Origin: Stutzerimonas stutzeri
GTDB lineage: Bacteria; Pseudomonadota; Gammaproteobacteria; Pseudomonadales; Pseudomonadaceae
Direction of reading: 5' to 3'
Assembly: GCF_024448985.1 (NCBI RefSeq)
Contig: NZ_JAMOII010000014.1
Span: forward strand, 30,797-94,796
DNA length: 64,000 bases
This document shows, one piece after another, positions 1 through 64,000 of the stretch. The translations under genes and the position numbers were made by a program. Under the pieces are notes generated by a model. That model saw nothing but the letters and a program-made list of their open reading frames with translations. It made no database searches and was not told the origin of the DNA. The stretch's first letter is position 1, and each line of letters begins with the position of its first letter.

Positions 1-864
1 GGGGCACGAGACTTGCGCGAATGCCTGCTGTTGCAACTGCGTCAACTGCCGGAGCGAACCCCATGGTTAAGCGAGGCGGTGCGGCTGGTCAGCGAGCATC
101 TGGATATCCTCGGCAACCGCGACTACAGCCTGCTGATGCGCCGCATGAAGCTCAAGGAAGACGAACTGCGCCAGGTCATCGACCTGATCCAGACACTCAA
201 TCCTCGGCCCGGCTCGCAGATCGAAGCGAGCGAGCCTGAGTACGTCGTGCCGGACGTGATCGTGCGCAAGCACAATGGCCGCTGGCTGGTCGAACTCAAC
301 CAGGAGGCAATGCCCCGCCTGCGTGTGAACGCTCAATATGCGGGCTTCGTCAAACGCGCCGACGCCAGCGCCGACAACACCTTTATGCGCAATCAGCTGC
401 AGGAGGCGCGCTGGTTCATCAAGAGCTTGCTCAGCCGCAACGAGACGCTGATGAAGGTCGCCACGCAGATCGTTGAACATCAACGCGGCTTCTTCGAGCA
501 CGGCGATGAAGCGATGAAACCGCTGGTGCTGCACGACATCGCCGAGGCGGTAGGCATGCATGAATCGACCATCTCACGGGTCACCACTCAGAAATACATG
601 CACACGCCACGCGGCATCTACGAGCTGAAGTACTTCTTCTCCAGCCATGTCAGTACGGCGGAGGGCGGCGAGTGCTCTTCTACCGCTATCCGGGCGATCC
701 TGAAAAAGCTGGTGACCGCGGAAAACCCGAAAAAGCCATTGAGCGACAGCAAGATCGCTGGTTTACTGGAGGCACAGGGGATTCAAGTTGCACGCCGTAC
801 CGTCGCCAAATACCGCGAATCACTCGGTATCGCACCATCCAGCGAGCGTAAGCGGTTGATGTAA
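1..864 (+). CDS. rpoN: RNA polymerase sigma-54 factor RpoN (C-terminal part)
   Basis: Sigma-54 directs RNA polymerase to -24/-12 promoters of nitrogen, flagellar and carbon genes and needs an AAA+ activator. The 5' end lies outside the window; the frame is open from base 1 and 287 residues are visible. Seen: the core-binding and DNA-binding C-terminal half, with a helix-turn-helix region around [13 protein letters not shown] and the diagnostic RpoN box [10 protein letters not shown] encoded at 790-819, close to the C-terminus. It heads the hpf-ptsN-rapZ-ptsO cluster as in other Pseudomonas. Identification is secure; nothing can be said of the N-terminal activator-interacting region. Confidence 0.97.
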
Positions 865-932
865 ATGTCAGGTCGATTTCTTCCGGTGACGGGTCATCCC
901 GTCAATCGCACGTGGCAAAAAGGAGATGCAGT

Positions 933-1241
933 ATGCAAACCAACATCACTGGACTTCATCTAGAAATCACAGAAGCCCTGCGTAACTACGTCGAAGAGAA
1001 ATTCAGCCGACTGGAACGGCATTTCGATCGCATCATTGCCGTCCAGGTGATCCTCCAAGTCGAAAAACTCAAGCAAAAAGCCGAAGCCACACTGCACGTC
1101 GCCGGACGCGAGGTCGTCGCCAATGCCGAGCATGAAGACATGTACGCGGCCATCGATCTCCTTGCCGACAAGCTCGATCGGCAGCTCATCAAGCACAAAG
1201 AAAAACAGCTCGACCACAACCAGGGTGCAATAGCTCGCTAG
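933..1241 (+). CDS. hpf: Ribosome hibernation-promoting factor HPF
   Basis: Short-form HPF/YfiA-type protein (102 residues) that binds the 30S subunit near the mRNA channel in stationary phase and helps form inactive 100S ribosomes. The protein begins MQTNITGLHLEITEALRNYV, typical of the family, with a basic C-terminal half. I chose the ATG at 933 because AAAAAGGAG at 916-924 is well spaced from it; an upstream in-frame GTG at 912 would place that ribosome binding site inside the gene. It lies 68 bp after rpoN and just before ptsN, the standard order in the sigma-54 cluster. Confidence 0.95.
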   Translation: MQTNITGLHLEITEALRNYVEEKFSRLERHFDRIIAVQVILQVEKLKQKAEATLHVAGREVVANAEHEDMYAAIDLLADKLDRQLIKHKEKQLDHNQGAIAR

Positions 1242-1247
1242 CCCATC

Positions 1248-1712
1248 ATGATCCGACTAGAAAACATCCTGACCCCCGCACGTTCCCTCGTGAACGTGCC
1301 GGGCGGCAGCAAGAAGCGCGTACTGGAACAGATCGCCAAGGTGCTTGGCCGAGACCTTCCAGATCTGGACTCTCAAACTATTTTCGAAAGCTTCATCGCC
1401 CGTGAAAAGCTCGGCTCGACCGGCTTCGGCAACGGGATCGCCATCCCTCACTGCCGCATGCCCGGCTGCACCTCGCCGCTCAGCGCGGTGCTGAGGCTGG
1501 ATGATCCGGTGGATTTCGATGCCATCGACGGCGCTCCGGTCGATCTGTTGTTCGTCCTGCTCGTGCCGGAAGCGGCGACTGACGAACACCTCGAGCTGCT
1601 TCGCCAGATCGCCAGCATGCTCGACCGCGAAGACGTTCGCGAGCGTCTGCGCCAGGCCAGAACGGGACAGGATCTGTATCAGACCGTCGTTGATATTCAG
1701 AGCGGCCACTAG
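1248..1712 (+). CDS. ptsN: PTS IIA-like nitrogen-regulatory protein PtsN
   Basis: EIIA of the nitrogen phosphotransferase system (PTSNtr), 154 residues. It accepts phosphate from NPr (PtsO here) and acts as a regulator, classically of potassium transport and nitrogen or carbon responses, rather than moving sugar. Seen: the fructose/mannitol-type EIIA fold and the phospho-acceptor histidine, H68, in GNGIAIPHCR. Six bases separate it from hpf, so the two are probably co-transcribed. The start MIRLENILTP fits the family. Confidence 0.96.
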   Translation: MIRLENILTPARSLVNVPGGSKKRVLEQIAKVLGRDLPDLDSQTIFESFIAREKLGSTGFGNGIAIPHCRMPGCTSPLSAVLRLDDPVDFDAIDGAPVDLLFVLLVPEAATDEHLELLRQIASMLDREDVRERLRQARTGQDLYQTVVDIQSGH

Positions 1713-1847
1713 CGGAAACCATCTCGCTGGCCCTGCGACGAGTGAGGAAAGAGACGTGTCCCTAACCTTGCACCAACCACCTCGACAGCACAGCGTGCAG
1801 CCAGGCTCATGCCAGCACGCTTGTATCCTGCCGGGCGTCGCGCCGCC

Positions 1848-2705
1848 ATGCGCCTGATCATCGTCAGCGGTCGCTCCGGGTCTGGCAAGAGCACCGCGCT
1901 CGACGTGCTCGAGGACAACGGCTTTTACTGCATCGACAACCTTCCCGCGGGACTGCTGCCGGAACTGGCGGAACGGGCATTGCTGCATACGGAGCTGATA
2001 CAGCCGCAGGTTGCGGTATCCATCGATGCGCGCAACCTGCCCAGCCAGCTGAAGCGTTTTCCCGAGCTGCTCGAAGAAGCCCGTGCCCGACATATCCAGT
2101 GCGACGTGCTGTACCTCGACGCCGCAGACGAGACACTGCTCAAGCGCTTCTCGGAAACCCGCCGGCGCCACCCGCTGACCAACCAGAATCGTTCGTTGGC
2201 CGAAGCTATCCGTGACGAGGAGCTGCTTCTGGCTCCCATCATCGACCTCGCCGACCTCAAGGTCGACACGACGCATCTGAACCTCTATCAATTGCGTGAC
2301 ACGCTGAAGCTACGCCTGCTGAACAAGCCGGAACCGGGCACGGCGTTTCTCTTCGAGTCCTTTGGATTCAAGCGTGGGATGCCGGTTGATGCCGACCTCG
2401 TGTTCGATGTGCGCTGCCTGCCGAATCCGTACTGGAAGGCCGATCTGCGCGATTTTTCCGGGCTGGATCAGCCCGTCATCGACTATCTCGCTACACAAGC
2501 GGATGTCGAAGAAATGATTCAAGACATCTTCGCCTATTTGAGCAAATGGCTTCCGCGCTTCGCCGCCAGCAATCGCGCCTATGTCACGGTTGCCATCGGC
2601 TGCACCGGCGGGCACCACCGTTCGGTCTATCTGGCCGAGCGACTCGGCCAGGCGCTGCTCGAACCTTTGAAGAATGTCCAGGTACGCCATCGCGACCTGG
2701 CTTAG
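1848..2705 (+). CDS. rapZ: RNase adapter / nucleotide-binding protein RapZ
   Basis: RapZ is a P-loop protein that in enterobacteria hands the small RNA GlmZ to RNase E and so tunes glucosamine-6-phosphate synthesis. The 285-residue protein starts [15 protein letters not shown] with a Walker A motif at residues 8-15 and carries the conserved C-terminal RNA-binding region around [16 protein letters not shown]. The ATG at 1848 is chosen because the Walker A motif is normally close to the N-terminus; the frame is open further upstream with no conserved sequence. It sits between ptsN and ptsO, as in most gammaproteobacteria. Whether it works through a GlmZ-like RNA in Pseudomonas is not shown by the sequence. 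Confidence 0.95.
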
Positions 2706-2713
2706 GACCCCAC

Positions 2714-2986
2714 ATGCCCTCGTGCGAAATCACCATCATCAACAAGCTGGGCCTGCATGCCCGCGCAGCCGCCAAGTTCGTCGGCGTCGCCAACCGGTTT
2801 CCCTGCGACATCCGCATTGGCCGTTGTCCTGCCACCCTCGTTGATGGCAAAAGCATCATGGCGGTCATGATGCTAGCCGCCAGCAAGGGCACCAACCTGC
2901 ACCTGCACACCGAGGGCGAGCAGGAGCAAGAGGCAGTCGATGCGCTGATCGCACTGATCGAAGACTATTTCGAGGAAGGGGAATAG
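2714..2986 (+). CDS. ptsO: Phosphocarrier protein NPr (PtsO)
   Basis: HPr-like phosphocarrier of the nitrogen PTS, 90 residues, passing phosphate from PtsP (not in the window) to PtsN. Seen: the active-site histidine H15 in NKLGLHARAAAKF and the regulatory-serine region in VDGKSIMAVMML. It begins 8 bp after rapZ and is the last gene of the cluster; a 7-bp tandem array starts a few bases after its stop codon. Confidence 0.95.
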   Translation: MPSCEITIINKLGLHARAAAKFVGVANRFPCDIRIGRCPATLVDGKSIMAVMMLAASKGTNLHLHTEGEQEQEAVDALIALIEDYFEEGE

Positions 2987-2992
2987 CAAGCT

Positions 2993-3140
2993 GGAGGCTG
3001 GGGGCTGGAGGCTGGAGGCTGGAGGCTGGAGGCTGGAGGCTGGAGGCTAACAGTGTCGAGCCCGACCAACCCTTTTCAACTCCTAGCGTCAGGCTTACGG
3101 CTGCTTTTCCGTTCAGCTTTCCAGCCTCCAGCGCTTTTAT
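2993..3140. repeat. Tandem 7-bp repeat (GGAGGCT)n with degenerate inverted partner
   Basis: Bases 2993-3048 consist of about eight units of GGAGGCT with one variant unit (GGGGGCT). A degenerate inverted copy (TTCCAGCCTCCAGCG) lies near 3117-3132, so the whole stretch could fold as a long hairpin. It sits between convergent ptsO and pmbA. Related arrays with GGAAGCT units occur at 26026-26056 and 53826-53885. Confidence 0.85.
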
Positions 3141-3167
3141 CGTCTTTTCGGTTTTTAGCCTGCCGCT

Positions 3168-4514
3168 TTAACTCCCCGCCACCTTCATTCGCTCGATCAG
3201 CACCGATCCCGTGTGAATGCTGCTACGCGTCTCAACATCGCAGCCGACCGCGACGATCTGGCGGAACATGTCGCGCAGATTGCCGGCGATAGTAACCTCC
3301 TGTACCGGGAACTGAATCTCGCCATTCTCGACCCAGAAACCGCCAGCCCCGCGCGAGTAATCACCGGTTACCAGGTTCAAGCCCTGCCCCATCAACTCGG
3401 TGACCAGCAAACCACGCCCCATACGGCGAATCAGTGCAGCCTGATCCTCATCCCCGTGGGTGACGAAAAGATTGTGCACGCCACCCGCATTGGCCGTGCT
3501 GGGCATTCCCAGTTTGCGTCCGGAGTAGGTGCCCATCACATAGGAAAGCAGCTTGCCATTCTCGACGAAGGGTTTGGCGTAGGTCGCCAAGCCATCGCTG
3601 TCATAGGCCGAACTGGCCAACCCGCGCAGCAGGTGCGGACGCTCGTCGAGGCTCAGCCACTCGGGAAACAGCGTTTGCCCCAGTGCATCTTCCAGATAGG
3701 AAGACTTGCGATAGATGTTGCCGCCGGAAATCGCCGCGAGGAAATGCCCAAACAACCCAGTCGCCAGTTCCGAGGAGAACAGCACCGGAACGTCGCACGT
3801 CGGCACGGGGCGAGCGCCGAGACGGCGAACGGCACGCTCTGCAGCACGACGACCGATCGACTCGGCAGAGGCCAGATCGCTGGCGACGCGGCTGACGTCA
3901 TAGTGGTAATCGCGCTGCATCTGCCCGTCGGCCTCAGCGATCATCACGCTACTAAGGCTGTGCCGGGTACTGCAGTAGGCGCCGATGAAGCCATTGCTGT
4001 TGCCATAGCCTCGGCACCCTTGATGGGTGCTCAGGCTGGTGCCGTCTGCATTGCGAATGCGCGAATCAGCCGCGAAGGCCGCCGCCTCGCAGCTCAAGGC
4101 CAATTCCACCGCCTCGTCCGGCGCAATGCTCCAGGGATGGTAGAGGTCCAGGTCCGGCACATCCTTGGCCATCAGAGCAGGATCGGCGAGCCCAGCGAAT
4201 TCGTCTTCCGACGCATGTCTGGCGATCGCCAGTGCCGCCGCCACGGTTTCGCGAATCGCCTCGTCGCCGCTGCCGGTGGTACTCGCCGAGCCCTTGCGCT
4301 GACCGACGTACAGCGTGATACCGAAGCCCTGATCACGATTGAATTCGACCGTTTCCACTTCTCGCTGACGAACCGTCGTCGACAGCCCCTGCTCCATCGA
4401 GACGGACACCTCGCAGGCACTGGCACCCTGGCGGCTCGCCTCTTCGATGATCTGCGCAATCCTGTCGCGCAATCCGGGTAACGCGTGCGGGCCTATCCCC
4501 TCAACTTCACTCAT
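3168..4514 (-). CDS. pmbA: Metalloprotease-associated protein PmbA (TldE)
   Basis: Partner of TldD in the TldD/TldE metalloprotease, which matures peptides such as microcin B17 and degrades CcdA in E. coli. 448 residues from MSEVEGIGPHALPG; the ATG at 4514 follows a GGAG-type ribosome binding site, and an upstream TTG-like start adds only nine unconserved residues. The family C-terminal region is visible (GAGGFWVENGEIQFPVQEVT). As expected for this subunit there is no HExxH motif; the zinc site is in TldD at 5191-6636. Divergent from darP, with a shared 106-bp upstream region. Confidence 0.95.
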   Translation of the reverse strand: MSEVEGIGPHALPGLRDRIAQIIEEASRQGASACEVSVSMEQGLSTTVRQREVETVEFNRDQGFGITLYVGQRKGSASTTGSGDEAIRETVAAALAIARHASEDEFAGLADPALMAKDVPDLDLYHPWSIAPDEAVELALSCEAAAFAADSRIRNADGTSLSTHQGCRGYGNSNGFIGAYCSTRHSLSSVMIAEADGQMQRDYHYDVSRVASDLASAESIGRRAAERAVRRLGARPVPTCDVPVLFSSELATGLFGHFLAAISGGNIYRKSSYLEDALGQTLFPEWLSLDERPHLLRGLASSAYDSDGLATYAKPFVENGKLLSYVMGTYSGRKLGMPSTANAGGVHNLFVTHGDEDQAALIRRMGRGLLVTELMGQGLNLVTGDYSRGAGGFWVENGEIQFPVQEVTIAGNLRDMFRQIVAVGCDVETRSSIHTGSVLIERMKVAGS

Positions 4515-4620
4515 AAACACTCCAAGCATTGATTCGATCAAATCGCAGTCGCCAGCGCTCGGCTGAGCTGCGCAGCAAAGCTGCTGTTATCATGGCGGCA
4601 TTTCCTACTGGACCAGCCCC

Positions 4621-5142
4621 ATGTCTGATATTTCCGATCTCGACGGCTTCGAGGAAAAAAGCAAAACCCAGGTCAAGCGCGAGCTTCATGCTCTGCAGGA
4701 GCTGGGTGAACGCCTCGCCACACTCAAGCCCGACGTGCTGGATCGCCTTCCTCTCACCGATGCGCTACGCAAGGCGCTGGCCGATGCGCCCAAGCACACG
4801 GCAAACATCGCGCGTAAACGCCACCTGCAATACATCGGCAAGCTGATGCGCGACCAAGATATCGAAGGCATCCTGGCTCTGGTCGACCAGCTCGACGCCT
4901 CCACCCGCCAGTACAACGAACGCTTCCACGCCTTGGAGCGCTGGCGTGATCGCCTGATCGCCGGCAACGATGAGACCCTCGAGGCATTCGTTACCGAGTA
5001 TCCCGAAACCGACCGCCAGCAACTGCGCAGTCTGATCCGCCATGCCCAGCACGAAGCGGCGCGCAAAAAACCGCCAGCGGCCAGCCGCAAGATATTCAAG
5101 TACATACGCGACCTCGATGAAACCAAGCGCGGCTTACGTTAA
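4621..5142 (+). CDS. darP: Ribosome biogenesis factor DarP (YjgA, DUF615)
   Basis: 173-residue acidic and basic helical protein of the YjgA/DarP family, a factor associated with late 50S subunit assembly in E. coli. Recognised from the opening [20 protein letters not shown] and the ending [15 protein letters not shown], both characteristic. It is transcribed divergently from pmbA and convergently with tldD; the three are neighbours across Pseudomonas. Confidence 0.93.
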
Positions 5143-5202
5143 AGGCAGCAGCTAGAAGCTAGGGTAGCTCTCGACTTCAGGCTTCCAGCTTCAAGCTGCC
5201 CC
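5143..5202. repeat. Palindromic intergenic repeat between darP and tldD
   Basis: GGCAGCAGCTAGAAGCTAG near the left end faces CTTCCAGCTTCAAGCTGCC at 5182-5200, giving an imperfect stem between two convergent genes. The right arm overlaps the tldD stop codon (TGA, complement of 5191-5193). It resembles the 7-bp-array repeats elsewhere in the window without the tandem expansion. It may work as a bidirectional terminator; there is no clear T tract. Confidence 0.6.
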
Positions 5203-6636
5203 CGTCCCCCCCACCGTAATCCCGTCGATCTTCAGCGTCGGCTGTCCGACACCCACCGGCACCGATTGGCCGTCCTTACCGCAGGTGCCGACACCGCTGT
5301 CCAGTTCCAGGTCGGTACCGACCATCGACACCTTGTTCATCACATCCGGACCGTTACCAATCAGAGTCGCACCCTTCACCGGTGCGGTGATCTTGCCGTC
5401 TTCGATCAGATAGGCCTCGCTAGTCGAGAACACGAATTTCCCACTGGTGATGTCCACCTGCCCGCCGCCGAGACTCGCACAGTAGATGCCCTTCTTCACC
5501 GAGCGGATGATCTCTTCCGGGTCGCTTTCGCCCGCCAGCATGTAGGTGTTGGTCATCCGTGGCATCGGAAGGTGCGCGTAGGACTCACGCCGCCCATTAC
5601 CCGTAGGCGCAACGCCCATCAAACGCGCGTTGAGCTTATCCTGGATGTAGCCCTTGAGAATGCCGTTCTCGATCAGCGTGGTGCACTGGGTGGGCGTGCC
5701 CTCGTCGTCGACGCTCAGCGAGCCGCGGCGATGGGCCAGGGTGCCGTCATCGACGATGGTGCACAGTTTGGAGGCGACCTGCTGGCCGATCCGGCCGCTG
5801 TAGGCCGAACTGCCCTTGCGATTGAAATCGCCTTCCAGCCCGTGCCCGACCGCCTCGTGCAGCAACACGCCGGACCAGCCCGGCCCGAGCACGACGGGCA
5901 GGGTGCCGGCCGGCGCCGCCACGGCTTCGAGATTCACCAGCGCCTGCCTTAGCGCTTCGCGCGCATAGCCCATCGCGCGGTCTTCATTGAGAAAGTAGTC
6001 GTATCCGGTACGCCCACCGCCGCCCTGCCCGCCGCGCTCACGGCGTCCGTTCTGCTCGACGATGACGCTGACGTTGAAGCGCACCAACGGGCGAATGTCG
6101 GCAGCCATGCCGCCGTCCAGTCCCGCCACCAGAACATGCTCCCAAACACCGGCCAGGCTCACCGTCACCTGCTTGATACGCGGGTCCAGCGACCGTGTCG
6201 CGACGTCGATACGCTTGAGTAGCTCGACCTTTTCCGCCCGACCGAGCCCATCCAGCGGATTGTCCTGAACGTATAGCGGCGCGAAAGCCGCCTTCGACAG
6301 CACTTCGACACGGCCCTGCTCGCCACTGCGAGAGATCGAGCGGGCCGCTTCGGCTGCCTGGCGCAGCGCATCGGCAGTGATCGCGTTGCTGTAGGCGAAG
6401 CCTGTCTTCTCACCGGACAACGCCCGGACGCCCACGCCCTGCTCGATATGGAAACTGCCTTCCTTGACGATGCCATCTTCCAACACCCAAGACTCGGACA
6501 CCTGGTCCTGGAAATACAAGTCCGCGCCATCGATGCCGGGGCCGGCCAGTTCGCCAAGCAAACCTGGCAGGTCATCGAGCCCCAGCCCACCCGGTGTCAG
6601 CAGTCGCTCGGTGACGGGTAACAACAGTTCACTCAT
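5191..6636 (-). CDS. tldD: Metalloprotease TldD
   Basis: Catalytic subunit of the TldD/PmbA peptidase, 481 residues, the same length as the E. coli protein. The zinc-binding HExxH motif is at residues 260-264 ([13 protein letters not shown]). The ATG at 6636 is chosen from the family-like start [13 protein letters not shown]. The nitrilase-like gene ends 2 bp before it, so the two are translated from one message in the yhdP-nit-tldD series. The last residues (GGTGAA) are encoded next to an intergenic palindrome. Confidence 0.97.
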
Positions 6637-6638
6637 AT

Positions 6639-7484
6639 CTACTCCAAAGTGCCCGAGGCAATACGGGGCGCGCAGAATCGGCGATGACTCAGCACTGGCA
6701 TGCGCTGGCGCGTCGCAGCCTGTTCGGCCGCATCCCGCTTGGCAATCAATGCCGCCTCGCCAGTTGCCTGCTCGCTCAACACGCGCCCCCAGAAATCCAC
6801 GATAGACGAATGCCCGTGGGTCATTCGTCCGCCAGGGTGTTCGCCACCCTGGGCTGCAGCCAGCATATAGCATTGCGTCTCGATGGCCCGCGTACGTATC
6901 AACATCTCCCAATGAGCCTGACCGGTCACCTCCGTAAAGGCCGAAGGAGCGCTGATCAACTCGGCACCGTCCAGACGCAACGCCGAGTACAGCTCGGCAA
7001 AACGCAGGTCATAACAGACGGTCATTCCCAGCCGCCCCACCGGCGTGTCGACTACCACCAGCCGCTCACCCCCCGCATAGTCGTCCGACTCACGGTAGCG
7101 GCCTCGCGCATCGCTGACATCGACATCGAACAGATGCAGCTTGTCGTAACGCGCAGCGCGCTGCCCCTGATCGTCGACGAGCAATGAACAGGCCCTGACC
7201 TTCGCTTGTGGCTGATCATCCGGCGGCAACGGCAACGTGCCGGCGACGATCCATAACCTGAGGTCACGTGCGGTCTGTTTCAACCACGGCAGTATCGGGC
7301 CGACGCCCTCGGCTTCAGCCCTTCCGACTGCTGGTAGATCGGTCCGCCCCATGGCGGCGAAATTTTCCGGCAGCACCGCAAGCTTTGCCTCAGCCTCGGC
7401 GGCCCGTTCCAGCAGCCGCCTGGCAGTGGCGAGATTCGCCTGGATGTCGGCCTGACTGGTCATCTGGATAACGGCGAATGTCAT
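6639..7484 (-). CDS. Carbon-nitrogen hydrolase (nitrilase/Nit superfamily)
   Basis: 281-residue cytoplasmic amidase-like enzyme. The Glu-Lys-Cys catalytic triad of the nitrilase superfamily is present: E40 (LPENFAAM), K115 (RYDKLHLFD) and C157 ([10 protein letters not shown]). The sequence around the cysteine resembles the Nit1/omega-amidase-like branch, whose members repair deaminated glutathione or hydrolyse alpha-ketoglutaramate; the exact substrate is inferred, not shown. Start ATG at 7484 gives [10 protein letters not shown]. It lies between yhdP (38-bp gap) and tldD. Confidence 0.9.
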
Positions 7485-7522
7485 GGGAATACTCTGGCGG
7501 CTTAGCCGCGTCGGAACGGTGT

Positions 7523-10500
7523 TCAGTTGGGTTTTTCGAAGGGCTTGTCGAAGGTGATCTTCGGCGATTGCCACGGGCCCTCGACCTTGTACTGAACGCT
7601 GGCGAAGCGGGCGACCTTGTCGCCCAGCAGCTTGTCGACGACGAACAGAGCACCGCCGATGGCCGGCGCGCCGACGATCAGCGCCGCCAGCGGCAGGTTG
7701 TTGCTGACCGGGAGCGTCACCAACAGCCTGGCGTCGATCTGATCATTGACCAGATCCAGCCGGCCATTGAGTTCGAGATTGCTCGACGGCCCGGTAACCG
7801 TCAGCGGCTGCGAGGTCGTGTAGATGCCATCGGCCGCAAGCAGTTCAGCCTCGATCCGATCGTAGCTCAGACCCTTGCCGAACAGATCGGAGAAATCCAG
7901 CCGCAGTCGTCGTCCGATCGAGTTGAAATTGAGCAGGCCAAAGACCCGCAGCGCCTGCGCCCCGCCGTCCACTTCGCGAAGTTGCCCGCTGCGCAGCCGG
8001 GCGTCGAGCCGGCCGGACAATCGATTCATACCGAAAAATGCCGGCGACCCCGGCCAATTGCCGTCCACGTCCAGACGAAAATCCTCGCTGGTCGTCGAGG
8101 GTGCGAAGCCCCAGGCCAGCAGCACATCCGCAAGATTCCCGCCTTCCAGCCGCCCCTTGTACCAGGTGCGCGAACCACTCCAACCGCCATTGCCGCCGAT
8201 CCTCAGCCCCTTGAGGTTCAGATCAATATCGGAAAATGCCAAGCCATCGGTGGTAGGTCGCACCTTCAGCGACCAGGCACCCAGCGGCTCCTCGCCGCGC
8301 AGCACTTCGGCCACGGCGATATCCATTGCCGGCAGCGCCTTGGGGTCAACGGCGGCCAGCGGATCACGCGGCTGCTCCTGTGGCTTGTTCGGGTCGGCTG
8401 CCGGAAGCCGTAAGCGTGAAAGGTCCAGCACGATGGGCTCGCCGTCGGTATTCGGCAGGCGAGCGCTCCCAGCGACCGTCTCGCTATTCAGGCCCAGCAA
8501 CCAGCCGGTAGAAGCCGGCTGCAGCTCAATACCCAGGTTATCGATTTGCGTGCCAAAACCTTCAAAGGCGCCGATATCGAGTTGAACCGAACGCAGCATC
8601 GAAACACCGGCCTCACTCTTTGACGTATCGCCATAGGATTCCAGCAACGCCTGCCATTCCCCTAGGTTCAGCTGTGGCACGCTACCGCGCACATGCAAGC
8701 CCTGATCAGTACGCAGGTTTGCCGCAGCGCCGCCCAGCACCAGCTCACCGCCGCCCTCAGCCCAGTTGGTGCCCGGCGCGACGAAGGTCAGCGCCGCCAG
8801 CCTGTCGTGCCTAAGCGTGTACTGTTGGCGCTCACCGCCGAATGTCATCCGCAGCGTCGTGTCGCGCCGCTGCTCGGCAGGCTTGCCAAACGGCGCGGGA
8901 AGCGCCAGCACGGCGCCTAGCAGCGAAGAATCAACCTGCAGTTGGCTACCTTCGCTTCCCACGAAAAGATTCAGCCGGAGCGGTAACCTTCCAGATACCG
9001 GCAAGGCTTGTTCGATTTCGCCCCACGCCAGCAGCTGCTGCACCGCCACGGTACCCGACGCCTCGATTCGCGTGGAGGGTTTGCCCGCCTCACCAGTAGC
9101 AGTAGCCTTTCCCTGCACTTGACTACCCAGCGTGCGTCCTCGGAACGCTTTAGCACTGAAGCCCCGCTCGCTGTCATAGCGAAACTCGCCCGCCAACGCT
9201 TCGAGCTGGAGCTTCGCCTGCGTAATCGAAAGCGAAGCATCAGTGCTGGAAAAATCGGCAATCACCTGGGGGCGGCCGTCCCCGCCCAGCGGAATATCCA
9301 GTCGCAGCGAGCCACTCAAGGGGCCCTCACCGCGCCAGCCGGCGAACAGCTCGGCGGTGCCGATCGGTGCCACTTGCATCACGGTAAGCGCGTCCCGCAG
9401 ATGGCCGTCCACCTGACCCTGAATATTCAACCGCGGCGGAGCGGTGTGGCCCAACGGGATGTCTGCCGTGGCGTCATGCACACGGCTGTCGAGCATGCGC
9501 GCTTCGGCAAGCCGTACCCGCACGCCACTGTTCTCGATCAGTACCTCGCCACGTCCTTCACGCAACACCGGCCAGCCAGGTTGGAATGCGAGTTCGGCAT
9601 CCTTCACGTTGAAATACAGGCTGAGGCTGCGGGCGTTATCGTCAGCGCTTTTACCCAACGCACCCTGATACTGGAAATAACCCTGTTCCACGATACCGCC
9701 GCGTATCGCCGTGTTCAGCCATTCGCTCAATGCGGGGCTCAACGCGGGTGAACGTGTCGGCAAGTATTTCTGCTTGTAGTGAGCATCGCCGTCGCGGATG
9801 CCGACCCGCAGGTCCATATAGTCTTCAGCCGCTGGATCACGCATCAGGCGGATCAGGAAATCGCCAGCGATGCGCCCTTCGTCTCCATCGATCTGCAGAT
9901 AGGGCGCGGCAAGCGTGAAGGCCTGGTCATCAAGCGTCCAGCGCAGGCTGCCGCGGGCGCGAGGGTAATCCCAGCGTTCCGAAAACAACTCGGCCAGATG
10001 CAGGCTGAAGTCATGGTTATCGAAACGCAGCTCACCGCCGGCAAGATCACCCTCCGCCGCGCCACTGACATTGCGCGCACCCGGTATCCACTTATGCGCA
10101 GCGATGCTGACCTCATCGAGGTTAGCGGTGAAGGCCAGCCGCTCAGCACCGGGCGCGGCCGGGCGGTAGTCGAGTTGCAGATTGCGCAATGTTCCGCTGG
10201 GAGCCAGACCAAGCAGATACTCGGTGGCTACTTCGGGCAGTTCGACTCCGGCATGCACCAGCGCCGCTACCGGCGCTATGGCGATGTGATCGGCCTGCAG
10301 GCGCCAGCGATCCTCGGCAATGTTCTGCTGGAGCACCACCGCCGTCTCCCGCCAGCGAGCTTCTTCGAAGGTGAACGCCAGACCATCGAGGTGCAAGCGA
10401 TAGCCTTCGCTCACGCGGTCGAGATAAGCATTTATCGCCAGATCCTGAATCTGCACCGGCTCACGTTGCGATTGCCCCACCTGCAATGCCGGCGCGTTCA

Positions 10501-11323
10501 TTCGGATCACCGCGCGGGACACACTCTGGTCACGCCAGTCTAGCCATACCTCTCCGCCGGCCTGTAGCTGTGCGAGGTTCCAATTGCCGGTCAGGCTTTT
10601 CGGAATCCAGGCAGCCCAATCGCTCTGTGGAAGGCTGGCGTAGAGTTCGGCCTCACTGGCACGCCAGTCATTCGCCGCGACGCGCGCCTGGGCACGCAGA
10701 CTCAAGGGTTGGCCATCCGGTAACAGCAAGCGGCCGTCCAGACGCAGCTTCTCGCTCTCGGTGCGTAATTCTAGATTGGCATAGGTCAGCGTCAGTGGCC
10801 CCTCGGCATGCGCCTCGAACGTTATCTGGCTGTCCAGAAGCCTGAGACGCCGAATCTTCTGCAGCTCGGCCAGAAGCTTTTGCAGGTCCATGGGGCTTTG
10901 CTCGGCTCGCTCGGGCAACCCATCGACACGCCATTTGCCTTCGGCGCTCTGCACCAGGCTCAGGTGCACGCCGGTGAACTCCACTGCGTTGAAGTGCAAC
11001 TGACGAGACAGGAGGCTCGCGACCACGTCCGGCACCAGCGTCAGGCGATCCAGCCGCACCGCCGCATCGCCCGCGCCCAGAATCACATCCTGCGCCAGCA
11101 ACTGCGGTGCAAAACCATCCCAGCGGCCTTCCACCTTTCCGAGCGCCACCGGCATGTCCAGCAACTCATGCGCCTTGTCCTGAACCTCCAGACGGTACTC
11201 CGCGACCAGCGGAACCAGCTGACGACCGAGACTCACGTAGAGCGCCAGCAGCATCAGGCCGATCGCGCCCAACCAAAGGCAACGACGCAGGAAAACGAGA
11301 ACCACCGCCAGCAACCGACTCAT
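7523..11323 (-). CDS. yhdP: AsmA-like envelope protein YhdP
   Basis: 1266-residue giant AsmA-superfamily protein, the same length as E. coli YhdP, with an N-terminal signal anchor (residues about 8-32). The rest is a beta-rich periplasmic domain followed by the conserved C-terminal AsmA-like region (LNFNSIGRRLRLDFSDL and NDQIDARLLVTLPVSNNLP). Family members form long hydrophobic grooves thought to carry phospholipid between the inner and outer membranes. It follows rng, from which it is separated by a 417-bp gap almost filled by a MITE-like element, an arrangement that could uncouple the two genes. Confidence 0.94.
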   Translation of the reverse strand: MSRLLAVVLVFLRRCLWLGAIGLMLLALYVSLGRQLVPLVAEYRLEVQDKAHELLDMPVALGKVEGRWDGFAPQLLAQDVILGAGDAAVRLDRLTLVPDVVASLLSRQLHFNAVEFTGVHLSLVQSAEGKWRVDGLPERAEQSPMDLQKLLAELQKIRRLRLLDSQITFEAHAEGPLTLTYANLELRTESEKLRLDGRLLLPDGQPLSLRAQARVAANDWRASEAELYASLPQSDWAAWIPKSLTGNWNLAQLQAGGEVWLDWRDQSVSRAVIRMNAPALQVGQSQREPVQIQDLAINAYLDRVSEGYRLHLDGLAFTFEEARWRETAVVLQQNIAEDRWRLQADHIAIAPVAALVHAGVELPEVATEYLLGLAPSGTLRNLQLDYRPAAPGAERLAFTANLDEVSIAAHKWIPGARNVSGAAEGDLAGGELRFDNHDFSLHLAELFSERWDYPRARGSLRWTLDDQAFTLAAPYLQIDGDEGRIAGDFLIRLMRDPAAEDYMDLRVGIRDGDAHYKQKYLPTRSPALSPALSEWLNTAIRGGIVEQGYFQYQGALGKSADDNARSLSLYFNVKDAELAFQPGWPVLREGRGEVLIENSGVRVRLAEARMLDSRVHDATADIPLGHTAPPRLNIQGQVDGHLRDALTVMQVAPIGTAELFAGWRGEGPLSGSLRLDIPLGGDGRPQVIADFSSTDASLSITQAKLQLEALAGEFRYDSERGFSAKAFRGRTLGSQVQGKATATGEAGKPSTRIEASGTVAVQQLLAWGEIEQALPVSGRLPLRLNLFVGSEGSQLQVDSSLLGAVLALPAPFGKPAEQRRDTTLRMTFGGERQQYTLRHDRLAALTFVAPGTNWAEGGGELVLGGAAANLRTDQGLHVRGSVPQLNLGEWQALLESYGDTSKSEAGVSMLRSVQLDIGAFEGFGTQIDNLGIELQPASTGWLLGLNSETVAGSARLPNTDGEPIVLDLSRLRLPAADPNKPQEQPRDPLAAVDPKALPAMDIAVAEVLRGEEPLGAWSLKVRPTTDGLAFSDIDLNLKGLRIGGNGGWSGSRTWYKGRLEGGNLADVLLAWGFAPSTTSEDFRLDVDGNWPGSPAFFGMNRLSGRLDARLRSGQLREVDGGAQALRVFGLLNFNSIGRRLRLDFSDLFGKGLSYDRIEAELLAADGIYTTSQPLTVTGPSSNLELNGRLDLVNDQIDARLLVTLPVSNNLPLAALIVGAPAIGGALFVVDKLLGDKVARFASVQYKVEGPWQSPKITFDKPFEKPN

Positions 11324-11370
11324 ACGGATACGCTCCGCTCATCCGAGCCCGGATGGCCAGGCTTGCATCT

Positions 11371-11738
11371 AGGGTCTGTTCCGGTTTCGTCACGGCCGCG
11401 ACGGAGCCGGTTTTTGCACGAGACAAGGCCGCGCCCGCACCCGGCGGGCTTGCGGTTTTCACTCCATCCATGGAGATCGCACGAGTCGCGCAGTTTGGTC
11501 GTTCCAAATAAGCGACGAGAAACGCCGTATCGCACAAAAACCGGCCCGTCCCTACGGGTTGCGCGGCAAATCTCGCCATGCGGCGTTGCGGGACTTGGTA
11601 AGGGAGCAACCATTACCTGCGCCCCGCGCGATCCACATGGATGTGGTGAATGCAGCAGGCCCGCCGGGAGCGGGCGCTGCCTTGCCTGGCGAGATTTGGC
11701 GCAGCAACGCGGCTCGCAGCGAAACGGCAACAGACCCT
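11371..11738. mobile_element. MITE-like element, family AGGGTCTGTT, copy A (enlarged)
   Basis: 368-bp stretch starting AGGGTCTGTTCCGGTTTCG and ending CGAAACGGCAACAGACCCT, with a second inner inverted pair (CCGGTTTTTGCACG near 11408 and CGCACAAAAACCGG near 11531). It shares long runs with copies at 48084-48255 and 51635-51841, so it is a dispersed non-coding repeat. This copy holds extra DNA near 11430-11470 and 11566-11700, the latter bounded by GGCAAATCTCGCCA and TGGCGAGATTTGGC. It ends 2 bp before the rng stop codon. No coding sequence is credible inside. Confidence 0.8.
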
Positions 11739-11740
11739 AG

Positions 11741-13198
11741 TCAGAGCAACACCACGTCGTACTGTTCCTGGGAATACATGGTCTCGACCTGGAACTTGAT
11801 CGAGCGTCCAATGAAGCTCTCGAGATCGGCAACGTTTCCCGACTCCTCGTCGAGCAACCGGTCGATGACCTTCTGGTTCGCCAGCACCCGATAGCCTTCG
11901 GGCTGATAGGCGCGGGCCTCGCGAAGAATCTCGCGGAAAATCTCGTAGCAGACGGTCTCGGGGGTTTTCAGCTTGCCGCGTCCCTGGCAGCACATGCACG
12001 GCTCGCACAGCACCTGCTCAAGGCTCTCGCGCGTACGCTTGCGCGTCATCTGCACCAGCCCCAGCTCGGTGATGCCGATGATGTTGGTCTTGGCGTGATC
12101 GCGCTCCAGCTGCTTTTCCAGCGTGCGCAGGACTTGGCGGCGGTGCTCTTCGTCTTCCATGTCGATGAAGTCGATGATGATGATCCCGCCGAGATTGCGC
12201 AGCCGCAGCTGACGCGCAATGGCGGTGGCGGACTCGAGGTTGGTCTTGAAGATGGTTTCCTCGAGGGTGCGATGGCCGACGAAAGCACCGGTATTCACGT
12301 CGATGGTGGTCATCGCCTCGGCCGGGTCGATGATCAGGTAACCACCGGACTTGAGCATGACCTTACGCTCGAGCGCCTTCTGGATTTCGTCCTCAACGCT
12401 GTACAAATCGAATATCGGTCGCTCGCCTGGGTAATGCTCCAGGTGTTCGCTCAGCTCGGGCATCAGCTCATCGACGAACTGGCTGACTTTCTGAAAATTT
12501 TCGCGCGAGTCGATGCGGATCTTCTCGATACGCGGATTGACCAGATCACGCAGGGTGCGCATGGCCAGCGACAGATCCTCATAAATGATCGTTGGCGCGC
12601 CGGCGGTTTTCATCTGCCCGTCTATCTGCTGCCACAAGCGGCGCAGGTAGCGAATGTCCATTAGAATTTCATCGCTGCCGGCACCTTCAGCGGCGGTGCG
12701 CAGGATGAAGCCGCCGGTCTCCTTGATGCCTTCAGCCGCGACGCACTCGGCCACCACCTGTTTGAGACGATCCCGCTCGGCCTCGTCTTCGATGCGAAGT
12801 GAAATGCCGACATGGCTGGTTTTGGGCATATAGACCAGATAACGCGAAGGGATCGACAGCTGCGTAGTCAGACGGGCGCCCTTGGTGCCGATCGGGTCCT
12901 TGGTGACCTGCACGACCAGCGCCTGCCCCTCATGAACCAGCGCGCTGATGGGCTCGACCGCATTACCTTCCCGGCTGGAAATTTCCGATGCATGGATGAA
13001 GGCCGCGCGCTCCAGTCCGATGTCGACGAACGCCGCCTGCATGCCGGGGAGCACGCGGACCACCTTGCCTTTGTAAATATTGCCGACGATGCCGCGGCGC
13101 TGAGTGCGCTCGACATGCACCTCTTGTAGGACACCGTTCTCCACCACCGCCACCCTCGACTCCATGGGGGTGATGTTCATCAGAATTTCTTCGCTCAT
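11741..13198 (-). CDS. rng: Ribonuclease G
   Basis: 485-residue endoribonuclease of the RNase E/G family, processing the 5' end of 16S rRNA and some mRNAs. It starts MSEEILMNITPMESRVAVVE, then an S1 domain (GNIYKGKVVRVLPGMQAAFVD), the DNase I-like catalytic region with acidic residues in TTIDVNTG and IIIDFIDM, and the zinc-link cysteines in CEPCMCCQGRG near residue 410. The extra C-terminal scaffold of RNase E is absent. It is downstream of maf and upstream of yhdP on the minus strand, as in other pseudomonads. Confidence 0.96.
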   Translation of the reverse strand: MSEEILMNITPMESRVAVVENGVLQEVHVERTQRRGIVGNIYKGKVVRVLPGMQAAFVDIGLERAAFIHASEISSREGNAVEPISALVHEGQALVVQVTKDPIGTKGARLTTQLSIPSRYLVYMPKTSHVGISLRIEDEAERDRLKQVVAECVAAEGIKETGGFILRTAAEGAGSDEILMDIRYLRRLWQQIDGQMKTAGAPTIIYEDLSLAMRTLRDLVNPRIEKIRIDSRENFQKVSQFVDELMPELSEHLEHYPGERPIFDLYSVEDEIQKALERKVMLKSGGYLIIDPAEAMTTIDVNTGAFVGHRTLEETIFKTNLESATAIARQLRLRNLGGIIIIDFIDMEDEEHRRQVLRTLEKQLERDHAKTNIIGITELGLVQMTRKRTRESLEQVLCEPCMCCQGRGKLKTPETVCYEIFREILREARAYQPEGYRVLANQKVIDRLLDEESGNVADLESFIGRSIKFQVETMYSQEQYDVVLL

Positions 13199-13287
13199 TG
13201 TTGTTCTCGGCCGATGGGCGGGTGAACCAGCCGAAGCTGACGAGTTGGCTCGATTCTAACGGCATACGCCTTCAAGCCACAGGGCTG

Positions 13288-13449
13288 TAGTGGCCTGTGT
13301 GGCTAGTTCAATGAGTCAATTTCGGCGCCTGAGGCCCTGATACTGCGTTGCCGCTCCTCACCATAGCCAGCTACGACTCGTCGCAGCGCCTTGCCTCAGG
13401 ACCTCTGGCGTCCGAATTTGAGTTAAGCAACTAGCCGTACAGGCCACTA
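13288..13449. mobile_element. MITE-like inverted-repeat element at the maf 3' end
   Basis: About 162 bp bounded by 21-bp arms: TAGTGGCCTGTGTGGCTAGTT at the left and the complement of TAGTGGCCTGTACGGCTAGT with its last T at the right, two mismatches. A second inner inverted pair (TTCGGCGCCTGAGG near 13320 and CCTCTGGCGTCCGAA near 13402) makes it palindromic along its length. The right end contains the maf stop codon (complement of 13447-13449). It encodes nothing recognisable. Confidence 0.7.
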
Positions 13450-14037
13450 GGCGGAGCTTTTAGCCCAATACTCGATCCCGCGCGTGCCGAGCAGTTGCGC
13501 CGTTTCGCATAACGGCAGCCCGACCACGCCCGAGTAGCTGCCCTCCAGGGCGCTTACGAAGACCGCTCCCCAGCCCTGAATGGCATAGCTGCCCGCCTTG
13601 TCCTGCGGCTCGCCGCTGGCCCAATAGGCCTCGGCCTCCTCCGGTCGAATGGTTCGAAAGCGCACCTTGCTGGTAACCAGTTGCACCACGCAACCCGACG
13701 GGCTGGCCAGTGCGACAGCGGTCATCACCTCATGCTCGCGGCCAGACAGCGCCAGCAGTGTTTTCAGCGCATCGGCCTTGTCTGCCGGTTTTCCGAGGAT
13801 CTGCTGGTCCAGCACAACCGTGGTATCGGCACCCAGCACGCAGGCCGAGGCGTCGTCGAGCAATGCCAGGCCCGCCACGGCTTTCTCCCGGGCCAGACGC
13901 TTGACATATACGTCTGGCGGCTCTGCTGGATCAGGGGTTTCATCGATGGCGACCGAGAGGACGGAAAATGGAACGCCGATCTGCATCAGCAGTTCACGGC
14001 GGCGCGGTGAGGCGGAGGCGAGAAACAAGGTCGGCAT
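13447..14037 (-). CDS. maf: Maf-family nucleoside triphosphate pyrophosphatase
   Basis: 196-residue Maf/YhdE-type house-cleaning enzyme that hydrolyses dTTP/UTP and modified nucleotides. Seen: the P-loop-like N-terminus [16 protein letters not shown], the [20 protein letters not shown] signature and the acidic GADTTV motif. ATG at 14037 gives the family start MPTLFLAS. It sits between mreD and rng, as in other Pseudomonas and E. coli. The stop codon is inside an inverted-repeat element, so the last residues may differ from relatives. Confidence 0.94.
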
Positions 14038-14119
14038 GCCAGCTCCTATGGTACGAGCGAAGCAGATTCGCAGGTCCAGACCATGCTCGGAAGCATCCCC
14101 AGAGCCGAGCGTCTGCAGC

Positions 14120-14608
14120 TCAGTAGACGTTGAAACGCCGCCGCGCCCATTGCAGAGCGACGAAGACCCAGGGCCAGAGCAAGGCACTGACCGGCACGGG
14201 TATGAGAAACAGAAGCGTCGGAGGGCGGTTGCCCGTCAGCGTATTGAGCCACAACTGCACCAGCTGCCCGATTCCGAGAATCACCATCAGCACCAGACTC
14301 TGCTGCAGCAAGGGGAACATCCGCAGACGTTGCTGCAGGCTCAGCACCAGAAAGGTGATCAGGATCAGCGGCAAACCGTTCTGCCCCAGCAAGGTGCCGG
14401 ACAGGACATCGAGCATCAAGCCGAAGAAGAACGCCGCCGCCATACCGCCACGATGCGGCAGGGCAATTGCCCAGTAGGCGATGAACATGCCGAGCCAGAG
14501 TGGACGCGCTAGCCCGAAGCTCTCTGGCATGGGCGCTACGCTGAGCAGCAGCGCCAGCGCCAGCGATAACCAGATGACCCAGCCGTTGTTGTGTCGTCCG
14601 CTGATCAT
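14120..14608 (-). CDS. mreD: Rod shape-determining protein MreD
   Basis: 162-residue integral membrane protein of the rod complex (MreB, MreC, MreD, RodA, PBP2). At least five hydrophobic segments are visible, with the MreD-like [20 protein letters not shown] motif near the middle. Its start codon overlaps the end of mreC by 4 bp, so the two are translationally coupled. Identification rests on the motif, size and position. Confidence 0.93.
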
Positions 14609-15606
14609 CGCCGCTCCTCACCATTCGGCGGTGCTGCGCTCGGCACAGTCGGGGCGGCATCGGGCGTTTGCGCTTCGGATTCAGCTTCGGCGGGAGCAGG
14701 CGTTGCTGATTCGCCTGAACTGGCCGCCTCGCGATCCGCTGTCTCCTGCGCCTGCGCTGCGTCGGTAGCACGTTCTTCTGGCGTTCGCGAATCGCTGAAG
14801 ACCAGCAGTAGATAGCGGCTGCGGTTGAGCATGGCGGTGGGAATGGCCCGGACGATCAGGAAGGGTTGGCCGGAGCCGCGCACCACTTCGGTGACCTGAG
14901 CGACCGGATATCCACTGGGAAAGCGCTGCCCCAACCCGGAACTGACCAACAAATCGCCTTCCTTGATATCAGCCGTCTCGGCGACGTGACGCAACTCCAG
15001 GTAGTCCGGGCTACCGGTGCCGACCGCAATGGCTCGCAAACCGTTACGGTTGACCTGTACCGGAATGCTGTGGGTCACGTCCGTCAGCAATAGCACTCTG
15101 GCGGCATAAGGCATCACTTCGACGACCTGCCCCATCAAGCCACTGGCGTCTAGCACCGGCTGACCAAGAAACACCCCGTCACGCTCGCCCTTATCGACCA
15201 GGATGCGGTGCGTGAAAGGATTGGGATCGAGCCCGATCAGTTCACCGACGATTACCTTGTCGTCGACCAGCGCGGCGGAATTGAGCAGCTCGCGCAATCG
15301 CACGTTTTGCTCGGTCAGCGTCGCCAGCTTCTGCAGGCGCCGCTGCATCAACAACGCTTCGGCCTTGAGCTTCTCGTTCTCGGCGACCAGGCTGGTACTG
15401 CTGGTAAGCTGCTCCGTGGCCCGCTGCCACGTTCGCACTGGCAAATCGGCTAGCCAGTAAAAGGGCGTCAGCACTAGCCCCATCTGGCTGCGCAAGGGTT
15501 TGAGCGTTTCGAAACGTGCGTCCACCACCATCAACACGACACAGAGCACGGCAAGCACCAGCAGGCGCACTCCGAGCAGGGGTCCTTTGGCGAATAGTGG
15601 TTTGAT
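14605..15606 (-). CDS. mreC: Cell shape-determining protein MreC (possible AUC start)
   Basis: Bitopic periplasmic protein of the elongation complex. A membrane anchor (RLLVLAVLCVVLMVVDA) precedes a coiled coil (about TEQLTSSTSLVAENEKLKAE) and the beta-barrel MreC domain; the Pro/Ala/Glu-rich C-terminal tail is disordered. The only standard start, GTG at 15570, would omit residues IKPLFAKGPLLGV, which look like a native N-terminus. A good ribosome binding site (AGGA at 15614-15617) lies 7 nt before an ATC at 15604-15606, with a TGA just upstream. I give the longer extent; the conservative one is 14605-15570 (321 residues). Confidence 0.85.
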   Translation of the reverse strand: MKPLFAKGPLLGVRLLVLAVLCVVLMVVDARFETLKPLRSQMGLVLTPFYWLADLPVRTWQRATEQLTSSTSLVAENEKLKAEALLMQRRLQKLATLTEQNVRLRELLNSAALVDDKVIVGELIGLDPNPFTHRILVDKGERDGVFLGQPVLDASGLMGQVVEVMPYAARVLLLTDVTHSIPVQVNRNGLRAIAVGTGSPDYLELRHVAETADIKEGDLLVSSGLGQRFPSGYPVAQVTEVVRGSGQPFLIVRAIPTAMLNRSRYLLLVFSDSRTPEERATDAAQAQETADREAASSGESATPAPAEAESEAQTPDAAPTVPSAAPPNGEERR

Positions 15607-15646
15607 CGACGGATCCTCTCAGCTGCAGGCTTCAAACTAAACGCGA

Positions 15647-15682
15647 CAAGCCGAGAGCAGGGCCAACCCCGCTTTCGGCTTG
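15647..15682. terminator. Stem-loop between mreB and mreC
   Basis: CAAGCCGAGAGCAGGG (15647-15662) pairs with CCCCGCTTTCGGCTTG (15667-15682), with two mismatches, a four-base loop and no T tract on either strand. It lies downstream of mreB within the mreBCD direction, so it more probably reduces readthrough or protects the mreB transcript than ends the operon. Confidence 0.5.
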
Positions 15683-15708
15683 CGCTTGGAGCTTACCGAC
15701 GTGTGGGA

Positions 15709-17059
<1,351 letters not shown>

Positions 17060-17347
17060 ATGGCGCTTGAACGCTCCGAGGTGGAAAAGATCGCTCATCT
17101 GGCCCGCCTGGGTCTGAATGAAGACGACCTGCCCCGCACCACCGAGACCCTGAACAACATACTCGGCCTGATCGACCGCATGCAGGCCGTCGACACCAAC
17201 GGTATCGAGCCGCTGGCCCATCCGCTGGAAACCCACCAGCGCCTGCGTGCCGATGAAGTTACCGAAGCCAACCAGCGCGATACCAACCAGGCGATCGCAC
17301 CGGCCGTGGAAGACGGACTGTATCTGGTCCCACGGGTAATCGAGTAA
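17060..17347 (+). CDS. gatC: Asp-tRNA(Asn)/Glu-tRNA(Gln) amidotransferase subunit GatC
   Basis: 95-residue small subunit of the GatCAB amidotransferase, which converts Glu-tRNA(Gln) and Asp-tRNA(Asn) to the correct amide forms; GatC stabilises GatA. The start [20 protein letters not shown] and the end [15 protein letters not shown] are typical. ATG at 17060 is chosen for that N-terminus. It runs directly into gatA. Confidence 0.96.
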
Positions 17348-17361
17348 TGAAGGACGCCGAC

Positions 17362-18813
17362 ATGCATCAACTGACCCTCGCCGAGATCGCCCGCGCCCTG
17401 GCCGACAAGCGTTTTTCCGCCGAAGAGCTGACTCGCTCGCTGCTCGAGCGCATCCAGACGCTCGACCCGCAACTGAACAGTTTCATCACCTTGACCGAAG
17501 AGCAGGCCATTGCCCAGGCTCAGGCGGCCGATGCACGTCGCGCCAATGGCGAGAATGGCGCGCTGCTGGGTGCGCCGATCGGTCACAAAGATCTTTTTTG
17601 TACCCAGGGGGTGCGTACCAGCTGCGGCTCGAAGATCCTCGACAGTTTCAAGTCCCCCTATGACGCTACCGTCGTCGAGCGACTCGCCGCAGCCGGAGCA
17701 GTTTCGCTGGGCAAGCTGAACATGGACGAATTCGCCATGGGCTCGGCCAACGAATCGAGCTTTTATGGCGCGGTGAAAAACCCTTGGGACCTGACCCGCG
17801 TGCCGGGCGGGTCCTCCGGCGGATCGGCCGCTGCGGTGGCGGCGCGCCTGATTCCCGCCGCGACCGGTAGCGACACGGGCGGCTCGATCCGCCAGCCCGC
17901 CGCACTGACCAACCTCACCGGAATCAAACCTACCTACGGACGGGTGTCGCGCTGGGGCATGATCGCTTATGCCTCCAGTCTCGATCAGGGCGGCCCGCTG
18001 GCCCGCACCGCAGAGGACTGCGCGCTGATGCTCGGAGCCATGGCCGGCTTCGACCCGAAAGATTCCACCAGCGTCGACCAGCCGCTGGACGATTACCTCG
18101 CCACCTTGAACCAGCCGCTCTCCGGCCTGCGCATCGGCCTGCCGAAAGAATACTTTGGCGAAGGCCTCGACCCCAAGATCGCCACTGCGGTAATGGCGAC
18201 GGTGGAAGAGCTGAAGAAACTCGGCGCTACGGTGAAGGACATCAGCCTGCCGAACATGCAGCACGCCATCCCTTCCTATTATGTGATCGCGCCCGCCGAA
18301 GCCAGCTCCAATCTGTCGCGCTTCGATGGCGTGCGTTTCGGTTATCGCTGCGAGAATCCATCGGATCTAACCGACCTCTACAAGCGGTCGCGCGCCGAAG
18401 GTTTCGGTGACGAGGTCAAGCGCCGGATCATGGTGGGCACCTATGCATTGTCCGCCGGCTACTACGATGCCTATTACCTGAAGGCGCAGAAGATTCGTCG
18501 CCTGATCAAGAACGACTTCGTTACTGCATTCGAGGAGGTGGATGTCATTCTCGGCCCGACCACGCCGAACCTGGCCTGGAAGCTCGGCGAAAAGAACGCC
18601 GATCCGGTCTCGGCCTATCTGGAAGACATCTACACCATCACCGCCAACCTCGCCGGCATTCCGGGTCTGTCCATGCCGGCCGGTTTCATCGACGGCCTGC
18701 CGGTGGGCGTGCAACTGCTGGCGCCGTACTTCCAGGAGGCGCGCCTGCTCAACGTGGCGCATCAATATCAGCAAGTCAGCGATTGGCACCTGCGCGCCCC
18801 GGCCGGATTCTGA
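17362..18813 (+). CDS. gatA: Asp-tRNA(Asn)/Glu-tRNA(Gln) amidotransferase subunit GatA
   Basis: 483-residue amidase subunit, releasing ammonia from glutamine for GatB. The Ser-cis-Ser-Lys triad is visible: K76 (GHKDLF), S151 (GGSSGGS) and S175 ([12 protein letters not shown]). Start chosen at the ATG at 17362, preceded by GAAGGA at 17350-17355 with 7-nt spacing; an earlier ATG at 17347 overlaps the gatC stop and would bury that site. It is followed closely by gatB. Confidence 0.96.
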
Positions 18814-18824
18814 GGAGATTGAAG

Positions 18825-20270
18825 ATGCAATGGGAAACCGTGATCGGGCTGGAAATTCACGCACAGCTCTCGACCCAATCGAAGATTTTCTCCGGTAGCG
18901 CCACCACTTTCGGTGCCGAACCCAACACTCAGGCCAGTCTGGTTGATCTGGGCATGCCCGGCACGCTGCCGGTGCTCAACGCCGAAGCCGTGCGCATGGC
19001 CTGCAAATTCGGCCTGGCGATCGATGCCGAGATTGCCGAGAAGAACGTGTTCGCGCGTAAGAACTACTTCTACCCTGACCTCCCCAAGGGCTATCAGACC
19101 AGCCAGATGGACCACCCCATCGTCGGCAAGGGTTTTCTCGACATCACCCTGGAAGACGGCACCACCAAGCGCATCGGCATCACCCGCGCCCATTTGGAAG
19201 AGGATGCCGGCAAGAGTCTGCACGAAGACTTCCACGGCATGAGCGGTATCGACCTGAACCGCGCCGGTACGCCGCTGCTGGAAATCGTCTCTGAGCCGGA
19301 CATTCGTTCGGCCAAGGAAGCGGTGGCTTACGTGAAGGCCATGCACTCGCTGGTGCGCTACCTGGGCATCTGCGATGGCAACATGGCCGAGGGTTCGCTG
19401 CGCTGTGACTGCAACGTCTCGGTACGGCCCAAGGGCCAGGCCGAGTTCGGTACTCGCGCCGAAATCAAGAACGTCAACTCCTTCCGCTTCATCGAGAAAG
19501 CCATCAATCACGAGGTGCAGCGCCAGATCGAACTGATCGAGGACGGCGGCACGGTGGTTCAGGAAACTCGCCTATACGACCCGAACAAGGACGAGACGCG
19601 CTCTATGCGCAGCAAGGAAGAAGCCAACGACTACCGTTACTTCCCCTGCCCCGACCTGCTGCCGGTGGTGATCGAGCAGAGCTTTCTCGACGATATCCGC
19701 GCCAGCCTGCCGGAACTACCGGTACAGAAGCGCGAGCGCTTCCAGCGCGAATTCGGCCTATCCGCCTATGACGCCGACGTCCTGGCTGCCAGCCGCGAAC
19801 TGGCCGATTACTTCGAGCAGGTCAATGCAACCTGCGGCGATGCCAAACTGTCGGCCAACTGGGTGATGGGCGAGCTGTCCAGCCTGCTCAACAAGGATGG
19901 GCTGGAGATCGACCAGTCACCGGTATCCGCCGTACAGCTGGGCGGCATGATCCTGCGCATCAAGGACAACACCATCAGCGGCAAGATCGCCAAGATGGTG
20001 TTCGAGGCCATGGCTGCCGGCGAAGGTTCGGCTGACGAAATCATCGAGAACAAAGGCCTCAAGCAAGTGACCGACTCGGGTGCTATCGAGGCGATGCTGG
20101 ACGAGGTGCTAGCGGCCAATGCCGAGCAAGTCGAGCAGTACCGCGCCAGCGACGAAGCCAAGCGCGGCAAGATGTTCGGCTTCTTCGTCGGGCAAGCGAT
20201 GAAGGCATCGAAAGGCAAGGCCAACCCCGGCCAGGTGAACCAACTGCTCAAACGCAAACTCGAGGGCTGA
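18825..20270 (+). CDS. gatB: Asp-tRNA(Asn)/Glu-tRNA(Gln) amidotransferase subunit GatB
   Basis: 481-residue kinase/transamidase subunit that phosphorylates the misacylated Glu or Asp and transfers ammonia to it. Starts [20 protein letters not shown], a family signature, after TGAGGAG; includes [11 protein letters not shown] and the C-terminal YqeY-like tail domain ending VNQLLKRKL. Eleven bases separate it from gatA, so gatCAB is one operon. Presence of GatCAB implies indirect Gln and/or Asn charging. Confidence 0.97.
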
Positions 20271-20428
20271 AGCGACGGGGCGGGCCTGTAATCGGGCTCG
20301 CCTCGTTTCGCTATTGACCACAACGCACGAAACGTTGAACGGCTGCCCCGCTTGACGCTCAAAGCCTTTCGCGGCCAGAAGCAATCCGCTGGCCGGTATC
20401 TGACCATTCCGCTGAGAAGGATTGGCTC

Positions 20429-20812
20429 ATGCGTACCAGACCGCTGCTTGTTCCACTGCTGCTCGCCCTGATCGGCGGCTGCGCCGAAGACCAGAGCAAC
20501 GACCAGAAAGTCGAAAGCACTTTCACCCAGCAGGGCAAGGCCTCCTATTACGCTCGTAGCTTTCATGGCGAGCAGACCGCGAGCGGCACGATCTTCAATC
20601 AGAACGAACTGGTCGCCGCGCACCAGACCCTGCCATTTGGCACGCAGGTGAAGGTGACCAATCTGGAGAACGGCAAAAAGGTAACGGTGCGTATCGTCGA
20701 CCGAGGTCCGTTCAAGCCAGGACGCATCATCGACCTGTCGCGGGTCGCGGCCGGCAAGCTCGATCTGCTCGAAGACGGTGTAGCCAACGTCGAAATCGAA
20801 ACAGTCGACTGA
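20429..20812 (+). CDS. RlpA-like double-psi beta-barrel lipoprotein
   Basis: 127-residue lipoprotein with lipobox LIGGC (Cys18) followed by a short linker and a single double-psi beta-barrel domain (GKASYYARSFHGEQTASG, then IVDRGPFKPGRIIDLS). RlpA proteins are septal lytic transglycosylases acting on denuded glycan. This one lacks the C-terminal SPOR domain that targets full RlpA to the septum, so it is a short RlpA-family protein and its location and enzymatic activity are uncertain. Confidence 0.88.
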   Translation: MRTRPLLVPLLLALIGGCAEDQSNDQKVESTFTQQGKASYYARSFHGEQTASGTIFNQNELVAAHQTLPFGTQVKVTNLENGKKVTVRIVDRGPFKPGRIIDLSRVAAGKLDLLEDGVANVEIETVD

Positions 20813-20844
20813 GGGGCTTAAGCGCCCAATCACATGGAGTTCGG

Positions 20845-21930
20845 ATGAGTTTGATGATAGTCGCCTATCTCATTGGCGGATTGATATTGCTGGTGCTGGG
20901 CGCCGAAGCCTTGGTGCGCGGCGCCTCGCAGCTTGCGGCACGCTTCGGTATCTCGCCGCTGATCATCGGCCTGACCGTCGTCGCGTTCGGCACCAGCGCG
21001 CCGGAAACGGCTGTCAGCGTTCAAGCCGCCATGAGCGGCAGCGGCGACATCGCGGTCGGCAATGTTATCGGCAGCAATATCGCCAACATCCTGTTGATTC
21101 TCGGACTGTCCGCGCTAGTGGCGCCGCTGCTGGTGTCGCGCCAACTGGTTCGCCTTGATGTGCCAGTGATGATCGGCGCCGGCGTATTAACCTTCGCCCT
21201 TGCCTGGAACGGCCGCGTCAGCCGCCTGGACGGCTGCATTCTGCTGGTGTTTCTGCTGCTCTATACGGCGTTTCTGATCATTGCCAGCAGGCGCGAGAAA
21301 AAGCGCGAACGGCTCGACGAGTTCGCCATTGAATACGGCCCTGCAGGCCAGCCGAAACCACTCGGCTGGCTGATCCAATTGTCGATGGTACTGCTCGGGC
21401 TGATCCTGCTGGTGGCAGGTTCGAATCTGCTGATTGACGGCGCGGTAGCTCTGGCAAGGGCACTGGGCTTGTCGGAACTGGTAATCGGCCTTACGGTGAT
21501 TGCAGTCGGCACGTCCATGCCTGAGCTAGCGACCTCCCTGCTAGCGGTGTATCGGGGGCAACGCGATATCGCCGTCGGCAACGTCGTCGGCAGCTGCATC
21601 TTCAACTTGTTATTAGTACTTGGCGCCGGAGCTGTGGTATCGGCTGAAGGCCTATCGATTTCCCCCAATGCCCTGGCCTTCGATTTCCCCGTCATGCTCG
21701 CCGTATTTGGTGCCTGCCTACCGATCTTCTTTTCGGGGTACCGGATCAATCGCTGGGAGGGCGCCATGTTTTTCGGCTATTACCTGGCATACACGCTCTA
21801 TCTTGTGATGTTTTCCACCGGCCTGCCGTCCATCGACCTGTTACGCCACGCAATGACTTGGTACGTATTGCCCTTGACCGCCATGACGCTTTTCGTGATC
21901 TTTCTGCGCGCCTGGAAACACCAACGCTGA
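20845..21930 (+). CDS. Calcium/sodium antiporter (CaCA family), copy 1
   Basis: 361-residue membrane protein with two internal repeats, each carrying the CaCA alpha motif (VVAFGTSAPETAVS at about residues 50-63; VIAVGTSMPELATS in the second half), ten hydrophobic segments in all. Homologues (YrbG type) exchange Na+ or H+ for Ca2+; the ion here is inferred. GGAG five bases before the ATG supports the start. The next gene is a close paralogue of the same length. Confidence 0.9.
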   Translation: MSLMIVAYLIGGLILLVLGAEALVRGASQLAARFGISPLIIGLTVVAFGTSAPETAVSVQAAMSGSGDIAVGNVIGSNIANILLILGLSALVAPLLVSRQLVRLDVPVMIGAGVLTFALAWNGRVSRLDGCILLVFLLLYTAFLIIASRREKKRERLDEFAIEYGPAGQPKPLGWLIQLSMVLLGLILLVAGSNLLIDGAVALARALGLSELVIGLTVIAVGTSMPELATSLLAVYRGQRDIAVGNVVGSCIFNLLLVLGAGAVVSAEGLSISPNALAFDFPVMLAVFGACLPIFFSGYRINRWEGAMFFGYYLAYTLYLVMFSTGLPSIDLLRHAMTWYVLPLTAMTLFVIFLRAWKHQR

Positions 21931-21959
21931 GCCAACCCTTCCTCCTGGAGCAACCATTC

Positions 21960-23051
21960 GTGTCCCCGATGACGTTCGTCTACTTGATAGCTGGCCTGGT
22001 GCTTCTCGTTGCCGGTGCCGAAGTGCTGGTACGCGGCGCGGCCAAACTGGCAGCACAGTTCGGCATCCCCCCGCTGGTCATCGGCCTGACCGTCGTGGCC
22101 TTCGGTACCAGTGCGCCTGAAACCGCGGTAAGTATCCAGGCATCACTGAACGGTAGCGGCGACATCGCCATTGGTAACGTACTCGGCAGCAATATCGCCA
22201 ACGTTCTGCTGATTCTCGGTATGACCGCGCTGGTCGCGCCGCTGATCGTCTCTCGCCAGCTGATCCGCCTCGACGTACCGATCATGATTGGCGCCAGCCT
22301 AGTCACCTACGCCCTGGCCTGGGACGGCTCGTTAAGCCGCCTCGATGGCGCCCTGCTGTTCACCGCGGTCGCCAGCTACACCGTGTTTTTGATTATCAGC
22401 AGCCGCAAAGCTAATGCGGCCGCAACCGCACATGATGAGTTCGCCAAGGAATTCGGTCTCGACGCGCAACCAAAACCCTATGCCAGCCTTATTAACGCTG
22501 GTCTGGTCGCTGCGGGCTTGGTCCTGTTGGTGGTGGGCTCCAACTTCCTAGTGGAGGGCGCCGTGTCTCTGGCCCGCGCACTGGGCTTGTCGGAACTGGT
22601 GATCGGCTTAACGGTAATTGCCATCGGCACCTCGCTTCCCGAACTAGCCACCTCGATACTCGCTGCCATTCGCGGTGAACGCGACATCGCCGTAGGTAAT
22701 ATCGTCGGCAGCAATATCTTCAACCTGCTCTGCGTATTGGGGCTGGCCTCGCTGGTGTCACCGGAGGCGATCACTGTAGCTGCCAGCGCGTTGGCCTTCG
22801 ACTTCCCGGTAATGATCGCGGTGGCGCTGGCGTGCCTGCCCATCTTCTTCACCGGCTACGCCATCGACCGCTGGGAGGGCTTGCTGTTCCTCGCCTATTA
22901 CGTGGCGTATACGGTGTATCTGGTGATGGCCAGCACTGAACGTCCATTTGCCGAAACCTTTGGCGATGCGATGATCGGCTATGCCTTACCACTGACCGCA
23001 GTGACGTTACTAGTTATCGCCAGCCGGGCCTGGAAGAAACAGAGCCAATAG
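21960..23051 (+). CDS. Calcium/sodium antiporter (CaCA family), copy 2
   Basis: 363-residue paralogue of the preceding gene, with the same two alpha motifs (VVAFGTSAPETAVS and VIAIGTSLPELATS). I chose the GTG at 21960, because GGAG at 21947-21950 is 9 nt upstream and the resulting VSPMTFVYLIAG aligns end to end with MSLMIVAYLIGG of copy 1; the ATG at 21969 is 18 nt from that site. Thirty bases separate the two genes, so they look like a tandem duplication expressed together. Confidence 0.9.
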   Translation: MSPMTFVYLIAGLVLLVAGAEVLVRGAAKLAAQFGIPPLVIGLTVVAFGTSAPETAVSIQASLNGSGDIAIGNVLGSNIANVLLILGMTALVAPLIVSRQLIRLDVPIMIGASLVTYALAWDGSLSRLDGALLFTAVASYTVFLIISSRKANAAATAHDEFAKEFGLDAQPKPYASLINAGLVAAGLVLLVVGSNFLVEGAVSLARALGLSELVIGLTVIAIGTSLPELATSILAAIRGERDIAVGNIVGSNIFNLLCVLGLASLVSPEAITVAASALAFDFPVMIAVALACLPIFFTGYAIDRWEGLLFLAYYVAYTVYLVMASTERPFAETFGDAMIGYALPLTAVTLLVIASRAWKKQSQ

Positions 23052-23131
23052 ATCGATAGCGGCCCCTGCACACCTGCAAGCGGACCGGCCTGGAAGCAAA
23101 GCTGGGCTTCAGGCCGCGCGGCTCACTCGAC

Positions 23132-23557
23132 TCAACCTTCGCGAGCCTGAGACCGCGGCAGCTCAAAAACCTGCGCGGTCTCTTCTTCATCACTCATCCG
23201 GCTGAGCGTGCCGTCGACCACGGCGCCGTTTTCCATGCTCAATTGACGGTAGCGGATATTCCCGCACACCCGCGCGTTGGAATGCAGTTCGAGCAAATGC
23301 TCGACCACCAGATCGCCAACGATGACGCCGTCGATCAGCGCATCGTAACTGCTGACATTACCCTCGATCCGGCCATCGGCACTCAATGCCAGCAGGCTGT
23401 GCGTTCCAGGCTTGTGGCAGACGTTGCCTGTCACCGTGCCGCTGATTTTCAGCCCTTCCTCGAATGCCATATCGCCGGCCAGCGAGACATTGCCGGAAAT
23501 CAGACTGGAGAACTGGTCGACGGCGACTTTCGGCGCCGGCTTCTTCTTGTCGAACAT
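23132..23557 (-). CDS. Bactofilin family cytoskeletal protein
   Basis: 141-residue polymer-forming protein of the bactofilin (DUF583) family: a short basic N-terminus (MFDKKKPAPKV), a right-handed beta-helix core of Gly/Val-rich turns (GLKISGTVTGNV, DGRIEGNV, DGVIVGDLVV) and an acidic tail. Bactofilins form nucleotide-free filaments that recruit peptidoglycan enzymes. Directly upstream on the same strand are a TM/coiled-coil protein and an M23 peptidase, a recurrent combination suggesting local control of wall hydrolysis. Confidence 0.9.
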   Translation of the reverse strand: MFDKKKPAPKVAVDQFSSLISGNVSLAGDMAFEEGLKISGTVTGNVCHKPGTHSLLALSADGRIEGNVSSYDALIDGVIVGDLVVEHLLELHSNARVCGNIRYRQLSMENGAVVDGTLSRMSDEEETAQVFELPRSQAREG

Positions 23558-23572
23558 TTTTGATCCTCGGTA

Positions 23573-23929
23573 TTAACGGGCTTTCTTCTGCTGGCGGAAA
23601 AAAGCCAGGTCTGTCTGCAGCCGCTCGATTTGTTCGGACAGCTTGGCGATGCGCCCGAGCAATTGCTCCTGCGTCGCTTCGGCTTCCTGGCGTTGCAGCC
23701 GACGCTGCTCGAGCGCATCCCGGAGCGCCTGATTTTCAATGTCCAGCGCAGCGACCTGCTCCTCGTAGGCGCCATGCTCGATAACGCGCAAATAGAGCAG
23801 CGCGCCAATTACGCACAGCATCGCGACGATCAACCAGAGCCACGAACGCGAGCTACGCCGGGCTTGTAAACGATGCTCGGAACGTAGCAGCTCGCGGGTA
23901 TCGAGCGTTCTAGTCTTGAGCCTGAACAT
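23573..23929 (-). CDS. Membrane-anchored coiled-coil protein of unknown function
   Basis: 118 residues: an Arg-rich cytoplasmic start (about 1-28), one membrane segment (SWLWLIVAMLCVIGALLYL, about 29-47), then a periplasmic coiled coil of roughly 65 residues rich in Glu, Gln and Leu. I do not recognise a named family. It overlaps the end of the M23 peptidase gene by about 20 bp and is followed 15 bp later by the bactofilin gene, so the three are an operon; it could link the filament to the peptidase, which is inference. Confidence 0.8.
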   Translation of the reverse strand: MFRLKTRTLDTRELLRSEHRLQARRSSRSWLWLIVAMLCVIGALLYLRVIEHGAYEEQVAALDIENQALRDALEQRRLQRQEAEATQEQLLGRIAKLSEQIERLQTDLAFFRQQKKAR

Positions 23930-24890
23930 CGCTGTCCCGCTCTAGATCGCCAAGGGCGAGGAAGCGCTGAGGATCGACGAATCGCCCCTTGTGCAGCACC
24001 TCGAAATGAAGATGCGGACCAGTAGAGCGCCCGGTGGAACCTACCGCCCCGATCCGCTGCTCAGGCGTTACCACATCGCCCGCGCGCACGTGCAGACGCG
24101 ATAGATGTGCGTAGCGAGTCACCAGCCGATTGCCGTGATCGATTTCCACCAGCTTGCCGTACGCGCCGCGATTGCCGGCAAAGCTCACCCGACCACCCGC
24201 CGCAGCGACTACATCGGAACCGGAGCGCAACGCGAAATCTACGCCGGAATGGAAGGCTGGTTGCTTTCTGAACGGATCGATACGGTTACCGTAGGCCGAT
24301 CCCAAGCGCGCCTCGCCGACAGGGCGGCGGGACGGAATCGCCATGAGCGCCGCGTTGCGTTCTGCCACACGCTGAAGCATGCCGTCCAACAACACACGCA
24401 TGCAGTGCGCCGACGTCTCGGTGCGCTCCAGATCGTCGAGCGATACGCTGCCGACCTCCAATGTCAGCTCACTCGAGCATCCTCGTGGCGGTAGCAGCAC
24501 GCCGCCCTGCCCTTCGCTGACACGAGCCGGCTCCGGCGCCAGCAAGGGCAGCAGGGCTGGATCGAGTGCCGAAAGTTGCTGGCTCAGAATACGCTGCTCA
24601 CCGAGCATGTCCTGCAATGCGAGCACATCGGCTTCGATGGATTTCAGCCGACCCACCACTTTTCCGACACGCGCAATAGCGAAGCGATCTTCGCTCCCAA
24701 GGGCTACCTCTTCCTGACTCGCGGCCTCACGCTGGGGCTCTAGATCCCGTCCGATCCAAATGCCACCGGCAAAGGTTCCGAGATTGAGGAGCAGCAGCAA
24801 CGCCAGACCTGGACCGAACAGGCGGTGCTGGTTGACGACGCGATTGGCATCACGCGTTAGCGAACGGCTCGAAGGTGTGAAAAACGACAT
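23910..24890 (-). CDS. M23 family peptidoglycan metallopeptidase
   Basis: 326-residue membrane-anchored LytM-type endopeptidase. One N-terminal TM (FGPGLALLLLLNLGTFAGGIW), a coiled-coil linker, then the M23 domain with zinc ligands in HSGVDF and the catalytic HLHFEV motif. ATG at 24890 has AGGA six bases upstream; an in-frame TTG two codons earlier is less likely. Both expected catalytic motifs are present, so it is probably an active hydrolase rather than an EnvC-like activator. Confidence 0.92.
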   Translation of the reverse strand: MSFFTPSSRSLTRDANRVVNQHRLFGPGLALLLLLNLGTFAGGIWIGRDLEPQREAASQEEVALGSEDRFAIARVGKVVGRLKSIEADVLALQDMLGEQRILSQQLSALDPALLPLLAPEPARVSEGQGGVLLPPRGCSSELTLEVGSVSLDDLERTETSAHCMRVLLDGMLQRVAERNAALMAIPSRRPVGEARLGSAYGNRIDPFRKQPAFHSGVDFALRSGSDVVAAAGGRVSFAGNRGAYGKLVEIDHGNRLVTRYAHLSRLHVRAGDVVTPEQRIGAVGSTGRSTGPHLHFEVLHKGRFVDPQRFLALGDLERDSDVQAQD

Positions 24891-25064
24891 CGTCAATCCT
24901 CAGAAAACAAGGCGGCCCGCACTGATAGAAACGCCATCGACCGTCCGAGGCAATGTGACGGAAACCGGTGTTTTTTTCTGAGGCCTATTGAGCGATTACG
25001 ACTATTCCGCTGAATTTCTTAAGCTGGGAAAGAGGACATCGATCACAACACGGGCAAGCGGCGC

Positions 25065-26006
25065 CTAGAGCCACCCCAGCCAGCCTAGCAATAACAGCCC
25101 GAGGTTGATGCTCAGCGCAGCCATCAATGTGGTGATCACGATGATGATCGCCGCTAGCTGATGATTGGCGTTGACCGCTCGCGCCATGACGAAGCTTGCC
25201 GAAGCCGTAGGACTGGCGAAGTACAGGAACAGGATGCCCAGCTCCGCGCCGCGGAAGCCGACCAGCCAAGCCCCCGCTGTAGCCAGCGCGGGAAGCCAGA
25301 CCATCTTCATCAGACTCGCGCTGATGGCCATGCCGCTGCTCTCGCGCAGGACCGAAAGCGACAGCGTGCCGCCGATGCAGATAAGCGCCAGCGGCAAGGT
25401 CATCTGTGCAAAATACTGCCCGGAAGTCATCAACCAGTCCGGCAGCGGAATCTGCAAATAGGCAAAGGGGATGGCCGCCGTCACGCCGATGATCAACGGA
25501 TTGCGCAGGATGCTGAGCAGGATCGATCCAGCACTGGCGCGCGCGCCTGGGCTGTAGATCGCCAGAATCAGCGCCGACAAGCTGTTGTAGAGCAGTATCA
25601 CCACGCCCGCCAGAACACCGCCCAGCGACAGACCGTAATCGCCATAAAGACTGGTTGCCAGCGCCAGGCCGACGATACCGTTATTGCCGCGAAACGCGCC
25701 CTGAACGTAGACGCCACGATCGGCATGCGGACAACGCCAGAGCGCCCAGGCCCAGGCGAGAAAGAAGGTCGTGACAGTGGCGATGACGTAATAGATCAGC
25801 AGGCTCGGCTGCAACGCCGCATCCAGATCGGCCTTGATGATCGAGATGAACAGCAGAGTCGGCATGGTGGCGTTGAATACCAGCGCCGATGCCGTCTGAA
25901 TGAACGCAGCGTCAATCCAGCCCAGCCGCTTAAGCGCTATACCGACGAACAACATGACGAACACCGGGGCGGTAACGCCCAGGGTCTGAACGGCAACGGA
26001 AAGCAT
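25065..26006 (-). CDS. AEC family transporter (auxin efflux carrier-like)
   Basis: 313-residue membrane protein of about ten segments with the family pattern: an N-terminal bundle (TAPVFVMLFVGIALKRLGWI) and a C-terminal bundle with ICIGGTLSL, split by a short loop. Bacterial AEC proteins export or exchange small organic acids such as malate or malonate; the substrate here is unknown. Single gene, with a tandem-repeat array just upstream of its start. Confidence 0.88.
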   Translation of the reverse strand: MLSVAVQTLGVTAPVFVMLFVGIALKRLGWIDAAFIQTASALVFNATMPTLLFISIIKADLDAALQPSLLIYYVIATVTTFFLAWAWALWRCPHADRGVYVQGAFRGNNGIVGLALATSLYGDYGLSLGGVLAGVVILLYNSLSALILAIYSPGARASAGSILLSILRNPLIIGVTAAIPFAYLQIPLPDWLMTSGQYFAQMTLPLALICIGGTLSLSVLRESSGMAISASLMKMVWLPALATAGAWLVGFRGAELGILFLYFASPTASASFVMARAVNANHQLAAIIIVITTLMAALSINLGLLLLGWLGWL

Positions 26007-26025
26007 GATAGGCTCGATCGCTTAA

Positions 26026-26132
26026 AAGCTGGAAGCTGGAAGCTGGAAGCTGGAAGTATGGATTGCCCCAAGCGCGTCGAGAACCGCCGAACGGCTCGCT
26101 TGCGCTTCAAGCTTCAAGCTCAAGGCTGCCTT
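26026..26132. repeat. Tandem 7-bp repeat (GGAAGCT)n with inverted partner
   Basis: 26026-26056 holds four to five units of GGAAGCT; a degenerate inverted copy (CGCTTCAAGCTTCAAGC) lies near 26102-26119, so the region can fold back. It is between the AEC carrier start and the end of roxR. Same family as 2993-3140 and 53826-53930. Confidence 0.8.
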
Positions 26133-26133
26133 T

Positions 26134-26694
26134 CTACCGCCTTACCGGACGCTTCTGCAGTTTGCGCTGCAAGGTCCGCCGGTGCATACCCAGTGCGCGC
26201 GCCGTGGCGGATATGTTGCCGTCGTGCTCGGCCAGTACGCGTTGGATATGCTCCCACTGCAGGCGATCAACCGACATCGGATTTTCCGGTACCAGCGTGT
26301 CCAAATCGGCATGTTTGGAAAGCAACGCGGCGAGCACATCGTCAGCATCGGCGGGCTTGCACAGGTAATTGCAGGCGCCACGCTTGATGGCCTCGACCGC
26401 AGTGGCGATGCTCGAATAGCCGGTGAGGATGAGCACCTTCATTTCCGGGTCCAGCTCAAGCAATTTGGGCAGCAGCACCAAACCGGAATCGCCATCCATC
26501 TTCAGGTCCAGCACCGCGTAGTCAGGGAGCTCCTGCTTGGCCATCTCCAGGCCTTCTTCAGCCGACCCGGCGATGCTGACCTGCAAACCACGACGGCTCA
26601 TGGCCCGCGCCATGACACGGGTGAATGTGGGATCGTCGTCCACCAGCAGCAGATGAGGCTGATCTTCGCCGTCGTGCTGCAACTCTTCAGTCAT
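26134..26694 (-). CDS. roxR: Redox response regulator RoxR (RegA/ActR/PrrA type)
   Basis: 186-residue two-component regulator. Receiver domain with acidic pocket LLLVDDDPTF and phospho-acceptor D63 (AVLDLKMDGDS), then a short Fis-type helix-turn-helix (NISATARALGMHRRTLQRKL). This short architecture is typical of the RegA group, which controls respiratory oxidases, cyanide tolerance and carbon fixation genes in response to redox state. roxS lies 27 bp upstream on the same strand. Confidence 0.93.
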   Translation of the reverse strand: MTEELQHDGEDQPHLLLVDDDPTFTRVMARAMSRRGLQVSIAGSAEEGLEMAKQELPDYAVLDLKMDGDSGLVLLPKLLELDPEMKVLILTGYSSIATAVEAIKRGACNYLCKPADADDVLAALLSKHADLDTLVPENPMSVDRLQWEHIQRVLAEHDGNISATARALGMHRRTLQRKLQKRPVRR

Positions 26695-26721
26695 GCTTGC
26701 ATTCCTCGCGTTAGTGTCACG

Positions 26722-27981
26722 TCAGGTTCTGGCCCGCACCGAGCCATGCGGCAGGCGCAACTCGGTGAGGGTGCCACCTTCTTCGTGATTGTAGAGCTTC
26801 ACCGTACCACCAGCGCGGGTGACGCTGGCCTGGCTCAGGAACAAGCCGAGACCGAACCCCTTGCCTTTGGTCGTAATGAAAGGTCGACCGATCTGTTCGG
26901 CGATTGCCAGCGGTACACCGGCGCCATGATCGCGAATGGTCAGCTTGATCCACTGCGCATCCCAATCCAGGCGAATATCCAGATTATCCGGGCTGGCATC
27001 GGTGGCGTTGTTCAGCAGGTTGAGCAGCGACTGCCCTAGATCAGCCGGCGGCATCAAGCGCGGGGGCGTACCCTTGCCCATGCACTGAAAGCGGAAGGTG
27101 GCCTCCGGGTGCATCAGATGCCAGCGCTGCAATACCGACTCGACCCATTCACGCGCCGTCTGTTCGACGACAGCCTGCCGGCGATCCGCCTCCGCGGCAC
27201 GCACCAGCTGACGCAGGCTTTCCTTGCACAGCTGAACCTGCGATTGCAGCAACGCCAGATCCTCGTTCAACTGAGGTTGCTGGTAATCCTGTCGCAACTC
27301 CTTGAGCAGCACGCTCATGGTCGCCAGCGGCGTCCCCAGCTCGTGCGCCGCTCCAGCTGCCTGCGTTGCCACGGCGAGCAATTGCTGATCGCGCATGCTT
27401 TCTTCTCGGCGCTGGGCCTGAAACTGTTCCTGGCGCCTCAACTGCTCGGCCATGCGCGCCACGAAAAACGTAATCAACGCGGCGGCCAGCGCGAAGCTCA
27501 ACCACATTCCGTAAACTAGCAAAGTTGTGCGGTCAACTGGCGGCACGATGACTGGGTCGTACCACACCAGCATCAGCGTGTAGCCCGCAAGCGCCAGGCC
27601 GGACAGCACGACCGAGTACAGCCACGGCAGGGTCGCCGCAGCGATAGTCAGCGGCACCAGGTAGTAGGAAACGAACGGATTGGTCGAGCCGCCCGAGTAG
27701 TACAGCAACGCGCTGTGAATCAGCAGGTCGGCAGCCAGATGAACCGCGTATTCGAGCTCGGTCACCGGCCAGGGCCCACGCAGCCGCAGCGCGGTGCCCA
27801 GGCAGATCAGCGCCGAGACGGCCAGTGTGACGCCCAGATGAAACCACGGCAGCCCGAACATTTGAGTGGCATAGGCGAGCCCCACCGCGCCCGCCTGCGC
27901 GGCGAGCACGAGGATGCGGATCAGAGTAAGTAGCCGTAGATTCTGGCGACTGGCTGAAAGCAGGTGAACGGATGCGTACAT
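26722..27981 (-). CDS. roxS: Redox sensor histidine kinase RoxS (RegB/PrrB type)
   Basis: 419-residue membrane kinase with about six N-terminal membrane segments. Contains the RegB-type quinone-binding heptad GGSTNPF at residues 97-103, the H-box histidine H213 (AAGAAHELGTPLA) and the ATP-binding N, G1 and G2 boxes (NLLNNATDAS, IRDHGAGVP, GFGLGLFLS). ATG at 27981 is taken as start. In Pseudomonas RoxSR senses respiratory inhibition and induces the cyanide-insensitive oxidase. Confidence 0.93.
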   Translation of the reverse strand: MYASVHLLSASRQNLRLLTLIRILVLAAQAGAVGLAYATQMFGLPWFHLGVTLAVSALICLGTALRLRGPWPVTELEYAVHLAADLLIHSALLYYSGGSTNPFVSYYLVPLTIAAATLPWLYSVVLSGLALAGYTLMLVWYDPVIVPPVDRTTLLVYGMWLSFALAAALITFFVARMAEQLRRQEQFQAQRREESMRDQQLLAVATQAAGAAHELGTPLATMSVLLKELRQDYQQPQLNEDLALLQSQVQLCKESLRQLVRAAEADRRQAVVEQTAREWVESVLQRWHLMHPEATFRFQCMGKGTPPRLMPPADLGQSLLNLLNNATDASPDNLDIRLDWDAQWIKLTIRDHGAGVPLAIAEQIGRPFITTKGKGFGLGLFLSQASVTRAGGTVKLYNHEEGGTLTELRLPHGSVRART

Positions 27982-28083
27982 GGACTCTCCAACGGAGTCG
28001 CGAGTATAACCAAGGCGCCCGAAAGACAGCCCTTCGTGCGGCAACGCGACGCACAAAAAACTGCATCGCGCCGCTCAAGGTCT

Positions 28084-28255
28084 AACAAGCTGTTGAAAAA
28101 CGTTGGCGAGACAGTCAAGACAAGGCGGAGAAACGGACCGGGCTCGCGCTCGAGTTACGAGTTCGTAGATGAGTATTTCGACCGGACTGGCGATCTGTAA
28201 CGCTGGTTCGATGCGGCCGGCCAGGCAACGCAGATAGTTTCCTAACAGCCTGTTA
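28084..28255. mobile_element. MITE-like inverted-repeat element upstream of the SIMPL gene
   Basis: About 172 bp bounded by AACAAGCTGTTGAAAAAC at the left and GTTTCCTAACAGCCTGTT at the right, imperfect inverted repeats with three mismatches. The ends resemble the arms of the element at 44007-44087 (CAGGCCGTTGAAAAC), so they may be one family. Fills most of the gap between roxS and the SIMPL gene; no coding sequence inside. Confidence 0.6.
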
Positions 28256-28301
28256 AAGTCTCTGCGCCGCACCACTGGTGCCATCGAACTCAGGAGCCGT
28301 C

Positions 28302-28997
28302 ATGTTCGTATCCGTAACCCGCAGCGTCGCACTGCTGGCCTCTATCACTTGCCTCTCGGCTGTCGCCGAGGAGCAACACTACAACCAGATTTCTCTGCGC
28401 GCCGAGGCCACCAGCGAAGTGGCGCACGATCGCATGCATGTCACGCTTTACAGCGAGGCCCAGCACGAGGATCCGGCGCAGTTGGCCGCGCAGACGACCG
28501 AAGCCATGAACAAAGCTTTGCAGCGTGCGCGCTTGGCGAAAGGCATCGTCGTCAGCCAGGGCAGCCGCAGCAGCTATCCGGTCTACGAAGAAAAAGGGCA
28601 GCAGATCACCGCCTGGCGCGAGCGCGCCGAGTTGCGCCTGGAAAGTGGCGATTTCGCCGCGCTGTCCAAGCTTACCGGTGAGCTGATGCAAGACCTCAAG
28701 ATGGGCAGCATGCAATTCAGCGTCTCCGACGCCATCCGTAAACAGAACGAGGACGCCTTGCTGAAGGATGCCGTCGCGGCCTTCCGCGCCCGCGCACAGT
28801 TAGCCACCGAAGCGCTCGGCGGCGGCGATTACAAGATCGTCAGCCTTAATCTGAACAGTAGCGGCCGTTACCAACCTGAAATGATGCGCAGCGTGGCGAT
28901 GAAAAGCATGGACGCCATGCCTACCCCCGATATAGAGGCCGGCACCCGTCAAATCAGCATTGACGCCGACGGCGTGATCGAAGTGCAGATGCCCTGA
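28302..28997 (+). CDS. SIMPL domain (DUF541) periplasmic protein
   Basis: 231 residues with a signal peptide (about 1-22, ending CLSAVAEE) and a SIMPL/DUF541 domain. Family members such as E. coli YggE are periplasmic or outer-membrane-linked and reported to lessen oxidative stress; the biochemical role is unsettled. The start at 28302 follows CAGGAG. It is next to roxSR, as I recall for the P. aeruginosa equivalent, but divergently oriented. Confidence 0.88.
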   Translation: MFVSVTRSVALLASITCLSAVAEEQHYNQISLRAEATSEVAHDRMHVTLYSEAQHEDPAQLAAQTTEAMNKALQRARLAKGIVVSQGSRSSYPVYEEKGQQITAWRERAELRLESGDFAALSKLTGELMQDLKMGSMQFSVSDAIRKQNEDALLKDAVAAFRARAQLATEALGGGDYKIVSLNLNSSGRYQPEMMRSVAMKSMDAMPTPDIEAGTRQISIDADGVIEVQMP

Positions 28998-29195
28998 GCC
29001 AGTGGGAAATCTGACGCCTCCTCTGGCAAACCAGCCGAGGGGGCCGTTGCAAACGGGGCGGGCTAGTAGACGGCGCACCCTATCGCAACCCTGCTAAACA
29101 ATTTGATACACACTCGCAAAGCCCGACGGCGCAAGGCGCGCAGCCTTGCAGCCTCGACTCGGCAGCGATTTGCCGTCACGACATCATTTCAAACC

Positions 29196-29214
29196 GTTAT
29201 CGCGAATCACTATC
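29196..29214. promoter_or_regulatory. Candidate Fur box upstream of the TonB-dependent receptor
   Basis: GTTATCGCGAATCACTATC matches 13 of 19 positions of the Fur consensus GATAATGATAATCATTATC. It lies about 40 bp before the receptor start, where repressor binding would block transcription. This is a by-eye match; promoter hexamers are not clear. Confidence 0.5.
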
Positions 29215-29254
29215 ATGCGCGCCAAATAATGCTTCTAACAAAGGATCTCAGCGC

Positions 29255-31483
29255 ATGTACGCCCCGTTCACTCGCTCAGCACTGGCCGTAGCCTTGCTCG
29301 GCTGCAGCTTCCATACGTTTGCCGACACCAGCCCAGTTACGCTGAGCGACACAGTGGTCAGCGCCTCGGGTTTTGAGCAGAAGATTACCGAGGCTCCGGC
29401 GAGCATCAGTGTAATCAGCAACGAAGAGCTCCGGACTAAGCGTTACAGCAACCTCGCCCAGGCGCTGGACGAAGTGGAAGGAGTCGACATTCGCCAGGGC
29501 ACCGGTAAAACCGGCGGCCTGGATATCAGCATGCGTGGCATGCCCAGCGACTACACTCTGATACTGATCGATGGGCGCCGTCAGAACACTGCCGGAAACG
29601 TTACCCCCAACGGTTTCAACGAAACCCGTACAAGCTTCATGCCGCCGCTGTCAGCTATCGAACGCATCGAAGTGATCCGTGGCCCGATGTCCACACTCTA
29701 CGGTTCGGATGCAATGGGAGGCGTGGTCAACATCATTACTAGAAAAGTAGCTGACAAATGGGGCGCTGCGGTCACGCTGGACCATACTTTTCAGGAGGAC
29801 AGCGATTATGGCGACACCAGCAGCACCAGCGTCTACGCCAGCGGCCCACTCGCTGAAGGATTACTCGGCCTGGCAGTGCGCGGGAGTTTCTATGATCGTG
29901 AAGAGTCGAACCTGACCTTCGATAACGACTCGACCGTAAGCAAGCGCGGCGCTTCTCCAGTCGAAGGCCGCAACTACAACATCGGGACCCGCCTCACCCT
30001 GACCCCTCACGATGATCACGATTTCGCTCTGGATTTCGAACGCGGCCGGCAAGTTTACGAGAACGACAACTGTCAACTGGGCACCCTCGATGGCAAGGCT
30101 TCGACCGGCAGTAATGCCGTAGCTGGCTGCGCCGCAGACGACCCGACCAACATCAGCGGCTATCAGGATCAGCTACGTTTCGAGCGCGATCAATTCGCTC
30201 TCAGCCACACCGGACGGCTGGGCTTCGGCACCCTGGACAGCAGCATCACCTACAACCAGACCGAAACTATCGGCCGTACCATTCCCGGCACCCTTGGTGT
30301 GCCGTACGACGCGCCCTATCAAGCCATCATCGGTGGCGAGGATCGGGAGCTCGAATCCACCGACCTGGTTTTCGACACCAAGCTCGTCGCGCCTCTAGGC
30401 GACAACCATATCCTCACCGTGGGTGGTCAGTACTGGGACGCCGAAGTGACCGATGGCGTCGCAGGAGAAGATTTCGCACAGAAATCCTGGGCACTCTTCG
30501 TCGAAGATGAGTGGCGGCTGCGCCACGATCTGGCGCTCACCCTTGGTGCACGTTACGAGGATCACGAAGCGTTTGGTGGTCACATCAGCCCGCGCGCCTA
30601 TCTCGTCTGGAACACGACAGACAGCTGGACGATGAAAGGCGGTGTCAGCAAAGGCTACAAGACTCCGACACTCAACCAGTTGCATGACGGAATCAGCTCG
30701 ATCAGCGGCCAAGGCCAGAATGTTTCGTTCGGCAATCCGGACCTGGACCCGGAAGAATCGACCAACACCGAGTTCGGCGTGTACTACGACAACCTTTCGA
30801 ACTTCAACGCCAACGCGACCCTGTTCCATACGAAGTTCAAGGACAAGATCGATACCGGCCCAAGCCAGGCAAATTGTTTTTTCCCCGACTCGCCTAATCA
30901 GCCAGGCTGCGTGAGCTATGGCCCGGGTTACCAGCAGGAGTTCTTCTCGCAGGACATCAATATTGGCGAGGCCCGGATCCGCGGCTTCGAGCTGGCTGGC
31001 AAATGGGCGTTCGCTCCAACTTGGAGCGTGAGCGCCAACTACACCTATACCGACAGCGAGCAAACTACTGGGGCAGACAAGGGCGCACGCCTGACCAATA
31101 CACCTATGCACATGGCGTTTGCCCGCCTGAGCTGGCAAGCGACCGATCAGCTGAACCTTTGGTTCAAGGGTGAATACCGCGGTGAGCGTGCGCGCTTCAA
31201 CCAGCGCTACGCAACCCTGACGAACGCTAACAGACAGGTAATCGACGCCGCGGGCGACCTCGAAGCCTACGAGGTTTTCCATCTGGGAGGCTCATACAAA
31301 GCCACGCAAAACCTGACGCTCAATGCCACTATCTACAACCTCTTCGACAAGGACTTTACCACCGGCACCTATTACAACAATGGCGCAAGCTGGGTCTCCG
31401 ACTATGCACAGATCGGTCGCGGCACCGACGGCGTCATCGAAGAAGGCCGCCGCCTCTGGCTGTCCGCCGACATCACGTTCTGA
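29255..31483 (+). CDS. TonB-dependent outer-membrane receptor (siderophore type)
   Basis: 742-residue gated porin. Signal peptide (about 1-23, ending HTFA), an early TonB-box-like LSDTVVSAS, plug domain (residues about 45-170, with IERIEVIRGPMSTLYGSDAMGGVVNIITRK, given here only as a landmark), then a 22-strand barrel ending in Phe (LWLSADITF), as needed for barrel assembly. The plug resembles FepA/IrgA/CirA-like catecholate or haem receptors; the ligand is not determined. A Fur-like site lies upstream and a terminator hairpin just downstream. Confidence 0.93.
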   Translation: MYAPFTRSALAVALLGCSFHTFADTSPVTLSDTVVSASGFEQKITEAPASISVISNEELRTKRYSNLAQALDEVEGVDIRQGTGKTGGLDISMRGMPSDYTLILIDGRRQNTAGNVTPNGFNETRTSFMPPLSAIERIEVIRGPMSTLYGSDAMGGVVNIITRKVADKWGAAVTLDHTFQEDSDYGDTSSTSVYASGPLAEGLLGLAVRGSFYDREESNLTFDNDSTVSKRGASPVEGRNYNIGTRLTLTPHDDHDFALDFERGRQVYENDNCQLGTLDGKASTGSNAVAGCAADDPTNISGYQDQLRFERDQFALSHTGRLGFGTLDSSITYNQTETIGRTIPGTLGVPYDAPYQAIIGGEDRELESTDLVFDTKLVAPLGDNHILTVGGQYWDAEVTDGVAGEDFAQKSWALFVEDEWRLRHDLALTLGARYEDHEAFGGHISPRAYLVWNTTDSWTMKGGVSKGYKTPTLNQLHDGISSISGQGQNVSFGNPDLDPEESTNTEFGVYYDNLSNFNANATLFHTKFKDKIDTGPSQANCFFPDSPNQPGCVSYGPGYQQEFFSQDINIGEARIRGFELAGKWAFAPTWSVSANYTYTDSEQTTGADKGARLTNTPMHMAFARLSWQATDQLNLWFKGEYRGERARFNQRYATLTNANRQVIDAAGDLEAYEVFHLGGSYKATQNLTLNATIYNLFDKDFTTGTYYNNGASWVSDYAQIGRGTDGVIEEGRRLWLSADITF

Positions 31484-31500
31484 GCCAACAGTGTGACGCT

Positions 31501-31530
31501 GATGAAGCCGGGGTTTACTCCGGCTTCATC
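31501..31530 (+). terminator. Hairpin terminator after the TonB receptor
   Basis: GATGAAGCCGG (31501-31511) and CCGGCTTCATC (31520-31530) form an 11-bp perfect stem with an eight-base loop, 17 bp after the receptor stop. No T tract follows, so it may be a partial terminator or transcript-protecting hairpin, leaving the downstream genes partly co-expressed. Confidence 0.65.
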
Positions 31531-31645
31531 GCATTAGGATCAGCTGCCTGCCTCGAGACGCGAATGTATGCCATTGGTAAATCTTTAGCGTTTGAAAGAT
31601 CAAGCGCCCTAGAATCCGCCATTCCTTCACACGACAAGGACCACC

Positions 31646-32239
31646 ATGCACCTCTGGCTCGGCACGCTCCGCCAATGGCACTGGATCAGCTCTGCGCTGT
31701 GCCTGGTTGGCATGTTGCTGTTCGCGGCCACGGGGATCACGCTCAACCATGCCGCGCAGATCGAGGCGCAACCCAGGGTGACCGAGCGCCAGGCCGAGCT
31801 GCCACAGGCTCTGCAAAGCCAGCTGTTGTCCCAGACGCCTGAAGCCGGACTCCCCGATGCGCTACGTCAGTGGCTCGAGAGTGAACTGAGCATCGACCTC
31901 TCCGATCGCGACGCCGAATGGTCTGACGGCGAACTCTACATCGCACTGCCCCGCCCCGGCGGCGACGCCTGGCTGAGCCTTACGCTGGAAAACGGCGAAC
32001 TGCTGTACGAGTCCACCGATCGCGGCTGGATTTCCTACCTCAACGACCTGCACAAGGGCCGCAACACCGGCACCGCCTGGAGCTGGTTCATCGATATCTT
32101 CGCGGCAGCCTGTGTGGTCTTCAGCCTTACCGGACTGTTGCTACTGCAGCGTCACGCCAGTGGCCGGCCGACGACCTGGCCGCTGGTCGGGGCCGGGTTG
32201 GTTATCCCGCTGCTGCTGGCGCTGCTTTTCATTCATTGA
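31646..32239 (+). CDS. PepSY-associated TM helix protein
   Basis: 197 residues: an N-terminal TM segment (WISSALCLVGMLLFAATGITLNH), a periplasmic region of about 110 residues with a PepSY-like fold (WLSLTLENGELLYE), and two C-terminal TM segments. Such proteins accompany siderophore receptors and are thought to be part of membrane ferric reductases. It is followed 9 bp later by the DUF2271 gene. Confidence 0.85.
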   Translation: MHLWLGTLRQWHWISSALCLVGMLLFAATGITLNHAAQIEAQPRVTERQAELPQALQSQLLSQTPEAGLPDALRQWLESELSIDLSDRDAEWSDGELYIALPRPGGDAWLSLTLENGELLYESTDRGWISYLNDLHKGRNTGTAWSWFIDIFAAACVVFSLTGLLLLQRHASGRPTTWPLVGAGLVIPLLLALLFIH

Positions 32240-32248
32240 GGATCTGCC

Positions 32249-32758
32249 ATGCGAAAGACCCTGCTGTTGCCCCTTGCCCTGCTCAGCGCGCCGCTGATGG
32301 CCGCCGAGCTGAAAATCGAGGTGGAAATTCCTCGTCTGCAGGTTGCCGAATATCACCGCCCCTATGTGGCACTGTGGCTGGAGCAACCGGACAAGAGCCA
32401 TGTCGCCAACCTTGCCGTCTGGTACGACCTCAAGCTCAAGGACAACGAGGGCGAAAAATGGCTCAAGGACATGCGCGAATGGTGGCGACGTAGCGGTCGC
32501 AGCCTGGACATGCCAGTGGACGGCGTCAGCGCCGCGACCCGCGCAGTCGGTACTCACAGCCTGAGGTTCACCGACGACAGCGCACCTCTCAACGACCTGC
32601 CTGCGGGCGAATACCGCCTGGTGGTGGAAGCCGCGCGTGAAGTCGGCGGGCGCGAACTGCTGCGCCTGCCGTTCAGCTGGCCGCCGGAAAAAACCGAAAC
32701 GCATCAGGCCCAGGGCGAAAGCGAACTGGGCGCCATCACCCTCGAACTGACCCATTGA
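32249..32758 (+). CDS. DUF2271 periplasmic protein
   Basis: 169 residues with a cleavable signal peptide (MRKTLLLPLALLSAPLMAA) and a DUF2271 domain (LKIEVEIPRLQVAEYHRPYVA, then VANLAVWYDLKLK). Family members are almost always next to PepSY and DUF4198 proteins in iron-uptake loci; the molecular role is unknown. Short spacing on both sides puts it in one transcript with its neighbours. Confidence 0.85.
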   Translation: MRKTLLLPLALLSAPLMAAELKIEVEIPRLQVAEYHRPYVALWLEQPDKSHVANLAVWYDLKLKDNEGEKWLKDMREWWRRSGRSLDMPVDGVSAATRAVGTHSLRFTDDSAPLNDLPAGEYRLVVEAAREVGGRELLRLPFSWPPEKTETHQAQGESELGAITLELTH

Positions 32759-32774
32759 CCCAAGGAAGCCCAGC

Positions 32775-33650
32775 ATGAAACCGATGATCAAATGGACCGC
32801 CCTGGCCCTGGCCGTTTGCCTGCCACTGTCCGCACAGGCCCATCGCGCCTGGATGCTGCCCTCGGCCACGGTGCTGTCCGGCGAAGACCCATGGATTACC
32901 GTGGACGCAGCCGTCTCGAATGACCTGTTCTATTTCGAACATTTTCCTTTGCGCCTGCAGGGCATCGGTCAACTCGATCAGGCTCCGGCTGGCGGCCCGC
33001 CCGGCATGCGTCCACGTCCGGCTGCGCAACTGCAAGTGATCGCGCCGGATGGCTCCGCCGCACAGCCGGAGAACGGCAGCATTGGCCGCTATCGCAGCAC
33101 CTTCGATGTGCATCTAACCCAGAAAGGCACCTACAAGCTGGCGGTCGCCAATAACGGCCTGGTTGCGCGCTGGAAAGAAAATGGCGAAACCCGCCGCTGG
33201 ATGGGCAACCCGGACGCGTTCGCCAAGGAAGTCCCAGCCAAGGCCGAAGATCTCCAGGTGAGCCAGAACAACAGCCGTATGGAGGTGTTCGCCACGTCCG
33301 GAGCACCGACCAAGACGGTGCTGGAGCCCACCGGCAATGGCCTGGAACTGTCTCCAATCACCCATCCCAACGACCTGTACGCGGGCGAAGCGGCGGAGTT
33401 CGTTTTCCTGCTGGACGGCAAGCCGGCTGCGGGCGTGGATATTAGCGTGATCCCCGGAGGCAATCGCTACCGCGACGAGCTAGGCGAAATCAAGACCACC
33501 ACCGACGAGACGGGCAAAGTCAGCATCACTTGGCCGGAAGCGGGCATGTACTGGCTGGAAGCTGAACTGACCACCGACAAAGGCGTCAGCAAGCCGGCCA
33601 GCGAACGTCGCGCCAGCTATAGCGCCACGCTGGAAGTGCTGGCGCCCTGA
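32775..33650 (+). CDS. DUF4198 periplasmic protein
   Basis: 291 residues with signal peptide (about 1-22, ending AQAHRAWMLPS) and a DUF4198 domain of carboxypeptidase-regulatory-like beta-sandwich type (AGEAAEFVFLLDGKPAAGVDI and TTTDETGKVSITWPEAGMYW). A histidine immediately after the signal peptide (AHRAW) is seen in metal-related members of this family. Part of the receptor/PepSY/DUF2271/reductase block; probably involved in handling metal or siderophore in the periplasm, which is inference. Confidence 0.85.
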   Translation: MKPMIKWTALALAVCLPLSAQAHRAWMLPSATVLSGEDPWITVDAAVSNDLFYFEHFPLRLQGIGQLDQAPAGGPPGMRPRPAAQLQVIAPDGSAAQPENGSIGRYRSTFDVHLTQKGTYKLAVANNGLVARWKENGETRRWMGNPDAFAKEVPAKAEDLQVSQNNSRMEVFATSGAPTKTVLEPTGNGLELSPITHPNDLYAGEAAEFVFLLDGKPAAGVDISVIPGGNRYRDELGEIKTTTDETGKVSITWPEAGMYWLEAELTTDKGVSKPASERRASYSATLEVLAP

Positions 33651-33665
33651 TCGCAACCATTGATC

Positions 33666-33726
33666 GCCCCGTTAGGGCCTGTTGGAGCTTCGTCACTGCG
33701 GCGAAACATCAACAGGCCCTAGGGGC
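33666..33726. repeat. Palindrome between DUF4198 and flavoreductase genes
   Basis: GCCCCGTTAGGGCCTGTTG (33666-33684) pairs with CAACAGGCCCTAGGGGC (33710-33726). The inner 47 bp (33674-33720) begin AGGGCCTGTTG and end CAACAGGCCCT with TTCGTC and GCGAAAC inside, which matches the terminal repeats of the AGGGTCTGTT MITE-like family with the centre deleted. It may reduce readthrough into the reductase gene. Confidence 0.65.
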
Positions 33727-33743
33727 GGTTCCGGATTCTCCCT

Positions 33744-35312
33744 GTGTTTTATTCCGCATTCTTACGGGCCCTGCGCTTCTGGCCGCTGCTGGTGGTTGCA
33801 GCGTTGGCCGTTGCGCTGCTCTGGCTCAAGCCAGCCCGTGAGCTATCCGCTGCGCTGGTCATGGCGACCTATCTGGGTGGCTGCCTGCTTGTCTGGCAGC
33901 GACAGCGCCGCCCCTTCGGCGCCCTTGATGCCGATGGCCAACTGCTCGTGGCCTATGCCAGTCAGGGCGACCAGGCCCGGCAATACGCCGAGCGCTCGGT
34001 CGATCAATTGCAGCAAGCTGGCTTGCCTGCGCAGCTTTGCGCGCTTTCCGAACTGACTCCGTCCGCCTTGGCAGAGATGCCGCGCGTACTGTTCGTGGTC
34101 AGCACCTATGGCGAGGGTGAGGCGCCTGACAACGGCGCGCACTTTGCGCGGCAACTGCAGACCACAGAGATCCGCCTGGATCATCTGGAGTACGCCGTGC
34201 TGGCACTGGGTGACCGCCGCTACCGGCATTTCTGCGGCTTCGGCAATCGCCTCGACGCGCGCCTGCGCGCTCTTCATGCGACACCATTGTTCGACCGCGT
34301 AGACGTCGATCGTGGCGAAGCCGGCGCCCTGCGCCATTGGCAGCAGCATTTGGCATTGCTCACTGGCCACCAGCCGTTCAGCGACTGGCTAGAGCCGTCC
34401 TATCAAAGCTGGAAGCTGCTCGAACGGCGCTGCCTCAACCCCGGAAGCGCCGGCAGGCCGATCTCCCATCTGAGCCTCGCGCCGCCCGATACCGCTGTGC
34501 ATTGGCAAGCGGGCGATATCGCCGAAATCGGCCCCAGGCAGCCACGCGAGCGAATCGAGGCGCTGCTGGACAGCCTGGGGCTGGACGGAGACTCCATTAC
34601 CGAAGACGGCACCGCGCTGCGCGATGCGCTCGCCCTGCGCCAGTTGCCCGAACAACCGCACGAGGTGCAGGGACTGACAGCCCAGGCGCTGCTGGACAGC
34701 CTGCCCGCCCTCGCCCACCGGGCCTATTCGATTGCGTCGTTGCCAACGCAAGGCCGGCTTGAATTGCTGGTACGGCAGATGTATCAACCCGATGGCTCAC
34801 CCGGCGTCGGCAGCAACTGGCTCTGCCGCGAGGCACCAATGGCTGGCGAGATCGACCTGCGCATCCGTGCCAACCCCGGCTTCCACGGGCCTGCGGCACA
34901 AACGCCGATGATTCTGATCGGTAGCGGGACAGGACTGGCTGGACTACTGGCACATCTGCGCGAACGTGAGCGCACGCCTGGAACGCGTAATTGGTTGTTG
35001 TTCGGCGAACGCAATGCCGCCTGCGATGCGTTGTTTGCCGACGAGCTTCGCCGCTGGGACGAAACAGGCCATCTGACCCGGCTGGACCTGGTCTTCTCGC
35101 GCGATCAACAGGAAAAGCGCTACGTGCAGCACCTGCTACGCGATGCGGCTGATGAATTACGCGCTTGGGTCGAGGACGGCGCAGCCATTTATTTATGTGG
35201 CAGCCTGGATGGCATGGGCCGCGAGGTGCACAGCATGTTGCTTGGTCTGCTGGGCGAACAAACGCTGGATGCGCTCGGCCAGCAAGGCCGCTATCGCCGC
35301 GATCTCTACTAA
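33744..35312 (+). CDS. Flavodoxin/FAD/NAD(P)H reductase, sulfite-reductase flavoprotein-like
   Basis: 522 residues: one or two N-terminal TM segments (about 10-55), a flavodoxin domain (LLVAYASQGDQARQYAE, then STYGEGEAPDNGAHF and ALGDRRYRHFC), then a FAD-binding region (AYSIASLPTQ) and an NADP-type domain (MILIGSGTGLAGLLAHLRER, with YLCGSLDGM near the end). GTG at 33744 is the start. Related ferric-siderophore reductases also carry an N-terminal PepSY/TM block; here that part is a separate gene at 31646, so the two may form one reductase. Confidence 0.87.
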   Translation: MFYSAFLRALRFWPLLVVAALAVALLWLKPARELSAALVMATYLGGCLLVWQRQRRPFGALDADGQLLVAYASQGDQARQYAERSVDQLQQAGLPAQLCALSELTPSALAEMPRVLFVVSTYGEGEAPDNGAHFARQLQTTEIRLDHLEYAVLALGDRRYRHFCGFGNRLDARLRALHATPLFDRVDVDRGEAGALRHWQQHLALLTGHQPFSDWLEPSYQSWKLLERRCLNPGSAGRPISHLSLAPPDTAVHWQAGDIAEIGPRQPRERIEALLDSLGLDGDSITEDGTALRDALALRQLPEQPHEVQGLTAQALLDSLPALAHRAYSIASLPTQGRLELLVRQMYQPDGSPGVGSNWLCREAPMAGEIDLRIRANPGFHGPAAQTPMILIGSGTGLAGLLAHLRERERTPGTRNWLLFGERNAACDALFADELRRWDETGHLTRLDLVFSRDQQEKRYVQHLLRDAADELRAWVEDGAAIYLCGSLDGMGREVHSMLLGLLGEQTLDALGQQGRYRRDLY

Positions 35313-35432
35313 GCCCTATACAGCAACCCGGTGAACCGAGCCTGTCGGGGGGGGGATCGACTTCCGGCTTGAAGGCATGGCCAGACAAGCGGGAACCGAC
35401 TCGACCTAGGCCTTTTTCAGTATCGAAACGAA

Positions 35433-35460
35433 AACGCCCCGGGACTCAGCCCGGGGCGTT
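35433..35460. terminator. Bidirectional terminator between flavoreductase and speC
   Basis: AACGCCCCGGG (35433-35443) and CCCGGGGCGTT (35450-35460) make an 11-bp GC-rich stem with a six-base loop between two convergent genes; an A-rich tract to the left serves as the U tract for the minus-strand gene. Confidence 0.85.
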
Positions 35461-35474
35461 GGGGTATCAGATGC

Positions 35475-36638
35475 TTACAGGTAGTAAGCCTTCAGCGGCG
35501 GAAAGCCGTTGAACTCCACGGCGCTGTAGCTGGTGGTGTAAGCGCCAGTGGAGAACCAATACAGGCGGTCACCGCTGGCTAGGTTCAGCGGCAGGCCGTA
35601 CTTGTAGTGCTCGTACATGATGTCGGCGCTGTCGCAGGTCGGGCCGGCGATCACCACCTCTTCCATCTCGCCCTTCTTCTCGGTCCAGATCGGGAACTTG
35701 ATGGATTCGTCCATGGTTTCGATCAGGCCGCTGAACTTGCCCACGTCGGTGAACACCCAGCGTTCGACCGCGGTACGCGACTTGCGCGACACCAGCACCA
35801 CTTCGGATACCAGCACGCCGGCGTTGGCGATCAGCGAACGGCCCGGCTCGAGGATGATCTCCGGCAGCTCGTCGCCGAAGTCGTCCTTGAGGAAGCGGAT
35901 GATCTCGTCGGCGTAGGTGGTCAGGTCGTTGGTCTTGGCGATGTAATTCGCCGGAAAGCCGCCGCCCATGTTGATCATCTTCAGGACAATGCCGTCCTCT
36001 TCCTTCAAACGTTCGAAGATCACCTTGACCTTGGCGATGGCCGCATCCCAGACGTCGATGTCACGCTGCTGCGAGCCGACGTGGAAGGACACGCCGTACG
36101 GGTCCAGGCCTAGCTGCTTGGCCAGGATCAGCAGATCCAGCGCCATGTCGGTCTGGCAGCCGAACTTGCGTGACAGCGGCCAGTCGGCGGTGTTGGAACC
36201 CTCGGTGAGGATCCGCACGTAGACCTTCGAACCCGGCGCGGCCTTGGCAATGTTGCGCAGGTCGGCTTCCGAGTCGGTGGCGTACATGCGCACGCCCCTG
36301 TCGTAGAAGTAGCGGATGTCCTTGGCTTTTTTGATGGTGTTGCCGTAGCTGATGCGTTCCGGGCCGACGCCGGTGGCCATCACCTTGTCCAGTTCGTAGA
36401 TCGAGGCGATGTCGAAGTTCGAACCCTTGTCGCGCAGCAGCTCGGTGATTTCTGTGGCCGGATTGGCCTTCACGGCATAGTAGATCTTGGCGAACGGGAA
36501 GTTGCCGACCAGCTGGTCGTACGAATCGCTGATGATCTTGGTATCGATGACGACGAACGGGGTTTCGCGCTCATCGGCGAATGCCTTCATCTTCTGGAAG
36601 GTTTCGCGCGGATAGTAATCTTCGATCTTGATCGACAT
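35475..36638 (-). CDS. speC: Ornithine decarboxylase SpeC (alanine-racemase fold)
   Basis: 387-residue PLP enzyme making putrescine from ornithine (some relatives also take lysine). PLP lysine K57 (YYAVKANP), the glycine-rich phosphate loop (MGGGFPANY), EPGRSLIANAG and the catalytic cysteine in GPTCDSADI, all typical of eukaryotic-like ODC. Length matches Pseudomonas SpeC. ATG at 36638 gives MSIKIEDYYP. Single gene, ending at a strong terminator. Confidence 0.94.
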   Translation of the reverse strand: MSIKIEDYYPRETFQKMKAFADERETPFVVIDTKIISDSYDQLVGNFPFAKIYYAVKANPATEITELLRDKGSNFDIASIYELDKVMATGVGPERISYGNTIKKAKDIRYFYDRGVRMYATDSEADLRNIAKAAPGSKVYVRILTEGSNTADWPLSRKFGCQTDMALDLLILAKQLGLDPYGVSFHVGSQQRDIDVWDAAIAKVKVIFERLKEEDGIVLKMINMGGGFPANYIAKTNDLTTYADEIIRFLKDDFGDELPEIILEPGRSLIANAGVLVSEVVLVSRKSRTAVERWVFTDVGKFSGLIETMDESIKFPIWTEKKGEMEEVVIAGPTCDSADIMYEHYKYGLPLNLASGDRLYWFSTGAYTTSYSAVEFNGFPPLKAYYL

Positions 36639-37079
36639 GCATGGCTCCAAATCGGGAAACGTAAAGTCGGATAAGGGGTGAGCAAGAACGCCTGATCAGT
36701 TTCCCCACTTTGGTTCGCCTACTTCCCAAGGCATGTCGCCGAGTATCACGGCCAGGTCGACGGCAACGGGTGCGGTGACCTGGTGAATCCTGATCTCTCG
36801 TCGTCAGTACTTGAGCCGGATGGATCGTTGCCAGCATGGACGTTCGGGCGCGAACTTTAGAACCACAGCTGATCGATATCAATGAAAAATCCGTACTCGC
36901 TTCCGTTTTTTCCCGTGTCGACGAACCTACCCTTATTCAAACCGACAAATGTGACGCAGCGATGTTCCCCCCTCCGGGCCTGGTCAGCCCAGGCGCAGCG
37001 ACGTGCGCCACGCTGAGGGACAGCCTTTGCGTTATAATCGCCGGCTTTTTTCCGACACGCTTTCAATACCGGGACCGCC
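36639..37079. other. Divergent speC/prfC intergenic region (441 bp)
   Basis: No credible gene. It must carry promoters for both flanking genes. A TATAAT is at 37033-37038 for prfC. I see no riboswitch-like structure, repeat or palindrome of note. Confidence 0.5.
37033..37038 (+). promoter_or_regulatory. prfC: Candidate -10 element of prfC
   Basis: A perfect TATAAT 41 bp before the prfC start. No good -35 hexamer lies 16-18 bp upstream, so it is a single-box match. Confidence 0.4.
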
Positions 37080-38663
37080 ATGACCTCTCAGGCCGCCGAA
37101 GTCGCGAAGCGCCGCACCTTCGCCATCATTTCCCACCCCGACGCGGGCAAGACCACCATCACCGAAAAATTGCTGCTGATGGGCAAGGCCATCGCCGTCG
37201 CCGGTACCGTGAAGTCGCGTAAATCCGATCGCCACGCGACCTCGGACTGGATGGAAATGGAGAAGCAGCGCGGCATCTCCATCACCACGTCGGTGATGCA
37301 GTTTCCCTACCGCGAGCACATGATCAACCTGCTCGACACCCCCGGCCACGAAGACTTCTCGGAAGACACCTACCGCACCCTGACCGCGGTGGACTCGGCG
37401 TTGATGGTTCTCGACGGTGGTAAGGGCGTCGAGCCGCGCACCATCGCGCTGATGGACGTTTGCCGCCTTCGCGACACGCCCATCGTCAGCTTCATCAACA
37501 AGCTCGACCGCGACATCCGCGACCCAATCGAACTGCTCGACGAAATCGAGGCGGTATTGAAGATCAAGGCCGCGCCCATCACCTGGCCGATCGGCTGCTA
37601 CCGCGACTTCAAGGGCGTCTACCACCTCAAGGACGATTACATCATCGTTTACACGCCAGGCCACGGGCATGAGCGCACCGACGTCAAGATCATCCAGAAC
37701 CTGGACTCCGACGAGGCGCGCAAGCACATCGGCGACGAGTACGATCGCTTCGTCGAACAGTTGGAACTGGTCCAGGGCGCATGCCATGAATTCGATCAGG
37801 AAGAATTCATCAAAGGCCAGCTGACACCGGTGTTCTTCGGCACCGCACTGGGCAACTTTGGTGTCGATCATGTGCTCGATGCCGTAGTCGACTGGGCGCC
37901 CCGCCCACTCCCACGCGCTGCCAACGAGCGGGTAGTCGAGCCGGTGGAAGAGAAATTCACCGGGTTTGTCTTCAAGATCCAGGCAAACATGGATCCCAAG
38001 CACCGTGACCGCATCGCCTTCATGCGCATCTGCTCGGGCAAGTACGAAAAAGGCATGAAGCTGCGCCACGCGCGCGTCGGCAAGGACATCCGCATCGCCG
38101 ATGCGCTGACCTTCTTCTCCAGCGAGCGTGAAATGCTCGAACAGGCCTGGGCCGGCGACATCATCGGTCTACACAACCACGGCACCATCCAGATCGGCGA
38201 TACCTTCACCGAAGGCGAAAACCTCGGTTTCACCGGCATCCCGCACTTCGCTCCGGAGCTGTTCCGCCGCGTGCGCCTGAAGGACCCACTGAAATCCAAG
38301 CAGCTGCGTCAGGGCCTGCAGGAACTAGCCGAAGAAGGCGCCACGCAGGTGTTCTTCCCCGAGCGCAACAACGACATCATCCTCGGCGCCGTCGGCGTGC
38401 TGCAGTTCGACGTCGTCGCCAGTCGGCTGAAGGAGGAATACAAGGTCGAGTGTGCCTACGAGGCGATCAACGTCTGGTCGGCTCGCTGGATCGAGTGCAG
38501 CGATGAGAAAAAGCTCAAGGAATTCAGCGACAAGGCCTACGAGAACCTGGCGGTCGATGGCGGTGGTCACCTGACCTACCTGGCACCGACGCGGGTCAAC
38601 CTGAGCTTGATGGAAGAGCGCTGGCCGGATGTGAAATTCAGGGCGACGCGCGAGCATCACTAA
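37080..38663 (+). CDS. prfC: Peptide chain release factor 3
   Basis: 527-residue translational GTPase that recycles RF1/RF2 from the ribosome after termination. G1 SHPDAGKTT (residues 18-26), G3 DTPGHEDF, G4 NKLDRD and the RF3-specific TFINK-region equivalents are visible, followed by EF-Tu-like domain II and the C-terminal domain. Length equals that of the family. The plus-strand start at 37080 is the first Met of [16 protein letters not shown]. Confidence 0.97.
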
Positions 38664-38734
38664 CCGAGAGAAACGCCACAGTCAGCATCTGGCCGATGGG
38701 CTATGTTTCCGGTTCCACACATCGGAGCAACATC

Positions 38735-39043
38735 ATGCGGAACCTTCTGCTCGCTCTTGCTCTTTCCACCTCTGCCGCTCAGGCAGGGGTGCTGATCAAC
38801 AGTCCGTTCTGGGTCGTCGCGCTGACGTGCGCCAATAATCAGGAATGCTATGCCGCCAGCAACGGCAGCTACACCGGCTCGCTGAATGGCGCTCGGCGCT
38901 TCGACGATCAGACCCAGGCGACAAAGTTCTTGAACAGCCTGACGTCCAGTCTGCGGGACAAGTCTCCACGCATGGAGCAGCATGCGGAGCAGCAGTGCGT
39001 GGAGCCCAGCGGGGATCGCAAGTATCCGGGGCGGCCCTGCTGA
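38735..39043 (+). CDS. Small secreted cysteine-containing protein, function unknown
   Basis: 102 residues with a clear signal peptide (MRNLLLALALSTSAAQAG), leaving a mature protein of about 84 residues with four cysteines (ALTCANNQEC, QQC and a C-terminal PC) that could make two disulfides. Start preceded by GGAG with suitable spacing. I do not recognise a family. It is between prfC and a DUF559 gene. Confidence 0.7.
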   Translation: MRNLLLALALSTSAAQAGVLINSPFWVVALTCANNQECYAASNGSYTGSLNGARRFDDQTQATKFLNSLTSSLRDKSPRMEQHAEQQCVEPSGDRKYPGRPC

Positions 39044-39075
39044 CTTGGGCCTGTCCATCTCACAAGGATTGTGAA

Positions 39076-39483
39076 ATGCCGAACGAACGCGCCTCAACCG
39101 AGCAGCGGCTATTCGCCAAGCGCCTACGCAGCCAGCTCACTGATTGCGAACGCCTCCTGTGGCGGCAGTTGCGTAATCGTCAACTGGGAGGAATGAAGTT
39201 TCGACGTCAGCATCCTAGTCCACCGTATGTGCTGGATTTCTATTGTGCGGAACGGATGCTGGTCGTCGAGCTCGACGGTGGCCAACACTACGAGGAAATC
39301 GGCCTGGAGAAGGACCGGCTGAGGACTGACTATCTGGAGCGCCAAGGCTTGGAAGTGCTGCGGTTCAGCAACCTGGACGTGTTGCAAAATCTGGATGGCG
39401 TTCTGACTGAAATACTCCGTTGGGTCGAGGCCCGCTCCCCTCACCCCAACCCTCTCCCCAAAGGTGAGAGGGAGCTGGACTGA
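39076..39483 (+). CDS. DUF559 (Vsr-like endonuclease fold) protein with repeat-derived tail
   Basis: 135 residues. The DUF559 core is complete (RLRSQLTDCERLLWRQLRNR, FRRQHPSPPYVLDFYC, LVVELDGGQHYEE, VLRFSNLDVL), with the D-(D/E)-x-x-like acidic positions of the PD-(D/E)XK/Vsr-type fold; the biological role of these proteins is unknown. The last 16 or so residues (SPHPNPLPKGERELD) are encoded by a palindromic repeat at 39437-39472, so that tail is probably an addition rather than domain sequence. Confidence 0.85.
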   Translation: MPNERASTEQRLFAKRLRSQLTDCERLLWRQLRNRQLGGMKFRRQHPSPPYVLDFYCAERMLVVELDGGQHYEEIGLEKDRLRTDYLERQGLEVLRFSNLDVLQNLDGVLTEILRWVEARSPHPNPLPKGERELD

Positions 39484-39637
39484 GGCGATCCCGACCACCG
39501 TAGCGACGCGCAGCTGTCGATACGCTAAGGCTTCAACCGTTACTCGCTGCGACTTACAAGGTCAGCCAGACCCAATACGCCGCTCCCACTCGAAACAGTC
39601 CCCTCTCCCCTCAGGGGAGAGGGCTAGGGTGAGGGGA
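39437..39637. repeat. Inverted pair of GC-rich palindromic repeats
   Basis: 39437-39472 starts CCCCTCACCCCAACCCTCTC; 39601-39637 is the reverse complement of the same motif with a few changes (ends GGGCTAGGGTGAGGGG). Each copy is itself partly palindromic. The left copy codes the tail of the DUF559 protein; the right copy is intergenic before gcd. Repeats of this type are widespread in proteobacteria and give the recurrent SPHPNPLP peptide. Confidence 0.75.
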
Positions 39638-39712
39638 CGTGGCGCCGCCGTACACCTTCGGCTATACCGGCAACGGCGCTCACCAGGCAACCCAACGCCT
39701 GAATATCAGCGC

Positions 39713-42118
39713 CTATTGCCCTTCCTCCAACGTCCACGCCACCACCGAATCCCCAATCTTGGTCCCAAACGATCCGTGCCCGCCGGCCATCTGCACGACG
39801 TACTGCTTGCCGGTTTTCTCCGAGACATAGGTCATCGGCGTCGCCTGCCCGCCCGCCGGCAGCCGCCCCTTCCACAGCTCTTTACCGCTCTGCAGGTCAT
39901 AGGCGCGCAGGTAGTAATCCAGGGTGCCGCTCATGAAGGCGACACCGCCAGCGGTGACGATCGGCCCACCCAGCGCCGGCGTGCCCACCGGGAAGGGGAT
40001 GCCGAGCGGCGCGCTGTCGCGGCTGGTGCCATTCTTGTGCATCCAGACTTTTTTCATGCTGCGCAGATCAACTGCAGTGACGAAGCCCCATGGCGGCGTC
40101 TGGCACGGCAGACCGAGCACCGACATGAACGGCTCCAACCGCACCATATAGGGTGCACCGAGGTTGGGTTGCAGCCCAGTCTCGCCGCCACCGGTGCGTT
40201 CTTCTGGATCGACTTCGCTGCGCTTGACCATGGTCGACTTGAACGCCAGATAGTTCGGCGCACCGAACAGCAGCTGCCGGCTCGGATCGACCGCCACGGA
40301 CGGCCAGTTGAAAGTGCCCACATTTCCCGGATAGATCAGCGAGCCTTGCTCCGACGGCGGCGTAAAGTCACCGTCATAGCGCAGCTTGCGGAACTGGATG
40401 CGGCACATCATCTGGTCTAGCGGTGTGCCACCCCACATGTCCTTTTCATACAGCGGCTCGTCCGGTGCATAGCTGAGCGCAGAAACCGGCTGGGTCGGCG
40501 CCGCATAGTCACCTTCCACTGTGCCCTGCGGTACCGGAATTTCCTCGACCGGAACGATCGGGACGCCCGTGCGGCGGTCCAGCACGAACAGGTCGCCGCG
40601 CTTGGTCGGCTGGATGATGGCCGGCACCTTACCCTGCGGCCCGTCGATATCCACCAGCGTGGGCTGGGACGGCAAATCGCGGTCCCAGAGGTCGTGGTGC
40701 ACCGTCTGGAATTCCCAGCGCACCTTGCCGGTCTCCAGACCGAGCGCGACGAGGGTGTCGGTAAAGCGCTCGGATTCGGGCGTACGCGGCACGGCCCATT
40801 GGTCCGGCGTCTGGTTGCCGGTGGGGATATAGACCAGCCCCAGCGCCTCGTCGGCAGTAGCAATGGTCCAGGAATTCGGCGTGCTGCGCACATAGGTCTC
40901 GCCCGGTGCCAGCGGATCGGTAGCATCCGGGTTGCCCGGATCGAAATTCCACACCAGTCGCCCGTTGCGCACGTCATAGGCACGAATGACGCCGCCGGGT
41001 GAGTCCACCGCACCGTTGTCGGTAATCGAGCCGCCGACGATGACCAGCTTCTCGGTTACTACAGGGGGCGACGTCGGCAGATAAACGCCCAGCGCGCCTT
41101 CGCCGAGGCCGAGTTTCAGGTCCACCACACCGGCATCGCCGAAGTCCTCGCAAGGCTTGCCGTCTTCTGTATCCAGCGCGATCAGCGTGCCGTCATTGGT
41201 TGGCAGAAACAGCCGGCGCTCACAGCGGGCCGCAGCTTGGTCCGGCGGCGGGACACTCGTCGCGCCCTGGCCATAGGAACCGGCATCGTGAAACGCGAGG
41301 CCGCGGCAGGTCATGTGCTGGTAGTACTCAGCATCACGGTTGATGCTCGGATCGAAGCGCCAACGCTCCTCGCCAGTATCGGCATCCAGCGCGATAGCGA
41401 TGCTGTGCGGCGTGCAGATGAACAGCGTGTCGCCCACTTTCAGCGGCGTCACCTGATTGGTCAGCTCGCCCGGATCGCCCTCACCCGGCAAATCGCCGGT
41501 GTGATATTCCCAGGCCTTCTCCAACCGCCCGACGTTTTCGGGAGTAATCAGGTCCGCCGTCGAATAGCGATCACCATCGCTGGAGCCGCCGTAGGCTGGC
41601 CACTCGCTTGCCGAGCGCCCCGCCTGTCCGTCGGGTTCGAGGCCCTGCATCTGCGCGTCGCTGAACGCGCCCTCGATCGAGTGATAGTCCTGCGTCAGCG
41701 AGTAGCCGGCCATCAGCGCCCCGGCCAGCAAGCCGAGCCCGAGCAACCCACTGGCGCCGTCACGCCAGACCAGCCGATCGCTCACGTACCGATTGACGAA
41801 GGGCAGAATCAGCCAGAGGCCGAGGATGCACCAGAGATCAATTCGTGGCGCCAGCTGCCACCAATCGAACCCGACCTCGTAGAACGTCCAGACCAGAGTC
41901 GCCAGCAACTGCAATGCATACAACCAGATAGCCGCACGCCGCCGGGCAAACAGCAGAGCGGCGACGATGAGCAGCACGATTCCAGCGCTCAGGTAATACC
42001 AGGACCCACCCAGTACCGCGAGGTAACCACCGCCGATCGTCATCAGCGCCCCCAACACCAGCACAACAATGGCCGTCAGGGTGATACGCAAGGGACGCGG
42101 CCCGTATTCGATGCTCAT
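39713..42118 (-). CDS. gcd: PQQ-dependent membrane-bound glucose dehydrogenase
   Basis: 801-residue quinoprotein oxidising glucose to gluconolactone in the periplasm and passing electrons to ubiquinone. Five N-terminal TM segments (residues about 10-145), then an eight-bladed propeller with the GDH-type landmarks (SEWPAYGGSSDGDRYSTADL at the start of the domain, TPLKVGDTLFIC, FGDAGVVDLK). Length fits the family. No pqq genes are in the window, so cofactor supply comes from elsewhere. Confidence 0.95.
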   Translation of the reverse strand: MSIEYGPRPLRITLTAIVVLVLGALMTIGGGYLAVLGGSWYYLSAGIVLLIVAALLFARRRAAIWLYALQLLATLVWTFYEVGFDWWQLAPRIDLWCILGLWLILPFVNRYVSDRLVWRDGASGLLGLGLLAGALMAGYSLTQDYHSIEGAFSDAQMQGLEPDGQAGRSASEWPAYGGSSDGDRYSTADLITPENVGRLEKAWEYHTGDLPGEGDPGELTNQVTPLKVGDTLFICTPHSIAIALDADTGEERWRFDPSINRDAEYYQHMTCRGLAFHDAGSYGQGATSVPPPDQAAARCERRLFLPTNDGTLIALDTEDGKPCEDFGDAGVVDLKLGLGEGALGVYLPTSPPVVTEKLVIVGGSITDNGAVDSPGGVIRAYDVRNGRLVWNFDPGNPDATDPLAPGETYVRSTPNSWTIATADEALGLVYIPTGNQTPDQWAVPRTPESERFTDTLVALGLETGKVRWEFQTVHHDLWDRDLPSQPTLVDIDGPQGKVPAIIQPTKRGDLFVLDRRTGVPIVPVEEIPVPQGTVEGDYAAPTQPVSALSYAPDEPLYEKDMWGGTPLDQMMCRIQFRKLRYDGDFTPPSEQGSLIYPGNVGTFNWPSVAVDPSRQLLFGAPNYLAFKSTMVKRSEVDPEERTGGGETGLQPNLGAPYMVRLEPFMSVLGLPCQTPPWGFVTAVDLRSMKKVWMHKNGTSRDSAPLGIPFPVGTPALGGPIVTAGGVAFMSGTLDYYLRAYDLQSGKELWKGRLPAGGQATPMTYVSEKTGKQYVVQMAGGHGSFGTKIGDSVVAWTLEEGQ

Positions 42119-42241
42119 CCAACGCTCTCCAGCCGGTTCGTTTCAACGCAAAAGCTGGCGAAACGTTCTGACACAGAATTTCGACCAGCTTTTAGTGGAT
42201 GCAGCGGAAAGGCGTTTAGTTCAGCGGTTTCGGCCCGCTGG

Positions 42242-43981
42242 TCAGGTCGCTGCGCCAATGGCGAGCGGCTGTGCCTCAGGCTTCTTGATCACGGCATAGA
42301 TCACGCCTGTTACCAGACTGCCGGCCAGAATCGCCAACAGATACAGCAGCGCATGGTTGATGGCGTTGGGGATCAGCAGCACAAACAACCCGCCGTGAGG
42401 CGCGAGCAGCTTGGCGCCGAAGGCCATCGACAGCGCCCCGGTCAGCGCGCCACCGGCGATGCTGGCCGGGATCACCCGCAGCGGGTCTTTTGCAGCGAAG
42501 GGAATCGCGCCCTCGGAGATGAAACAACAACCGAGCACCAGCGCCGCCTTGCCGGCTTCGCGTTCGCTCTGGGCGAACTTGCGTCGGGCGATCAGGCTGG
42601 CGATGCCCATGCCGATCGGCGGCACCATGCCGGCGGCCATCGTTGCCGCCATGGGTGCGTAACTCTGCGAGGCGAGCAGGCCGACCGAAAACGCATAGGC
42701 CGCCTTGTTCACCGGGCCGCCGAGGTCGACGCACATCATGGTGCCGAGCAGCAACCCGAGCAGGACGGCGTTGGACGTGCCCATGGTGTCGAGAAACTCG
42801 GTCAACCCCGCGAGCATTTTCGCCACCGGTGTGCCCACCACATAAATCATCACCAGGCCGGTGATCAAGCTGGCCAGCAGCGGAATGATCAGGATTGGCT
42901 TGAGCGATTCGACACTCGCCGGCAGCGGAATCCAGCGGCTGACCGCCTTGGCCGCATAACCGGCCACGAAGCCGGCGATGATTCCGCCAATGAAGCCCGC
43001 GCCGAGCGTTCCGGCCAACAAGCCACCAATCATGCCGGGCGCTAGTCCGGGTCGATCAGCAATCGAATAAGCAATGTAGCCGGCCAGCAAGGGCACCATC
43101 AGTTGGAAGGCCGTCTCGCCGCCGATCTTCATCAGCGCCGCCGCCAAGGTGCCCTCCTCTTTGAACGCCTCGATGCCAAAGACGAACGACAGCGCGATCA
43201 ACAGACCGCCAGCCACCACCATCGGCAACATGTATGAAACGCCAGTGAGCAGGTGCTTGTAGACGCCGGTTTTCTCGCCCTTCTGCTCGCTGCCACCGGC
43301 GCTGACCGCGGCGCCGCTGCTGAACACCGTGGCTTCCTCCAGTGCCCGATCCAGTGTCGCATCGGGCTGTTTTAGCGCCACGCCGGTGCCGCAGCGAAAC
43401 ACCCGCTTACCGGCGAAGCGGGCGACATCCACCTCGATATCGGCTGCAAGCAGCACTGCATCTGCATCGGCAATCGCCTGGGGGTCCAGTACGTTACGTG
43501 CACCCACCGAGCCACGGGTTTCCACTTGCAAGTCGTATCCCTTGCGGGTCGCCGCCTGCTGCAGGGCTTCGGCAGCCATGAAGGTGTGCGCGACGCCGGT
43601 CGGGCATGCGGTGATGGCCACCAGCTTGGGTTTGCTGCTGGTCTGGGCAGCATCAGGGTCATCATCCTGTTGCAATTCGCTGGCGTTCTCCGCGGCGCTG
43701 CGCAGGAAACCTTCAGGATCGAGCAGGGCTTCGGATGGGGTCGATTGCGCGACGCGCTTGCCGATGAAGCGCTGCAGCGACAACGGCCCGGTCTTGACCA
43801 CCACGACTAGGTCCGCATTGGCGATCTGCGCGGGCGTCAGCGGCGAGCCGATGGCCTTGGGATCGTGGACTTCCACGGCGGTCGACCAGCCCAGGCGATG
43901 GGCAGCCGCTTCGAGCAAGCGCGACGTGAGCACGCTGGTGACCATTCCGTTGGGGCAGGCCGTGACGATGAGAAGATTCAT
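42242..43981 (-). CDS. fruA: PTS fructose transporter subunit IIBC
   Basis: 579 residues that phosphorylate and import fructose as fructose-1-phosphate. Domains: IIB' (about 1-100, with Cys9 in TACPNGM), IIB (about 118-215, phospho-cysteine C126 in ACPTGVAHTFMAAE) and IIC with about eight to ten membrane segments (GVSYMLPMVVAGGLLIALS to the end). ATG at 43981 is preceded by AGAGGTG. It is the last gene of fruB-fruK-fruA; a palindromic element separates it from fruK. Confidence 0.95.
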   Translation of the reverse strand: MNLLIVTACPNGMVTSVLTSRLLEAAAHRLGWSTAVEVHDPKAIGSPLTPAQIANADLVVVVKTGPLSLQRFIGKRVAQSTPSEALLDPEGFLRSAAENASELQQDDDPDAAQTSSKPKLVAITACPTGVAHTFMAAEALQQAATRKGYDLQVETRGSVGARNVLDPQAIADADAVLLAADIEVDVARFAGKRVFRCGTGVALKQPDATLDRALEEATVFSSGAAVSAGGSEQKGEKTGVYKHLLTGVSYMLPMVVAGGLLIALSFVFGIEAFKEEGTLAAALMKIGGETAFQLMVPLLAGYIAYSIADRPGLAPGMIGGLLAGTLGAGFIGGIIAGFVAGYAAKAVSRWIPLPASVESLKPILIIPLLASLITGLVMIYVVGTPVAKMLAGLTEFLDTMGTSNAVLLGLLLGTMMCVDLGGPVNKAAYAFSVGLLASQSYAPMAATMAAGMVPPIGMGIASLIARRKFAQSEREAGKAALVLGCCFISEGAIPFAAKDPLRVIPASIAGGALTGALSMAFGAKLLAPHGGLFVLLIPNAINHALLYLLAILAGSLVTGVIYAVIKKPEAQPLAIGAAT

Positions 43982-44006
43982 TCCTTTCACCTCTTATTGG
44001 AATTGG

Positions 44007-44087
44007 CAGGCCGTTGAAAACGCAGGCGAGGCAGGCAAGACTGTTTTTAACGACGTATTGCCAACGCAGGTAGTTTTCAACGGCCTG
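44007..44087. mobile_element. Inverted-repeat element between fruK and fruA
   Basis: 81 bp with perfect 15-bp arms CAGGCCGTTGAAAAC and GTTTTCAACGGCCTG; the right arm ends at the base before the fruK stop codon (complement of 44088-44090). TTATTGG occurs on both sides (43994-44000 and 44088-44094), a possible target duplication with six extra bases at the left. The arms resemble the element at 28084-28255. Confidence 0.65.
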
Positions 44088-45026
44088 TTATTGGTTCAGC
44101 GGCTGGAGCCGGACTGCAGCCTCCAGCTCGGCGAGTTGTGCCGTGTCGGTAATACCGAAGCCGATTTGCCCGACCGCTTGTGCAGCGATGGCGGTGGCGT
44201 GGCTCAGGGTGCGTTCGATGGACCATTTTTCTAGCAAGCCGTGAAGCATGCCGGCGAGCAGCGAGTCACCCGCACCGACAGTGCTGACCACCTGCACTTT
44301 GGGCGGATGGGCATGCAAACCAGTGCTTGGTGCAAACCAGCTCACGCCCTCGGCGCCCTGTGAGATGACCACGTGCTCGACGCCTTCGACCTGCAATCGC
44401 CAGGCCTCACGAGCGAGCGCCTGCGCATCCCCGGCGTTCATCCCACGGGCTTCGGCCAGCTCCTCTTCGTTGGGCTTGATCAGCCAGGGCGCCGTCGCCA
44501 AGCCGGCGCGCAGAGCCGCGCCACTGGTATCCAACGCGACCCGCACGCCGAGTTGCTTGAGCGTGCGCAACAGTTCGACGAACCACTCCACTTGAACGCC
44601 GCGCGGCAGGCTGCCGGCGACCACCACCAGATCATGTGCGGGCGCGAGGCGCTTTAGCCTGGCTAGCAGCTCGACGCGCTCCGCCTCGGCGACCATCAAC
44701 CCCGGGCCGTTGATATCGGTGACCTGCCCGCCAGCTTCAGCCAGTTTGATATTGCTGCGGGTATCCCCCGCTACTCGTACGAACTCATCGGCGAACCCGC
44801 GCGTCTCGAACAACTGCTCGAACGCCTGCGGATTGTCCGCGCCAAGAAAGCCGGTCACGGTCAGTTGGTGGCCGAGGTCGGCCAGCACCTGCGCCACGTT
44901 GAGGCCTTTGCCGGCGGCATGCACTTGGAGACTTTCGCTGCGGTTGACCTCGCCCAGGCGCAGCGACGGCAGCTGCACGGTCAGGTCAAGTGCGGGATTA
45001 AGGGTCACCGTCAGGACGCGCGCCAT
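44088..45026 (-). CDS. fruK: 1-phosphofructokinase
   Basis: 312-residue PfkB-family kinase converting fructose-1-phosphate to fructose-1,6-bisphosphate. Family signatures: the N-terminal ARVLTVTLNPALDLTV, AAGKGLNVAQVLADLG and the catalytic GAGDSLLAG near residue 250. ATG at 45026 shares its A with the fruB stop (TGATG), so the two are coupled. Confidence 0.95.
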   Translation of the reverse strand: MARVLTVTLNPALDLTVQLPSLRLGEVNRSESLQVHAAGKGLNVAQVLADLGHQLTVTGFLGADNPQAFEQLFETRGFADEFVRVAGDTRSNIKLAEAGGQVTDINGPGLMVAEAERVELLARLKRLAPAHDLVVVAGSLPRGVQVEWFVELLRTLKQLGVRVALDTSGAALRAGLATAPWLIKPNEEELAEARGMNAGDAQALAREAWRLQVEGVEHVVISQGAEGVSWFAPSTGLHAHPPKVQVVSTVGAGDSLLAGMLHGLLEKWSIERTLSHATAIAAQAVGQIGFGITDTAQLAELEAAVRLQPLNQ

Positions 45027-47914
45027 CAGCAATGCTCCCCGACGAAGGCACGCACTTCATGCGCACCCGGCAACAGCAACGCTTGCCGGGCCAACCGCTG
45101 GCAGACACTGAAATCCAGCTCCCTCACTCGCGCCTTGACCAGCGCGATGCTGCGCGCGGACACGCTCAGCTCGTCGACACCGAGGCCCACCAGCATCGGC
45201 ACCGCCAGCGCATCGGCTGCCAGCTCGCCACAAACGCCTACCCATTTACCGTGTGCATGCGCGGCTTCGACCGTCATGTCGATCAGCCGCAGCACCGCCG
45301 GATGCAGCCCATCGGCCTGACCGGAAAGCGTCGGGTGGCCGCGGTCGATAGCCAGGGTGTATTGAGTCAGGTCATTGGTGCCGATGCTGAAGAAATCCAC
45401 TTCCTGCGCCAGCACCGGTGCGATCAGCGCGGCGGACGGGATTTCGATCATGATGCCGACCTGCAGATCGGCCACCGGCAGCTCCGCGCGCAGGCGATCG
45501 ACCATGGCTTTGGCGCTACGCCACTCATCGATGTTGCCCACCATGGGAAACATGATCCGCAACGGGCGACCGTCGGCGCAGGCCAGCAACGCGCGCAACT
45601 GGGTTTCGAGAATGTCCGGGCGTTGCAGGCTCAGACGAATGCCGCGCACGCCGAGGAAGGGGTTTTCCTCGGCTGGCATTGGCCAGTACGGCAACGGCTT
45701 GTCGCCACCGACGTCCAGCGTCCGCACCACCAAGGGCCGCCCTTCGAGCGCCTCCAGCACGCGGCGGTATTCCGCTTCCTGAGTCGCCTGGTCCGGCGCC
45801 TGGGAGTGGTTCATGAACACCAGCTCGGTGCGCAGCAGGCCGATGGCTTCAGCTCCGAGGGCAACGGCTTCGACGGTCTCGCCGGCCGCGCCAATGTTGG
45901 CGGCGATCTCTACCGGATGACCGTCGCGAGTGATCGCCGGCTCCATTCGTCTCTCGTTCGCCAGGCGTTTGCATTCCTCCCGCTCGGCGCGTTCGCTTCG
46001 GGCGTCTGCCATCTGCGCAGCGCTCGGCGCGACCAGCAGTTCGCCGCGCTCGCCGTCGAGCAGCAATAGCGTGTTCGCTGCCAACCCCAGCACGCCAGGC
46101 CCAGCGCCAACGATGGCCGGGATACCCAACGCACGGGCGATGATCGCGCTGTGCGAGGTCGCGCCGCCGCCAGCGGTAAGAATGCCGGCAACGCGCTGGC
46201 AATTGAGCGTGGCAACGTCCGACGGCGCCACTTCGTCCATCACCAGAATGTAAGGCTCGTCCGGCGCCTGTTCCGCCTCGACGCCGGTGAGACAGGCCAG
46301 CACGCGGCGGCCGACGTCACGCAGATCCGCCGCGCGCTCGGCCAGCAGCTTGTCGTGCAGCGATTCCTGTTGCTGCGCGGCGTTTTCGATTTCCTCGACC
46401 CAGGCGGCTTCGGCGCTCACGCCCTTTTTTAGTCGTGCCTGTACTTCCTCGCGCAACGCCGGGTCGCGCAGCATGGCCTGGTGGGTCGTGAAGATGTCGC
46501 GAATGCTGGCGACCTGGCTTTCCTCGATCAGCACACCGATTTCGCTAAAAACGCGGTCGAGCGCCGTATCCAGGCGCTGCAGCTCGGCCTCCGGGGATTC
46601 GCCGTGCTTGGGGTAGTCGATCACCTGCGGCTTGCGTACCAAGACCGGGCCGATGGCGATGCCGGGCGAGGCGGCAATGGCCATTACCCGCTCGCCATCA
46701 CGCAGCGCCGCTTGTTCGACGGTCTCTCGATCAGGCTGCGCGGCAAGCGACGCACCGGCGTTTTCCATCATCTGGCCCGGCGCAGGCAAAGGCTCGACCT
46801 CTTCGCCCAGGCCCTTTTCCACAGCGCGCACCAGGGCCGGTAACGCATCGCCGGCTATCGAAGGCTCGGCAACGAATTCCAATACCTGACCACGATGCGC
46901 GCCCATTGCTAGGAGCTTGCTCAGACTCTTGACCGACACGCCAGCACTCTCGCTACCGGCCAGCCGCACGCGGATGTCGCCATCGAAGGCCTGGGCGATT
47001 TCGGTCAGCACCTTGGCCGGCCGCGCATGCAGGCCGTGGGCATTGGCCAACGGCACCTGAGCGCTTGGCCAGTCGGCGGGTACGTCGCCGCCCAGAGCTT
47101 CCAACACCACGCGGCTGGACGTCGCCTGGCTGAGTTCCTGCCCGCGCCCCTCGATCAATAGATTGCACAGGCGCTCGAGCATTGCCCGATGCGCCTCACC
47201 CAGACTGGCGAGCACGAACAGGCCATTGAGCGGTTGCCCCTGGTGTAGCAACGAATTGCTTGGCGTGACGAAGGCCAGCCCAGGACGTTGCACCGACTGT
47301 TCGCTGCTCAGCCACCACAGCCCATCACCCAGCGGCAGCGCCTGGCTCAGTGCCAGCCCGGCATTGAAGCCGGGCTCCACGCACTGGGCGCGCTTGAGCA
47401 ATTTGACGCCCTGCCAGGCCAACTCGTCGAAGTCATCGGCTGCTACACCGAGCGCTACCAGTTCACCATCCAGCGCCAATGCCTGCGGCGCGCCTTGCAG
47501 CAGATCGATGATCGCCTCGGGGCTCTCGACTTTTTGCAGCGCCTCGCTGAGATCGCCTTCGCCAAGCGCTCGGGTCAACAACTGCAGCAAACGCAGATGC
47601 TCATCCGAACGCGCGGCGATGCCGATGGCGAGGTAAACCTGCTGGCCGTTGCCCCAGTCCACGCCGCCGGGAAAGTGCAGCAGGCGTACGCCGGTGGTGA
47701 ACACCTGATCGCGGGTTTCCGGCGTGCCGTGGGGGATGGCAATGCCCTGGCCAAGAAAGGTCGAGCCCTGCGCTTCGCGCGCACGAAGCCCGTCGAGATA
47801 ACCGGGCGCCACCAGCCCGTCAGCGACCAGCACCTCGGCCAGCAAGGCCAGGGCGGCAGGCTTGTCGGTGGCCGTCTGATGCATGTGTATATGCTGGGCA
47901 TTCAACTCAAGCAT
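45026..47914 (-). CDS. fruB: PTS fructose EIIA-HPr-EI fusion (FruB)
   Basis: 962-residue cytoplasmic fusion delivering phosphate to FruA without the general PTS: EIIA domain (about 1-145, H62 in [12 protein letters not shown]), HPr domain (about 285-370, H296 in [12 protein letters not shown]) and EI domain (about 405-955, H588 in [12 protein letters not shown]), typical of pseudomonads. ATG at 47914 is chosen for the EIIA-like start; there is no conserved sequence further upstream. First gene of the operon, with a palindromic operator about 90 bp upstream. Confidence 0.95.
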
Positions 47915-48000
47915 GAAGAACTCCTGTGCGGGCTCACGATTGTTTCTTTGCCGGCCGGCCGGGATTGAGATAACGGGCTGGCGCTTATGACCGGATAGCT

Positions 48001-48016
48001 GCTGAAACGTTTCAGC
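48001..48016. promoter_or_regulatory. FruR/Cra-like operator of fruBKA
   Basis: GCTGAAACGTTTCAGC is a perfect 16-bp palindrome matching the TGAAACGTTTCA core bound by FruR/Cra proteins, 87 bp upstream of fruB and 250 bp upstream of fruR. Fructose-1-phosphate is the usual inducer. Confidence 0.8.
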
Positions 48017-48083
48017 AAAGACTGACACATTACGCAATATTGGGTAACTCTAGAAGCCCGAGTTCATACCACCCGTCTCGAGT

Positions 48084-48255
48084 AGGGTCTGCTCCGTTTC
48101 GCTGCGAGCCGCGCAACCCGAAGGGACGCGCCAGTTTTTTGCGCGATACTGCGTTTCTCGTCGCTTATTTGGACGACCAAACTGCACGACTCGCGCCTTG
48201 TCTCGCGCAAAAAAAATGGCGCCGTCGCGGCCGCGACGAAACGGGAACAGACCCT
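48084..48255. mobile_element. MITE-like element, family AGGGTCTGTT, copy B
   Basis: 172 bp starting AGGGTCTGCTCCGTTTCG and ending CGAAACGGGAACAGACCCT; inverted relative to the copy at 51635. The right end joins AAGGA (48256-48260), the apparent fruR ribosome binding site. It fills most of the fruB/fruR intergenic region between the operator and fruR. Confidence 0.8.
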
Positions 48256-48267
48256 AAGGACCGCTCG

Positions 48268-49269
48268 TTGAAACTGACTGACATCGCCCGCCTCGCCAAC
48301 GTCTCGGTGACCACTGCCAGCTACGTGCTCAACGGCAAAGCCGTACAGCGACGAATAAGCCAGGCCACGGTGGACCGAGTGATGGCAGTGGCTGAGCGAC
48401 AGGGTTTCCAGCTCGATCAACAGGCGGCCGGTTTGCGACGCGGGCAGTCACGCACCCTGGGCTTCATCGTCCCCGACCTGGAAAACCCCAGCTATGCGCG
48501 GTTGGCGAAACTGCTCGAACAACGCGCCCGGCTACGTGGCTATCAGTTATTGATCGTGGGCTCCGATGACGAGCCGGATACCGAACGCCAGGTCATACAG
48601 GTGCTGCGCTCGCGGCGCTGCGATGCGCTGATCGTTGCCAGCTGCCTGCCAGCTGACGACGCCAGTTACCTCAAGCTGCTCGCCGCCGGCACGCCGATCA
48701 TCGCCCTCGACCGAGCACTGGACCCGGAGCAGTTCTGCTCGGTAGTCAGCGACGATCGCCAAGCCGCCGCACAACTGACGCACTCCCTGCATTCGCCAAC
48801 CGACGCGCATATCGTGCTGATCAGCGCTCGGCCCGGCTTGCGCATCAGTCAGCAGCGCGAAGAGGGTTTCCGCCAGGCACTCGCTCAGCATCATGGAAAA
48901 ATCAGCGTGTTGCAGGCCGAGCAGTTCAGCCGCGCCTGCGGCCGTGAGCAGATGTTGGCGCTGCTCGATCGCGGCGAGATGCCCGACGCGTTGATCACCA
49001 CCGCCTACGTTCTGCTCGAAGGCGTCTTCGATGCCCTAAGCGAACGCGGTCTGCTATGGCCTGCGCAGCTGCGGCTGGCGACCTTTGGTGACGCGCAGTT
49101 GCTGGACTTTCTGCCGATACGGGTCAACGCCATCTCCCAGCAACATGAGCAGATCGCCGAGCTGGCGCTGGACCAGGCGATTCGCGCCATCGAGCAGAAC
49201 GACTACCGCCCCGGCGTGCTCGCCGTGGAACGGGTGCTCAAGGTACGCCGCACCGCCGAGACCATTTGA
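48268..49269 (+). CDS. fruR: Fructose operon regulator FruR (LacI family)
   Basis: 333-residue LacI/GalR-type repressor, also called Cra. Starts LKLTDIARLANVSVTTASYV, a helix-turn-helix at residues 1-20, hinge about 45-60, then a periplasmic-binding-like domain (GFIVPDLENPSYARLAK). The TTG at 48268 is chosen because AAGGA is 7 nt upstream and the resulting N-terminus fits FruR; longer in-frame sequence is inside the element. It faces away from fruB and probably controls it through 48001-48016. Confidence 0.92.
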   Translation: MKLTDIARLANVSVTTASYVLNGKAVQRRISQATVDRVMAVAERQGFQLDQQAAGLRRGQSRTLGFIVPDLENPSYARLAKLLEQRARLRGYQLLIVGSDDEPDTERQVIQVLRSRRCDALIVASCLPADDASYLKLLAAGTPIIALDRALDPEQFCSVVSDDRQAAAQLTHSLHSPTDAHIVLISARPGLRISQQREEGFRQALAQHHGKISVLQAEQFSRACGREQMLALLDRGEMPDALITTAYVLLEGVFDALSERGLLWPAQLRLATFGDAQLLDFLPIRVNAISQQHEQIAELALDQAIRAIEQNDYRPGVLAVERVLKVRRTAETI

Positions 49270-49339
49270 ACCGATGCTGCCCCTTGCGAGCATCGGCGTG
49301 CTGACGGAAGCTAGCGGCCTTCCAACGAGCCGCCCTTTG

Positions 49340-49645
49340 ATGAACATCGAACAGATCACTCAACGCCTGCACGCCATCCGCGATCGCAACGACTGGCAAC
49401 GCTTTCACAGCCCGAAGAATCTGGCCATGGCCGCCAGCGTAGAAATGTCCGAGCTGGTGGAAATCTTCCAGTGGCTGACCGAGGACGAGTCGCGCCAGCT
49501 GCCCGCCGACAAGCTGGAACACGCCGGCCAGGAAGTCGGCGACATCCTCATGTACCTGCTGCTGATGTGCAGCGAGCTGGGCATCGACATGGAGCAAGCG
49601 CTGCTGGCCAAGCTGGCGGATAACGAGCGGCGGTTCGCCCAATGA
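49340..49645 (+). CDS. MazG-like nucleotide pyrophosphohydrolase
   Basis: 101 residues, all-alpha NTP pyrophosphatase fold with the metal-binding ExxE and ExxD motifs (VEMSELVEIFQW and AGQEVGDILMYLLLM). Small members of this superfamily clean modified or dCTP-like nucleotides; the substrate is unknown. The stop overlaps the next gene start by 4 bp. Confidence 0.88.
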   Translation: MNIEQITQRLHAIRDRNDWQRFHSPKNLAMAASVEMSELVEIFQWLTEDESRQLPADKLEHAGQEVGDILMYLLLMCSELGIDMEQALLAKLADNERRFAQ

Positions 49646-50391
49646 GCGACCGCCATTTCGACGAGCTGGCGACGCGCTTCGCCGAGAAGATTTACGGTGG
49701 CGCCAAGGGCGCGATCCGCCTCGCGGTGCTGCAGGCGGACCTCGCCGAAGTGCTGCCGCAACGCCCGCTTCGCGTGCTCGATATCGGGGCGGGGCTTGGC
49801 CACATGAGCCTCTGGTTGGCGCAGCAGGGCCATCAGGTCACCCTCGCGGAGCCGGCCGAGCCGATGCTCGAAGGGGCCCGAAAGCAGTTCGCCGAAGCTG
49901 GCCAGAGCGCCACCTTTATTCAGGCGCCCTGGCAGGACGTAGAAAGCCATGTCGAAGGCCGTTTCGATCTGGTCATCTGCCACGCGGTGCTGGAATGGCT
50001 GGCCGAACCGGGGGCGATCCTGCCGGTACTGCATCGCCTGGCCGCCGCCGATGGCTGGCTGTCGCTGGCGTTCTACAACCGCGACGCGCTGATCTACCGC
50101 AACCTGCTCAAGGGCCATTTCAAGAAGCTGCGCAGCCAGAGCTTTGCCGGCGAGCGCCAGAGCCTGACGCCGCAGCAGCCGCTCGATCCACGTGAGCTGG
50201 CCGCGCAACTCGCACCGCACTGGCGGGTCGAATCAACCAGTGGCGTGCGTGTATTTCATGATTACATGCCCGCCGATTTCCAGGCCCGCACCGAGCCTGC
50301 CGACTTGATCGAGATGGAATTGGCGTATCGCCGCCATCCCGCCTTCGCCGGCCTCGGGCGCTACCTGCACTGGTTGTGTCGGCCCCGCTGA
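49642..50391 (+). CDS. cmoM: tRNA 5-carboxymethoxyuridine methyltransferase CmoM
   Basis: 249-residue SAM methyltransferase, recognised from the CmoM (SmtA)-type start SDRHFDELATRFAEKIYGGAKG, the SAM motif VLDIGAGLGHMSLWLA and YNRDALIYRNLLKGHF. It methylates the wobble cmo5U of certain tRNAs to the methyl ester. Translationally coupled to the MazG-like gene. Confidence 0.9.
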   Translation: MSDRHFDELATRFAEKIYGGAKGAIRLAVLQADLAEVLPQRPLRVLDIGAGLGHMSLWLAQQGHQVTLAEPAEPMLEGARKQFAEAGQSATFIQAPWQDVESHVEGRFDLVICHAVLEWLAEPGAILPVLHRLAAADGWLSLAFYNRDALIYRNLLKGHFKKLRSQSFAGERQSLTPQQPLDPRELAAQLAPHWRVESTSGVRVFHDYMPADFQARTEPADLIEMELAYRRHPAFAGLGRYLHWLCRPR

Positions 50392-50411
50392 ATGCCGGCC
50401 GGGAGGTACCG

Positions 50412-51032
50412 ATGTCGATCCGCATTGCTTTGCCACTGCTCTGCCCCCTGCTCGGCCTAAGTCTTGCGGCCTGCCAAAGCAGCAACCCCTACACCAGCGA
50501 ATCCGCTCCGATTCCGCCAGCGCCGCCTGTCGAGCAGATCCAGTCGCCGATCTACCCGGCCGCGCCGCGAGATCTTTCCAGCTACCAGAGTTGGAGCTGG
50601 CGCACTCCGCCAGCCGGCACGGCCTCGCTTGCCGGTGAAGAACTGCAGGAGATGGTCGCCGGCGCGCTTGACCAACGCGGCTTGCGCCCGGCGCCCAATA
50701 ACAGCCAGGGCGATGTGCAGATCAGTGCCAGCGCCCAGATGGAAACGCGGGTGCGCCAAACCTACGATGATTACGGTCCCAGCGTCGGCGTGGGTCGCTA
50801 CGGCGGGGGCTATGGATACGGCAGCGGCTACGGGATCGGTACGAGCGCGCCCATCGTGCGCAATTATGAAGAAGAGGTGGTAACGGTGCGCATCGAGATG
50901 TTCGATGCGAGCTCCGGTCAATCCGTCTGGAGCAACCGGGCCGAAGCCCGTAGCGGCGGTGATCAGAGCGAGCGCAAGGATGCGGCACGCGACGCCGTGA
51001 ACCGCGCGCTTGCCGACTACCCGCCGCGCTGA
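50412..51032 (+). CDS. DUF4136 lipoprotein, copy 1
   Basis: 206-residue lipoprotein: signal with lipobox LSLAAC (Cys21), a proline-rich linker, then DUF4136 (LSSYQSWSWRTPPAG, ALDQRGLRPAPNNSQGDVQI), with a Gly/Tyr-rich insert (SVGVGRYGGGYGYGSGYG). Function unknown. The next gene is a related, shorter lipoprotein. Confidence 0.85.
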   Translation: MSIRIALPLLCPLLGLSLAACQSSNPYTSESAPIPPAPPVEQIQSPIYPAAPRDLSSYQSWSWRTPPAGTASLAGEELQEMVAGALDQRGLRPAPNNSQGDVQISASAQMETRVRQTYDDYGPSVGVGRYGGGYGYGSGYGIGTSAPIVRNYEEEVVTVRIEMFDASSGQSVWSNRAEARSGGDQSERKDAARDAVNRALADYPPR

Positions 51033-51066
51033 ATCCGCGCCGGTCCCTATTGCAAGGAGAACCGAG

Positions 51067-51627
51067 ATGATCCGTTCGTTACTGATGCTTCCCCTACTCC
51101 TGCTGCTGGCCGCCTGCCAGAGCACGCAGGTGCAACGCGACTTCGACCCGCAGCGCGATTTTTCCGCCTACCGGACCTGGGACTGGCAGGAGCCGGCATT
51201 GCAGTACCGCCCGGACGACCCACGCATCAAGAGTGATCTCACCGAACAGCGCATTCGCAGCGCGGTCAGCGAGCAACTCGACCAACGCGGCCTGCGCCGG
51301 GCCCAGGCTAACAACCCGGCGGACGTGCTGATCCAGGCCTGGTTCATCGTCGACGAGCGCTCCCAGCAGTACACTTCCGCGTCGATGGGCGCCTGGGGTA
51401 GCCCCTGGCACGGCTTTTGGGGCGGGCCGATGTACACCGATACACGTACCATTCACTACCAAGTCGGCACACTGCAAATCGATTTCTACGATGCCGATGA
51501 CGGTAAGCTGATCTGGCGCGGCAGTGCCGAGCAGGTTCTGCGCGACAATCCCGGTAGCCCGCAGGAGCGCGCCGGAATGTTTCGCGAGACGGTCGCAAAA
51601 GTGCTGTCACAATACCCGCCGCATTGA
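51067..51627 (+). CDS. DUF4136 lipoprotein, copy 2
   Basis: 186-residue paralogue of the previous gene, lipobox LLAAC (Cys17), followed directly by DUF4136 (FDPQRDFSAYRTWDWQEPAL, LDQRGLRRAQANNPADVLI). Starts after AAGGAGAACCGAG. A MITE-like element begins 7 bp after its stop. Confidence 0.86.
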   Translation: MIRSLLMLPLLLLLAACQSTQVQRDFDPQRDFSAYRTWDWQEPALQYRPDDPRIKSDLTEQRIRSAVSEQLDQRGLRRAQANNPADVLIQAWFIVDERSQQYTSASMGAWGSPWHGFWGGPMYTDTRTIHYQVGTLQIDFYDADDGKLIWRGSAEQVLRDNPGSPQERAGMFRETVAKVLSQYPPH

Positions 51628-51634
51628 TTCCCCT

Positions 51635-51841
51635 AGGGTCTGTTGCCGTTTCGTCGCGGCCGCGACGGAGCCGGTTTTAGTGCGAGACAAGGCACGAGTC
51701 GCGCAGTTTGGTTGTTCCAAATAAGCGACGAGAAACGCCGCATCGCGCTAAAACCGGCCCGTCCCTTCGGGTGGGGCCGCCTAGGTGGGGCCGCCTAGGT
51801 TGCGCAGCAACGCGGTTCGCAGCGAAACGGCAACAGACCCT
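51635..51841. mobile_element. MITE-like element, family AGGGTCTGTT, copy C
   Basis: 207 bp with 19-bp perfect terminal inverted repeats AGGGTCTGTTGCCGTTTCG, and inner arms CCGGTTTTAGTGCG and CGCGCTAAAACCGG. Contains a 14-bp direct duplication, GTGGGGCCGCCTAG twice at about 51771-51798. Encodes no protein and no transposase. Confidence 0.85.
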
Positions 51842-51904
51842 TGTCCACAGCCCCGTCGATCCCGGCGGGGTGAACTCGTTTTGTCTAATTATGGAGAGGT
51901 TCGA

Positions 51905-52354
51905 ATGCCGGTCGTTGCCTGGTGGCTTTTGGTTTTGCCGTTTATCGCGGGGGCGTTCTTACCGCTGCAGGCTGGCATCAACGGGCAGGTCGCCAAACAC
52001 CTGAGCAGCGTCATGGGGGCGGCGTTGCTGTCCTTTGCAATCGGCACCGTAGCGCTGATCTGCGTCGTTTTGATCCAGCGAGACGTGCCTTCGCTTCAAG
52101 CGTTGAAAGGCCTGAACTGGTGGCATTGGACCACCGGTTTGATGGGCTGCGTCTTGATCGCCACGGCGGCTTTCGCCGGCCCGCGCATCGGCGCGCTGCT
52201 GCTCATGGCGCTGATACTGGCCGGGCAGCTGAGCATGGCGCTGCTGCTCGATCACTTCGGTTGGGCGGGATTCCGGCAATCCTCGATCAGCATCGGGAAG
52301 CTTGCCGGCCTGCTGTTGATCGTCGCTGGCGTCTGGATGATCCGCCGCGGCTGA
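51905..52354 (+). CDS. YdcZ/DUF606 family DMT transporter
   Basis: 149-residue membrane protein with five hydrophobic segments, recognised as the short DMT/YdcZ type (FLPLQAGINGQVAKHLSS at the start). Such half-size proteins work as dimers; substrates are unknown. GGAGAGGT upstream gives a good start. Confidence 0.85.
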   Translation: MPVVAWWLLVLPFIAGAFLPLQAGINGQVAKHLSSVMGAALLSFAIGTVALICVVLIQRDVPSLQALKGLNWWHWTTGLMGCVLIATAAFAGPRIGALLLMALILAGQLSMALLLDHFGWAGFRQSSISIGKLAGLLLIVAGVWMIRRG

Positions 52355-52372
52355 GCGCGGCGAACGAGCGCT

Positions 52373-53314
52373 CTACTTGCGCTCGAATGCGTAGAACAGG
52401 TTCGGCTCGCTGACGAGGTACAGGTCCCCGCGATCGTCGAACGTCATGCCCTCGGCCTGCGGCACGCTCTTGTTCAGACCGGCGAAACCGCTCCATAGCG
52501 AACGAAAGCTGACCAGTTCGCCTTCCCTGTCGAGCTCGAGCATCATCTTCGCCTCTTCGCTGAGCAACACGAGATGGCCGGTGCGTTCGTCGAAGTGGAC
52601 CGACGCCAGATCGCTGGCCATTTCCTTGTCTTCGATCCAGCTCTCGCGGTCGATGATCTTGAGATTCAATTGTCCGTTGAGGCTCGCTTTGATGCCCTGA
52701 ATTTCATAAAGCTTGCGCGGCGAGTGCTCCTTGACCACGAACAATCGATCCCCCCCGCGATCATAGCCAAGCCCTTCGAAACCGGAATTGTCTTCGCCAC
52801 CGCCCGCCAGCCCCAGCGAGATGGACGCATAGTCTTCGCGCTGCAGCGCACCGGAATCGTCAGGAACCGGAAGGATCACCAGCGACTGACTTCGCTCCTC
52901 AGCCACCACCAGCAGGTTGTCACCCAGGTAGGTCACAGCCTCGACATCTTTGAAGCCCTTCAATGGGTAGCGTGCGAGGAAATTGCCGTTGAGATCCAGC
53001 GCGAGCAGCTCTTCGGGATTGTTTACCACCGCCCACAGGTGGTTGCGCTTCTCATCGAAGGTCAGCCCGGAGAGGTTGTTGGAGACCGAGGCCACCGGTA
53101 GTGCATCGACACGCACCTTGTATTCGGGTAACCACAGACTACGTGGCTCCCAACTATTCTCGTGCCAGGCCGACTTCAACCCGTAGTACAGCCGCTCATC
53201 CAAATGGAAGGTCGTGGCAGCGTAAAGCAAACCAGCGGCCAGCAGACCCAGCGCCCAGACCCGAGGGCGCGTGCCCGGCAGCCACTGCGGTCGTGCATTG
53301 GTAACAATCGGCAT
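52373..53314 (-). CDS. SdiA-regulated domain beta-propeller protein
   Basis: 313 residues with an N-terminal membrane anchor (about 18-35) and a six-bladed propeller of the SdiA-regulated (YjiK-like) family (NNLSGLTFDEKRNHLWAVVN, DVEAVTYLGDNLLVVAEER, AEGMTFDDRGDLYLVSEPN). Usually periplasmic; function unknown. Divergent from the small membrane protein at 53523. Confidence 0.85.
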   Translation of the reverse strand: MPIVTNARPQWLPGTRPRVWALGLLAAGLLYAATTFHLDERLYYGLKSAWHENSWEPRSLWLPEYKVRVDALPVASVSNNLSGLTFDEKRNHLWAVVNNPEELLALDLNGNFLARYPLKGFKDVEAVTYLGDNLLVVAEERSQSLVILPVPDDSGALQREDYASISLGLAGGGEDNSGFEGLGYDRGGDRLFVVKEHSPRKLYEIQGIKASLNGQLNLKIIDRESWIEDKEMASDLASVHFDERTGHLVLLSEEAKMMLELDREGELVSFRSLWSGFAGLNKSVPQAEGMTFDDRGDLYLVSEPNLFYAFERK

Positions 53315-53522
53315 GTGTTTTTCTCGTCGGAGCGACAGCGAACAGTCTGCTCGGGAAGGGTTGCAGGTGTGTGACACGCGCAATGGAAGGCGGATCAACC
53401 CGCTACTGACCCGTCATCAAGCGGTGGGTTCAATCCGCTGGGAACTGCCAAGCGGATTGACAGCCCAATGCCCCATGGAACGGTTGCGCTTGCAGCCGAA
53501 GATCGTATGGCAGGAGAGCAGC

Positions 53523-53816
53523 ATGCAGGTGGAAAGCTTTTTCGAATGGTTGGGACAGGCACTCGGCACGGTGATTCGCTACATCGTCGATGCACTCAGC
53601 GGCATCTTCTACCTGTTCGCCGAGGCTGGAGCCAACTTCCTCGAGGGGCTGTCGAGAACGCTGGGCATGGACCGCTCGATAATAAGCCTGATTGCGCTGG
53701 CCATCGGCCTGTTGCTACTCGTTGGGGCATTCCGAGCCTTCTTCCGACGCTCGTTCATCGCCGGTGTGATTTACCTGTTTCTGGGCCTCTGGCTGTTGAG
53801 CTGGCTAATTCATTGA
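53523..53816 (+). CDS. Small membrane protein of unknown function
   Basis: 97 residues with an amphipathic N-terminal half (MQVESFFEWLGQALGTVIRY) and two to three C-terminal hydrophobic segments. AGGAG precedes the ATG at suitable spacing. No family recognised. A tandem-repeat array begins 10 bp after the stop. Confidence 0.75.
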   Translation: MQVESFFEWLGQALGTVIRYIVDALSGIFYLFAEAGANFLEGLSRTLGMDRSIISLIALAIGLLLLVGAFRAFFRRSFIAGVIYLFLGLWLLSWLIH

Positions 53817-53825
53817 TGAAGTAGA

Positions 53826-53930
53826 AAGCTGGAAGCTGGAAGCTGGAAGCTGGAAGCTGGAAGCTGGAAGCTGGAAGCTGGAAGACAATAAAGCACCAGG
53901 AGGTTGCTTCATCGTCAAGCTTCTAGCGTA
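53826..53930. repeat. Tandem 7-bp repeat (GGAAGCT)n, longest copy
   Basis: 53826-53885 is about eight uninterrupted units of GGAAGCT, followed near 53916-53929 by a degenerate inverted copy (GTCAAGCTTCTAGCG). Intergenic, between a small membrane protein and the MATE pump. Confidence 0.85.
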
Positions 53931-54021
53931 CCTTTCAACCCTTCATCTTTTTGCCGGCAGTCCGCTCGCTGGCCGCCTTCGTCGTGCCGACGTATCATTT
54001 CGGGCTGTTCTGGAGCCCTTC

Positions 54022-55413
54022 ATGTTGTTGACTGCCTGGCAGCACGCGCCCACCCATAAACGGGTATGGGCGCTGGCTGCACCGATGATTCTGTCCAATA
54101 TCTCCGTGCCACTGGTGGCACTGGTCGACAGCGCCGTGATCGGCCATCTGCCGCACGCGCATCAGCTTGCTTCGGTGGCGGTGGGCGGCAGTCTGTACAC
54201 CCTGCTGGTGTGGGTAATGGGCTTTCTGCGCATGGGCACCACCGGCTTCGCCGCGCAGGCCGCCGGGCGCGAAGACGGCGGGTCGCTGCGCCAGATCCTA
54301 CTGCAGGGCTTGTTGCTGGCGCTGGGCTTCGCGCTGCTATTGAGCATGGTTGCCTTGCCGCTCAAAGGCTTCGCCTTGCAGCTGATGCAACCCTCGGCCG
54401 AGCTCGACGCGCTCACCCAGCATTATTTCTACACCCGCCTGTTCGGCTTGCCCGCCGCACTGGCGAGCCTGGCGCTGATCGGCTGGTTCCTCGGCACGCA
54501 GAATGCCCGTGCGCCCTTGGCGATCCTGCTGACCACCAACCTCGTCAACGTCGCGCTGGACCTCTGGTTCGTCCTCGGCCTTGACTGGGGCGTGGCCGGC
54601 GCGGCACGCGCCTCGGTGATCGCCGAATGGTGCGGTGTGCTGGTCGGCCTGGCGCTGACGCGCGGCGCCTTGCTGCGCCATCCGGGACAGCTGGACGGCC
54701 GCATCCTGCGCCGTTGGGCCAGCTGGCGACCGCTGATGTCCGTCAATCGAGATATCTTTGTGCGCTCGTTGGCGCTTCAGCTCGTATTCTTTCTGGTCAC
54801 CGTGCAAGGGACGCGGCTGGGCGACGCCACCGTGGCGGCCAATGCGCTGTTGCTCAACGGCCTGATGCTCACCGCCCATGCGCTCGATGGTCTGGCCCAT
54901 GCGGTCGAAGCGCTCAGCGGCCACGCCATCGGCGCGCAGGACCGTACCGAGCTGCGCCGTATCCTGACCGTGGCCGGAGGCTGGTCGCTGCTCGCCAGTC
55001 TTGCCTTCGGGCTGTTCTTCCTGCTCGGCGGCGAACTGTTCATCAGCTTTCAGACCGACATCCCGGCCGTCCGCGAAACGGCGCTCGCCTACCTGCCCTA
55101 TCTCGCCGCGCTGCCGCTGGTGGCCGTCTGGAGCTATCTGCTGGATGGCCTGTTCATTGGCGCCACCCGCGCGCGGGAAATGCGCAACGCGATGCTGTTC
55201 GCCGTGGCGATTTCGTTACCATTGGGCTTGCTGTTGCGCGAGATGGGCAATCATGGATTGTGGTTGGCCTTCCTCACCTTCATGCTGGTGCGCGGCATTT
55301 GCCTGGGCAGCATCGCCCGGCGTCTGCAACGCCAGCAACAATGGTTCACCTCGGTCCACACGGCGCCCGCCGTAACCGACACCCCCACAGCAAACACAAC
55401 CAAAGGACGCTGA
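54022..55413 (+). CDS. dinF: MATE family efflux transporter (DinF type)
   Basis: 463 residues, 12 hydrophobic segments in two six-helix halves; the opening WALAAPMILSNISVPLVALVDSAVIGHL is the DinF-type start. DinF-like MATE proteins export drugs or bile salts with Na+ or H+. No LexA box was seen upstream, so damage control of the E. coli kind is not supported here. Confidence 0.88.
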   Translation: MLLTAWQHAPTHKRVWALAAPMILSNISVPLVALVDSAVIGHLPHAHQLASVAVGGSLYTLLVWVMGFLRMGTTGFAAQAAGREDGGSLRQILLQGLLLALGFALLLSMVALPLKGFALQLMQPSAELDALTQHYFYTRLFGLPAALASLALIGWFLGTQNARAPLAILLTTNLVNVALDLWFVLGLDWGVAGAARASVIAEWCGVLVGLALTRGALLRHPGQLDGRILRRWASWRPLMSVNRDIFVRSLALQLVFFLVTVQGTRLGDATVAANALLLNGLMLTAHALDGLAHAVEALSGHAIGAQDRTELRRILTVAGGWSLLASLAFGLFFLLGGELFISFQTDIPAVRETALAYLPYLAALPLVAVWSYLLDGLFIGATRAREMRNAMLFAVAISLPLGLLLREMGNHGLWLAFLTFMLVRGICLGSIARRLQRQQQWFTSVHTAPAVTDTPTANTTKGR

Positions 55414-55415
55414 AA

Positions 55416-55874
55416 ATGGCCTATGCCGTCGCCGCTTATCTGCACTTCGTGGCGATTTTCCTGCTGTTTGCCCTGCTGGTGCTGGAACACCAGCTCTTTC
55501 GCCTGCCGCTAAACTTCAAGCGCGCGCGCAGCCTGTTCCGCGTCGACCTTGCCTTCGGCATCGTTGCAGGCCTTGTGCTGGTCACCGGCGTCGCGCGTGC
55601 CATGCATTACGGCAAGGGCCTGGATTACTACCTCAACAACAGCTTCTTTCACGCCAAGGTCGGGTTGTTCGTGGTGGTCGCGCTGTTGTCGATCTATCCC
55701 ACCGTGACTTTTCTCAAGTGGCGCCCCGCACTGAAGGCTGGACAGATCCCAGCGATCAGCCCAACCAAAGCGCGTTGGGTCAAGCTGGTCATCCGCATCG
55801 AATTGCTCGCGCTGTTACTCATCCCGCTGCTGGCGGCGCTGATGGCCCGGGGGATCGGGGTGAAACCGATCTGA
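55416..55874 (+). CDS. DUF2214 family membrane protein
   Basis: 152 residues with four hydrophobic segments; YLHFVAIFLLFALLVLEHQLF and the conserved KVGLFVVVALLSIYPTVTFLKW are typical of DUF2214. Histidines in TM1 and after TM2 are conserved in the family, whose function is unknown. Begins 3 bp after dinF. Confidence 0.85.
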   Translation: MAYAVAAYLHFVAIFLLFALLVLEHQLFRLPLNFKRARSLFRVDLAFGIVAGLVLVTGVARAMHYGKGLDYYLNNSFFHAKVGLFVVVALLSIYPTVTFLKWRPALKAGQIPAISPTKARWVKLVIRIELLALLLIPLLAALMARGIGVKPI

Positions 55875-56035
55875 TCCGGCGACGGCCAACTGCTGGATAG
55901 CGCAGCAGAGCAGAATCGGGATAGCGACCAGGCCGGGCAGCACACCGGGCAGCACTCGCTAGAGACAGATGCATGGGCTGGCCCTGCGGTCGCCACTGGC
56001 GTTATGGTCGGCGCCTATCCATCGGGAAAAGAACC

Positions 56036-56866
56036 ATGGCCGCCAAGTCCAGCAGCACCCGTCAACAGACCCACCTCGCGGTACTCATCGATGCCGACAA
56101 CGCACCCGCCGCCATCGTCGAAGGGCTATTCGAGGAGATTGCCAAGTACGGGGTCGCCAGCGTTAAGCGCATTTATGGCGACTGGACCAAACCCAACCTG
56201 GGTAGCTGGAAGAAAGTGCTGCTGGACTATTCGATTCAGCCGATCCAGCAATTCGCTTACACATCGGGCAAGAACGCCACCGACAGCACCCTGATCATCG
56301 ACGCCATGGACCTGCTCTATACGCGACGCTTCGACGGCTTCTGCCTGATTTCCAGCGACAGCGATTTCACTCGCTTGGCCGCCCGCCTGCGCGAGGAGGG
56401 CCTGACCGTCTACGGCTTCGGCGAACAGAAGACGCCCTCGCCTTTCGTCTCCGCCTGCGACAAGTTCATTTACACCGAAATCCTCCGTGCCGACGCACCC
56501 AAGCCCTCCCCGGAGCCGCCGACCATCGGTGACAAATCGACAGCGCAGGCCGCTGCCGTCGAAAAAGCCGAGGACGAAATCAGAACGGCGCAAAAGAGCG
56601 CTCAGGTCAAATCGCAGAAGGTCCCGGTGGAGTTCATTGCCAAAGTGCTCGATGACATTTCCGATGAAGATGACTGGATTCAGCTCGGCATGCTCGGACA
56701 GAACATCAGCAAACTCCGCCCTGCTTTCGACCCGCGCCTGTACGGCTTCAAGAAACTCAGCGACCTGATCAAATCTCAGCCGAAACATTTCGATCTGGAA
56801 ACACGCGGGAGCACCTCAACGGGCGGGAAGGACTTGTACGTGAGGATTCGAAGACTGCTCAAGTAG
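56036..56866 (+). CDS. NYN domain / OST-HTH (LOTUS) protein
   Basis: 276 residues: an N-terminal NYN (PIN-like) RNase domain with acidic motifs (LAVLIDADNAP, DSTLIIDAMDLLY, LISSDSDFTRL), a charged linker (about 170-205) and a C-terminal OST-HTH/LOTUS domain (PVEFIAKVLDDISDEDDWIQL ending around 275), an RNA-binding module. Such proteins are predicted RNases; target RNA is unknown. Confidence 0.9.
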   Translation: MAAKSSSTRQQTHLAVLIDADNAPAAIVEGLFEEIAKYGVASVKRIYGDWTKPNLGSWKKVLLDYSIQPIQQFAYTSGKNATDSTLIIDAMDLLYTRRFDGFCLISSDSDFTRLAARLREEGLTVYGFGEQKTPSPFVSACDKFIYTEILRADAPKPSPEPPTIGDKSTAQAAAVEKAEDEIRTAQKSAQVKSQKVPVEFIAKVLDDISDEDDWIQLGMLGQNISKLRPAFDPRLYGFKKLSDLIKSQPKHFDLETRGSTSTGGKDLYVRIRRLLK

Positions 56867-56986
56867 TGGCGCCGCGCGCCCCGATGCCGGCGAGCCCACC
56901 ACTTTTTGCATGCAAGACACCGAATCAGAACCGAACCCTCGGCCTTCGAGCCCTTCTAAGCAGGCATCGACTCAGAGGAGGTTTCT

Positions 56987-57367
56987 ATGACCAAGCAATT
57001 GCTCGCCGCCTGTGGCCTCGCACTTTGTGCACCCATCGCATTGGCCCAGACACCGAAACCGGAGATCATCGCCCACCTGAACGGCCTGAAAATCGACGTC
57101 AATCCCATGGGGGTACCCACGCAAGCGGAGGGCGTCGAAGGTGAACTACTGGGCGTACGCGCCGTGAAAGTGTTCAACCATACCGGCGAACAGGTGACCT
57201 GCGAGTTCCACGTACCGGACGACGCGCGCTCGGACACCTCGGCGCCACCGGTTTTCACCGTTGCGCCCAACAGCCAGGCCGTGGAACGCGTTCCGGGCGA
57301 ATATTCGTCAGGCGAGCCCTACGCCGAAATCACCTGCCGCTCCGCAGTGCGCAGTTCGACCCAATAA
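56987..57367 (+). CDS. Periplasmic protein of unknown function
   Basis: 126 residues with a signal peptide (MTKQLLAACGLALCAPIALA). Mature part contains IIAHLNGLKIDVNPMGVPTQ and two cysteines (VTCEF and ITCRS) that may pair. Starts after GAGGAGGTTTCT. Similar proteins exist across Pseudomonas as far as I recall; no function known. Confidence 0.75.
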   Translation: MTKQLLAACGLALCAPIALAQTPKPEIIAHLNGLKIDVNPMGVPTQAEGVEGELLGVRAVKVFNHTGEQVTCEFHVPDDARSDTSAPPVFTVAPNSQAVERVPGEYSSGEPYAEITCRSAVRSSTQ

Positions 57368-57626
57368 CGGCGCGCAAACAGTATCCAAGAAGCAACCGCC
57401 ATGGCACCCGACGACAAAACGGAAGCCATTGGCGGCGCGAACCGGTGTTGTCTGCTGGCTTCGACCGCGCGCGAAATCGGGTACGAGTTGGCCTTCGGCC
57501 CAATGGATCGGAGTGAACTAACCGCTAGCGCTACGTTCCCCTTTTATACACAGTCAGAGCGAGCCCGGCGGGCCAACGCATCCGCACCGAGTCAGGCCAG
57601 GGTCGCCCAGCGAAGAGGAGTCCGCC

Positions 57627-58055
57627 GTGACCGCTACCACCCAGCGCACCTACCGAAGCAGGCCAAACCCGTTACACGCGACCTTGCTTGCCGGAACCGT
57701 TCCCCTCTTTCTCGGCGCCCTGCTGAGTGACATCGCCTACTTTCGCAGCTATCAGATTCAGTGGAGCAACTTCGCCTCCTGGCTGATTGCCGGGGGCTTG
57801 GTTTTCTGCGGCCTGGCGCTTCTGTTCGCACTGGTCAATCTGATACGAGCCCATCACAAGAAAGGTCGGCCACTGGTGTACTTCCTGTTACTGCTGGTGA
57901 CCTGGGTGCTGGGCTTCATCAATGCCTTGGAGCATGCCAAGGACGCCTGGGCCGCCATGCCCATTGGCCTGGTTCTCTCTGTGATCGTCACCGTGCTGGC
58001 CTGCATTGCGACCGGGATCGGCCTAACCAACCTGCGCGCCGGAGGTGCACGATGA
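57627..58055 (+). CDS. DUF2231-like membrane protein
   Basis: 142 residues with four hydrophobic segments (LHATLLAGTVPLFLGALLSD at the start), resembling DUF2231 membrane proteins. GTG at 57627 follows GAGGAG at good spacing. Its stop overlaps the start of the sorbosone-dehydrogenase-like gene (ATGA), so the two form a pair. Confidence 0.78.
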   Translation: MTATTQRTYRSRPNPLHATLLAGTVPLFLGALLSDIAYFRSYQIQWSNFASWLIAGGLVFCGLALLFALVNLIRAHHKKGRPLVYFLLLLVTWVLGFINALEHAKDAWAAMPIGLVLSVIVTVLACIATGIGLTNLRAGGAR

Positions 58056-59347
58056 AACATCCGAACGCACTGACCGCGTTGTCGCTGGCCGTACTGCTCG
58101 CCGGTTGTGGCATCGGGGGTGAGGACACTGATCAGGAGTACGGCGCCACCCCGAATCTGCCCGAACCCGAACGGGGAATCTTGCCCAGCATGAAGATCGC
58201 CGAGCCCACGCCGTGGGGCGATCAACTGCCGACGGTGCCGCAGGGTTTCAGCGTCCAGGCAATTGCCACCGATCTGAAGATCCCACGCCAGACGCTGGTC
58301 CTCCCCAATGGCGACATCCTCGTAGCCGAAGGCCGAGGCGGCAATGCGCCGAAGCTCAAGCCCAAGGACGTGATCGCTGGCTATATCAAAGCTAAGGGCA
58401 ACACCTCGGTCGAGAGTGGCAATCGCCTGACACTGCTACGCGATGCCGATGGTGACGGCTCCTACGAGGTCCAGACCGTATTCGCCGAAGATCTCAACGC
58501 ACCGTACGGGCTGGCGTTCCACGACGGCACTTTGTACGTGGCCAACCAGGATGCGCTGGTGCGCTTCGATTATCAGGAGGGCCAGACCGAGGCCAGCGGC
58601 CCGCCGACGAAGGTCGTCGACCTCCCCTCCGAGATCAACCACCACTGGACCAAGGCGCTGACCATCAGCCCCGACGGCCGTTTCCTTTATGTAGGCATCG
58701 GCTCCAACAGCAATATCACCGAGCGAGGGATGGAAGCCGAAGTCGACCGCGCCCTGGTCTGGCAGATCAACGCCGAGACCGGCGCCTACAAGCCCTACGC
58801 GACCGGCCTGCGCAACCCGACGGCGCTGGCGGTCCAGCCCGGCTCCGGGCAACTCTGGGCAGTGGTGAACGAGCGCGACGAGCTGGGCGAGGATCTGGTG
58901 CCGGATTACCTGACCTCAGTGCAAGAAGGAGGCTTCTACGGCTGGCCCTACAGCTACTGGGGCCAGAACGTAGATGATCGCGTGCGACCGCAGGACCCGG
59001 AAAAGGTCGCCGCCACGATCACACCCGACTACGCCCTGGGCTCCCACGTCGCGGCCCTCGGCCTAGACTTCTCCGAACCGTCCATGGGCGAGCAGTTCGC
59101 CGATGGCGTATTCATCGGCGAGCACGGCAGCTGGAACCGCAAGAATCCGGTTGGCTACAAAGTCATCTTCGTGCCGTTCAGCGATGGACGCCCCTCGGGA
59201 CCGCCAGTCGACTTCGTGACAGGCTTCCGCACAGAAGATGGTAAGACCCGCGGTCGACCCGTCGGTGTGACCGTCGATCCAAGCGGCGCGCTAATCGTTG
59301 CCGACGATCTGGCCAACACCGTGTGGCGGGTGACCCGAACCCAGTGA
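58052..59347 (+). CDS. PQQ-dependent sugar dehydrogenase-like lipoprotein
   Basis: 431-residue lipoprotein (lipobox LLAGC, Cys19) with a six-bladed propeller of the sorbosone/soluble aldose dehydrogenase family (PRQTLVLPNGDILVAEGRG, HHWTKALTISPDGRFLYVGIG, GLRNPTALAVQPGSGQLWAVVNERDELG given as landmarks). These oxidise sugars with PQQ; the substrate is unknown. The adjacent membrane protein may feed or receive electrons, an inference. Confidence 0.85.
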   Translation: MKHPNALTALSLAVLLAGCGIGGEDTDQEYGATPNLPEPERGILPSMKIAEPTPWGDQLPTVPQGFSVQAIATDLKIPRQTLVLPNGDILVAEGRGGNAPKLKPKDVIAGYIKAKGNTSVESGNRLTLLRDADGDGSYEVQTVFAEDLNAPYGLAFHDGTLYVANQDALVRFDYQEGQTEASGPPTKVVDLPSEINHHWTKALTISPDGRFLYVGIGSNSNITERGMEAEVDRALVWQINAETGAYKPYATGLRNPTALAVQPGSGQLWAVVNERDELGEDLVPDYLTSVQEGGFYGWPYSYWGQNVDDRVRPQDPEKVAATITPDYALGSHVAALGLDFSEPSMGEQFADGVFIGEHGSWNRKNPVGYKVIFVPFSDGRPSGPPVDFVTGFRTEDGKTRGRPVGVTVDPSGALIVADDLANTVWRVTRTQ

Positions 59348-59365
59348 CCGATGCCGGTCAATCAA

Positions 59366-59396
59366 GAAGCCAACAATCGATAGGGTTGTTGGCTTC
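59366..59396 (+). terminator. Hairpin terminator after the sugar dehydrogenase
   Basis: GAAGCCAACAA and TTGTTGGCTTC form an 11-bp stem with a nine-base loop (59366-59396), 18 bp after the stop. No T tract follows. Confidence 0.65.
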
Positions 59397-59457
59397 ATCG
59401 ACGCGGTAAAGGCCATTGCTGGCGCTTTGATTGAGTATTCAACTTCGTAGGCCGAAT

Positions 59458-59658
59458 TTATTCGGCCTTGTATTTGGCTGAGTAAATTCGGCCCCACGGC
59501 TCTTCTTCAGGCTTTTTATTCCGCTCGAAAGAGCGCGTCACGACTATGGCGAAACGGGTTAAATGATCGTAAGGGATGCGAATCGGCCCTACGCCTACCG
59601 CAAAACGGCGCTCCTTCTGAAAGGCATATTCCTTCGTTTCACAACCGATCCAAAGGGC
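59458..59658 (-). pseudogene. Open C-terminal fragment next to intI, no start codon
   Basis: A minus-strand frame opens after a TGA at 59659-59661 and runs about 66 codons to a TAA at 59458-59460. The first possible GTG is far inside. The peptide (KEYAFQKERRFAVGVGPIRI, then DHLTRFAIVVTRSFE) looks coding-like but I do not recognise it. It overlaps the last 18 bp of intI in another frame, so it may be the tail of a gene cut when the integron settled. Confidence 0.45.
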
Positions 59659-60574
59659 TCAATACCGCAAGGCCGCCACGATTGAGCACATGGGTGTAAA
59701 TCATCGTTGTCTTTACATCAGCATGCCCCAGCAGCTCCTGCACGGTGCGAATGTCCTGCCCGCTTTCCAACAAATGAGTGGCAAAGCTATGCCTCAAGGT
59801 GTGCGGTGTTGCCGGTTTGGAGATACCAGAAGCTTTTACGGCACGCTTGAATGCGCGCTGGACCCGCTTCTCGTCAAGGTGGTGCCGGCGCACCGCGCCA
59901 CTGCGCGGATCTACCGAAAGGCTGGACGCCGGAAACACATACTGCCAAGCCCAATCCCAAGGCGCTCTAGGGTATTTGCGAGCCAGAGCATCGGGCAGAT
60001 AGACATCTCCTCTGCCCTCGGATAACTCCTGATCATGGATGGCCCGAGTACGGGCAATGTGCTGTTTGAGCGGCCCGACCAAACTTGCAGGCAGTATAGT
60101 AACGCGGTCCTTCTGTCCTTTACCGTCTCGGATGACGATCTCGTTACGAGAAAAATCGACGTCCTTCACGCGGAGCCGAATGCCCTCCATCAAACGCATG
60201 CCACCGCCGTACAGAAGCCGCGCAACGAGCCCAACCGGCCCATCCAGCAACCCGAGTATCTGATGCACCTCCTCCATGGAGAGCACCACAGGTAACCGGG
60301 CCGGCTTCTTGGCACGCACGACTTCGCCCAACCACGGCAGGTCTTGTTTAAGGACTTGTTTGTAAAGAAACAGCAATGCAGCGAGCGCCTGGTTCTGCGT
60401 CGAAGCCGAGACGTCCCGGCGAATAGCAAGGTCGGAAAGAAAGGCTTCTACCTCTGGCGCACCCATATCAACCGGGTGCCGGTATTCGTGAAAACGGATG
60501 TAACGCTTAACCCACTCGCAATAGACACGCTCAGTTCTGATCGAGTAGTGTTTAAGCCTGATCTGCTCACGCAC
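59639..60574 (-). CDS. intI: Integron integrase IntI (5' end apparently frameshifted)
   Basis: 311-residue tyrosine recombinase as drawn from GTG at 60574. Catalytic set present: R127 ([13 protein letters not shown]), K155 region (GKGQKDR), H258/R261 ([13 protein letters not shown]), H284 (LLGHADVK) and Y293 nucleophile (IYTHVL). The IntI-specific insert near residues 195-215 ([19 protein letters not shown]) separates it from XerC/D. The best start, ATG at 60603-60605 with an AGGAG site, is one base out of frame with it; an extra base near 60585-60592 would explain this. It points away from the cassettes, as usual. Confidence 0.93.
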
Positions 60575-60607
60575 CTGATCCAGTAAAACTCGGCTTCCCT
60601 TCCATGA

Positions 60608-60626
60608 TGTATAACTCCTTTATACA
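60608..60626. promoter_or_regulatory. Inverted repeat over the intI ribosome binding site
   Basis: TGTATAACTCCTTTATACA has perfect 7-bp arms (TGTATAA / TTATACA) and its five-base centre is the complement of AGGAG, the apparent intI Shine-Dalgarno. In the transcript this would put the site in a hairpin loop; as DNA it could be an operator. The spacing does not fit a LexA box. Confidence 0.5.
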
Positions 60627-60679
60627 GTTTTCATCCGTCGAAACCGCCCAGCCTAGACAAGGACATCCTCAATGGCAAG

Positions 60680-60743
60680 AAACGTTATACACCAAGCCCG
60701 CTCGGCGTCTTATGCACCAGTTGGTGTCTAATTATAGTTAGCC
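60680..60743. other. attI region and first cassette junction
   Basis: The intI/cassette-1 interval must contain attI. GTTAGCC at 60737-60743 is the likely integration core, because the R'' core of cassette 1 (CGCTAAC at 61308-61314) is its reverse complement at six of seven positions. A small palindrome CACCAGTTGGTG lies just before (60712-60723). The left limit of attI is approximate. Confidence 0.55.
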
Positions 60744-60788
60744 AATAGCCAAATAAGATTCCAGCCATACATACCAAGAAGCGATCCG

Positions 60789-61283
60789 ATGCTTGAAGCA
60801 ATAATAGAACACTCATCAATGCTGGTCGCTATCTTGGCTCTAATTGCAAGCCTCGCAGCTAATAGCACTGCTCATAAAGCCCATCGTTTAAATGAGAAAA
60901 GCGCAGCCTCTGCTGCTCGACTGTTAGTCCTCGAACGCAAGAGAGAACTGCTTATGGAGCTTGATAGGCAGCGTGCAACTCTAGATCGGTTAAAGTTTGT
61001 AATGGAATGTGAAGAGGTAATCATAAGCTCCAATCCATTACTGCAAAAAATCATCCCTGATGAACTTGATCGCCTTGCCAACAACATCAGCATGGTTAAC
61101 CACTTTTTATCAGCATATGACAGCCAGCGAACCGCAATAGAATTACTTTCAGAAGAAAGTGATGCTGGTGAACTAGATATGAAGCTAGCTGACTTACGGC
61201 GTCTAACAGTGCATTTTGAAAAAGACATAGAGCAAGAGAAATCCCTTCTTGAACAGCGCAAAAGCTTAGAGCGCGGAGAGTAA
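60789..61283 (+). CDS. Cassette 1: TM plus coiled-coil protein, unknown function
   Basis: 164 residues: one N-terminal hydrophobic segment (MLVAILALIASLAA, about 11-24), then a long helical, charged stretch (about 35-160) likely to form coiled coils; a membrane-tethered helical protein of unrecognised family. Low GC and codon use differ from the chromosome, as expected for a captured cassette. Weak ribosome binding site. First in the array, so likely the best expressed if a cassette promoter is present. Confidence 0.75.
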   Translation: MLEAIIEHSSMLVAILALIASLAANSTAHKAHRLNEKSAASAARLLVLERKRELLMELDRQRATLDRLKFVMECEEVIISSNPLLQKIIPDELDRLANNISMVNHFLSAYDSQRTAIELLSEESDAGELDMKLADLRRLTVHFEKDIEQEKSLLEQRKSLERGE

Positions 61284-61307
61284 AGGGTTTACACATACTA
61301 CGTTACA

Positions 61308-61383
61308 CGCTAACAAATGGTTCAAACCGTTCGCTACGCTCACTGGGACGGGCTAAAGCCCGCCCCTTAACCAAACTTTATGC
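61308..61383 (+). other. attC site 1 (variant crossover core)
   Basis: 76 bp from CGCTAAC to TTTATGC. Interior as in the other sites (GGTTCAAA, then the palindromic GGGCTAAAGCCC). The R' core starts TTT instead of GTT: the G at the crossover is replaced by T at 61377. Strand exchange at this site is therefore likely poor. Confidence 0.85.
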
Positions 61384-61395
61384 CAAGGACAGACA

Positions 61396-61962
61396 GTGAA
61401 AAAATTTCTGCAGGATAATTTCCCAAGAATTGACCCTAGTCCATTCTTTATCTGGGCAATTGGATCCTCTGCAATATATCAACTCCCAATAAACGGCGTG
61501 GAGAGAGCTTTTCTTGAAAATAACGCGACAATTATAAATCTAATATTTGGAGCTGTTATTTCAGCTGCCTTCGCCGCGCTACTTATAATCCTTCTTCTTT
61601 TCTTAAGCAGCCAAAATAGAATATTTTCATACGCGCACTGGATCTCGAAATTATTCTCCGACACAGCTCTCGGATCAGCAGGCTTCATATTCTCAGTAGA
61701 ACTACTGATAAATAATGACTGGGAGCACGCAGCATATCTTTCACTGACAATTATTTTATACGTCATTCTAATCAATCATTTATTCATGGTCGTTTTTGAT
61801 GACAATACCGGCACTCTAAAGCTAGTGAAATCCATTGACCGATGTTCAGATACAGAAATACCGTCAAGAGAGATACACATAAAAACCATGGCTTTCGCAG
61901 TGATTGTCTCCTGCTTAGTGGCGGCAGGGATACTTTTCAACATTTCACAATTAAAAGCATAA
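61396..61962 (+). CDS. Cassette 2: multi-spanning membrane protein, unknown function
   Basis: 188 residues with four or five hydrophobic segments (INLIFGAVISAAFAALLIIL, AAYLSLTIILYVILINHLF, MAFAVIVSCLVAAGILF among them) and a short cytoplasmic loop with charged residues. GTG at 61396 follows AAGGA at 61384-61388. AT-rich. No family recognised. Its TAA lies inside the attC R'' core. Confidence 0.78.
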   Translation: MKKFLQDNFPRIDPSPFFIWAIGSSAIYQLPINGVERAFLENNATIINLIFGAVISAAFAALLIILLLFLSSQNRIFSYAHWISKLFSDTALGSAGFIFSVELLINNDWEHAAYLSLTIILYVILINHLFMVVFDDNTGTLKLVKSIDRCSDTEIPSREIHIKTMAFAVIVSCLVAAGILFNISQLKA

Positions 61963-62032
61963 CAATTGGTTCAAATCGCTCACTTCGCTCGCTGGGACGG
62001 GCTAAAGCCCGCCCCTTAACAAAACGTTATAG
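61957..62032 (+). other. attC site 2
   Basis: 76 bp from GCATAAC to GTTATAG. R'' core GCATAAC is the exact reverse complement of GTTATGC, that is, of cassette 2's own first bases with a normal G. Central stem GGGCTAAAGCCC as in the others. Confidence 0.88.
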
Positions 62033-62066
62033 GCCCAAGCTCATACTGCAGGTATCGGAGCCTTTG

Positions 62067-62375
62067 ATGATTGCAAAACAAAAATACGGCGAACTAGTTT
62101 CCATATCTAAAAGGGCTTCAGATGCCCAAGACGCCAATATAATAGTCCACGAAATCCCCAAAACTGGGACAACGGTTATCGGAGAATCGAATTACATGCT
62201 GCTCAACTGTAAATATACAGATGAGCAAGGCGACTCCGTGGTGTTTCACTATCGGTCATATGACCCATCAGGCCCATTTCAAAATTTACCAGACATTAAT
62301 AAATTCAGGGTTGAGCTTTGGGTGGATGGAAAGCTATTGGAGCTCTTTGAAGATAGTTTCGATGACCCACGATGA
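62067..62375 (+). CDS. Cassette 3: small soluble protein, unknown function
   Basis: 102 residues, no membrane segment. Mixed alpha/beta appearance with a conserved-looking FRVELWVDGKLLELFED end and HYRSYDPSGPFQNLP. CGGAG at 62056-62060 precedes the ATG by six bases. No family recognised. Confidence 0.75.
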   Translation: MIAKQKYGELVSISKRASDAQDANIIVHEIPKTGTTVIGESNYMLLNCKYTDEQGDSVVFHYRSYDPSGPFQNLPDINKFRVELWVDGKLLELFEDSFDDPR

Positions 62376-62377
62376 AG

Positions 62378-62453
62378 CTATGACAATCGGTTCAAATCGT
62401 TCGCTTCGCTCACTGGGACGGGCTAAAGCCCGCCCCTTAACCAAACGTTAGCT
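62378..62453 (+). other. attC site 3
   Basis: 76 bp from CTATGAC to GTTAGCT. R'' core CTATGAC differs by one base from CTATAAC, the complement of cassette 3's first bases; the change puts G in the conserved AAC triplet. Confidence 0.87.
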
Positions 62454-62469
62454 TTTTCACGGAGAATTT

Positions 62470-63162
62470 ATGCCAAAAAATACGGATATTGCAGCTATCT
62501 TAGGTAAGGGTTTAGTCGGAGCGATTCCGTTTGTTGGTCCATTGGCTGCAGAGATTGTTGGTGCAATAATACCGAACCAAAGAATTGATAGAATTGAATC
62601 CCTGCTAAAACTTCTCGAAGCGAAGATCGCCGAAGACGAAAAATCAAAAGTTGAAGAAAAAATCGTTACTCCCGAATCAGTAGATCTGATCGAGGATGGA
62701 TTTCTTCAAGCCGCCAGGGCCCTAAGTGAAGAAAGAAAAGACTACATAGCCTCACTTCTCAAAAACAGCCTTACGAATGACCGCCTAGAATATATTGAGA
62801 ATAAACGGCTGCTATCTATACTTGGTCAACTTAATGACCTAGAAATAATAATATTGAAATCCTATACGCTGCATCACGGAGAACCAGACTCCGAAGAGTT
62901 TTTTAAGATACATCAAGACTCATTGCAGCCACCAGGCGCCGTCCTTGGGTCTACTCAAGAAGATTTAGACAAACACGTTCTCCACCAAACCCATAAGACT
63001 CATCTTGCAAGCCTGGGATTATTACGACCAGGATTTAAGAGAGCAAGAAAAGGTGAGCTACCAGAATTTGACGATAAGACGGGCATGATAAAAGCCAATG
63101 GCTATTCAATCAGTCCTCTTGGTCGGTTACTGCTCCGAAGCATTGACCAAATTAATGAGTAA
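62470..63162 (+). CDS. Cassette 4: protein with glycine-rich hydrophobic N-terminus, unknown function
   Basis: 230 residues. Residues about 9-35 form a Gly/Ala-rich hydrophobic hairpin (LGKGLVGAIPFVGPLAAEIV, then GAIIP), followed by a helical charged region (RIDRIESLLKLLEAKIAEDE) and a larger soluble domain with a short winged-helix-like end (NGYSISPLGRLLLRSI). Such hydrophobic N-termini occur in pore-forming or membrane-inserting effectors, but I do not recognise the family. AT-rich. Confidence 0.78.
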   Translation: MPKNTDIAAILGKGLVGAIPFVGPLAAEIVGAIIPNQRIDRIESLLKLLEAKIAEDEKSKVEEKIVTPESVDLIEDGFLQAARALSEERKDYIASLLKNSLTNDRLEYIENKRLLSILGQLNDLEIIILKSYTLHHGEPDSEEFFKIHQDSLQPPGAVLGSTQEDLDKHVLHQTHKTHLASLGLLRPGFKRARKGELPEFDDKTGMIKANGYSISPLGRLLLRSIDQINE

Positions 63163-63164
63163 TA

Positions 63165-63240
63165 AGCTAACAAGTGGTTCAAATCGTTCGCTGCGCTCAC
63201 TGGGACCGGCTAAAGCCGGCCCCTTAACCAAACGTTAGAC
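63165..63240 (+). other. attC site 4 (compensated stem)
   Basis: 76 bp from AGCTAAC to GTTAGAC. The central stem is ACCGGCTAAAGCCGGC instead of ACGGGCTAAAGCCCGC: both arms changed together, so base pairing in the folded bottom strand is kept. R'' AGCTAAC is the exact complement of cassette 4's first bases. Confidence 0.9.
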
Positions 63241-63256
63241 ACTGCAAGGAGCTTAT

Positions 63257-63694
63257 GTGAGTACTTCAACGAAGGATCGTGCCACAGCTGTAGCAACCCC
63301 AGTCGTGTTTTTAGTCGCATCTTATGTGCTCACGCCCTGGTTAATGTTGATACTCCTTCCATTCCTGTACTTCATTTACAGGAAGTTATCGTTAAATTTA
63401 GCTAAAAACGTAGCGCTGAGGCTTTTTGACCTGGCAATCTCGTTAATTCTAATCTTTATATGCGGAGGATTAATAATCGCCGCGCTTTCAATAGTTGCGC
63501 GAGATGGTCAATTCACTATTCCACTTATATCAGACGGATCAATAATTTCGATCTGTTCTTTTTTCGCAAATATCTACCTAACCGGAAGCTGTCTTTTGCT
63601 CAGTGCAAAGTCGTTTCATGTAAAGAAGCACATGCCTAAGCTTTCAATGGGGATTTTTGAAGCACTGAGGGGCAAGCGCGTACACAGTGTCTAA
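63257..63694 (+). CDS. Cassette 5: membrane protein, unknown function
   Basis: 145 residues with about four hydrophobic segments (PVVFLVASYVLTPWLMLILL, FDLAISLILIFICGGLIIAA, SIISICSFFANIYLTGSCLL). GTG at 63257 follows AAGGAG at 63246-63251. The stop codon (TAA, 63692-63694) lies in the attC R'' core. No family recognised. Confidence 0.75.
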   Translation: MSTSTKDRATAVATPVVFLVASYVLTPWLMLILLPFLYFIYRKLSLNLAKNVALRLFDLAISLILIFICGGLIIAALSIVARDGQFTIPLISDGSIISICSFFANIYLTGSCLLLSAKSFHVKKHMPKLSMGIFEALRGKRVHSV

Positions 63695-63764
63695 CAGCCG
63701 GTTCAAACCATTCGCTCCGCTCACTGGGACGGGCTAAAGCCCGCCCCTTAACCAAACGTTAGAG
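63689..63764 (+). other. attC site 5
   Basis: 76 bp from GTCTAAC to GTTAGAG. R'' GTCTAAC is the exact reverse complement of cassette 5's first bases (GTTAGAC). Stem and flanks match sites 1-3. Confidence 0.9.
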
Positions 63765-63812
63765 CCACGGAAGGAATACTGCGTCGTTTCCATCGACTGG
63801 CCGCTGAGTACC

Positions 63813-64000
63813 ATGACCATCCCCATACCCACCGCCTCGATTGATACACAGCTATCTCAGGCTCGCGCTGTCATAGAACGCCACCTAGCACCATCGCTAC
63901 TGGCCATACACCTGTTCGGCTCCGCGCTGGATGGTGGTCTGAAGCCGTACAGCGATATCGATCTGCTGGTTACCGTGCGCACGCCACCCGACGAAGCCAT
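63813..64000 (+). CDS. Cassette 6 (partial): AadA-type aminoglycoside nucleotidyltransferase
   Basis: 62 residues are visible before the window edge. AadA-like ANT(3'')(9) start: VIERHLAPSLLAIHLFGSAL and LDGGLKPYSDIDLLVTV, including the nucleotidyltransferase GSxxDGGxxxxSDxD active-site pattern. Full AadA proteins (about 260 residues) adenylylate streptomycin and spectinomycin. The N-terminus differs from the common class 1 integron aadA genes as I recall them, so this may be a divergent chromosomal relative. Activity cannot be judged from a third of the gene. Confidence 0.88.
   Translation, partial: MTIPIPTASIDTQLSQARAVIERHLAPSLLAIHLFGSALDGGLKPYSDIDLLVTVRTPPDEA

Follow-up and report, generated by a model that had tools for sequence, protein, structure and literature searches.

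A short chromosomal integron array in Stutzerimonas stutzeri with a cassette protein possibly related to the phage-defence family Abi_alpha

Introduction

For the majority of integron cassettes, no function has been assigned. The window analysed here, a stretch of 64,000 nt from Stutzerimonas stutzeri that ends together with its contig, carries five such cassettes close to its 3′ end. A first-pass annotation could not place any of the encoded proteins and proposed that one or more of them might be a new defence or stress system. The locus raises the question of whether any of the five cassettes encodes a defence function, and if so, which one.

Results

Organization of the integron

The region from 59639 to 63762 consists of an integron integrase gene, an attI site and five attC sites with the complete cassettes C1 to C5. 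The features, including the 3′ flank, are as follows (attC2 to attC5 from repeat comparison and a covariance model).

59639..60574, minus strand, intI, integron integrase, 311 aa (NCBIfam TIGR02249, 496.6 bits versus a cut-off of 265)
60690..60744, plus strand, attI region, outer limits approximate; crossover G|TT, between 60737 and 60738
60738..61377, plus strand, cassette C1, ORF 60789-61283, 164 aa; a single N-terminal hydrophobic segment followed by coiled-coil-like sequence; no family
61310..61381, plus strand, attC1; the base preceding the crossover is T, versus G in the other four attC sites
61378..62026, plus strand, cassette C2, ORF 61396-61962 (GTG start), 188 aa; three hydrophobic segments
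61959..62030, plus strand, attC2
62027..62447, plus strand, cassette C3, ORF 62067-62375, 102 aa; soluble, motif SYDPSGPFQNLPDIN
62380..62451, plus strand, attC3
62448..63234, plus strand, cassette C4, ORF 62470-63162, 230 aa; Abi_alpha-like candidate effector
63167..63238, plus strand, attC4
63235..63758, plus strand, cassette C5, ORF 63257-63694 (GTG start), 145 aa; three hydrophobic segments
63691..63762, plus strand, attC5, the final attC of the array
63784..64000, plus strand, 3′ chromosomal flank (identity to the related genome G042) with the start, at 63813, of an AadA-like (ANT(3″)) ORF (family matches) that is cut by the contig end

The attC sites form five direct repeats of 82 nt with 78–87% identity to the reference copy, spaced by 649, 421, 787 and 524 nt, and 57 of the 88 columns of their alignment are invariant across all five. 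Measured between crossover points, the cassettes C1 to C5 are 640, 649, 421, 787 and 524 bp long. The GC content of their ORFs is 38.6–43.2%, versus 61.8% for window positions 1–59000, in line with the low GC content noted in the first-pass annotation, whose five complete cassettes were confirmed. A covariance model trained on the five window sites (which match it by construction) detected 22 sites on one strand of the related array L014, versus a single weak match (E 0.036) on the opposite strand. Among seven further loci, a plasmid integron yielded one site and the other six none at E 0.1. The attC type of the window array is also present in the relatives L014 and L027. Matches to IntI at E ≤ 1e-60 occur in 34 of the 56 genomes of the genus, the window's own counted, and several of them are partial or broken. 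A search against Rfam gave no match in the window, and a promoter scan gave 7 sites versus 5.9 expected, none of them immediately upstream of C1.

The same locus in related genomes

The intI gene of G042 is 99% identical to that of the window. In G042, attI is joined directly to C2, the first cassette of that array (99.8% identity over 652 nt), and C1 is absent; from this junction, C1 is an exact one-cassette difference between the two arrays. The two alleles of this site differ by one cassette precisely at G|TT, which defines the crossover. The 3′ flank of the window is 96.3% identical in DNA sequence to the 3′ flank of the G042 array. Both the left and the right flank are common to the two genomes, indicating a fixed chromosomal place, and the designation of the integron as sedentary holds. 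The AadA-like ORF was rejected as a sixth cassette, since the same stretch follows a different array in G042; because it belongs to the common flank, the array is complete at five cassettes. In G016, the sorbosone-dehydrogenase-like gene has the large array on its opposite side, and intI is on a separate contig; therefore, the place of the integron is not constant across the genus. The content of the five-cassette array has evidently been altered in the recent past.

Chromosomal integrons of the Pseudomonas stutzeri group were described by Holmes et al. (2003), as cited in PMC3108266. In the features given there, the window agrees with them by a minus-strand intI adjoining attI, attC sites of one 70–76 bp type, and promoterless cassettes of low GC content; it differs by its short array of five, the cassettes of which are undescribed as far as searched. 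With its short and complete array, the window integron fits the ordinary chromosomal type found in Stutzerimonas (former Pseudomonas stutzeri).

Cassettes C1, C2, C3 and C5

No Pfam or NCBIfam family was matched at its curated cut-off by any of the five proteins, and PADLOC 2023 gave no match at E values up to 10. The cassettes are indeed unrecognised. Clear matches to housekeeping families, which the first-pass annotation named as an argument against its proposal, did not occur, and housekeeping functions were rejected for want of a family at cut-off. Hydropathy analysis yielded one N-terminal hydrophobic segment in C1, three in C2, none in C3, one in C4 (residues 7–25) and three in C5, which fits the initial description of one TM/coiled-coil, two multi-spanning and one soluble protein. 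The hydrophobic hairpin ascribed to C4 corresponds to two helices predicted at residues 4–18 and 23–33, in a low-confidence part of the model.

Judging from these segments, C1, C2 and C5 reside in the membrane or are anchored to it, and no support was obtained for a defence function of any of the three. For C1, no relatives were found in the 115 other genomes, plasmids or viral contigs searched. Assignment of C1 to the SLATT domain was rejected (NCBIfam NF033634, 14.1 bits, E 0.033, versus a cut-off of 41 bits), and kinship with two other TM/coiled-coil proteins was not supported (L014:11476-11991 and L054:9227-9913; best E 0.077 without composition correction). The C-terminal motif FEALRGKRV of C5 is kept in both aligned homologues. 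Viral contigs contained no relatives of C1, C2, C3 or C5.

Homologues of C3 were found in six plasmid records and in one genome (G413); one homologue is a cassette in L015, and one relative is a cassette on a Vibrio plasmid. In L040, the C3 homologue is the gene directly after an E1-E2-JAB-PLD set, a ubiquitin-like conjugation operon. This linkage was seen in L040 only; the window lacks it, and so do the annotated neighbourhoods in L015, L016 and L017. A ubiquitin-like nature of C3 itself was rejected (PDB profile match to SUMO2 at a non-significant E of 0.087), and a single-sequence structure prediction with a mean pLDDT of 43 was set aside. Because one homologue directly follows the E1-E2-JAB-PLD set, C3 may, at most weakly, be regarded as a small accessory of other defence loci.

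The C4 family and its sub-threshold similarity to Abi_alpha

The C4 protein belongs to a conserved family in which a hydrophobic N-terminal part is followed by the motif IPNQRxDR, by a helical region and, at the C-terminus, by a part that is winged-helix-like. Besides the motif, D72, E75 and R89 are among the conserved residues of C4. Relatives were found in 18 places among 84,980 genomes, in a scan with one peptide pattern that misses relatives without IPNQR. Of 368 genomes of the class, three have the family in addition to that of the window, one of these by a weak match. Viral contigs gave no relatives with the single sequence and two with the alignment.

The window C4 had no match to Abi_alpha (PF14337) in Pfam up to E 1. 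Two of its relatives (L044 and L053) have full-length Abi_alpha matches of 27.7 and 25.6 bits, just below the Pfam gathering cut-off of 29 bits. Profile-profile comparison with Abi_alpha gave P 8.9e-4 (probability 23%) with two members and P 0.014 (3.2%) with six, versus P 0.75 for the control. The LPO_1073/Vpar_1526 domain (NCBIfam NF045477) weakly matched 12 of 19 C4 relatives (best E 0.004), yet the scores are far under the cut-off, with 12 bits for the window C4 versus 45 bits. The structure search recommended in the first-pass annotation returned no Foldseek match of the C4 model at E 0.001. The best viral model match was a nameless protein (A0A291AUV8, E 0.038, TM 0.40), and the best match of the C4 profile among PDB sequences was a ribosomal protein at a non-significant E of 0.05. 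PDB 3h35 is among several winged-helix entries of similar Z for the C4 model.

A rival view is that C4 is a regulator or accessory of a mobile element, that is, a membrane-tethered winged-helix transcription factor that controls neighbouring or host genes and kills nothing. We consider this unlikely, because middling Z values are common for winged helices and because the hydrophobic N-terminus of C4 is conserved. Such an N-terminus is unusual among winged-helix regulators.

An abortive-infection member of Abi_alpha (DUF4393, PF14337) from Enterococcus faecalis prophage 6 has been tested, according to PMC6356687. Compared with that description, C4 is alike in the order of its parts, a variable N-terminus, a helical middle and a C-terminal part that may resemble PDB 3h35, and in being mobile and single-gene with relatives in viral contigs. 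In contrast, C4 does not reach the cut-off of the family, begins with a hydrophobic region, contains the IPNQRxDR motif and is carried as an integron cassette.

Genomic context of the C4 relatives

Two genomes of Stutzerimonas carry C4 as a cassette, and, from their attC-like flanks, its relatives are probably cassettes in several other genera. Among the scored relatives, the cassette context is secure in L045 only, where the flanks score 12 downstream and 8 upstream and a 79-nt element is repeated. In L043 (8.5), L055 (7) and L042 (half a site), the attC-like flanks were judged by inspection of the sequence, and that of L047 (11.5) was discounted by eye as a long G+C-rich hairpin. One script for such flanks recovered a single window site out of five, while random stretches exceeded its value of −0.3 in 26 of 300 cases; with the script that gave the scores above, three window sites scored 5–7, one scored 1 and one was unscored, and a score of 7 was attained by 34 of 2000 random stretches, a score of 10 by none. 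Most C4 relatives have no attC-like flank. Broad conservation outside integrons, named in the first-pass annotation as an argument against a defence role, therefore applies to C4 in part, although the family is rare.

Restriction-modification (R-M) genes lie within 4 kb of the C4 relative in 4 of 20 other loci. Counted by locus, the values are 4 of 20 near and 1 of 19 far, the latter being the same locus as one of the near ones, with queries drawn from those same loci. This set excludes the short or weak L018, L019, G088/L030 and G315/L039, the second viral contig (L060), and L041 (an integron array), and L050 and G282 count as one place. PADLOC at E 1e-10 gave 349 model matches near (145 ORFs) versus 88 far (139 ORFs), but these were not taken as a count, since the models overlap, one protein matches many of them and the matches are not assigned to loci. 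Matches to mad2 numbered three near and three far, and the far set includes GajB-, DndA- and SspA-like matches. In a tree of 21 rows (L059 left out), the window protein and L041–L046 form one group with support 100/98; neither the cassette labels nor the R-M labels were more clustered than shuffled ones (271 and 285 of 500 shuffles as low).

The 16 loci with no R-M gene within 4 kb also count against a regulator, since no constant regulatory partner is seen. The same 16 loci speak for the view that all five cassettes carry ordinary accessory genes with unrelated, possibly niche functions (surface, transport, stress) and no defence role, the R-M proximity being chance in mobile regions. This is consistent with the membrane proteins C1, C2 and C5, which have no known relatives, and with PADLOC, which matched none of the five proteins and one of 29 other cassettes from related arrays. 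However, the C4 relatives in L037 and L056 lie inside R-M operons, beyond mere proximity, the Abi_alpha matches in L044 and L053 are full-length albeit sub-threshold, and about one in ten Vibrio cholerae cassettes is reported to have anti-phage activity in the account of PMC12409362. Taking both sides into account, we regard this view as rather doubtful.

A toxin-antitoxin or stabilising function, of which C4 would be one half, would prevent loss of the array, with an anti-phage effect absent or secondary. Integrons often contain single-gene cassettes of low GC content with no assigned role, and some cassettes encode toxin-antitoxin pairs. In L045, a RelB/RelE-like pair, recognised from sequence only, lies just 3′ of the C4 relative. 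The C4 cassette, however, holds one long ORF at most, and no partner gene is conserved beside the C4 relatives in a set of 16 loci inspected for their neighbours, which renders this explanation improbable.

Discussion

The integron itself and its four other cassettes are ordinary for their kind. The proposal of a new defence system is partly supported for C4 by the sub-threshold likeness to Abi_alpha, the R-M genes within 4 kb in four of 20 loci and the occurrence as cassettes in more than one genus; it is weakly supported for C3, and it gains no support for C1, C2 or C5. Taken together, the results describe an ordinary chromosomal integron with a changed, short array, in which C4, as one gene, most likely encodes an abortive-infection effector that is associated with the membrane and related to Abi_alpha; we assign this reading a probability of roughly 0.45. 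In the mechanism that we envisage, the C-terminal part would sense something produced in phage infection, the hydrophobic N-terminal part would then perturb the inner membrane, and the resulting damage would lead to cell death or lysis ahead of phage production. A wider and more tentative possibility is that C4 represents a family of abortive-infection effectors, so far undescribed, that are portable and encoded by one gene. Related to Abi_alpha but distinct, the family would move between distant bacteria as cassettes and would also reside in type I, type III and MmeI-type R-M loci, as a backup in case restriction does not stop the phage.

In Vibrio integrons, cassettes with anti-phage activity have been reported by Darracq et al. 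and Getz et al. (2025), according to PMC12409362 and PMC12444791. By these descriptions, on which the comparison rests, they resemble the C4 cassette in being small, single-gene, of no assigned family and located in a chromosomal integron, whereas the window array is known from sequence alone. In a literature search that covered journals other than subscription journals, no paper contained both Abi alpha (in two spellings) and "integron".

The C4 family is rare yet widely scattered, and it appears to be distantly related to a phage-defence protein already known. Should C4 prove to protect against phage, a protein like Abi_alpha would rank among the defence genes that are carried by integrons and exchanged across unrelated hosts. 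One and the same gene would then be both a free cassette and part of R-M operons, which would establish a direct connection between integrons and defence islands, and, as a single gene, it would be easy to test.

The integron and its cassettes

An integron integrase next to attI, followed by five cassettes (C1 to C5) that are each closed by an attC site of a single type (attC1 to attC5), bears out the first-pass annotation of an integron with five cassettes. The integrase matches NCBIfam TIGR02249 with 496.6 bits (cut-off 265). The cassettes, delimited by their crossover points, are as follows.

59639–60574, minus strand: integron integrase
60737/60738 to 61377/61378: C1, 640 bp
61377/61378 to 62026/62027: C2, 649 bp
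62026/62027 to 62447/62448: C3, 421 bp
62447/62448 to 63234/63235: C4, 787 bp
63234/63235 to 63758/63759: C5, 524 bp

The low GC content noted previously was also evident, with 38.6–43.2% in the cassette ORFs versus 61.8% in positions 1–59000 of the window, and C1 to C5 are indeed unrecognized, as none reached a cut-off in Pfam, NCBIfam, or PADLOC. The integron is real and ordinary. The base preceding the attC1 crossover (position 61377) is T, and G in the remaining four attC sites; at a guess, this T might lock C1 in place or hinder its excision.

Another genome of the genus, G042, carries an integron at the same place, with 95% DNA identity on the left side up to attI and 96.3% in the right flank from position 63784 onward. 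Six attC matches were found at its array locus (L027) at E 0.1. The G042 array starts with C2 (99.8% over 652 nt), followed by different cassettes. The G042 attI junction reads ATAG/TTATGCC, and the window has ATAG/TTAGCC before C1 and AAACT/TTATGCC after it; thus, C1 is an exact insertion or loss of one cassette at G/TT. By this sequence comparison, the window array is whole and has changed relative to G042. The contig ends with the window, and an AadA-like (ANT(3'')) ORF at 63813–64000 was rejected as a cassette because it belongs to the chromosomal flank in both genomes (L027:11862–12665). Of 56 genomes of the genus, 34, including this one, have an IntI match at E 1e-60 (identity 51–100%, many partial).

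PADLOC recognized one of 29 ORFs from the arrays of G042 and a second genome, G016 (model PDC-S43, E 1.9e-50); this match is not among ten of these ORFs scanned singly. The G016 array contains one 125-aa cassette twice, with identical protein sequence (L014:15429–15806 and 18544–18921), and, at its far end, a fragment resembling an IS110-like transposase, named from sequence (L014:6629–7132).

Distribution of the cassettes

Among 116 relatives, including the genome itself, C1 was present in one, C2 in two, C3 in one, and C4 and C5 in three each, with one C4 match only at E 8.7e-4. Relatives of C4 were found in three plasmid records and of C3 in six, and of C1, C2, and C5 in none. No relative of C1 was found in the genomes and plasmids searched, and there the G042 copy is the sole relative of C2. 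C5 has two homologues in the genus at 38–39%, both with the same FEALRGKRV end, and one distant relative among 219 class genomes. A decayed attC of the window type directly follows one genus homologue (L029, E 7e-9), and a weaker one follows the ORF after the other (L028, E 5e-5). The proposal that one or more cassettes may be new defence systems gained no support from C1, C2, or C5; C4 emerged as a candidate, and C3 as a weaker lead.

Plasmid-encoded proteins of Vibrio, Pseudomonas, and Janthinobacterium, as well as a protein of genome G413, have the C3 motif SYDPSGPFQNLPDIN. On a Vibrio parahaemolyticus plasmid (L015), the C3 relative lies within an array of repeats (a 77-nt repeat five times, a 35-nt end six times) of the Vibrio attC kind. 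The G413 homologue lies on the same strand, 110 bp beyond ThiF (E1), UQ_con (E2), Prok-JAB, and PLD genes.

L040:7616–11463: E1-E2-JAB-PLD set and C3 homologue

This single case does not establish a system. A SLATT-like ORF, named from sequence, lies nearby (L040:6221–6859).

The C4 family

A single conserved peptide pattern, used to scan 84,980 genomes, detected the C4 family at 18 loci, which belong to Pseudomonadota, Thermodesulfobacteriota, Bacteroidota, Planctomycetota, and Lentisphaerota. Besides a 98% copy, the closest relatives (65–70%; Nitrosomonas, Sedimenticola, a Desulfuromonadaceae MAG, Marinomonas, and Rheinheimera) form one tree group with C4 (support 100/98). Beyond the window's own, 3 of 369 class genomes contain the family, one weakly. 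The structural model, built from 19 sequences (mean pLDDT 76, pTM 0.69; residues 1–19 below 50), predicts a helical protein until about residue 181 and a winged-helix-like end.

In Marinomonas (L045), recurring attC-like sites flank the C4 relative on both sides; judged from sequence with attC detectors that are insensitive and not very specific, this is the secure case of a C4 relative as a cassette. One such site lies downstream in Sedimenticola, sites on either side were recognized by eye in a Spongiibacteraceae locus, and half a site is present in Nitrosomonas.

Restriction-modification genes lie within 4 kb of the C4 relative at four of 20 loci and are absent from that range at 16, and between 4 and 10 kb they occur at one of 19 (L056 again), counts that are descriptive rather than an unbiased test, since the query sequences came from these same loci. 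At L037, the C4 relative is flanked by Mod and Res in a type III operon, of which a RhuM/Fic gene is also part. At L056, it lies between a putative type I restriction-like gene and an OLD-like ATPase/TOPRIM gene, the latter with a specificity-like gene beside it. MmeI is 0.7 kb away at L050, and type I genes are 2.2 kb away at L044. The L037 protein (7275–8576) has about 195 additional N-terminal residues, with no Pfam match of note there. At L044 (10736–11895), ORFs read from sequence as dCTP-deaminase-like and then MazG-like begin about 46 bp after the C4 relative.

We see in C4 a candidate abortive-infection cassette consisting of one gene, a reasoned proposal whose probability is slightly below even (roughly 0.45).
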